DNA of 33,614 bases from Chitinophagaceae bacterium (lineage in GTDB: Bacteria; Bacteroidota; Bacteroidia; Chitinophagales; Chitinophagaceae): the NCBI GenBank assembly GCA_028288585.1, contig JAQBNL010000052.1, forward strand, positions 1 to 33,614, in the 5' to 3' direction. The position numbers were made by a program, and so were the translations under genes. The notes beneath the pieces were generated by a model. It had not been told where the DNA came from, searched no databases, and saw only the letters and a list, made by a program, of their open reading frames with translations. This document shows, one piece after another, positions 1-33,614 of this stretch (position 1 is the stretch's first letter; the number at the start of each line of letters is the position of its first letter).

Positions 1-791
1 AGCAAATTGAAAATCTAATAAAGGGTTTTAATGGAGAGATGGGAGTGTATATAAAGAACCTGAGAACAAATAAGATCGTTTCAATAAATGCTGATACTAT
101 ATTTCCCACGGCAAGCATGGTTAAGATTCCCATTTTAATTGGTGTGATGGATAAAATAAACAATGGAGAATTGAAGTATCACCAAGAGTTGATTTATAAA
201 GATTCATTATTGTATGCCGGGGTTGATATTTTGGGATCGTTTAAAAGTAATGAAAAGATAGAGCTGAGCAAAGTAATGATGTTGATGCTTACTATGAGTG
301 ATAACACAGCAAGTCTTTGGTTACAAAGTTTAGCCGGCGGCGGTAAAAGAATAAATGAGATATTGGATAGTTTAGGATTAAAAAGTACCAGAGTAAATTC
401 AAGAACACCGGGAAGAGAAAGTAACAGGGTGCAGTATGGATGGGGGCAAACAACGCCTTATGAAATGGCAACCCTGTTTGAAAAAATTTATAAGAGAGAA
501 ATTATTAGCGACAGCGCCGCACAAAAAATGCTGCGGTTAATGGGAAGAGATTATTGGGATGAGAACGCCATCTCCCAAATTCCATCACACATTTTTGTTG
601 CTGCAAAAAATGGCGCTGTAGATGAATCAAGAAGTGAAACATTATTGGTGATGGCAAAAAAAAATCCTTACGTTGTTTCTATCTGCACTAAAAATAATAA
701 AGACAAAAGCTGGAATGAAAGCAATGAAGCATGGATGCTTACACGAAAACTTTCAAAATTGCTGTGGGATAAATTCGGAAGAAGGGGATAA
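1..791 (+). CDS. Class A beta-lactamase-like serine hydrolase (5' end outside window)
   Basis: This is the C-terminal part of a penicillin-binding/class A beta-lactamase-fold enzyme. The reading frame is open to the left edge, and the residues before the first ATG (position 39) continue the domain, so that ATG is internal and the true start with its signal peptide lies upstream. Counting from that ATG, the catalytic SxxK is S26-M-V-K29 (in FPTASMVKIP), the SDN motif is at 87-89, and the KTG box appears as K190-N-G. The deacylating Glu with its ExxN motif is not obvious; the corresponding region reads GRESNRVQYGWGQTTP. It could be a true beta-lactamase, a PBP-like hydrolase or a cell-wall enzyme. 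The fold is secure but the substrate is not. It converges with feoB, with only 3 bp between the stop codons. Confidence 0.85.
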   Translation, partial: QIENLIKGFNGEMGVYIKNLRTNKIVSINADTIFPTASMVKIPILIGVMDKINNGELKYHQELIYKDSLLYAGVDILGSFKSNEKIELSKVMMLMLTMSDNTASLWLQSLAGGGKRINEILDSLGLKSTRVNSRTPGRESNRVQYGWGQTTPYEMATLFEKIYKREIISDSAAQKMLRLMGRDYWDENAISQIPSHIFVAAKNGAVDESRSETLLVMAKKNPYVVSICTKNNKDKSWNESNEAWMLTRKLSKLLWDKFGRRG

Positions 792-794
792 TAA

Positions 795-2915
795 TTATTT
801 AAAAATATTATACACTAACAAACTCATTATATATGCAAGTCCCGTCATGTAAAATAATTGTATCACAGGCCATTTCCAGCTGCGGGTTTCTCTTTTTACA
901 ACAGCCAGGGTACTCATACATTGCATAGCAAGAACATAAAACACTAATAAAGAAAGCCCTGTTGCTGCTGTATAAACTTTTGTTCCATCTTTTCTTACTG
1001 CTGCCTGCATTTTTTGCCGCAGTGTTGTATTATCCTTGTCCTTATCTTCTCCAACGCTATATAACGTAGCCATTGTTCCCACAAAAACTTCCCGTGCAGC
1101 AAATGATGTTATCAATGCGATCCCTATTTTCCAATCATAACCTAAAGGTGTAATTGCAGGTTCAATACTTTTTCCTAAAATACCTGCATAAGAATTTTCA
1201 AGCAATGCGGTTTTTCTTTCTTTATTATATTGCTCTGCCTGCGAAGGATTTGTTGCTGCAAGCGTTTCATATTTTTCACTGGCCGCTCTCATTCTGCCTT
1301 TTGGCCCATAGCTGCTCAATACCCATAAAAGCAAACTGATTACCATAATAACTTTTCCTGCATCAAATACAAAAACTTTTGCTTTTTCAACCATAGTATA
1401 AAAAACATTTTTCCACCTTGGGCCGCGGTAAACAGGTAGCTCCAAAATAAAAAAGCTTCTTTCTATACTTTTGATGAACCATTTAAATATATACGCTGTA
1501 ACCAGGGCCATTACGGTTCCCAACAAATACAAAGCCATCATCACTAGTCCCTGTAAACTTAAAAAACCAAAATACAGATGCTTGGGAATGATGAGTGCAA
1601 TTAAAATTGTATAAACAGGCAACCTTGCGCTGCAACTCATGAGCGGAGTACACATTATGGTGAGTAACCTTTCTTTTTTATTCTCAATATTTCTTGCGCT
1701 CATAATGGCAGGTACAGCACATGCAAGTCCGCTTATCATAGGCATAACACTTTTTCCATTTAACCCGGCTTTTCGCATAAGCTTATCGGTAAGAAAACTT
1801 ATCCGTGCCATGTAGCCCGTATCCTCCAGCAAGGTTATCAATCCAAATAATATCATTATCTGCGGAATAAAGATCATTATACCGCTAAGCCCCGCCAGCA
1901 CACCGTTTATTAAAACGTCGCTGAACCATCCATCGGAAAGTATGCTTCCAAGATATCCTCCCAGTTTTGCGAAGCTCCATTCAATTGCATCCATAGGATA
2001 TTGCGCCATCCAGAATATACTTTGAAACAATAAAAAAAGTACACTAATTAAAATCACATAACCCCATGTGCGATGAAGTAAAATATTATCAAGCTTTTCT
2101 GTGAATAAAGCTTTTTGTAAAGGATCAGCTTCAACAACTGTCTGATGCATGATATGTTTTATTCTTCCATATCGCTGTACAATTTCCTCCGCCTGTGTTT
2201 TAGTTGGATTGAATTTATTTTTGATCTCTATATTTTCAATGGCATCCTGCGTGGCTTCATCAAGATCAAAACTTTCGTGATTGATAAGATAGTGAATTGC
2301 ACGATAATCACTAAAGCCCGGAAAGCGATCCTGTATTTCTTTAATGGCTTCGGGAGCAAATGTACTGCTGTCAATAAAATCCCGTGCAGGTGTTTTATAT
2401 AAATTTTCTGCGGTTTGCTCTATCGCTTTTTTTAATTCTTTTAATCCTTTATTTTTTCTTGGATTAACAGGAATAACCGGAACACCCAATTCTCTTTCAA
2501 GTCCTGCAATATCTATCTGGATATTTTTTTTCTTTGCAAGATCCATCATGGTAAGCGCTACCACAACCGGCTTTTTTAAATCGATAAGCTGTGAACAAAA
2601 TAAAAGATTTCTCTTTAAATTAGAGGCATCAGCAATCAATAAAAAAATATCTGCTGTTACATCCTTATCCTGGTTGATAAGTACTTTATAAGAAACCCAT
2701 TCATCATGCCTTTTTGGGTATAAACTATAAGCACCCGGCAAATCGATTACAAAGGCTTTTAGAGTTTCCGATATATTGAATATCCCCGTTTTCTTATCAA
2801 CTGTAACCCCGGGAAAATTGCCGATCTTTTGATTTAACCCTGTAAGAGAATTAAATATGGAACTCTTCCCGCTATTGGGATTTCCTACTAAAGCGATATG
2901 TAACGGAGATGACAA
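795..2915 (-). CDS. feoB: Ferrous iron transport protein B
   Basis: This is the inner-membrane ferrous iron transporter with an N-terminal G domain. G1 is GNPNSGKS (11-18), G3 is DLPG (58-61), and the G4 box reads TMMD (122-125) where NxxD is usual. A helical regulatory domain follows to about residue 275, then a polytopic membrane region from about 285 to 706. It contains both Gate segments with their conserved cysteines, CAVPAIMSARNIENKKERLL and MSCSARLPVY. The length of 706 is normal for the family. No ATG precedes the G1 box and a stop codon lies four codons upstream, so the start is TTG at 2915, which places the G domain at the very N terminus as expected. FeoA is not adjacent but lies about 15 kb away at 17886-18113. 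Confidence 0.95.
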   Translation of the reverse strand: MSSPLHIALVGNPNSGKSSIFNSLTGLNQKIGNFPGVTVDKKTGIFNISETLKAFVIDLPGAYSLYPKRHDEWVSYKVLINQDKDVTADIFLLIADASNLKRNLLFCSQLIDLKKPVVVALTMMDLAKKKNIQIDIAGLERELGVPVIPVNPRKNKGLKELKKAIEQTAENLYKTPARDFIDSSTFAPEAIKEIQDRFPGFSDYRAIHYLINHESFDLDEATQDAIENIEIKNKFNPTKTQAEEIVQRYGRIKHIMHQTVVEADPLQKALFTEKLDNILLHRTWGYVILISVLFLLFQSIFWMAQYPMDAIEWSFAKLGGYLGSILSDGWFSDVLINGVLAGLSGIMIFIPQIMILFGLITLLEDTGYMARISFLTDKLMRKAGLNGKSVMPMISGLACAVPAIMSARNIENKKERLLTIMCTPLMSCSARLPVYTILIALIIPKHLYFGFLSLQGLVMMALYLLGTVMALVTAYIFKWFIKSIERSFFILELPVYRGPRWKNVFYTMVEKAKVFVFDAGKVIMVISLLLWVLSSYGPKGRMRAASEKYETLAATNPSQAEQYNKERKTALLENSYAGILGKSIEPAITPLGYDWKIGIALITSFAAREVFVGTMATLYSVGEDKDKDNTTLRQKMQAAVRKDGTKVYTAATGLSLLVFYVLAMQCMSTLAVVKRETRSWKWPVIQLFYMTGLAYIMSLLVYNIFK

Positions 2916-3081
2916 TTTTTTAAACTATGGGTAAAATTAAATTGAACAATTAATTCTACCTTACGATTTAAGAAAAGAGATAGGATGAGCAATTTTTTTA
3001 ACTTGTTTGATTTTTTTGAATTGATTTTTTTCAGGAATTTTTTAACCTTTATCTTGTAAAGATTTTTTGTTGCCAGATTGT

Positions 3082-3516
3082 ATGAAACTACGAATAGATA
3101 ACCAGGTTTTAGTTGATGAGTTCTTCCAGGATACAAGAATATTGGGAATTGTAGCGCCTATTAAGCATTACCAGTTTTGCTGGCATCTTAACCAGATACT
3201 TAGATTTGATTTCAGGATAAATAACAGCATAGAAATCCAGCTGAATAAAAGGCAGCGTAATTATTTTTTTTCTATTTATGAATATGCTGAAAATGGCGGC
3301 ACCATTAGGCACTATTTATACAATAATCAATTTGATGGAGAATACCTGTTACCGGAATTTAAGCATCTTGATTTTTTGTGGCTGATAAAAGATGATATAA
3401 TACAGGATGATGAAGTGGCTGCGTTGATGGCCTCTATCAGAACAATCCCTTCAGTACAGCTTATTACAGAAATGACCAATGAAAAAATTAAAAATAAACA
3501 GCATCTTATCTTTTAG
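3082..3516 (+). CDS. IPExxxVDY family protein
   Basis: This small Bacteroidota-specific protein of unknown function has 144 residues from the ATG at 3082. A TTG five codons earlier would add only five residues. The family signature I/L-P-E-x3-V/L-D-Y/F is present as LPEFKHLDFLW in the C-terminal half. The protein is soluble, with no signal peptide and no membrane segment, and has many aromatic residues. It is transcribed divergently from feoB. In many Bacteroidota this family sits beside pyruvate kinase, which is not seen here. The family assignment rests on the motif and length; the role is unknown. Confidence 0.75.
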   Translation: MKLRIDNQVLVDEFFQDTRILGIVAPIKHYQFCWHLNQILRFDFRINNSIEIQLNKRQRNYFFSIYEYAENGGTIRHYLYNNQFDGEYLLPEFKHLDFLWLIKDDIIQDDEVAALMASIRTIPSVQLITEMTNEKIKNKQHLIF

Positions 3517-3544
3517 CCCTAACCCGTGGAGGGGAATAAAGCCC

Positions 3545-3552
3545 TAATTTTG
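3545..3552 (+). promoter_or_regulatory. Candidate -7 element for the dehydratase gene
   Basis: TAATTTTG matches the Bacteroidota -7 consensus TAnnTTTG exactly and ends 22 nt before the ATG at 3575. No TTG is found at the -33 distance, so this is a half-match only. Confidence 0.4.
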
Positions 3553-3574
3553 TTAGTGAATTAAAATATTTTTT

Positions 3575-3814
3575 ATGTGGAAAGAAGAAGATAATAAACT
3601 CTATAAAAAATTTGAGTTCAAAGATTTTTCAGAAGCATTTGCTTTTATGACACGTGTTGCACTTGCTGCAGAAAAAATGGATCATCACCCGCTATGGACC
3701 AACGTGTATAACAAAGTGGAGATTTGGCTAAATACACATGATGCAGGAGATGTAGTGACAGACAAGGATAGAAAACTATCAACGATAATTGATGGTATTT
3801 TAAACAAGCCCTAA
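3575..3814 (+). CDS. 4a-hydroxytetrahydrobiopterin dehydratase (pterin-4-alpha-carbinolamine dehydratase)
   Basis: This enzyme dehydrates 4a-hydroxytetrahydropterin, recycling the pterin cofactor of aromatic amino acid hydroxylases. The 79-residue protein carries the family signature: EKMDHHP (33-39) with the catalytic His pair H37-H38, an aromatic residue about seven further on, and WLNTHDAG with H55 and D56. At 79 residues it is at the short end of the family, and the N-terminal strand is trimmed compared with PhhB/PCD proteins of about 100 residues. No pterin-dependent hydroxylase is visible in the window, so the partner must be elsewhere. It converges with the minus-strand gene at 3828 after a 13-bp gap. 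Confidence 0.88.
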
Positions 3815-3827
3815 AATGTAGATACAA

Positions 3828-4391
3828 TTATCGAAGAGCTTTTTGCCTCCTGGAACGATAGTCAACAATAAAAGCAGTTATTTCTTTTACATCAGCAAAC
3901 TTCTTTTCCAATATATCCGGGTGCCTGATATCAGGCTTTCCATTTTTAAAATCACAAACTTCGGGATCGGTTAGCGCATAAGTGTAAAAACTGTTTACCA
4001 ATATTTTTTCCATATCAACCAAACTATCATATGCAGCAAAGGTTTGGAGCACTAATATTTTATGAGCTGTATCTGTTCGATAAAGATTTATCAGGTGCCA
4101 AAACGCTTTTTTTAATTCCATGTTCTTCATCAACTCCAATGCCCGTGGCCAGTTGTATGCTGCGGGGTATGTGCTTTGCCTGTACTGGGAATCGAGAATT
4201 AATTTTTTTGCTTCGTCGTTAAGGCGAAAGGAATCTTTTTCAATTGACATTCCAACATCAAGAAAATCTTTTTCCCAATTCTTTAAAAATTTTACAGCCG
4301 CATTTGACGTATCATATTTTGATGTGTTGGTTTGAGCAAAAGATAATAAACCAATATGCAGATAGATAAAAATTAAGCCTGTTCTAATCAT
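3828..4391 (-). CDS. Exported protein of unknown function
   Basis: The 187-residue protein has an N-terminal signal peptide (hydrophobic stretch about 5-18, likely cleavage after SFAQ). I do not recognise the mature domain. It is mostly helical in character, with many Leu, Lys and Asp residues, ends in a basic tail (RSRRQKALR), and has only one Cys. It is the last gene of a three-gene minus-strand unit and starts 12 bp after the stop of the 815-residue fibre-like gene, so co-transcription is likely. No catalytic motif can be named. It is a real gene judging by the signal peptide and spacing; function unknown. Confidence 0.65.
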   Translation of the reverse strand: MIRTGLIFIYLHIGLLSFAQTNTSKYDTSNAAVKFLKNWEKDFLDVGMSIEKDSFRLNDEAKKLILDSQYRQSTYPAAYNWPRALELMKNMELKKAFWHLINLYRTDTAHKILVLQTFAAYDSLVDMEKILVNSFYTYALTDPEVCDFKNGKPDIRHPDILEKKFADVKEITAFIVDYRSRRQKALR

Positions 4392-4403
4392 CTTATTTTT
4401 TAA

Positions 4404-6851
4404 TTACTTTTTTTGATTTGCCTGGGTATTCATGTTTAATCTTTTCTCAATTGCATCTAATCTTGCTTCAGCATCAGAAACTTTTTGCTGGTATTTTTCT
4501 ATGATCTTCAAAAAATCATTATTCTGAACGCCGACCAATGTATTAACCATTTTAGGGCCATCAATATTTATTGTTTCCCAAGCCCTTCCTACCACGAGCC
4601 TGAAATCTTCAGTAGTCATTTGAGAGGTTTTAACAGCAACACCATAACCCGGGATATCTCCTTTAGCAACAATGAAATCACCTGTAGTAACAGCGCCAAT
4701 TATCTTAACCGGAATTTGGCCCATAAATGCTATGCTATTTCCAAATCCTACTTTGTCTTTATTAGGCATATTGGCATTAACAATAGGTTGGGTTGATACG
4801 GCCATAATTTGTTCAGCACCTTTAATGTCTTTAGTAATCTTTCCGCCTTTAACACCAACGATATCCCCGGCAGATATTGACTCTTCAAGATTTTCACGTT
4901 CCATCCATTCTGCATAATCTCCATTACCCGAAACATATTCAACGCCTAATTTATTATAGGTATGTCCCAGTTTATTAAATTCATTGGCCAGGTTAAGTAA
5001 TCCTTTTGCAATATCTATTCCTCCCACTGCGGATACAAGATGAAAAAGATATTCTTTACTAAAATAACGGTCGCTGAAATCGCCTATGGATTGTGCCCGG
5101 ATCACACCTAACACTCTCTCATCCTTATCAACAAACTTTACGAATTCATTTTTATTATTCAGTGAGTTTGCAACATCTGTTGTTTTAATATTAGGTGCGC
5201 CAATTGTTGGTAAACCACTACAATCAATCTGTGGTATGGCAGGTATTGTAAGCGCTACAGCAGGTATTGCCGGAATAGTTAGGTATTCTTTTGGAATCGC
5301 AGGTATTTCAAGCTTTGGCAAAATAGGTACAATTTCCGTTTTAGAGATAAGCGTAAACCCATGAAGAAGTGTTGTTTTAGGAAATAAAGTGGTTTTACCA
5401 ATAATGTCAAAGCTACCTAAGCTACCAACGCCAACACTTAATGCAGGTAATTCAACTGCTGGCATATCAACATCAGGAATTGAATACGGTCCTAAATTAA
5501 TAGGAAGATGCAATCCATCATTGATAGGTTTTGTTAAGTCTAAAGGAAGATTTAATTTATCATTAATGGGAGTAGCTAAGTCCAAGGGTAATCCTAACTT
5601 CTGATTAATGGGAGTGGCTAAATCCAAAGGAAGTCCGAGCTTTTCATTTAAGGCAGGGGAAATAGCATTTGTTAACTGGCAAAGTGCGCCGCCAAGAAAT
5701 TCTCCTGTGTTTTTAACCAAAGACCATACATCACCTGATGAAATACTTACCTGCTTAGTTTTTACCCACCCTTCAACCAAAGTTATTTGCTCTTGAAAAG
5801 CATGATACACCGGGTTGAAATCATCTACCTCGATGCTTTCATATTCGGTTCCATTCCACATTGGATGAATACGGCCAAGCTTAATTTTTAATCCATCACC
5901 TTCACCTGTATTTGTATTTGTTATTGTTGCAACAAAGCCGCTGCTATCACCTTTTATATTAAGGCTTGTTGCTTTAACATCGTTGGTTACTGCAAGACTG
6001 TTTAAAGTAGAAGAGCCATTAACTTTTAAATTTCCTCCAACATTTAAGTTTTTTGCAATGCCAACACCACCATCAACAACCAGTGCGCCATCAGTTATAG
6101 TATTTGATTGGGCAATATTTTTTAAATGAGTCAGGCCGTTTATATCTGTTGTTGTACCACTCACTGTATTCAGCGTAACATTTTTATTTACAGTCAGGTC
6201 ATTTGCTACAACTACATTTCCGTTAGCTAAAATTCTTATCCTCTCAGTGTTGTTTGTTACCAAAAGAAGATCAACAAAATCGCCTGTACCCAGTTTATCT
6301 TTTGCAGGATTAGAACCAACATTCCCCTTTAGAGACCAGTTGGCAGAGGGTGATGTACTTGTGGTATTTGTAGAGCTGCTCGTTGTGGAAGTAGTTGTAA
6401 CTGCAGATTCTGATGTGCTGGTAGCATTATCATCAGATAGCTTTGCTGCGGTTCCGGCATGAAACGCATATGGTACAGCAAGCAATTTGCTGTTGCTGAT
6501 GGTCATAAAATCTGATTGACCTTTGTCTTTTATAGCAACCTGCATCCAAATATCAGCTGTACTCCATGGAATATCAGCAAATTTTCCTTTTTCAATTTTA
6601 CCTTCGCCTATAGTTAAGGAAAATAAACCAACCTGGTTAGTAGTTACCGCATGTGTTTCACTATAATATATTACAGAACCCCTGTTATCCTGGGTTAATA
6701 AATTAATTTTTAAAGTGATGGATTGATTAACCAATACATTTCCCGAAAGATTCCTGGCAACAGCCTGGTATTTCATGCCTTGCGGAACATGTTGTGCAAA
6801 AGAAAGAACAGCGCAAAATAAAATTGTAAGCAGAAAGAAAAATTTTTTCAT
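4404..6851 (-). CDS. Large secreted fibre-like protein with 14-residue tandem repeats
   Basis: The 815-residue protein has a signal peptide (1-19, cleavage after SFA). Residues 20-135 form the N-terminal domain common at the head of Bacteroidota surface proteins (MKYQAVARN to LLAVPYAFHAGTAA). A Ser/Thr-rich linker (143-170) follows, then a region with tail-fibre character (VDGGVGIAKNLNVGGNLKVNG, 258-279). Four tandem copies of about 14 residues of the type KLGLPLDLATPIN lie at 403-454, then IPAIP repeats (516-541). The C-terminal domain (about 640-775) contains GDYAEWMER and SAGDIVGVKGGKI, resembling the chaperone-like or autoproteolytic C-terminal domains of phage tail fibres (inference). 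A coiled coil ends the protein (780-806). It is probably a trimeric or filamentous surface structure. No T9SS sorting domain is seen; the upstream gene has one. Confidence 0.75.
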   Translation of the reverse strand: MKKFFFLLTILFCAVLSFAQHVPQGMKYQAVARNLSGNVLVNQSITLKINLLTQDNRGSVIYYSETHAVTTNQVGLFSLTIGEGKIEKGKFADIPWSTADIWMQVAIKDKGQSDFMTISNSKLLAVPYAFHAGTAAKLSDDNATSTSESAVTTTSTTSSSTNTTSTSPSANWSLKGNVGSNPAKDKLGTGDFVDLLLVTNNTERIRILANGNVVVANDLTVNKNVTLNTVSGTTTDINGLTHLKNIAQSNTITDGALVVDGGVGIAKNLNVGGNLKVNGSSTLNSLAVTNDVKATSLNIKGDSSGFVATITNTNTGEGDGLKIKLGRIHPMWNGTEYESIEVDDFNPVYHAFQEQITLVEGWVKTKQVSISSGDVWSLVKNTGEFLGGALCQLTNAISPALNEKLGLPLDLATPINQKLGLPLDLATPINDKLNLPLDLTKPINDGLHLPINLGPYSIPDVDMPAVELPALSVGVGSLGSFDIIGKTTLFPKTTLLHGFTLISKTEIVPILPKLEIPAIPKEYLTIPAIPAVALTIPAIPQIDCSGLPTIGAPNIKTTDVANSLNNKNEFVKFVDKDERVLGVIRAQSIGDFSDRYFSKEYLFHLVSAVGGIDIAKGLLNLANEFNKLGHTYNKLGVEYVSGNGDYAEWMERENLEESISAGDIVGVKGGKITKDIKGAEQIMAVSTQPIVNANMPNKDKVGFGNSIAFMGQIPVKIIGAVTTGDFIVAKGDIPGYGVAVKTSQMTTEDFRLVVGRAWETINIDGPKMVNTLVGVQNNDFLKIIEKYQQKVSDAEARLDAIEKRLNMNTQANQKK
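5490..5645 (-). repeat. Tandem repeat of about 42 bp encoding a 14-residue unit
   Basis: Four in-register copies encode K-L-x-L-P-L-D-L-x-x-P-I-N-x. Copies 1 and 2 are nearly identical; copies 3 and 4 are more diverged (LPLDLTKPIN, LPINLGPYS). It lies inside the fibre-like gene. Confidence 0.8.
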
Positions 6852-6876
6852 GTTTGTGGTTTTGATTTATGAACTT

Positions 6877-7380
6877 TTATCCTTTGATGATTTGGTATGT
6901 TTTAATTATGTTGGCAGCAACACCGTCTCTTACGGTTAGCGTATAAGTGCCCGGCGGTAATCCGTTCATATTTATTTGCAAGCTTCCGTTAGCTGAGCTA
7001 ACAGTATATTGTTTAAATATTACACCATGTATATCTGCAATAGTTACAAACACATTGATGGTATTTACAGAACTTATACTAAAGTTTAAAATTGACAGAA
7101 CCGGATTGGGAGCATACGAAATATTATAACCAATCCCTGTTCTTGTTACAGGAGCGGTTGTAGTTATTATTTGTAATGGCTGATGAAAACCCTGAGTATA
7201 CATTTTTGCGGCTGTAGATACTGTTTCAACTGCAAATTCCCCCATAGTCCAATCCAGTGTATAATTTGGAGTTAAAGAAGATCCGCCAGCCGGAGCAATT
7301 ATAGTTTGGTTCAGGGTTTGAGCCTTTGTCGAAACGGAAAAACAAATAACTATGCATAAAAGAAACAGCTTATTTCTCAT
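6877..7380 (-). CDS. Small secreted protein with type IX secretion C-terminal sorting domain
   Basis: The 167-residue protein has a signal peptide (1-20, cleavage after TKA). Its N-terminal part carries the pattern WTMGEFAVETV to YTQGFHQP (about 44-68), frequent in small Bacteroidota secreted proteins. The C-terminal 80 residues form a type A T9SS sorting domain: YAPNPVLSILNFSI (89-102), a turn rich in Gly and Asn, LPPGTYTLTV, and a basic C-terminal strand (YQIIKG). It is therefore predicted to be exported across the outer membrane by the T9SS and anchored or released. It is the first gene of the three-gene exported-protein unit and lies 25 bp upstream of the fibre-like gene. The role of the mature part is unknown. 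Confidence 0.8.
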   Translation of the reverse strand: MRNKLFLLCIVICFSVSTKAQTLNQTIIAPAGGSSLTPNYTLDWTMGEFAVETVSTAAKMYTQGFHQPLQIITTTAPVTRTGIGYNISYAPNPVLSILNFSISSVNTINVFVTIADIHGVIFKQYTVSSANGSLQINMNGLPPGTYTLTVRDGVAANIIKTYQIIKG

Positions 7381-7589
7381 AATTAAAATAATTGATGAAT
7401 AATAAAATTGGGGAGGATAAAGAAAGTTTCAGAAAAGGTATGCAGTTTAACTGCTGGTAATATCGCACAAACTAAAATAAAAATATTTGTAAAAAGAAAT
7501 ATTTGAAGAGGTATTTGTAATTTAATTTTTTTACATGCGAATTAATCATGCAAAGTTGAAAAAATTTGTAGAAAAATATCCCTGTAGAT

Positions 7590-7832
7590 TTATCTGCGTT
7601 TATACTGCAGTAAAGCAATCATTGAAACTGCCGTCCACACTCCTTCTAAAATAATAAATGGAACATAGTGTATAAGGAACGATGCATAGCAAGCGAGCCC
7701 GGCACCAATAATATTCATTAGGATATACATCATGCTCTCTCTTGAAATTTTATCCAGGAGATTTAAAACAAATGCAAGAAGCAAAATGAAAACACCAACG
7801 CTTCCTATTATATCGCTGAAAGAGAAATGCAT
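7590..7832 (-). CDS. CBU_0592-like small membrane protein
   Basis: The 80-residue integral membrane protein has three predicted helices (about 8-26, 34-52, 57-75) and a basic C terminus (QYKRR). The pattern of a Leu-rich first helix, then N-x-x-GA in the second (MNIIGAGL) and a Trp-containing third helix fits the CBU_0592 family of unknown function. Its ATG overlaps the selD stop by one base (TAATG on the minus strand), so translation is probably coupled to selD. It is the last gene of the mnmH-selD cluster. Whether it has a selenium-related role, for example in uptake, cannot be told from sequence. Confidence 0.75.
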   Translation of the reverse strand: MHFSFSDIIGSVGVFILLLAFVLNLLDKISRESMMYILMNIIGAGLACYASFLIHYVPFIILEGVWTAVSMIALLQYKRR

Positions 7833-8890
7833 TATTTAATGGATATTACTTTGCCCGATGATGCTGTAAATTTTCCAATAGGCTGAATGAATGATCCCAG
7901 ATCATGATCGGTTAATATTTGCTTAATCTGGTTTACTGTTGAAGGCTCAACAGCAATTAATAGCCCACCGCTTGTTTGCGGATCAGATAGAATGGTTTTT
8001 TGATAGTCACTGATGTCTCCAATTTTGTCACCATAGCTATCCCAATTCCTGTTGGTACCGCCGGGCACACATTTTTGATCAACATAATTTTTAAGATCGT
8101 TAATTATTAAAGGCACTTTTTCAAAATTAATAACAGCGCTAAGGCTACTGCCTTCGGCCATTTCGACCAAATGACCAAGCAACCCGAAACCTGTAACATC
8201 CGTCATTGCAGATATTCCCTGGATGCTTCCCAATATTTCTCCTGCTTTATTTAATTGCATCATTTGTTTTGCAGCAAGGCCTTTATGTTCTTCTTTTAAA
8301 ATTCCCTTTTTCTCTGCAGTGGTTAAAATTCCTACGCCAAGCGGCTTGGTTAAAAAAAGAAGATCACCTTCTTTGGCTAAATTATTTTGTTTGATATTTT
8401 CAACAGCAACAAGGCCGCTGACAGCTAATCCAAAAATCGGTTCGGGAGAATCAATGCTGTGCCCGCCGGCTAATGGAATACCAGCTTCTTTACAAATACT
8501 TCGGCTTCCCTCAATAACTTTTTGAGCAACAGATGTTGGTAGAATATTTACAGGCCACCCTAAAATTGCAATTGCAACAATTGGCTTTCCTCCCATTGCA
8601 TATACATCGCTTATTGCATTGGCACTTGCAATCCTTCCAAATTCAAAGGGATCATCAACTATCGGCATAAAAAAATCTGTGGTAGATATTAATGCCATTC
8701 CATTTTCAAGATCGTACACTGCTGCATCATCTTTACTGCTGTTGCCAACCAAAAGGTTTTTATTATCCGGCAAAGCAAGATTGCTTTTTAAAATCTCATC
8801 TAAAACTTTGGGGGCAATTTTACAGCCGCAGCCAGCTCCGTGAGAATATTGTGTGAGTTTTATAGCGCTATTATCTGATTGATCAGTCAT
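7832..8890 (-). CDS. selD: Selenide, water dikinase
   Basis: SelD makes selenophosphate from selenide and ATP, the selenium donor for selenouridine and selenocysteine. The 352-residue protein has the glycine-rich N-terminal loop HGAGCGCK with C21, C23 and K24, corresponding to C17, C19 and K20 of the E. coli enzyme; the catalytic position is Cys, not selenocysteine. [19 protein letters not shown] and [12 protein letters not shown] (ATP/Mg binding) and the C-terminal PQTSGGLLI motif are intact. It starts 23 bp after the stop of the unknown secreted gene and overlaps the CBU_0592-like gene by one base. MnmH is encoded two genes upstream, so selenium here serves at least tRNA 2-selenouridine. 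Confidence 0.96.
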
Positions 8891-8913
8891 GCCCCAAAGA
8901 TCATCAAAGAATT

Positions 8914-10380
8914 TTAATTATGTTTTCTTCGTAGAATTATTGCAGAATTTTTTTGAAGATCACCGGCAAATCTTATCTGGTAGCTATCTTCGCCGTCTTT
9001 AATTATAAGTAAGCCGGTATTGGGTGGGATACTGCCTAAGTTTTCAGCATACATTATTAACTGCAATGAATCTCCAAGGTCGGGGGTAATATAAACTGTT
9101 TTTGAAATAGCTTTTGTACTTAATCCCTGCCGGGGCATAATTATTTTCCCGTTCATTATAACAGATACCGTATCGCCATCAACTACACCATTGTCGTACA
9201 AGGTTAATATAAGACTATCAGATTTAAAATCAACGGTTCTGATAGTTTCAATTTTTCTCTTTGCCAATTCTTCATAAGAAATTACAGGTGCTGAAGCATT
9301 TGAATTTTGTACCGGCTTATAAACCGGGATTATTGGCTCTTTACTTTTTTCTTTTGGAACAGAAACGACTTCAGAGTTTTTCGTTGTTGGTTGTTCAATT
9401 ATAATCTCTTTTGTTTTTTTGTTACGGGGTTGGGTGATTACAGAATTATCTTTGGGGCGGGTTGAAGTTATCGCCGGCTTCTCTGTAGGTTGGGGTTGTA
9501 TCTCTGTCTTTTTTTCATTTTTTATAGAAGTAATTGCTGCATCTTTTTTTGGCTGAATAACAGGCAGTGTTTTTATTTCTGTAATAACAGTCTTTGGTTG
9601 CGGTGTAATTATTTCTGCCTTCTTAGTTAACACGGGCTGGTTTTTAACCAATTGCTTTTTTTGCTTTTCCCGGGCAACATCCTCTGTTTCTATCACATCA
9701 ACTTTATAGTCTATGGTATCTTCATTAATATCTATCAGGTTTTCGTCTTTCTCTATTTTAACCGGTTCTTTTTTTGTTTTAGATAAAACAGCTACATCTT
9801 TTTGTTGGGTTGGTTGAGCAGAAGGCTTATTATTTTTTATTGGTACAGGTACAACTGCAACATCTTTTTTCTCATTGTTTTTAGATTGAATAAAAGAAAG
9901 TGAATTTGAAAGATTCAGTTCATCCAGTTTTGCAATTAGTTTGGTTTCAGTTATTTTTTCTTTTTTCTTAAGATTAATAGTGCCGGTAGCAGATGCATAT
10001 TCTTTTGTTCTGTTAGTACTAAAAGCGCCAACAAGATATTCTCCTGATGGGCTAAAGGTTATGCTTAAAGTGCTAAACATTTTTACACCTTTTGGAGGCG
10101 GGAATAAATAATTATTATAAATCAATTCATCATCTTCAATTAATATTTTAGTTCCCTTCTGTTTTATTTTTAATGTTTTAACGCCAGCTACTTCTTTGTT
10201 ATCATCTATAAAGGTTGTATGAGAAAATCCGGTGAGCTTTCCTCTAGTTTCGGAAATAGCAATTTCGTATGGGATGTATTTACGTGTACTATCATTGTAA
10301 ATAGTACCAGTCCATACGCCATGGATATCCTGTGAAAAAAGTTGTAAAGGCACCAATAAAAAAATTAAAAAAATTCTCAT
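8914..10380 (-). CDS. Unknown secreted two-domain protein inside the selenium operon
   Basis: The 488-residue protein has a signal peptide (1-16, cleavage after LFS). Residues 17-138 look like a lipocalin-type beta-barrel ([10 protein letters not shown] at 21-30, repeated beta strands). Residues 139-365 form a low-complexity Lys/Pro/Thr/Glu linker, like a cell-wall-spanning or unstructured tether. A compact C-terminal domain (about 376-488) includes [14 protein letters not shown] and [14 protein letters not shown], a module seen in other Bacteroidota secreted proteins. No catalytic residues or Cys cluster are visible. Its ATG overlaps the mnmH stop (ATGA, 4 bp) and its stop is 23 bp before selD, so it is transcribed and probably translated together with both. 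It may be envelope-associated; a selenium role is only inference from position. Confidence 0.75.
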
Positions 10381-11447
10381 ACTTCCTGGAGTGACAGTTT
10401 ATTTACATTAACAGAACTATTAACGCACGGGCACGGGATAACATTTAATAAAGATTCATAATTTTTCCTGTTGCGGAGGCCCTTATTATAAAGCTTATCA
10501 TAATATTTTAATAATATATTGAAACACTCCCGGATATTGTTTTCAGACAAGAAACTTATTGCCGTTTTTGTTTCGAGCCCACCCAGTCTTTTTTGAATAC
10601 GTTCAATCGCTTCGCCTAACTTTTCTTTTTCAAAATTTCCATACGTTGTAACCAGGTAATTCAATCTTTCTTCAAAAGGAATATCTAAAAAATATACCGG
10701 GCTATTTCTCATCTTCTCCCAAAATGAATTTGGAATAATGATTTTCCCGATTCGCTGGCTTTCATCCTCCAGCCATATATCAGACGCAGAACTTTTCTTA
10801 AATAATTCAACTGCCAATAAGTTTTCAAACATTTCCTGCGAAGGCTGGGGTTTTTCACCTATTGCACCAAAAGCAGAACCTTTGTGATTTGCCAGATTTT
10901 CCAAATCAATAACAGGATAATTCTTTTGTTTTAATTCCTGGAGTAACATTGTTTTTCCTGAGCCTGTATAACCGCCTAATATTTTTAAATTATATTCTTT
11001 ATCAAACTGCCTTAAAACCCAATTACGAAAAGCCTTATATCCTCCTGTTAATGTATAAACTTTAAACCCATACATATCCAAAAGCCATGCTACCGCAGCG
11101 CTTCGCATTCCGCCTCTCCAGCAATGCACCAATATGCAATTAGCAATTGGCAACGAATCATTTTTGCTTATTGCCTGTTGCCATTTGCCTGTTATGGCTT
11201 CCATTTCTTCTACCATCTTCTTCATCTTCACACCAAAAAAATCAAGTCCGATTTTTATTGCGGCTTGCCTGCTTTGTTGCTTATACGCCGTTCCAACAAT
11301 TTTTCTTTCTTCATCAGTAAATAATGGCAATGAATATGCGCCGGGAATTTGTGCATGATTAAATTCGCCCGGGCTGCGAACGTCAATAACGGGATATTGT
11401 TCTGAGAGCTGCAAAAAAATTTCAATATTAATTTTCTCTGTTGCCAT
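10377..11447 (-). CDS. mnmH: tRNA 2-selenouridine synthase
   Basis: MnmH (SelU/YbbB) replaces the sulfur of 2-thiouridine at the tRNA wobble position with selenium, using selenophosphate, through a geranylated intermediate. The 356-residue protein has an N-terminal rhodanese domain with IDVRSPGEF (21-29), TDEER, and the catalytic Cys in HCWRGGMRS (C109). A P-loop domain has GGYTGSGKT (158-166). SelD, the donor enzyme, is encoded in the same unit. The segment just before the catalytic loop (86-105) seems longer than usual and is encoded by short repetitive DNA. A terminator hairpin ends about 9 nt before the ATG, so expression may depend on readthrough from rho. Confidence 0.95.
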   Translation of the reverse strand: MATEKINIEIFLQLSEQYPVIDVRSPGEFNHAQIPGAYSLPLFTDEERKIVGTAYKQQSRQAAIKIGLDFFGVKMKKMVEEMEAITGKWQQAISKNDSLPIANCILVHCWRGGMRSAAVAWLLDMYGFKVYTLTGGYKAFRNWVLRQFDKEYNLKILGGYTGSGKTMLLQELKQKNYPVIDLENLANHKGSAFGAIGEKPQPSQEMFENLLAVELFKKSSASDIWLEDESQRIGKIIIPNSFWEKMRNSPVYFLDIPFEERLNYLVTTYGNFEKEKLGEAIERIQKRLGGLETKTAISFLSENNIRECFNILLKYYDKLYNKGLRNRKNYESLLNVIPCPCVNSSVNVNKLSLQEV

Positions 11448-11449
11448 AA

Positions 11450-11477
11450 ATAAAAAACCACCGTATTAGCAGTGGTT
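11450..11477 (-). terminator. Intrinsic terminator after rho
   Basis: On the minus strand the arms AACCAC (11477-11472) and GTGGTT (11461-11456) form a 6-bp stem around a 10-nt loop, followed by a T-rich tail (TTTTTATTT) that runs almost into the mnmH start codon at 11447. It lies 25 nt after the rho stop codon. The stem is short, so strength is uncertain. Confidence 0.55.
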
Positions 11478-11502
11478 AATCTTTGTATAGTATTAGTTTT
11501 TA

Positions 11503-13152
11503 TTATCCATTCATCGAAGTTAAAAACTCCATGTTATCTTTTGTGCCTTTCATATTCTTCATTAACGTATTAATTGCTTCTTCAGGATTCATATCACCCA
11601 TATGATTACGCAATACCCACATACGCTTAAGAACATCTTTATCCAGTAACAGGTCATCACGCCTTGTAGAAGATGCAACAATATCTATGGCAGGGAAAAT
11701 CCTGCGGTTTGATAAACGCCTGTCTAATTGCAGTTCCATATTGCCGGTTCCCTTAAATTCTTCAAATATTACCTCATCCATTTTACTTCCTGTATCAACC
11801 AATGCGGTTGCAATAATGGTAAGAGAGCCTCCGAACTCTATTTTTCTTGCAGCACCAAAAAACTGTTTTGGCTTTTGCATTGCATTTGCTTCAACACCTC
11901 CTGATAAAACCTTGCCGCTAGCCGGCGCTACTGTATTGTGCGCCCTTGCCAAACGTGTGATACTATCTAACAATATTACAACATCATGTCCGCACTCAAC
12001 CAGGCGTTTTGCTTTTTGCAAGGCCATAGTACTCACCTTCACATGCTTATCTGCCGGCTCATCAAATGTTGATGCGATAACCTCTGCTCTAACACTACGC
12101 TCCATATCAGTTACCTCTTCCGGCCTTTCATCAACCAGCACAATAATTAAATATATCTCTGGGTGATTAGCTGCAATTGCATTCGCAATTTCTTTCAGTA
12201 ACATGGTTTTGCCCGTTTTGGGCTGGGCAACAATTAATCCACGCTGGCCCTTACCAATTGGAGTAAACAAATCCATTATTCTTGTAGAAAGATTACTGGA
12301 CTCTGTAAATAAATTTAATTTCTCAAAAGGAAATAATGGTGTCAGGTAATCAAATGGAACACGGTCACGAACTTCATCCGGGCCCTTACCATTGATGGTC
12401 TCCACTTTTAATAATGCAAAATATTTTTCACCTTCCTTTGGCGGACGAACAGAACCATAAACTGTATCGCCGGTTTTTAATCCAAAAAGTTTTATTTGTG
12501 AAGGAGACACATAAATATCATCAGGAGATGATAAATAATTATAATCACTGCTTCTCAAAAATCCATACCCATCGGGCATCATTTCTAGAACACCTTCGCC
12601 TAAAATAATCCCATCAAATTCAATATTAAATGCGGGCTCCCTGCGTTGAGGGAAATTTCTTGGCTGTACAGGTGTTCCACCGTTGCTTTGTATTTCGCCG
12701 CTTTGAGGAAGATCATCATTTAATAAGCTAACAAGGGCGGGTGCAATTGACATCGGGCTGTTCTGTGAATCCTCATTGTTATCCTGTTCTTCCGTAGGCT
12801 GAGCATCCTCATTTCGCTCTTCATTGTCAAGCTCTTCCTCTCTTTCTTTTTTAGCAGGTTTTGCTTTATGTACAACCGGGGTTTCAGATTTTTTAACCTT
12901 TAATTCAGGTTTTACCTTTTCCTCTATAGCAGCAGGTGCAGTGTCGGCTTTGTTATCGACCGCAGGCTTAATAATTCTTTTACGTTTTGGCTTTTCGCCA
13001 TCAGCAGCATTATTCATTGTGTTTTGTTTATTCAGGATTTGTGAAATGAGTTCCTGTTTTTCTAATTTTTTTGCGTTGGAAATGTTTTGTTCTATTGCTA
13101 TATCCTGCAACTCAGGAACGAGCAGGTCGTTCAGTTGTGAAATGTCGTACAT
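11503..13152 (-). CDS. rho: Transcription termination factor Rho
   Basis: Rho is the hexameric RNA-dependent helicase that ends transcripts. Domains in order: Rho N-terminal SAP-like helices (1-43), a disordered insertion of about 130 residues (45-175) first Lys/Pro-rich and then Glu/Asp/Asn-rich, the cold-shock RNA-binding domain (about 178-255; [19 protein letters not shown]), and the RecA-type ATPase with Walker A AQPKTGKT (309-316), Walker B DVVILLDS (390-397) and the Q/R-loop region [21 protein letters not shown]. The length of 549 compares with 419 in E. coli. Such insertions are usual in Bacteroidota Rho and may add RNA contacts or condensate behaviour (inference). It is followed by a terminator-like hairpin and mnmH. 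Confidence 0.97.
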
Positions 13153-13470
13153 AAAATACTTGTAGATTAAAAACTCAAATCGATCTTAATGTGTGAACTA
13201 TAAATTTTGATGATTTATATGGAATGGATTCTATTATTGAAACTGAAAAGCTTAGAGAAAAAGGAGAACCAATCAGCTTATTCCGATGCAATAATAAGAT
13301 AAATTTATAAAAAAAGGAAATATTTTATGTTCAACTTTTTCTTCGTTGATTGAATCCATTGGTCTTAATAAATTATTAAGCCCTAATCCACCATTATATG
13401 AGCATTCTATCAGTATTCTGCATATTTGGGTTTATCTGTATCCTGTATCTTTGCCTTCCAAAATGGATAT
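13153..13470. other. Intergenic region between divergent rho and asnS
   Basis: The 318-bp region holds no gene I can support. It contains a perfect palindrome with 8-bp arms (CTTAATAA-A-TTATTAAG, 13364-13380), one AAGCCCTAA word (13378-13386), and the asnS promoter. No exact TAnnTTTG was found for rho on the minus strand. ORFs of under 30 codons are present but carry no sign of coding. Confidence 0.6.
13426..13453 (+). promoter_or_regulatory. Bacteroidota-type promoter of asnS
   Basis: TTG (13426-13428), a 17-nt spacer and TATCTTTG (13446-13453) match both the -33 and -7 elements exactly. It lies 17 nt before the ATG at 13471, giving a very short leader, and supports that start over an upstream TTG at 13426, which is part of the promoter itself. 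Confidence 0.7.
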
Positions 13471-14910
13471 ATGTTTAATAACAGAACAAGGATAAAGGAG
13501 CTGATAGCGAATGAGAGCGTTAACTACGAAGTTATCGTTATGGGCTGGGTCCGCACTTTCAGGAATAACCAGTTTATTGCTTTGAACGATGGAAGCACCA
13601 ATAATAATTTGCAGGTGGTTGCAGAGTTAGGAAAATTTGACGAATCAGTTTTAAAAAGAATAACTACCGGGGCTGCATTAAAGGTAAGCGGAGAAATTAT
13701 TCCTTCATTAGGTAAAGGACAAAAAATAGAATTAAAAGCTCATTTAATCGAAATACTTGGAGACAGTGATGCTGAAAAATATCCCTTACAACCCAAAAAG
13801 CATAGCCTTGAGTTTTTAAGAGAGATAGCGCACCTGCGTTTTAGGACTAACACATTCGCCGCTATTTTTAGGGTTCGCCATACTTTAGCTTTTGCTGTTC
13901 ATAAGTTTTTTAATGATAAGGGGTTTGTATACCTGCATACTCCAATTATAACCGCATCAGATGCGGAAGGGGCAGGAGAAATGTTTCACGTTACCAATTT
14001 TGACCTAACCAATCCTGCTAAAAATGAAGATGGTTCTATAAATTATAAAGAAGATTTTTTTGGTAAGGCAACTAACCTCACGGTTAGCGGGCAATTAGAA
14101 GGCGAACTTGCTGCCATGGCACTTGCCGATGTGTATACCTTCGGACCAACTTTTCGTGCAGAGAATAGTAACACAGCAAGGCATCTCGCAGAGTTCTGGA
14201 TGATAGAGCCGGAAATGGCTTTCTATGATCTGGAAGACAACATGAACCTTGCTGAAGAATTTATTAAGTACATTATAAAATATACCCTGGAAAATAATAA
14301 AGATGACCTGGAATTTTTATCACAACGATTAGCTGAGGAGGAAAAACAAAAACCTCAACATGAGCGCAGCGAAATGGGGCTTATAGAAAAACTGGAATTT
14401 GTTATCAATAATAATTTTGAACGGCTGACCTATACTGAAGCGATTCAAATATTAAAAGAATCAAATCATAACAAGAAAAAGAAATTTCAATATTTGATTG
14501 AAGACTGGGGGGTTGATTTGCAAAGCGAACATGAGCGTTACCTGGTAGAAAAACATTTTAAAAAACCTGTTATCCTCACTGATTATCCTAAAAATATAAA
14601 GGCGTTTTACATGCGGCAAAATGAGGATGGAAAAACAGTGGCTGCTATGGATATTTTAGCACCGGGAATTGGAGAAATTGTTGGCGGTTCGCAAAGAGAA
14701 GAAAGATTGAACAAACTAACTGAGCGTATGAATGAGATGCATATATCAACGGAAGAACTGGATTGGTATTTAGATACAAGAAGATTTGGGCCAGTCCCTC
14801 ATGCTGGCTTTGGGCTTGGCTTTGAGCGGTTAGTGCAATTTGTAACCGGCATGTCTAATATCAGGGATGTAATTCCTTTTCCAAGAACACCTAAGAGTGC
14901 GGAGTTTTAA
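13471..14910 (+). CDS. asnS: Asparaginyl-tRNA synthetase
   Basis: This class IIb aminoacyl-tRNA synthetase charges tRNA-Asn with asparagine. The protein has 479 residues from the ATG at 13471. It has an OB-fold anticodon-binding domain at the N terminus ([20 protein letters not shown]), then the class II catalytic core: motif 2 in [20 protein letters not shown] and motif 3 in [12 protein letters not shown] near the C terminus, with the AsnRS-type [14 protein letters not shown]. An in-frame TTG 15 codons upstream is rejected because it lies in the promoter and the added residues are not family-like. It converges with the DUF3089 gene, 7 bp between stops. Confidence 0.96.
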
Positions 14911-14917
14911 ATCAAAT

Positions 14918-15976
14918 TTATTTTTTCAGAAAGGAGGTAATTCTTGTCTTAACATTCTCTCTTATATTCATATAAAATAAATTGTAGTCAACAATGTGAT
15001 AATTTTTCATTGTTAAAAAAACATTTCCAAAAAATTGGGGTTTGTTGGTCCACAATATATTTCCATGAATTTGTGCATGGACCAATCCTGGAATTACTTT
15101 ATTAAAATCTCTTAGTATTCCTCCTTTGTTTAGTTTTGCCGGGGCAAAATCTTCATCAAGCGACCAGGTTAAAGGATTTGTTACAAAGGCTTTTTCTTTT
15201 TCATTGGCTACAAATTCAGGGATATATTCTTCTTTAAATGTTCTCCAGCTAACAAAACATCCTGTTGCGGCCGAGTCTTTACAGGGTTTTAATTCTTTAA
15301 AATAATTTGTAAAAACGGGTAGACCAATAATGTATGCGCAAACTAATTTTTTTCGCAATGGAAGGTTTTCAAAAAACTCTTTTAATATTCTTCCTGCATG
15401 CAGGGTGCCCTGGCTGTGTGCTGCAATAATAATTGGTCGGCCATTATTATAATATTTTAAATAATATTCAAAAGCGGTTTTTATGTCTTCGTAAGCAATA
15501 TCAAATGCTTTATCAGCAGCATTTTTATTTTTTATAAAAAATGCTTTTAAATTAGCCTGCCTGTACCGGGGAGCAAATATTCTGCACTGTGCATTAAATA
15601 CACTAGCCTGGTATAAGATTGCAGAGTTATCTGTTTTTTTATTTAATACTTCGTCATTTATATCAGCATTCCATCCCATGGGCATTGCCAAATCAGTGTA
15701 TGTTGTTGGATGAATAAAAAACACATCTGCTAATGAGTCTTTCTTTTTATCTTGAATGGACGAAGGAATATTATCTGCAGCATCAGCTTTCCATGGATGC
15801 GATGCCCAATAATCTAAGTTTGAATAGTCTGGTTTTCCTGAAATATTTTTAAATTGATAATTGGTTGGATTAAAATATTTGTAGGGGGAACAGGAGACTA
15901 TTGTGATAATACAAATAAAATTAAATATGGCGTATAATGGTTTGTTGAATAAAGAATTATCTTGATGTTTTTTCAT
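14918..15976 (-). CDS. DUF3089 lipoprotein, alpha/beta hydrolase fold
   Basis: The 352-residue protein is read from the ATG at 15976. An upstream in-frame ATG at 16081 would add 35 residues and overlap chrA, and would bury the signal, so it is not used. The N terminus is a lipoprotein signal with lipobox IVSC followed by SP. The DUF3089 features are DVFFIHPTTY near the start of the mature domain, a nucleophile elbow AAHSQGT (Ser nucleophile), and a late VHAQIHGN His. It is predicted to act as an esterase or lipase at the envelope; substrate unknown. It is transcribed divergently from the chromate transporter, with a long palindrome between the two starts. Confidence 0.8.
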   Translation of the reverse strand: MKKHQDNSLFNKPLYAIFNFICIITIVSCSPYKYFNPTNYQFKNISGKPDYSNLDYWASHPWKADAADNIPSSIQDKKKDSLADVFFIHPTTYTDLAMPMGWNADINDEVLNKKTDNSAILYQASVFNAQCRIFAPRYRQANLKAFFIKNKNAADKAFDIAYEDIKTAFEYYLKYYNNGRPIIIAAHSQGTLHAGRILKEFFENLPLRKKLVCAYIIGLPVFTNYFKELKPCKDSAATGCFVSWRTFKEEYIPEFVANEKEKAFVTNPLTWSLDEDFAPAKLNKGGILRDFNKVIPGLVHAQIHGNILWTNKPQFFGNVFLTMKNYHIVDYNLFYMNIRENVKTRITSFLKK

Positions 15977-15984
15977 ATACGAAT

Positions 15985-16003
15985 TTACATTTGTAAAATG
16001 TAA
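15985..16003. promoter_or_regulatory. Perfect palindrome between lipoprotein gene and chrA
   Basis: TTACATTT-GTA-AAATGTAA has 8-bp arms and a 3-nt centre, lying 9 bp upstream of the lipoprotein ATG and 63 bp upstream of chrA. A second inverted repeat (TAACC-6 nt-GGTTA, 16001-16016) abuts it, and CGAAT/ATTCG half-sites (15980-15984, 16007-16011) frame both. It looks like an operator for a dimeric repressor; the protein is unknown. Confidence 0.45.
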
Positions 16004-16066
16004 CCTATTCGGGTTAAAAACCTTTTTATAAAAATGGCATCTTTTACTTTTTAGTATTTTCAAATA

Positions 16067-17287
16067 ATGCTTCAGCGTCATGGTCCTTTTTTAAAAGCCG
16101 TTTTTTTTCATAGCATTTCTGCTTTTGGCGGGCCCCAGGGTCATTTGGGGATGATGATGAAAACATTTGTTGACAGGAGGCGGGATATTTCGAAAGAGGA
16201 GCTGATGGATTATGTTTCTTTTTGTCAACTGTTGCCCGGGGCATCATCAACACAAACTTTAACCTTAATAGGATATAAAAGAGGTGGAGTTCCTTTAGCG
16301 GTACTTACTCTGATTATATGGATACTGCCGGCATGCCTTTTAATGTCAGCATTTTCATTTATCGTTCAATATATTGATACTAAACATTCAGGGATAAGTA
16401 TTTTTAAATTTATTCAACCCATGGCTGTTGGATTTTTAGCATTTGCAGCGTATAGAGTATACAAAACTTCCATAATAAATTTGATTACATATGTCATAAT
16501 GCTTTTGTCATTATTTATCACGTTTATATTGTTTAAGACACCGTGGGTTTTTCCGATTTTGATAATCCTTGGAGGGGTGGTCACTAATTTTAGTAATAAG
16601 CGCTATCCACGCAATAAAGCATTAAAACCAAAATTGATAAAGTGGACTAATATTTGGTTGTTTGTATTAATTTTTATTATAGCAGGAGTATTAAGTGAAG
16701 TTTCTCGAACCCGAAACTGGGAAAATAAACGAAGTTTCGCCTTATTCGAAAACTTTTATCGTTTTGGAAGTTTGGTCTTTGGAGGGGGAGATGTATTAAT
16801 GCCGATGATGTATGACCAATATGTAGTAAGAGATAAAATAAAATATAATATTACCCGGGAGGAATATTTAACCGGTTGGGGTATGGTAAGAGCAATTCCC
16901 GGCCCTGTGTTTTCTGTTGCTTCGTATACAGGGGGCATGGTAATGAGACCGGAAGGAAAAATGATGCAACTGTTTGGTTGTGTGATAGGGGCAATTGCAA
17001 TCTTTTTACCAAGTGCATTATTAGTTTTGTTTTTTTATCCCGTCTGGCATAATCTAAAAAAATATCCAATAGTCTATCGGGCTTTAGAGGGAATTAACGC
17101 TGCAGTAGTAGGCATTATGTGGGGAGCGACTTTTTATTTATTACACGATATATCAATCGCTAATTTTAAAACGGTCAGTTTTATTAATATTGGTGTAATT
17201 ATAGGAACTTTTTGCCTATTAAGCTTTAGCAAAATAAAATCTCCTTATGTAGTAGTAGGTTGTTTATTGCTGGGTTGGTTCTTTTAA
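16067..17287 (+). CDS. chrA: Chromate transporter, two CHR domains
   Basis: The 406-residue inner-membrane protein of the CHR family, whose known members export chromate with sulfate-related specificity. The N-terminal CHR domain has [14 protein letters not shown] (18-31), [23 protein letters not shown] and [13 protein letters not shown]. The second domain repeats the pattern with [16 protein letters not shown] (about 238-253), [16 protein letters not shown] and TGGMV. Around ten hydrophobic helices are spread over both halves. An in-frame stop lies five codons upstream of the ATG at 16067, which fixes the start. Chromate is the family assignment; the natural substrate may differ. It ends 6 bp from nadD, convergent. 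Confidence 0.88.
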
Positions 17288-17293
17288 TACTCT

Positions 17294-17863
17294 TTATTTA
17301 TAGTAATGATTTCTTTCAATTTCTTCTTTTACAACATCAGGAACAAGAAATTTTATTGAGTCACCTTTTTTAATCATCTCCCGAATTTTTGTTGAAGAAA
17401 TATCAAGCAAGGGAGCTTTTAAGGTGACTATATTTTTTCCTAAATTATTTTCCATTGTAAATCCCGGCCTTTCATAAACCAATACCCGGTAGTTTCTAAT
17501 TAACTGCTCATAATTTTTCCACTTAGTAATATTTTGTAAACTATCGCTACCCATAATTACGGAAAATATTAAATCGGGATATTTTTCTTTTAGATACGTT
17601 AATGTATCTATTGTGTATGAAGGGATGGGCAAAGAAAATTCAATAATACTTGACCTTAATTTTTTTTCACCATCAATTGCAATATCAATTAAATACTTCC
17701 TATGATATTTATTTAGTAAGGTGCCATTAGTTTTTAGGGGATTTTGAGGAGAAACAACAAACCATACTTGATCCAAATCAGAGTTATTTGCAATATAATT
17801 TGCAATAATAAGATGACCTATATGTATTGGATTAAACGAACCGAAATAAAGACCAATTTTCAT
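17294..17863 (-). CDS. nadD: Nicotinate-nucleotide adenylyltransferase
   Basis: NadD joins nicotinate mononucleotide and ATP to make deamido-NAD, a step of NAD synthesis. The protein has 189 residues from the ATG at 17863, which gives MKIGLYFGSFNPIHIGHL at the N terminus with the nucleotidyltransferase motif GSFNPIHIGH. An upstream TTG at 17881 would add six residues and is less likely. VIMGSDSL and the C-terminal ISSTKIR motif are intact. It starts 22 bp after the feoA stop and is probably co-transcribed with it. Confidence 0.95.
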   Translation of the reverse strand: MKIGLYFGSFNPIHIGHLIIANYIANNSDLDQVWFVVSPQNPLKTNGTLLNKYHRKYLIDIAIDGEKKLRSSIIEFSLPIPSYTIDTLTYLKEKYPDLIFSVIMGSDSLQNITKWKNYEQLIRNYRVLVYERPGFTMENNLGKNIVTLKAPLLDISSTKIREMIKKGDSIKFLVPDVVKEEIERNHYYK

Positions 17864-17885
17864 TAGTGTGTTGAATATCAATTAT

Positions 17886-18113
17886 TTATACCTCTTCCAC
17901 GAGTATGGTTTCTGCTTCATTTAGGCGCAAACTTAAAAAATAACCAGAGACCCTAATAGATATCGGATCTCCTAAAGGAGCAATTTTTTCTATACTGATG
18001 ATTTCCCCGGGAAGACACCCCATTTCCATCAATTTTAAAAAAATATCATTTTTAATGAATGAGTTTATTCGTACCATTTTGCCGACTTGGATATCTGATA
18101 ATTTTTTTATCAT
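17886..18113 (-). CDS. feoA: Ferrous iron transport protein A (FeoA domain)
   Basis: The 75-residue cytosolic SH3-like protein is thought to assist FeoB. The signature is intact: LSDIQVGKMVRI, then LKLMEMGCLPGEIISIEKIAPLGDP, then ISIRVSGYFLSLRLNEAETILVE. It is a single FeoA domain of normal length. It lies upstream of nadD and opposite ybeY, about 15 kb from feoB, whereas the two are usually adjacent. A perfect 14-bp palindrome starts 6 bp upstream of the ATG. Confidence 0.9.
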   Translation of the reverse strand: MIKKLSDIQVGKMVRINSFIKNDIFLKLMEMGCLPGEIISIEKIAPLGDPISIRVSGYFLSLRLNEAETILVEEV

Positions 18114-18119
18114 CTAAGT

Positions 18120-18133
18120 GTAAATATATTTAC
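18120..18133. promoter_or_regulatory. 14-bp perfect palindrome between feoA and ybeY
   Basis: GTAAATATATTTAC is self-complementary and lies directly upstream of feoA in a 59-bp divergent spacer. It includes TATATTTA, one base from the -7 consensus, so it may be an operator over a promoter or only an AT-rich palindrome. Confidence 0.35.
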
Positions 18134-18172
18134 TTGTGAACTTCTATATTTTCGACTTTAGAAATAAAGCCT

Positions 18173-18622
18173 TTGGATAAAATACACTTTCATGAATTAG
18201 ACATCACCTTCTCACTTTTGCATAGGAGGGATTTAAAAAAATTTCTTCTTGACATGTTCAAAAAAGAAAAGAAAGAAGTAGATAGAATTGATATTATTTT
18301 TTGTACTGATAAATATTTATTGCACCTAAATAAAAAATATTTAAATCATAACTACTATACTGATACTCTAACTTTTCTTCTTTCTTCTTCCAATAAATCA
18401 ATTACTGGGGAAATATATATAAGTATAGAAAGAATTAGAGCCAATGCAAAAAGCCTAAAAATTTTACCCCGGCTGGAGCTTATACGTGTAATTATTCATA
18501 GCTGCCTACACTTATGCGGTTATTTAGACAAACCCCAACGCGAATTCTTAAAAATGGAAAAAATACAGGAAGCTTACCTTCAACAATGGGGTGTTTCACG
18601 TGAAACTCAAATTGGAGGTTAA
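18173..18622 (+). CDS. ybeY: Endoribonuclease YbeY (rRNA maturation)
   Basis: YbeY is a zinc-dependent endoribonuclease needed for 16S rRNA 3' maturation and ribosome quality control. The 149-residue protein has YTDTLTFLL (61-69) and TGEIYIS, then the metal site IHSCLHLCGYLDK with H109 and H113. The third His of the classical HGxLHLxGYDH motif is replaced by Asp/Lys (D119-K120), as I recall for other Bacteroidota YbeY. There is no ATG: the first usable start is TTG at 18173, with an in-frame stop 12 codons upstream. The last codons (VSRET) are written in a parS palindrome. It is followed by mnmG after 24 bp. Confidence 0.9.
   Translation: MDKIHFHELDITFSLLHRRDLKKFLLDMFKKEKKEVDRIDIIFCTDKYLLHLNKKYLNHNYYTDTLTFLLSSSNKSITGEIYISIERIRANAKSLKILPRLELIRVIIHSCLHLCGYLDKPQREFLKMEKIQEAYLQQWGVSRETQIGG
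18592..18607. promoter_or_regulatory. parS-like ParB binding site
   Basis: TGTTTCACGTGAAACT matches the bacterial parS consensus TGTTTCACGTGAAACA at 15 of 16 positions, and its 14-bp core GTTTCACGTGAAAC is a perfect palindrome. It sits in the 3' end of ybeY, coding VSRET, about 40 bp before mnmG. Chromosomal parS sites cluster near the origin. Confidence 0.8.
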
Positions 18623-18642
18623 ACCACCTTCGAGTAATTTTG
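18612..18642 (+). promoter_or_regulatory. Candidate promoter of mnmG
   Basis: TTG (18612-18614), a 20-nt spacer and TAATTTTG (18635-18642) match the Bacteroidota consensus. The -7 element ends 4 nt before the mnmG ATG, so the transcript would be leaderless or nearly so. Read-through from ybeY is the alternative. Confidence 0.45.
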
Positions 18643-18646
18643 TTGA

Positions 18647-20509
18647 ATGTTTCCAACTTACGATGTTATTGTAGTCGGTGCCGGCCATGCTGGCTGTGAG
18701 GCCGCAAGCGCCGCTGCAACTTTAGGCAGCAAGGTTTTGTTAATTACTATGAATTTGCAGACAATAGGGGAAATGAGTTGTAATCCAGCTATGGGTGGTA
18801 TAGCTAAAGGGCAGATAATAAGAGAAATAGATGCTTTTGGTGGATATAGTGGGATCGTAACGGATGAGACCATGATTCAATTTAGAATGTTAAACAAGAG
18901 TAAAGGCCCCGCAATGTGGAGTCCCAGGGCTCAAAGCGATCGGAATCTGTTTTCCCGAAAATGGAGAGAAATTTTAGAACATAACTTAAATATTGATTTT
19001 TATCAGGATATGGTCGTTGGTCTTATAAAAACTGAACAGACAATATCAGGCGTAAAAACAAGATTGGGACATGAAATTCGATCAAAATCCGTGGTTTTAA
19101 CCAATGGAACCTTTCTAAATGGAGTAATTCATATAGGCGAAAAACAAATGACTGGGGGAAGGGTTTCTGAAAAAAATTCTACAGGAATTACAGAGCAATT
19201 GCAAGGTTGGGGATTTCAGAGTGAGCGCCTCAAAACCGGTACCCCACCCCGAATAGATGGCAGAAGCCTGAACTATGCCAAACTTGATATTCAAGAAGGA
19301 GATAAAGATATAAAGGGCTTCTCTTTTACTAATACCAAAAAGCCGTCAATACAGAAAAATTGTTGGATAGCTTATACAAATAAAAAGGTACACCAAGTTC
19401 TTGAAACCGGTTTTAGTAAAAGTCCGATGTTCCAAGGCCGAATTCAGGGGGTTGGGCCGAGGTATTGCCCCAGTATAGAAGATAAAATCACCCGGTTCTC
19501 AGAAAGAGAACGTCACCAACTATTCATAGAGCCTGAAGGGTGGAATACAATTGAAATATATATTAATGGATTTTCATCATCTCTGCCTGAAACTGTTCAG
19601 TTTCAAGCACTTAGAGAAATTATTGGATTTGAGAATTGCAAAATGTTTCGTCCTGGTTACGCTATTGAATACGATTATTTTCCTCCAACGCAACTAAATT
19701 CTACCCTGGAAACTAAGCTAATCAACAATTTATTCTTTGCTGGCCAAATAAATGGTACTACAGGGTATGAAGAAGCTGCCTGCCAGGGATTAATGGCAGG
19801 AGTTAATGCTCATCAAAAAATAAACGATCTTGAGCCGGTTATACTAAAAAGGAATGAGGCATATATTGGAGTCCTAATAGACGACCTTGTAAATAAAGGC
19901 ACGGACGAACCATATAGGATGTTTACAAGCAGGGCAGAATTTAGAACCTTATTACGCCAGGATAATGCCGATATCAGGTTAACAGAAAAAAGTTATCGAA
20001 TAGGTTTGGCATCTCAGGAAAGAATAGAAAATGTCAGAAATAAAAAAGAATGTGTGTTAGAAATAAAAAAAATTCTGGACGATTTTATTTTTGACATTAA
20101 TGAAATAAATTCATATTTAGAGAACATAAATTCAGCCCCTTTAGATCAAAAGCAAAAGGCTTCTCAATTAATATTAAGACCTTCAATAAATTTGAGTGAT
20201 ATGATGAAAGTGAGTGCTTCTTTAAATTCTTATTTAAAAAATTATGACCCCGAAACTCTTGAACAGGCAGAAATTCAATTGAAATATGATATTTACATTC
20301 AAAAGGAAAAAGAACTTGTAAGCAAAATGAGTACTCTTGAAGAACAGGTTATACCCGATAGTTTTAATTATGACAAAATACTTTCTCTTTCTAACGAAGC
20401 CAGACAAAAATTCAATAAAATCAGGCCACAAACTTTAGGACAAGCCAGCCGTATAAGCGGAGTAAATCCCAGCGATGTACAGATTCTTATGGTTTATATG
20501 GGCCGCTAA
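18647..20509 (+). CDS. mnmG: tRNA uridine-5-carboxymethylaminomethyl synthesis enzyme MnmG
   Basis: MnmG (GidA) is the FAD protein that, with MnmE, installs the 5-carboxymethylaminomethyl group at wobble uridine 34 of certain tRNAs. The 620-residue protein has the FAD-binding loop GAGHAG (11-16), SCNPAMGGIAKG with the catalytic Cys (C45), TGTPPRIDGRS, VGPRYCPSIEDK and the C-terminal helical domain that binds MnmE (ending RISGVNPSDVQILMVYMG). Length is normal. It shares the modified base with MnmH, encoded in this window, which acts on position 2 of the same wobble uridine. A parS-like site and a promoter-like sequence lie directly upstream. Confidence 0.97.
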   Translation: MFPTYDVIVVGAGHAGCEAASAAATLGSKVLLITMNLQTIGEMSCNPAMGGIAKGQIIREIDAFGGYSGIVTDETMIQFRMLNKSKGPAMWSPRAQSDRNLFSRKWREILEHNLNIDFYQDMVVGLIKTEQTISGVKTRLGHEIRSKSVVLTNGTFLNGVIHIGEKQMTGGRVSEKNSTGITEQLQGWGFQSERLKTGTPPRIDGRSLNYAKLDIQEGDKDIKGFSFTNTKKPSIQKNCWIAYTNKKVHQVLETGFSKSPMFQGRIQGVGPRYCPSIEDKITRFSERERHQLFIEPEGWNTIEIYINGFSSSLPETVQFQALREIIGFENCKMFRPGYAIEYDYFPPTQLNSTLETKLINNLFFAGQINGTTGYEEAACQGLMAGVNAHQKINDLEPVILKRNEAYIGVLIDDLVNKGTDEPYRMFTSRAEFRTLLRQDNADIRLTEKSYRIGLASQERIENVRNKKECVLEIKKILDDFIFDINEINSYLENINSAPLDQKQKASQLILRPSINLSDMMKVSASLNSYLKNYDPETLEQAEIQLKYDIYIQKEKELVSKMSTLEEQVIPDSFNYDKILSLSNEARQKFNKIRPQTLGQASRISGVNPSDVQILMVYMGR

Positions 20510-20868
20510 TTTCCTTATAAAATGAAGTTATCTTTCCCTTCCGAAATAAATAAAAATGCCTTTTTGAAACAATCGTAAAGCTTTTATTATAAAATAATTT
20601 TAATACCATTACTAAGGATGCGAAAAGACCATGGGGGCTTTTTTAATAAATGAAAAACAATCAGGCGCTTTTATAAAAAAATATTTCTCTGAAATAGGAT
20701 CCGAAGGATTTATTGACCGGTAACAAATTAAGCCCTAAAATATTTAGTTATAGAACCAGGCAAAGATTAAGTTAGTAATATCATTTCCGCAGAGCTGATT
20801 ATGGAAGATGATTTTAATATTTTATGCCACTTTCGAAATGGTTCAATATTTGTTTTTAATAAAGACTA
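20510..20868. other. Gene-poor stretch with three tiny ORFs
   Basis: This 359-bp interval between mnmG and the iron permease-like gene holds no recognisable gene. Three small plus-strand ORFs are open: 20521-20577 (18 aa), 20631-20723 (30 aa) and 20801-20869 (22 aa). The last ends in TAATG shared with the next start codon. None has a known motif. One AAGCCCTAA word lies at 20730-20738. No convincing promoter or terminator is visible. Confidence 0.5.
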
Positions 20869-20869
20869 A
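20801..20869 (+). CDS. Possible small ORF or remnant, coupled to iron permease gene
   Basis: The 22-codon ORF (MEDDFNILCHFRNGSIFVFN, then KD) runs from an ATG to a TAA that overlaps the next ATG as TAATG. The frame is open for ten more codons upstream. The alternation of hydrophobic residues with NG looks like a beta hairpin, so it may be a relic of a small domain or a leader ORF. There is no independent support. Confidence 0.2.
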   Translation: MEDDFNILCHFRNGSIFVFNKD

Positions 20870-21321
20870 TGAAAACTTTATATAAAACAATTGAAACTGC
20901 ATTTGAAAAATTTAGCTTCGCTGCAACCCGGGTCTTAGGAAATTCAATAACTTTTCTTCTTGCCCTATTATTGGTTGCGAGGTATTTTACTGACGATAAA
21001 GTATATACTAAACCAAGGCATCAGATTATTATGGATGTAATATTTTCTATTACTTTTCTAAGCATTTTTATTATTCAAAAATCTGTAAACCGTTTTTCTG
21101 CAGCGCTTCATTTAAAAATGAATGAATTAGTAGCATCCCAGGATAATGCCAGTAATAGAATTATTAATGTGGAAGAAAAAACAGAAGAAGAAATAAGAGA
21201 TCTTGCAAAACACTATACCAAAATTGCAGAGAACGTTAAGGGCTCAGGTTCTATGCAGTCATCACAATCTATAGAACATGTTATAGAAGAAGTGAAAAAA
21301 AATGTTGAAAAAGAAAAGTGA
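20869..21321 (+). CDS. Low-affinity iron permease family protein
   Basis: The 150-residue protein has two predicted membrane helices (about 24-40 and 52-70) and a charged C-terminal tail. The segment from the second helix on (IFIIQKSVNRFSAALHLKMNELV, positions about 66-88) matches the conserved core of the bacterial low-affinity iron permease family (Iron_permease), where an LIQxxxNR motif is followed by an amphipathic helix. The last 50 residues are Glu/Lys-rich and probably coiled coil. Transport of iron by bacterial members is largely inferred from the yeast Fet4 name. A strong hairpin follows the stop. Confidence 0.75.
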   Translation: MKTLYKTIETAFEKFSFAATRVLGNSITFLLALLLVARYFTDDKVYTKPRHQIIMDVIFSITFLSIFIIQKSVNRFSAALHLKMNELVASQDNASNRIINVEEKTEEEIRDLAKHYTKIAENVKGSGSMQSSQSIEHVIEEVKKNVEKEK

Positions 21322-21328
21322 TAATAAT

Positions 21329-21357
21329 AACTTGAGCCACATAATGTGGCTCAAGTT
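21329..21357. terminator. Strong hairpin terminator, probably bidirectional
   Basis: A perfect inverted repeat of 14 bp (AACTTGAGCCACAT and its complement) has one base between the arms. It lies 7 bp after the iron permease-like stop and 17 bp beyond the 3' end of the minus-strand tRNA-Phe. The T-rich run is on the minus-strand side, favouring termination of the tRNA transcript, but it fits both. Confidence 0.75.
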
Positions 21358-21374
21358 AAACTCTATATGTTTTG

Positions 21375-21447
21375 TGGTGTGGGGCGGGATCGAACCGCCG
21401 ACACAAGGATTTTCAGTCCTTTGCTCTACCGACTGAGCTACCGCACC
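21375..21447 (-). tRNA. tRNA-Phe (GAA)
   Basis: The 73-nt cloverleaf reads on the minus strand: acceptor GGTGCGG, D-arm GCTC/GAGC, anticodon stem AAGGA/TCCTT with loop CTGAAAA (anticodon GAA, Phe), variable loop GTGTC, T-arm GGCGG/CCGCC with TTCGATC loop, acceptor CCACACC and discriminator A. CCA is not encoded. All stems pair except position 5-68 of the acceptor, a C-A mismatch. It follows recQ on the same strand with its own -7-like element. Confidence 0.97.
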
Positions 21448-21466
21448 ATTAATTTAATTCGGGCAA

Positions 21467-21474
21467 CAAATATA
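21467..21474 (-). promoter_or_regulatory. -7 element upstream of tRNA-Phe
   Basis: On the minus strand TATATTTG is an exact TAnnTTTG match, 19 nt before the tRNA 5' end. No TTG is present at the -33 distance. Confidence 0.5.
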
Positions 21475-21488
21475 AGATTTTGCTTCGT

Positions 21489-23759
21489 CTAGTTCCCGTA
21501 TTCACACAAAAACTTTATTCGCATTATTTTTAACTGCTCCCAGCTATAATTTCCATCCGCTAACTCTTCCTTTGCAATATCAAGACTGGAGGTTTGACAA
21601 CCTTTAAAATAATCAATGATTTCTTCTCTTTCATATTCTTCAACAAGGTCCTCAATTGCATAATCTAAATTCAGCCTTGTTCCGCTTGCCACAATTGTTT
21701 CCATTTCTTCTAAAAGCTCTTCCAGTTTTAAAGTTTTATTTCTTGCAATAAGTTCTAAAGGCATTTTTTTATCAACGTTCTGGATAATAAAAACTTTATT
21801 ATTGTTTTTGTTCAATACGCTTTTCATTACAAACTCATCGGGCTTTTCAATTTCATTTTCTTCTACATACTTATTTATCAGGGCAGCAAATGGTTTTCCA
21901 AATTTTACGGCTTTGCCTTTGCTGATACCCTGGCATTTTTCAAGTTCCTGTACAGTTGTTGGATACAATGTTGCCATATCCTGCAAACTGTTTTCAAGAA
22001 ATAAAACAAATGGTGGCAGGTTATGTTTCCTGGCTTCTTCCTGCCGGAGTTTTTTCAACATTTCAAACAGCGTTTCATCAACAGCTGTTCCGATAACACC
22101 GGCGTTACTCTCGCCCTCATCATCATCTGCATTAGCTTCTTCAAATTTGTTATTCAATGCAATTTTGAAAGATGTTGGCTTTTTTAAGAAGGCTTCTCCT
22201 TTTTTAGCAAGCTTTAATACCCCGTATTCTTCTATATCTTTTTTAATAATATTTTCAAGTAACATATTACGCAAAAGAGAATTCCAAAAGTGCCCGTCTT
22301 TATTTTTACCAATCCCAAACACCTCAAGCTCATCATGCCTGTACATTTTTATTTGTGGATTGGGGTTACCCGTTAACACGCCAATAATATACTCCATTAC
22401 AAATCCCTCATTTAGCGCTTTAATTACTTTAAGTGCTTGTTGGGCCTCTGTTTTAGCATCTATTAATTCTTTGGGGGTTTTACAATTGTCACACATGCCA
22501 CCACATGTTTCCTTGTCATATTCTTCGCCAAAATAACTTAGTAATATTTTTCTCCGGCACACCGCACTTTCTGAATAAGCAACGATTTCATTTATTAATT
22601 GTGCTCCGACTTCTCTTTCGCTAAGTGCTTTATCCCTCATTAAGTGCTCAAGCTTGGCAACATCTTTATGGGAATAATACAAAATGCATTTGCCCTCAAG
22701 ACCATCTCTGCCCGCCCTGCCTGTTTCCTGATAATAATTTTCTATTGATTTAGGAATGTTGTAGTGAATAACAAACCTTACATCGGGTTTATCTATGCCC
22801 ATACCAAATGCAATGGTGGCAACTATTACCTGCACCTCTTCATTTAAAAACTGGTCCTGCCGTCTTGCTCTTAATTTAGAATCTAAGCCTGCATGATAGG
22901 CAACCGCTTTTATCCCGTTAGCCATAAGCATTTCGGCTAACTCCTCTGTTGTTTTTCTGTTTAACGTATAAATAATCCCGCTCTTTCCCATGTTTTGGGA
23001 AATAAATTTTACTATACTCTTTACCGCCTGCTCCTTTTTTATTTTGGGCTGAACTTCATAATGCAGATTCGGGCGGTTAAATGAAGAAATGAAAATATTA
23101 GGATTGCGCAGCCCCAGGTTTTTTACAATATCGCTTTGAACTTTGGGTGTAGCTGTGGCCGTTAATGCAATTACCGGAATATCCTTATCTATCTGGTCCA
23201 TTATCTCTCTAAGCCTGCGGTATTCAGGTCTAAAATCGTGTCCCCACTCACTTATACAATGTGCTTCATCAACCGCAAAAAAAGAGATTTCAAGATCTTT
23301 AAAAAAGTCAACATTATCTTCTCTTGTAAGTGTTTCGGGTGCTACATAAAGCATTTTTGTTTTGCCGGATACCAGGTCTTCTTTTACAATTTTTTGCTGC
23401 CCTTTATTTAATGTGCTGTTTAAAAAATGTGCTATATTATCCCTGCTGCTATAACCCCGCATAAGATCAACCTGGTTCTTCATCAGTGCAATTAATGGGG
23501 ATACAATTATTGCACAACCTTTACTGATAAGTGCCGGTAATTGATAGCAGAGGCTTTTGCCGCCGCCTGTAGGCATAATTACAAATGTATCTTTGCCATC
23601 CAATAAGCTTTTGATTATTTCTTCCTGGGGATTTTTAAATCCATCAAACCCAAAATACTTCTGGAGGTGTCCGCTAAGTTCTGAAGATGGTTTATCAGGG
23701 GATTTTTTCTTTATAGAGGTTTTAGAACCATCTTTAATTTTTGTATTTATCGTCGTCAT
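21489..23759 (-). CDS. recQ: ATP-dependent DNA helicase RecQ
   Basis: This 3'-5' DNA helicase of recombination and repair has 756 residues. Domains in order: a short basic N-terminal tail (1-25); helicase domain 1 with Walker A TGGGKS (64-69) and DEAH (164-167); helicase domain 2 with AFGMGIDKPDVRFVIHY (317-333) and QETGRAGRDG (344-353); the Zn site with C401, C419, C423 and C426; an RQC winged helix (about 430-540); an acidic linker; an HRDC domain (about 570-660, LPPFVLFLENSLQDMA); and a helical C-terminal extension (about 675-756). It is longer than E. coli RecQ (about 610), as is common in Bacteroidota. It is divergent from kdsD. Confidence 0.97.
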   Translation of the reverse strand: MTTINTKIKDGSKTSIKKKSPDKPSSELSGHLQKYFGFDGFKNPQEEIIKSLLDGKDTFVIMPTGGGKSLCYQLPALISKGCAIIVSPLIALMKNQVDLMRGYSSRDNIAHFLNSTLNKGQQKIVKEDLVSGKTKMLYVAPETLTREDNVDFFKDLEISFFAVDEAHCISEWGHDFRPEYRRLREIMDQIDKDIPVIALTATATPKVQSDIVKNLGLRNPNIFISSFNRPNLHYEVQPKIKKEQAVKSIVKFISQNMGKSGIIYTLNRKTTEELAEMLMANGIKAVAYHAGLDSKLRARRQDQFLNEEVQVIVATIAFGMGIDKPDVRFVIHYNIPKSIENYYQETGRAGRDGLEGKCILYYSHKDVAKLEHLMRDKALSEREVGAQLINEIVAYSESAVCRRKILLSYFGEEYDKETCGGMCDNCKTPKELIDAKTEAQQALKVIKALNEGFVMEYIIGVLTGNPNPQIKMYRHDELEVFGIGKNKDGHFWNSLLRNMLLENIIKKDIEEYGVLKLAKKGEAFLKKPTSFKIALNNKFEEANADDDEGESNAGVIGTAVDETLFEMLKKLRQEEARKHNLPPFVLFLENSLQDMATLYPTTVQELEKCQGISKGKAVKFGKPFAALINKYVEENEIEKPDEFVMKSVLNKNNNKVFIIQNVDKKMPLELIARNKTLKLEELLEEMETIVASGTRLNLDYAIEDLVEEYEREEIIDYFKGCQTSSLDIAKEELADGNYSWEQLKIMRIKFLCEYGN

Positions 23760-23794
23760 AACATTCTTGCCGGCTCACAATTTTAAAAAGTTCA

Positions 23795-23824
23795 CAAAGA
23801 TAATCAATTACAAGGCAAAACAAA
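23795..23824 (-). promoter_or_regulatory. Bacteroidota-type promoter of recQ
   Basis: On the minus strand, TTTG (23824-23821), 18 nt, then TATCTTTG (23802-23795) match both elements exactly. The -7 element ends 35 nt before the recQ ATG at 23759. Confidence 0.7.
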
Positions 23825-24039
23825 ACCCCTAAGAACCTTGGGACAGAGTAATAAATTTTTATTAAGATTAAGATACACTTTTTTAAACAGATCTTTAGAA
23901 TAAGATTTTGTCTTTTTGCCTTATCATGCAATTAAAGTACGTTTGCAGCAGAATTTTCCCAGGAATTTTATTCATTAAATCCGTAATTGTGGCAATAAAG
24001 AATTCCCTTCTTTTCTCTTGCATTGCTTAATCAGAATAA

Positions 24040-25005
24040 ATGCAAAAACCTGATATTATTTTTTTAGCCAAACAAACCATACTGCAGGAGGCGGAGGCTG
24101 TTGCAGGCATTGCTTCTTTTATCAATGATGATTTTAATAAAATAATTGACCTTATAATAAACTGCAAAGGGAGGCTGGTACTAAGCGGCATTGGCAAGAG
24201 TGCGATTGTAGCACAAAAAATTGTAGCAACACTTAACAGTACAGGAACTCCATCATTGTTTATGCATGCAGCAGATGCCATACATGGTGATGTTGGAATG
24301 ATACAACAGGAGGATGTGGTAATAATCATAAGCAAAAGCGGCGATAGCCCCGAAATAAAAGTTTTAGTACCTATTGTTAAAAATTTCGGAAATAAAATAA
24401 TCGGTATGGTGGGGCAAACTGAATCCTACCTGGCAAAGCAGGCTGACTTAATATTAAATACAACTGTAAGTAAAGAGGCGTGCCCCAATAATTTAGCGCC
24501 CACAAGCAGCACTACAGCACAAATGGTTATGGGTGATGCTATCGCCATTTGTTTAATGCATGCAAAGGGATTTAGTGTTGATGAGTTTGCTAAATTTCAT
24601 CCGGGTGGCACCCTGGGAAAAAAATTATACCTGAAAGTTTCAGACCTTGCATTACACAATGAAAAGCCACAGGTTGATGAAACAAGTTCTTTAAAAGATG
24701 TAATTGTAGAGATAACAAAAAAGCGTTTAGGCGCTACCGTGGTATTAGATAAAAAAGAGCATATCGCAGGAATTATTACCGATGGTGATTTGCGAAGGAT
24801 GCTGGAAAAAAATGTTTTGTTACAAAACGTTATTGCAAAAGATATAATGTCTGTTAACCCCAAAACTATTTCACAAAACCACCTTGCGGTAGATGCACTG
24901 GACCTTATGAGAAAAAACAATATCAGCCAATTACTGGTTGTTGATAATGAAAAATATGCAGGCATTATTCATTTACACGACCTGGTTCGGGAGGGTATTA
25001 TTTAA
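24040..25005 (+). CDS. kdsD: Arabinose-5-phosphate isomerase (KpsF/GutQ family)
   Basis: This enzyme converts ribulose 5-phosphate to arabinose 5-phosphate, the first step to Kdo of lipopolysaccharide. The 321-residue protein has a SIS sugar-isomerase domain (about 30-185; SGIGKSAIVAQK, STGTPSLFMHAADAIHGD, ISKSGDSPEI) and two C-terminal CBS domains (about 205-321; GIITDGDLRRML, MSVNPKTI, GIIHLHDLVREG). The linker FHPGGTLGKKL is typical. Its stop overlaps the ATG of manC by one base (TAATG), pointing to coupled translation and a common role in surface polysaccharide precursor supply. No clear promoter match was found in the 280-bp divergent spacer on this strand. Confidence 0.94.
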   Translation: MQKPDIIFLAKQTILQEAEAVAGIASFINDDFNKIIDLIINCKGRLVLSGIGKSAIVAQKIVATLNSTGTPSLFMHAADAIHGDVGMIQQEDVVIIISKSGDSPEIKVLVPIVKNFGNKIIGMVGQTESYLAKQADLILNTTVSKEACPNNLAPTSSTTAQMVMGDAIAICLMHAKGFSVDEFAKFHPGGTLGKKLYLKVSDLALHNEKPQVDETSSLKDVIVEITKKRLGATVVLDKKEHIAGIITDGDLRRMLEKNVLLQNVIAKDIMSVNPKTISQNHLAVDALDLMRKNNISQLLVVDNEKYAGIIHLHDLVREGII

Positions 25006-26102
25006 TGGAGAAGAACACTATGAAAAAAAATAATTATGTAGCAATAATGGCCGGTGGAATAGGAAGCCGTTTTTGGCCAATGAGCCGTACCGGATTTCCC
25101 AAACAATTCCTCGATATTTTAAACCATGGCAGAACACTTATCCAGGCTACTTATGACCGGTTTGCACAGTTTATTCCTAAAGAAAATATTTACGTGGTTA
25201 CGGCGCAGCAATATTGCGATATTGTTTCGAAGCAGCTGCCGGATTTAAACCCGGAGAATATTTTATGCGAACCTTCCAGAAAAAATACAGCTCCATGCGT
25301 TGCTTATATCGCATATAAGCTGCAGCAGCTTAATCCAAAAAGTAACCTGATATGCGCCCCGGCTGATCATGTTATTTTAGAAGATACCTCTTTTATAAAA
25401 GCAAGTTTGGAAGCGCTCGCCTTTACTGAAAAACACAATGCTTTATTAACGATGGGCATTAAACCTTCTCATCCAAATACAGGTTATGGCTATATTCAGT
25501 ACGAAGAACAATCTGTAACAGATAATATTTATAAAGTAAAAACCTTTACTGAAAAACCAGACCTTGAGCTTGCAAAAACTTTTATAGTAAGCGGGGATTT
25601 TTTATGGAACTCGGGTATATTTATCTGGCAAACAAAAACTATAATTTCTGCATTTGAAAAATACCTGCCGGAAATACACGAGGTTTTTGATGCAGAAAAA
25701 AAATTGTTTAATACGCCGCAGGAAAAAGATGCAGTAGAAAAAATATACCCTCAATGTGTAAACATTTCAATTGACTATGGTATAATAGAAAAAGCAGAAA
25801 ATGTTTATGTAATTCCCTCATCATTCGGATGGAGTGATTTAGGCACATGGGGAAGCGCTTATGAAAACCTGGAAAAAGATTACCTGGAAAACGCTGTAGC
25901 CGGTGATAATGTAATGGTATTTGATTCATCCAGGAATGTTGTTCATGCAGATAATAAAAAGCTTGTCCTGTTACAGGGTCTCGAAGATTTTATTGTTGTT
26001 GATACAAAAGACGCTTTGCTTATCTGTAAAAAAGATAAAGAACAGGAAATAAAAGAATACCTGGCCGAATTAAAAAGAAACAAGGGAGATAAGTTTTTAT
26101 AG
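25005..26102 (+). CDS. manC: Mannose-1-phosphate guanylyltransferase
   Basis: This enzyme makes GDP-mannose from mannose 1-phosphate and GTP, for GDP-sugar-based surface glycans. The 365-residue protein is a single nucleotidyltransferase domain. The signature is MAGGIGSRFWPMSR with FPKQF, then ADHVI, TMGIKPSHPNTGYGYI, FTEKP and WNSGIFIW. There is no C-terminal phosphomannose isomerase cupin, unlike bifunctional ManC/AlgA proteins. The start may be 25005 (overlapping kdsD) or the second ATG at 25020 (five residues shorter); both are plausible. The C-terminal part holds the left-handed helix end (GDNVMVFDSSRNVVHADNKK). Confidence 0.93.
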   Translation: MEKNTMKKNNYVAIMAGGIGSRFWPMSRTGFPKQFLDILNHGRTLIQATYDRFAQFIPKENIYVVTAQQYCDIVSKQLPDLNPENILCEPSRKNTAPCVAYIAYKLQQLNPKSNLICAPADHVILEDTSFIKASLEALAFTEKHNALLTMGIKPSHPNTGYGYIQYEEQSVTDNIYKVKTFTEKPDLELAKTFIVSGDFLWNSGIFIWQTKTIISAFEKYLPEIHEVFDAEKKLFNTPQEKDAVEKIYPQCVNISIDYGIIEKAENVYVIPSSFGWSDLGTWGSAYENLEKDYLENAVAGDNVMVFDSSRNVVHADNKKLVLLQGLEDFIVVDTKDALLICKKDKEQEIKEYLAELKRNKGDKFL

Positions 26103-26189
26103 GTTTATTCTTAAAATCCCGATAATAAATTTCTTCTTTCCACGTTTTATCATCTGTACAAATTTCCTTATTATACAAGGTGATATTTT

Positions 26190-26984
26190 ATGAAATTAAT
26201 GCTGATAGGAATCTCCGTATTATTATTACTCCCCAATTTTTTTAATATTCATCTTGAAAAAACACCTCAATACGATCATAAAGAACTGTTCAACCCCGGC
26301 CTTGCTTATATAAACTCCACAGAAAAACTTATTGAGGTCTCAGACAGTACCGCTAAGCAGAATAACATTCCTCAAAACACCTTAGCCTACGCAATTACCG
26401 TATCAAAAATTTTGAGAAACCGTTTTTATCATGGCTTCTCCAGGTACCCGCTTAACCAAAACTGGATTGCGGCAACTGGTGAGTATTTTTTGGGGTATGG
26501 CCTGGCCTCTATTGTTAACCCTGATGATATTCTTAAATACAGTTTTGGCGGCTGCTCACAGCAATCTATAGTATTGACAGAAGTAATGAAAAGAAAAAAT
26601 ATTTCATATCGCAAAGTCGGCTTCCCTCATCATTATGCTACTGAATTAAGGTTTAATAATAACTGGTATTTTTTTGATCCCAACATGGAGCCCAATATTC
26701 CTGATAGCGACCGGTTAGAAAGCAAATGGAAGTGTTGTGGTGAAAACCTTAAAAAATATTATGATACTTCACGATTTAAAAATCTTGACTGGGCATTTGG
26801 TAAAGACAGTGTTACATTCGGAATAGTAAATGCCGTGCCTGCACCCAATGCAACACTTTTTCATACCACCACAAAATACCTCTCAAAAACATTGTGGCTT
26901 TTTCCTTTAGTAATTGTTTTCTATCGCCGCAAAAAAGTAAGCACAGGTCTAAATTTTTTACCCATAACAATTAATTATTTTTGA
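26190..26984 (+). CDS. Transglutaminase-like membrane protein
   Basis: The 264-residue protein has an N-terminal hydrophobic helix (about 3-17) and a second near the C terminus (about 231-245), so the middle probably faces the periplasm. The central domain has a candidate Cys-His-Asp triad in the order of the transglutaminase-like superfamily: C122 in FGGCSQQS, H147/H148 in PHHYATELRF, and D163 in WYFFDPN. A further CC pair is at 182-183. It may be a cysteine protease-like or peptidoglycan-modifying enzyme; the substrate is unknown. Its stop TGA ends 25 bp before the next gene. Confidence 0.65.
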   Translation: MKLMLIGISVLLLLPNFFNIHLEKTPQYDHKELFNPGLAYINSTEKLIEVSDSTAKQNNIPQNTLAYAITVSKILRNRFYHGFSRYPLNQNWIAATGEYFLGYGLASIVNPDDILKYSFGGCSQQSIVLTEVMKRKNISYRKVGFPHHYATELRFNNNWYFFDPNMEPNIPDSDRLESKWKCCGENLKKYYDTSRFKNLDWAFGKDSVTFGIVNAVPAPNATLFHTTTKYLSKTLWLFPLVIVFYRRKKVSTGLNFLPITINYF

Positions 26985-27009
26985 TGATTCTCTCATCAAA
27001 TTTTTTAAT

Positions 27010-28167
27010 TTGTCTCCATCCATTACCAGCAAGCTTCCATCAATAAGCCCTACCATTTTTACCGTAATGAGTTCTTTGGCGGTTGAGCACAAAGCCATTA
27101 ATCTCGGGCAGGGTTTTCCTGATTACCCGATGAATGAAGAATTGATATCCCTGGTAAACCAACACATGAAAGCAGGGCATAACCAATACGTACATATGAA
27201 TGGCCTGCCTGCATTAAGAAACGTTATTGTCGAAAAAATATTCAGCCTATATCAACAGCCGATAAATCCGGATTCAGAAATTACCGTAACCCCTGGGGGA
27301 ACGTATGCTATCTACACTGCCTTAACAGCCGTATTACAACCGGGTGATGAAGTAATTATTTTTGAGCCTGCGTACGATAGTTATATTCCCAATGTTGAGA
27401 TTAATGGTGCGGTGCCGGTATTAATCCCACTCATTTATCCCGATTACAAAATTGATTGGGATATGGTGAGAAAAAAAATTTCTCCTAAAACAAAAATGAT
27501 AATGCTTAACTCCCCGCATAACCCAACAGGGAGTGTGTTGGAAAAAGAAGACATTAAGCAATTACAAAACATTGTTGCAGGCACCGGCATTTTTATTTTG
27601 AGTGATGAAGTGTATGAACATTTAATTTTTGATAATATGCAGCATGAAAGTATGCTGCGCTATCCCGATCTTTTAGAAAGAAGTTTTATTTGTTTTTCTT
27701 TTGGCAAAGTATATCACTGCACAGGATGGAAGCTTGGTTATTGCGTTGCGCCTGCAGCATTAACAAGTGAATTTAGAAAAGTTCACCAGTTCAATTGCTT
27801 TACCTGTAATTCACCTATGCAGTTTGCGCTGGCTGATTTTTTACCGAATAAAGAATCTTATTTAATGCTGGGAAATTTTTTGCAAAAGAAAAGGGATTAC
27901 TTCCTGGAGCTGATGAAGCAAACAAAATTTATTCCATTGCCTTCTCATGGAAGTTATTTTCAACTGTACAGCTATGAAGGTATGAGTGATGAAAGTGAAA
28001 AAGATCTTGCTATACGGCTTACAAAAGATTTTGGTGTGGCAACCATTCCAACATCTGCTTTTTACAAAAATGGAAAAGAGGATAAAGTGCTGCGCTTTTG
28101 CTTTGTAAAAAAAGAAAGCACCCTGGAGGAGGCCGTGAACAGGTTATTAAAATATAATCCTTCCTGA
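27010..28167 (+). CDS. Methionine aminotransferase (PLP class I/II)
   Basis: This YbdL-type PLP aminotransferase converts methionine and some aromatic amino acids to 2-oxoacids and works in the methionine salvage pathway. The 385-residue protein has NLGQGFPDYP (31-40), the aspartate aminotransferase fold core NSPHNPTG (167-174), SDEVYEHL (198-205), and the PLP lysine K233 in SFGKVYHCTGWKLGY. No in-frame ATG is available at the start: the first Met is residue 20, inside the conserved region, so the TTG at 27010 is taken. A close homologue is the E. coli ybdL product. I cannot exclude a related kynurenine or aromatic activity. Confidence 0.88.
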   Translation: MSPSITSKLPSISPTIFTVMSSLAVEHKAINLGQGFPDYPMNEELISLVNQHMKAGHNQYVHMNGLPALRNVIVEKIFSLYQQPINPDSEITVTPGGTYAIYTALTAVLQPGDEVIIFEPAYDSYIPNVEINGAVPVLIPLIYPDYKIDWDMVRKKISPKTKMIMLNSPHNPTGSVLEKEDIKQLQNIVAGTGIFILSDEVYEHLIFDNMQHESMLRYPDLLERSFICFSFGKVYHCTGWKLGYCVAPAALTSEFRKVHQFNCFTCNSPMQFALADFLPNKESYLMLGNFLQKKRDYFLELMKQTKFIPLPSHGSYFQLYSYEGMSDESEKDLAIRLTKDFGVATIPTSAFYKNGKEDKVLRFCFVKKESTLEEAVNRLLKYNPS

Positions 28168-28295
28168 TACAGCAAAGTGTGGAAATCAATTCGCATAACA
28201 ACAAGAGATAAAATGCATCACCTCTTACAGGTAACGTTTAACTGCTGCTGATTAATATTTGGCTTTTTGTTTGATAGACTTCTCAAAAAAAAATT

Positions 28296-28901
28296 ATGAA
28301 AAAGATACTCATCGCCGCTTTATTTATAGCAGCACCCCTGTTATTTACAGCCTGTAATGATAGCGGAACTACAGAAACCAACAGCACCGATTCAACAAGC
28401 AGCACTGCTGCCACAGATAGTACACGGGGTGATAAGCCGGCGGATACAACTTCAATGGCTAACAATATTACGCCAAGTAAAGAGTCTATAGATTTTGCAA
28501 CCAAAGCCGCCAGTGGCGGGATGCTGGAAGTACAACTCGGACAACTGGCACAGCAAAATGCAAAAAGCCAACGCGTAAAAGATTTTGGAAATATGATGAT
28601 AACGGACCACAGCAAAGCTAATGAGGAATTAAAAAGCTTAGCTACTTCAAATAATATTAATATTCCCTCAACACTTTCGCCACGGCATAAACAACATTAT
28701 GAGATGATGAGTAGAATGAAGGGAACTGATTTTGATAAACATTATATGGATATGATGGTAGAAGACCACAAAGGAGATATAGATGAATTTAAAAAAGAAG
28801 CCAACAACAGCAACAATGATGTGTTTAAAAACTTTGCAGCTAAAACATTACCAACCCTGCAAAAGCATTTAGACAGTGCACAGGCAATTCATGGGAAATA
28901 A
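28296..28901 (+). CDS. DUF4142 lipoprotein
   Basis: The 201-residue protein has a lipoprotein signal ending in LFTAC (lipid Cys at 20), then a long Ser/Thr/Asp-rich linker (21-60) and a ferritin-like helical domain with DFATKAASGGMLEVQLGQLA, then KDFGNMMITDHSKANEEL and HYMDMMVEDHKGDIDEFKKE. The HxxxxxL and DHxK-type repeats are typical of DUF4142, a four-helix bundle of unknown role abundant in Bacteroidota, sometimes tied to stress. A terminator follows. Confidence 0.9.
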   Translation: MKKILIAALFIAAPLLFTACNDSGTTETNSTDSTSSTAATDSTRGDKPADTTSMANNITPSKESIDFATKAASGGMLEVQLGQLAQQNAKSQRVKDFGNMMITDHSKANEELKSLATSNNINIPSTLSPRHKQHYEMMSRMKGTDFDKHYMDMMVEDHKGDIDEFKKEANNSNNDVFKNFAAKTLPTLQKHLDSAQAIHGK

Positions 28902-28924
28902 ATAGCAATTATTTATTTAGAAGG

Positions 28925-28953
28925 AAAGAGGATGTATAAACATTCTCTTTTTT
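28925..28953 (+). terminator. Intrinsic terminator after the DUF4142 gene
   Basis: An 11-bp stem (one G-T pair) with a 4-nt loop (arms 28925-28935 and 28940-28950) is followed by T residues. It lies 23 nt after the stop codon and touches the end of the convergent reductase gene. Confidence 0.7.
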
Positions 28954-29962
28954 ATAACTGCAAAATTTCTTCCCAGATATTTTTTATAACAGGAATACCA
29001 TTGGCAAGATTATTTTTTCGTGTTTGCAGAACACGTTCTCCGGGGAAAAGAATTTTATTTTTTTCATCTCCGGTTACTGACTGATGATAATCTGTTATGA
29101 TATTATCAATAAGATTTGAAATGGAAGAATTATTACCTAACCGTGAAATATCTATTGCAATAAAAACCTGTGATAATCCTGCTTCAATTTTATTCTTACT
29201 TATTTCCTGTGTTGATGATCCACCGGACAATATCGTTGCCAGTATATCCAGCAGCAATGATAAGCCGGCGCCTTTCCAATAACCAATTGGCAGTGCACGT
29301 TTTGATGCAATAATTTCAGAGGGGTTATTGGTTAATTGTCCCGATGTATCATAGCCTCCGTTTACCAAAAGTTTTTCATCTTTCATTTTTGCAAGTTCCA
29401 TGCTACCGAAAGAATATTGGCTCATTGCCATATCTAAAACAATTGCTTCATTATTAAAAGGTACAGCCAAAACAAGAGGATTATTACCGAGCCTGTTATC
29501 AACTGCTCCCCATGCGGGCATGTTGGCAATTGTGTTTGTCCAGCCAATAAAAACAAAACCTTTCTTAGCTGCATGCCATCCATAGGCTCCGCCACGCATC
29601 CAGTGATTGGTGTTGGATAATGCAACACAACCAATTCCATATTGCTGTGAAAGAGTTATTGCAATATCAGTTGCAAACATTGCATTCAGCGGACCGGCCC
29701 CAAGGTTTCCATCCCATTGTTCTATGCCCGCATGTTTACTTTTTAATGAGGGTGTGTTGTTTGGTTTTACATAACCATCATCAACCATTTTTATAAATGT
29801 TGCAAAACGATTTACGCCATGAGAGTAAATTCCATCAATACTGTTGTTGGTAAAAATTTGGGCGCACCTTAATGCATTCTCTTCTGTAAATCCACGGGAG
29901 AGAAGTATCCGGTGGAACTCGGTGAACATTTTTTTAGAAGAGATATTTATTGTTGAGACCAT
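28952..29962 (-). CDS. 2,3-diketo-L-gulonate reductase-like dehydrogenase (Ldh family)
   Basis: The 336-residue NAD(P)-dependent oxidoreductase belongs to the malate/L-lactate dehydrogenase type 2 family. It is very close in pattern to E. coli YiaK/DlgD (2,3-diketo-L-gulonate reductase): GIYSHGVNRF (44-53) with the catalytic His at 48, IEQWDGNLG, NTNHWMRGGAYGW, GWTNTIANMPAWGA, DMAMSQYS and LPIGYWKGAGLSLLLDILATILSGG are all matched. It would act on diketogulonate or related sugar acids. No neighbouring sugar-acid catabolic genes (such as the rest of the yia cluster) are seen. It lies opposite DUF4142 and downstream of DUF2652 on the same strand after a 124-bp gap. Confidence 0.85.
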   Translation of the reverse strand: MVSTINISSKKMFTEFHRILLSRGFTEENALRCAQIFTNNSIDGIYSHGVNRFATFIKMVDDGYVKPNNTPSLKSKHAGIEQWDGNLGAGPLNAMFATDIAITLSQQYGIGCVALSNTNHWMRGGAYGWHAAKKGFVFIGWTNTIANMPAWGAVDNRLGNNPLVLAVPFNNEAIVLDMAMSQYSFGSMELAKMKDEKLLVNGGYDTSGQLTNNPSEIIASKRALPIGYWKGAGLSLLLDILATILSGGSSTQEISKNKIEAGLSQVFIAIDISRLGNNSSISNLIDNIITDYHQSVTGDEKNKILFPGERVLQTRKNNLANGIPVIKNIWEEILQL

Positions 29963-30086
29963 AGATACAAATTACACAATGTTTTCTTTGATATCGGTTA
30001 GAAAAATATTGCTTATTCATCAGATATATCAGAGTACCGTTTTTCTTGTTGTAAAAGAAATTCCAACATTTAAGAATATATCATTT

Positions 30087-30665
30087 CTACTTTAAAGGCC
30101 CCAGTTGTACAAAATGAAAAGGGATCTCCGTTTGATTTACCTGTTTGATTCCCTTGTTCCATTGCATCCATGGCTTGATTATGTTGGGAGTGTTTTCCGC
30201 TACACTATTTGTTATTAACCAATATTCATGATTGGAAATATTATTTTTTAAAAGTTGATGGGCAATGATAATATCCTTTCCGATCAGCTTACGAAAATTC
30301 CTGATCTTATATTCTTTAAATTCTCCATAATGTGTAATCACTTTAAGCGTCAAATTAATTACCGAAATGCAAGCGTTACAATGACAAGTCCGCCGGCGTT
30401 CATAAAACTCAAGATGCTTATGAAATGCCAGGAACATTTTTTCAACCTGCTCATAAGCAACACTTAAATCTGGTAATGCTCCGAACTTATAAAATAGTAT
30501 TGCATCACCTTCGATCTCTGAGATATTCAAATCCATTTGATTGGCTTCAAGGATGATCTCGAGTAATTCGTGTATGACGTGCTGGCTATGGTCGAGCTCT
30601 ACACTATTTACAAAATGGGTAAACCCGCTTATATCAGGAATAAATATTAATCCTTTATTTTCCAT
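30087..30665 (-). CDS. DUF2652 protein with class III nucleotide cyclase-like features
   Basis: The 192-residue cytosolic protein begins FIPDISGFTHFVN (8-20), and has ISEIEGDAILFYKFG (48-62) and IGKDIIIAHQLLKN (about 138-150). These resemble the two metal-Asp strands (D11, D54) and the late helix of adenylate/guanylate cyclases, the fold expected for DUF2652. A CHCNAC cluster (94-99) sits between them and could bind a metal. Whether it makes a cyclic nucleotide is unknown. Downstream on the minus strand is the diketogulonate reductase-like gene, and upstream is the alpha/beta hydrolase, separated by a terminator. Confidence 0.7.
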   Translation of the reverse strand: MENKGLIFIPDISGFTHFVNSVELDHSQHVIHELLEIILEANQMDLNISEIEGDAILFYKFGALPDLSVAYEQVEKMFLAFHKHLEFYERRRTCHCNACISVINLTLKVITHYGEFKEYKIRNFRKLIGKDIIIAHQLLKNNISNHEYWLITNSVAENTPNIIKPWMQWNKGIKQVNQTEIPFHFVQLGPLK

Positions 30666-30689
30666 TGAAAGTAGAATGCATTGTAAACT

Positions 30690-30720
30690 AAATTAAAGGG
30701 TAACCAGTACCCTTTAATTT
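30690..30720. terminator. Hairpin between DUF2652 and hydrolase genes
   Basis: A perfect 13-bp inverted repeat (AAATTAAAGGGTA and complement) with a 5-nt loop lies 17 bp beyond the hydrolase stop on the minus strand. The AT-rich ends supply the T run. It probably terminates the hydrolase transcript, so DUF2652 should have its own promoter. Confidence 0.65.
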
Positions 30721-30737
30721 AAAAAATTGTTGTCAGG

Positions 30738-31538
30738 TTATTTAGATTTTATAGCGTTCTCTGCTGCTTCAATGATAACTTTTGCAACAGCCTCCGGTTG
30801 GGAAATGTAAACAGCATGGCTTCCTTTGATCTTAGATATTTTGGTATTTGATCTCAGGTACATTTTTTCTTCAACTTCCGGGCGAATACTTTTGTCTTCA
30901 GTGGCAACTATTCCATAACTGGGTTTTGTTTTCCAGGCTGCCTGTGTCAAGGGTGTTGCAAAGGACTTAGCAGCAAATGCACCCTGTGAAGCATACATGA
31001 ATTCTGACTCCGGTTTGCTAAGGTCTGCACAAAAGCCTGCATGATATTTTTCTTTTGAATAATAAACATATCCTTTTTCATCAGGAGGCATTACCCCATT
31101 ATCAGCAGCCGGAGGCATGGCGCTGAACCAGGTGAAAGCGGATTCTCCAAGATCCGGTTGAAATGCCGCAACGTAAACTAACCCGGCTACCTTAGGATGT
31201 ACACCGGCTTGCGTAATTACCGCACCGCCCCAGGAATGACCAACCAGGATTGCGGGTCCATCCTGTCCGTCAAGCGCAAGGTTGGTTGCTGCTACATCAT
31301 CCTCAAGAGATGATAATGGGTTTTGAACGATGGTTACATTGTAACCTTTTTTTGTCAGGATTTCATAAACCCCTTTCCAGCCTGAACCATCGGCGAAGGC
31401 GCCGTGAACTAATACAACATTTTTTACTTTCATTTTTTGTGCATTTAAATTGGTTAAGAAAAAAGTTAAGAATACAACAGTGATCCCAATAACAGATAGA
31501 ACCTGTGCAAGTTTGTTTTTGAATGTTTTTGTGTTCAT
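30738..31538 (-). CDS. Secreted alpha/beta hydrolase
   Basis: The 266-residue protein has an N-terminal signal (hydrophobic 12-28, likely cleavage after LNA). The fold core is VVLVHGAFADGSGW (41-54, oxyanion loop HGAFADG), the nucleophile elbow GHSWGG (S102), an acid in VATEDKSI and a catalytic His in GSHAVYIS near the C terminus. It matches the family of small esterase-like hydrolases often annotated simply as alpha/beta hydrolase. The substrate is unknown. It is divergent from the TPR histidine kinase, with a 337-bp spacer. Confidence 0.85.
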   Translation of the reverse strand: MNTKTFKNKLAQVLSVIGITVVFLTFFLTNLNAQKMKVKNVVLVHGAFADGSGWKGVYEILTKKGYNVTIVQNPLSSLEDDVAATNLALDGQDGPAILVGHSWGGAVITQAGVHPKVAGLVYVAAFQPDLGESAFTWFSAMPPAADNGVMPPDEKGYVYYSKEKYHAGFCADLSKPESEFMYASQGAFAAKSFATPLTQAAWKTKPSYGIVATEDKSIRPEVEEKMYLRSNTKISKIKGSHAVYISQPEAVAKVIIEAAENAIKSK

Positions 31539-31875
31539 AATTTTTGTTTTTTGAATTAATAAATTAAGCAGATTGGTTACCTGATTTTCAAGCTACATGC
31601 CGAAAATTGTAATGATATGACGATCAATTCCATACTGGAATCTGGCTGAAAGAGTTTGCCGAGATATGGATAAAATTGTTGAGGGTATTAGCGATATTTC
31701 AATAATTCAAAATTTTTTTTTGAATATTTTGATTGTTAGATATTAATGTCCCTTTGAGAAATGTAACTTTAAAGTTGTTATGATTAATTATGAAAAAGCC
31801 CGCAAGAAGCTAAAGAGGTTTTTCAATGTGATCAAAATAATATAGTAAACCTGATTGCAATAAGAAACTGCTATC
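31539..31875. other. Intergenic region between hydrolase and TPR kinase
   Basis: The 337-bp divergent spacer holds no supported gene. It contains a perfect inverted repeat ATTCCA-TAC-TGGAAT (31627-31641) about 90 bp from the hydrolase start, an inverted pair TCAAAAT/ATTTTGA (31707-31713, 31726-31732), and a promoter-like pair TTG (31729-31731), 17 nt, TCCCTTTG (31749-31756, one mismatch) pointing toward the kinase. A 21-codon ORF at 31780 is not supported. Confidence 0.5.
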
Positions 31876-33614
31876 ATGAAAAAGGGGATGCTAATTGGCT
31901 GTTTTATCGTTACACAATTTTTATGTTGTACTACTTTTGTCATTGCACAAAGGTCTCCGGAAACTATATCCAGGCTAATCCAGAAAAGCAAACTGGATAC
32001 AGGCCGTATTAGTTTATTCCTCGAAGCAGCTATGTCCTACGTACTGAGAGCAGGCAGCCTGCAATCCGATATGGACAGTGCCCAATTATTCGTAAGTAAT
32101 GCACTCCGACTTAATAACAGCATTCGTTCCATTGAATGGGAAGGGAAATGTTTTTTTGTTTATTCCAATATATTCCGGGAAGAAAATAACAAGGAAAAGG
32201 GAAAGCAATATGCTGAGAAAGCTATTGAAGATCTCTCTAAAAGTGGAAAAAAAATTGATCTGGCCAATAGTTATGTGGAGCTCGCCAGATATTACGACCC
32301 CTATAATACCGATGATCTTAAAGAGAAAATAAAATTAAATGAGCAGGCTGCGCAGTTGTTCGGGCAGGCGGGTAATAAGGAGGAACAGGCAAATACAATC
32401 AAACACCTGGGTGACCTGCAACTTGTCAATGGTGATTTTAAAAAAGCTTTGACGGAACTGCAGGAAGCATTAGATATATTCAAGGAAATACATTATTCTG
32501 AATTGCAGGGAGTTTATGACCTAATGAGTAGTGTATCCATACAATCAGGGAATTATGCTGATGCACTAAAGTATGGACTGCTGGCCATGAAAACAGCAGA
32601 AAGTTTAAATGATAGCAGTTCCCAATTAAGCACCATCTATAATCACCTGGGTGCTACAATGTTCTATTTGAACAACCAGGATCAGTCAGCGCAATATTAC
32701 CAAAAGGCGCTTTCCATTGTTTTTAAAAATAAGGACACCGGTTCTGTATTTGTTATCGTTCACAATCTTGCCAATGCCTTTGTCCGTGCTAATAAGCCGT
32801 CTGAAGCGATTGATATTTTAAAATCTACAGAAAAAAATTATGTATTACCAGACCCTTTGTCACAGGTATTAATTTACTCCTCTTTGGTGTATGCCTACAC
32901 CGAAATGAAACAATATGAATCTGCAAATCATTACGTAAAGAAATTATTGGATATTTCTGCAAAGCGTGATGTAACGGATGGATTACAAGGAGATATTTAT
33001 AATTCTATTATAAAATATTACCTGGCAATTAAGCAATATAGGGAGGTGGTTAAGTATTGTGCCTTCAACGAAGCCTATTGTAAAAAGTATGGAGTAGTTA
33101 AAAATCTGATCTCAAATTATCGTAACTGGTACCGGGCAGATTCCGCATTAGGGAATTTTGATGCTGCGTTGTCTCATTATAAAATGCTTACTGCCATAAA
33201 CGACTCCTCGTTTAATGAAACGAAAATTAAACAGATTTCCGAATTGCAAATACAGTATGAAACAGAAAAAAAAGACAACGACATTCAATTGTTATCCAAA
33301 CAAGGATTGTTGCAAAAAAAAGAATTGCAACAGGCCTCTGTTCTGCGTAATGTAACCCTGGCCGCATTTGCGCTTTTGATAATTGTGCTGATCTTATTAT
33401 ACTACGGTTTTCGGTTAAAGCAGATAGCCAATCACAAACTTGAACTGAAGCAACGGGAAATTAATCAAAAGAATCAGGAGTTGACGAACATGCTTGCTGA
33501 AAAAGAATGGTGGTTGAAGGAAGTCCATCATCGTGTGAAAAACAATCTTCACACGATCATTTGCCTTTTGGAATCCCAGGCCATGTACCTGGATAAGGAT
33601 GCTCTGCAGGCGAT
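31876..33614 (+). CDS. TPR-containing sensor histidine kinase (3' end outside window)
   Basis: The gene starts at the ATG at 31876 and stays open to the right edge, about 579 codons without a stop. It has a signal-peptide-like N terminus (MKKGMLIGCFIVTQF), a periplasmic region of TPR-type helical repeats (about 25-460; for example LGDLQLVNGDFKKALTELQE), a coiled coil, one membrane helix (about 492-512), a second coiled coil, and a HisKA_2-type H box EVHHRVKNNLHTII (phospho-acceptor probably H552). The ATP-binding domain must follow beyond the window. Bacteroidota often use such TPR-linked kinases with a LytTR or other response regulator next door; that partner cannot be seen. Confidence 0.88.
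   Translation, partial: MKKGMLIGCFIVTQFLCCTTFVIAQRSPETISRLIQKSKLDTGRISLFLEAAMSYVLRAGSLQSDMDSAQLFVSNALRLNNSIRSIEWEGKCFFVYSNIFREENNKEKGKQYAEKAIEDLSKSGKKIDLANSYVELARYYDPYNTDDLKEKIKLNEQAAQLFGQAGNKEEQANTIKHLGDLQLVNGDFKKALTELQEALDIFKEIHYSELQGVYDLMSSVSIQSGNYADALKYGLLAMKTAESLNDSSSQLSTIYNHLGATMFYLNNQDQSAQYYQKALSIVFKNKDTGSVFVIVHNLANAFVRANKPSEAIDILKSTEKNYVLPDPLSQVLIYSSLVYAYTEMKQYESANHYVKKLLDISAKRDVTDGLQGDIYNSIIKYYLAIKQYREVVKYCAFNEAYCKKYGVVKNLISNYRNWYRADSALGNFDAALSHYKMLTAINDSSFNETKIKQISELQIQYETEKKDNDIQLLSKQGLLQKKELQQASVLRNVTLAAFALLIIVLILLYYGFRLKQIANHKLELKQREINQKNQELTNMLAEKEWWLKEVHHRVKNNLHTIICLLESQAMYLDKDALQA

What the first reader, a model, noticed from the sequence alone, without database searches (positions are those of the whole stretch)
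18592..18607. parS-like ParB site embedded in the 3' end of ybeY beside mnmG
Seen directly: 15 of 16 bases match TGTTTCACGTGAAACA, with a perfect 14-bp core palindrome. A chance match of this length in a 34-kb AT-rich window is very unlikely. Known: ParB-parS sites cluster near the replication origin, and in many bacteria mnmG (gidA) is an origin-side gene. The site is read through in frame as VSRET, one of the ways parS is tolerated inside coding DNA. Inference: this locus may lie near oriC and be a nucleation point for ParB spreading.
Basis: partly seen in the sequence, partly recalled or inferred. Interest (0 to 1): 0.75.

Follow-up and report, generated by a model that had tools for sequence, protein, structure and literature searches.

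The report
Origin-side parS centromere beside mnmG
The palindrome is a genuine chromosome-segregation site (parS) at a spot kept for it beside the mnmG gene across many Bacteroidota, and some close relatives have replaced it at that spot with an HNH-type gene and a split version of the site.

Summary
In detail: TGTTTCACGTGAAACT at 18592-18607 is a 15/16 parS match with a perfect 14-bp palindrome, the only site with at most 1 mismatch in the genome. The genome encodes ParA/ParB. All 13 genus genomes with the exact 14-mer (window's included, 20 sampled) carry it at the ybeY/mnmG junction. GTTYCACGTGRAAC occurs in 106 of 147 family genomes; in 44 of the 45 of these examined in one set of loci it lies beside ybeY/mnmG. 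Two close relatives keep the palindrome while flanking codons change. In four closed relatives it lies at the GC-skew minimum, away from dnaA.

Unexpected: in 15 of 76 named loci, including the window's nearest relative, the junction instead holds a gene for an HNH-fold protein. All 15 lack canonical parS and carry a composite element: a parS half-site (GTTYCAC) 15 bp from a GTTTC-N5-GAAAC dyad. ParB is not consistently changed in such genomes. I propose a replaceable centromere cassette in which the HNH-like protein helps load ParB (a bit under even odds). No experiment supports this yet.

The parts
18592..18607 (.). parS site, 15/16 to TGTTTCACGTGAAACA; core palindrome 18593-18606
   Evidence: conserved in relatives
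18173..18622 (+). ybeY (endoribonuclease); its last codons read through the parS as VSRET
   Evidence: ORF; Pfam YbeY 2.2e-22
18647..20509 (+). mnmG (gidA), starts 40 bp after the parS core
18608..18646 (+). spacer between parS and mnmG; TAATTTTG at 18635-18642 and TTGG at 18612-18615 resemble a Bacteroidota-type promoter (motif recalled)
   Evidence: sequence; AAATTGGAG and GTAATTTTGT kept in L218 and L219

Best explanation
The site is the chromosomal parS (centromere) of this bacterium, which by its nearest named relatives belongs to the Chitinophagaceae. Shown: sequence, uniqueness, conservation of site and place, presence of ParA/ParB, and coincidence with the skew origin in closed relatives. 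Inferred from the known ParABS mechanism (recalled): the ParB dimer recognises the two GTTTCAC half-sites, loads as a CTP-dependent clamp, spreads over the mnmG region, and ParA moves the two sister copies apart soon after the nearby origin fires. The site tolerates being coding because the end of YbeY is free to vary. What is conserved is the DNA at the ybeY/mnmG junction, not the peptide.
For: Unique near-perfect match. ParA and ParB encoded together on another contig (ParB_N and HTH_ParB). Exact GTTTCACGTGAAAC in 13 of 20 genomes of the genus (window's included), reversed control 0, all 13 at ybeY/mnmG. GTTYCACGTGRAAC in 106 of 147 family genomes with reversed-control hits in 2. mnmG and/or ybeY within 1.5 kb in 47 of 48 family loci, from 45 of those 106 genomes. 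184 of 198 phylum genomes have the motif (reversed control in 9), and 21 of the 27 new loci cut lie beside mnmG or ybeY. ParB in 147 of 147. Skew minimum at the site, at the 170-245 kb resolution of the samples, in G124, G040, G036 and, broadly, G162; in G040 the fine minimum is 6 kb away and a DnaA-box cluster 9 kb away. 18 of 53 named loci have the first site overlapping ybeY, in different frames.
Against: Only one site in the genome. The window's own genome is a draft, so its distance to oriC was not measured; no DnaA-box cluster lies in the window. In the same-genus contig G001 the skew minimum is shallow. No binding data. In family f2 of the same order (5 loci) and one f9 locus the sites are not next to mnmG or ybeY.
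Confidence: 0.93

Rival explanations
1. The palindrome is a transcription-factor operator for mnmG that happens to look like parS.
For: It lies just upstream of a promoter-like element of mnmG.
Against: The motif is the parS consensus; with its GTTCCACGTGGAAC variants it occurs in up to 9 copies, and in the genomes listed mostly clustered within a few kb (listing capped); found inside ybeY, between genes, or at the start of an inserted CAP gene; skew-origin position.
Confidence: 0.04
2. Chance palindrome created by codon usage in the variable YbeY tail.
For: The tail is free to vary and the match is read in frame.
Against: Expected 0.012 per genome; at the same junction in all 13 genus genomes that have the exact 14-mer; flanking codons differ while the 14 bases do not.
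Confidence: 0.005
3. For the parS-less relatives: the HNH gene is an active homing endonuclease whose target is parS, and the composite element is simply a parS altered so that it is no longer cut.
For: HNH fold with matches to predicted intron-encoded and phage HNH proteins; sits at the parS place; in 0 of 15 named HNH loci with canonical parS; DH pair kept in 12 of 15; signs of lateral transfer of the gene.
Against: The DH pair is lost in L288 and L292 although their composite elements are kept; purifying selection, dN/dS about 0.07-0.13 in the 8 of 10 pairs where dS could be estimated; the new element is positively specified: a 5-bp-spaced dyad with a half-site at exactly -15.
Confidence: 0.25
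4. For the parS-less relatives: the composite is only the operator of the HNH gene, and ParB there works from unrecognised sites or not at all.
For: The element lies just upstream of the HNH gene; in G092, where the gene is inverted, copies lie on both sides.
Against: ParB is retained with no consistent change in its DNA-binding helix; the element keeps a ParB half-site; its place and copy number mirror parS; no canonical site elsewhere in the 13 HNH-bearing family genomes.
Confidence: 0.25

Closest known systems
Chromosomal parS of the ParABS system
   Same: Sequence, palindrome, ParA/ParB in the genome, skew-origin position in relatives
   Different: Single copy, inside the 3' end of ybeY; parAB lies on another contig, not beside mnmG
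parS clusters at the origin in gut Bacteroidetes (PMC10197239, passages seen)
   Same: parS near the skew origin, and the origin not always at dnaA
   Different: The passages seen say nothing of the ybeY/mnmG place or of alternative elements
ParB binding to half-parS GTTCCAC/GTTTCAC (PMC7022226, section 6 read)
   Same: The composite element of relatives keeps this heptamer
   Different: There half-sites are scattered, with narrow peaks; here the half-site is tied to a second dyad and to an HNH-fold gene
Noc/NBS specificity switch (PMC7383237, passages seen)
   Same: A change of site within the ParB/Noc world
   Different: There the protein changed; here 12 ParBs of HNH-bearing genomes do not differ consistently from 9 others

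Membership tests
parS (ParABS centromere) | 16-bp consensus with 14-bp palindromic core | tested here: met
   15/16, core perfect
parS (ParABS centromere) | Chromosomal ParA and ParB in the genome | tested here: met
   parA-parB on contig C86, ParB 4.2e-53 (parA named by eye)
parS (ParABS centromere) | Conserved in relatives as DNA, not as protein | tested here: met
   replaced by another element in L217 and others
parS (ParABS centromere) | Origin-proximal | tested here: inconclusive
   Met in four closed relatives; not measurable in the window's 98-contig draft
parS (ParABS centromere) | Bound by ParB, nucleates spreading | not testable with these tools
   needs ChIP-seq or gel shift
HNH endonucleases (gene replacing parS in relatives) | HNH (beta-beta-alpha) fold | tested here: met
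HNH endonucleases (gene replacing parS in relatives) | Catalytic D-H pair | tested here: inconclusive
   DH in 12 of 15; EH in L222, EN in L288, SQ in L292
Homing endonuclease genes | Cuts the empty allele and copies itself there | not testable with these tools
   lateral transfer suggested only

The most novel reading that the evidence does not exclude
The ybeY/mnmG junction of Chitinophagaceae is an exchangeable centromere locus. In a minority of species, including the nearest relative of the window's organism, canonical parS is replaced by a cassette made of an HNH-fold DNA-binding protein and a composite centromere: one ParB half-site (or two, split apart) joined at a fixed 15-bp register to a GTTTC-N5-GAAAC dyad. 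The HNH-like protein, derived from a selfish endonuclease, would bind the dyad and load an unchanged ParB, substituting for the missing half of parS.
Probability: 0.45. Interest if true: 0.85.

Novelty: new member of a known kind. Interest (0 to 1): 0.55.

Why it matters
It ties the centromere of a large, little-studied group to one gene junction, which may allow origins to be placed in draft genomes where dnaA misleads. More important, the same junction shows parS, a very widely conserved DNA element, being replaced among close relatives while ParB stays much the same. If the composite element is a working centromere, ParB can be loaded with the help of a second protein of selfish origin. That would be a new way to build a bacterial centromere, and closely related species pairs make it directly testable.

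Tried and rejected
Other parS copies in the window's genome: none with at most 1 mismatch; 26 sites with up to 3 mismatches against 15 for the reversed control, so mostly noise. dnaA as a marker of the origin: rejected; it lies 0.4-3.0 Mb from parS in nine single-contig genomes. A DnaA-box cluster in the window: none. A ParB specificity change as the reason for lost parS: by my criterion no column separates 12 HNH-bearing from 9 other genomes; two of those nine (G160, G146) have only 1-mismatch sites. HNH relatives in viral contigs (two peptide patterns, 55 stretches, none confirmed) and plasmids (one query protein): none found. No Pfam family above cut-off for the two HNH members scanned, no NCBIfam family for the first member and only weak unrelated ones among the other 14, weak PHROG HNH matches (phrog_7030 in 3 members, phrog_6050 in 1). 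Sequence search of solved structures gave two weak, unrelated matches. One search also gave 4 partial matches (E 4.5e-5 to 6.2e-4) in about 520-residue frames of G033, G072, G105 and G147, genomes that do have canonical parS; I counted them as another family.

Not settled: G087 has the HNH gene on a different contig from mnmG and no composite within 1 mismatch. G058, G061 and G087 have no site with at most 1 mismatch upstream of mnmG. For G048, G060, G075, G114, G130 and the genus genomes G006, G009, G010 mnmG was not found at E<=1e-100. I could not test the skew at the composite locus of an HNH-bearing genome. The composite pattern was derived from the same loci in which it was first counted; others (genome-wide; dyad counted without requiring the half-site, with a 2-Mb background) are the less circular tests. 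Of the eight HNH-less regions with a 5-bp-spaced dyad, five are parS with one extra base.

Named set: of the 80 loci (L241, L252, L259, L277) had too little upstream sequence and were left out of the count of 77 rows, which is 76 named loci plus the window. L241 has a truncated HNH match and was among those dropped. In one search, three family or genus regions were left out as copies of named HNH loci (G007, G052, G071) and three genus regions likewise as copies of named HNH-less loci (G019, G012, G017).

Full report
WHAT IS THERE. Window 18592-18607 reads TGTTTCACGTGAAACT, 15 of 16 to the parS consensus named in the finding, with a perfect 14-bp palindrome at 18593-18606. It lies in the last codons of ybeY (18173-18622; Pfam YbeY 2.2e-22), read as ...WGVSRETQIGG-stop, and 40 bp before mnmG (18647-20509). 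The exact 14-mer is expected 0.012 times in this 3.3-Mb genome from base composition. It is the only site with at most 1 mismatch to the 16-mer in the genome. The nearest named relatives are Chitinophagaceae/Chitinophagales metagenome assemblies, from which I infer the family.

PARTNER PROTEINS. The genome encodes parA-parB side by side on contig C86 (parA by eye); ParB scores 4.2e-53 and has the ParB_N, HTH_ParB and ParB_C domains. A second, weaker ParB-like gene on C22 lies next to a DNA-methylase-like gene (by eye).

CONSERVATION. 13 of 20 genomes of the genus, the window's included, hold the exact 14-mer, reversed control 0. ybeY lies within 1.5 kb in all 15 loci from these 13 genomes and mnmG in 14 of 15; the 15th contig ends. 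Of the other 7, three have GTTYCACGTGRAAC at the same place, one (G007) has the cassette described below, and in three mnmG was not found. In 147 family genomes 35 have the exact 14-mer and 106 have GTTYCACGTGRAAC, against reversed-control hits in 2. Of 48 family loci cut out, from 45 of those 106 genomes, 47 carry mnmG and/or ybeY within 1.5 kb; the exception is L044, genome G122. In 198 genomes of the phylum 184 have the motif, reversed control in 9; of the 27 new loci cut from them, 21 lie beside mnmG or ybeY and 6 do not (five of family f2, one of f9). The window and two relatives (L218, L219) keep the 14 bases while the codons just upstream differ. In the named loci 18 of 53 first sites overlap ybeY, in different frames, and in 7 the TGA inside the site serves as the ybeY stop. 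So the DNA is conserved, not the peptide.

THE 41 FAMILY GENOMES WITHOUT THE MOTIF. In 5 mnmG was not found; in 12 an HNH gene and a composite element stand upstream of mnmG; in 21 of the remaining 24 there is a site with 1 mismatch, and in 3 none.

ORIGIN. The cumulative GC-skew minimum coincides, at the 170-245 kb spacing of the samples, with the site in G124, G040 and G036 and lies in the broad minimum holding it in G162; in the same-genus contig G001 the signal is weak but compatible. These are 5 contigs sampled; of the others, G067, G127, G115, G122 and G121 were not. In G040, 400 contiguous kb put the minimum at 637.4 kb and the nearest site at 631.4 kb. The densest DnaA-box cluster of that stretch is at 640.3-640.6 kb, in the gap between genes that look like nadA and a secreted peptidase (gene names by eye). 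dnaA lies elsewhere: 1.9 Mb away in G036, 1.4 in G040, 1.8 in G124 and G127, 3.0 in G067, and nearer, 0.4-0.8 Mb, in G121, G162, G122 and G115. That parS and not dnaA marks the origin fits the passages I saw of PMC10197239, which studied two Bacteroidetes among 12 gut strains. The window's own genome is in 98 contigs, so for it this is inference.

THE SURPRISE. Among 80 named mnmG loci, 26 have no GTTYCACGTGRAAC. Where upstream sequence allows a call (76 named loci plus the window), HNH gene / canonical parS / composite element (up to 3 mismatches) are 1/0/1 in 15 rows, 0/1/0 in 53, 0/0/0 in 8 and 0/1/1 in one (L231); Fisher p = 1.4e-10 for HNH against parS. On a quick MnmG tree the HNH state needs at least 12 changes; gain and loss cannot be told apart. 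In 8 independent, well-supported pairs parS goes the opposite way in 5-7 and never the same way (median p 0.03), and the composite goes the same way in 7-8 (median p 0.016). The nearest relative of the window (L217, 89% MnmG identity) is one of the HNH-bearing loci; the window's genome has no such gene.

The inserted gene codes for about 205 residues. It has no Pfam family above cut-off in the two members scanned. The AlphaFold model of L217's protein (pLDDT 85, pTM 0.67) matches predicted viral HNH and intron-encoded endonucleases (best E 3.8e-8) and only weakly solved HNH domains. The DH pair is kept in 12 of 15 and is EH, EN and SQ in L222, L288 and L292. In ten pairs dN is 0.12-0.25; dS is 0.96-2.6 in eight and saturated in two, so dN/dS is about 0.07-0.13. 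The gene was found nearly full-length in 13 of 147 family genomes, all 13 without canonical parS anywhere, besides 4 weak partial matches elsewhere, and in 2 of 392 phylum genomes, both of this family.

The composite element is GTTYCACG-NNN-CMC-N-GTTTC-N5-GAAAC. Within 1 mismatch it occurs in 12 of 147 family genomes, reversed control 0. Eleven of these carry the HNH gene at ybeY/mnmG and every hit in them is there; the twelfth, G112, is a canonical parS followed by the dyad. Of the other two HNH-bearing genomes, G052 has it with 2 mismatches and G087, whose HNH gene is on another contig, shows none. Counted without requiring the half-site, the 5-bp-spaced dyad occurs in 25 of 25 HNH-bearing regions (38 dyads in 21 kb), 36 of 38 with GTTYCAC at exactly -15 on one side or the other. 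It occurs in 8 of 85 HNH-less regions (1 of 8 with the half-site) and 5 times in 2 Mb of background (none with it). Five of the 8 are parS with one extra base. In about nine genomes (e.g. L235, G101, G153) the element is symmetric: parS is split in two and the dyad sits between the halves. In L231 and G112 an intact parS stands at the same register to a dyad with no HNH gene, as an intermediate would.

ParB shows no matching change: across 12 HNH-bearing and 9 other genomes (two of them with 1-mismatch sites only) no alignment column separates the groups by my criterion. PMC7022226, section 6, reports that several ParBs bind the heptamers GTTCCAC and GTTTCAC alone, and that others do not; the composite keeps that heptamer. 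The HNH protein of L217 is 72% identical to those of L235 and L236, whereas MnmG is 73-75% and YbeY 40-44% identical; the median HNH identity for pairs with MnmG under 75% is 45%. This suggests that the gene moved between lineages.

MECHANISM. For the window: ordinary ParABS loading at one parS (confidence 0.93). For the relatives: I favour a replacement centromere in which the HNH-fold protein binds the dyad and helps load ParB at the remaining half-site (0.45). Rivals are an active homing endonuclease with a cut-resistant parS (0.25) and a mere operator of the HNH gene (0.25). Anatomy, exclusivity in the loci examined and the lack of a consistent ParB change are shown; binding, loading and function are inferred.

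NOVELTY. Origin-side parS in Bacteroidetes is known (PMC10197239), and Livny et al. 2007, recalled and not held, surveyed parS widely. I saw nothing on parS at ybeY/mnmG or on an HNH gene replacing it in the listings of the open-access full-text searches; beyond listings I saw only passages of PMC10197239 and PMC7383237, and one passage and section 6 of PMC7022226. Subscription papers are mostly outside that library.

Noticed in passing
L217:5357-5971 and 14 more named loci; family genomes G052 G069 G071 G077 G078 G092 G097 G101 G132 G153 G156 G157: HNH-fold gene with a composite half-parS/dyad element in place of canonical parS at ybeY/mnmG (main side finding).
   Followed up: yes
L231 and G112:C42:57280-57309: Intact parS directly followed by the 5-bp-spaced dyad at the composite register, without the HNH gene: possible intermediates.
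   Followed up: partly
L228, L247, L257, L272, L278, L284, L286, L290, between ybeY and mnmG: A CAP-domain protein gene (Pfam checked for L228 only) is inserted with a parS at each end; its mechanically called start codon lies inside the first parS (MFHVK or VK). CAP-like genes also stand there in 7 genomes without canonical sites, 3 of them together with the HNH gene.
   Followed up: partly
G040:C1:640268-640580 (locus L207): Likely oriC: DnaA-box cluster in an intergenic gap 9 kb from parS and 3 kb from the fine skew minimum.
   Followed up: partly
single-contig relatives G124, G036, G040, G067, G127, G162, G115, G122, G121: dnaA lies 0.4-3.0 Mb from parS, so dnaA does not mark the parS/origin region in this family.
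   Followed up: partly
L219, L247, L254, L271, L272, L284, L290: The TGA inside the parS serves as the stop codon of ybeY.
   Followed up: no
L238, L261: Both have two copies of GTTCCACGGGGAAC instead of canonical parS, without the HNH gene; possibly drifting sites after loss of the cassette.
   Followed up: no
L017 (G000:C22): A second ParB-like gene beside a DNA-methylase-like gene, perhaps on a mobile element (by eye).
   Followed up: no
G087:C29:1329-1931: HNH gene on a contig other than that of mnmG, with no parS or composite found upstream of mnmG; unresolved.
   Followed up: partly
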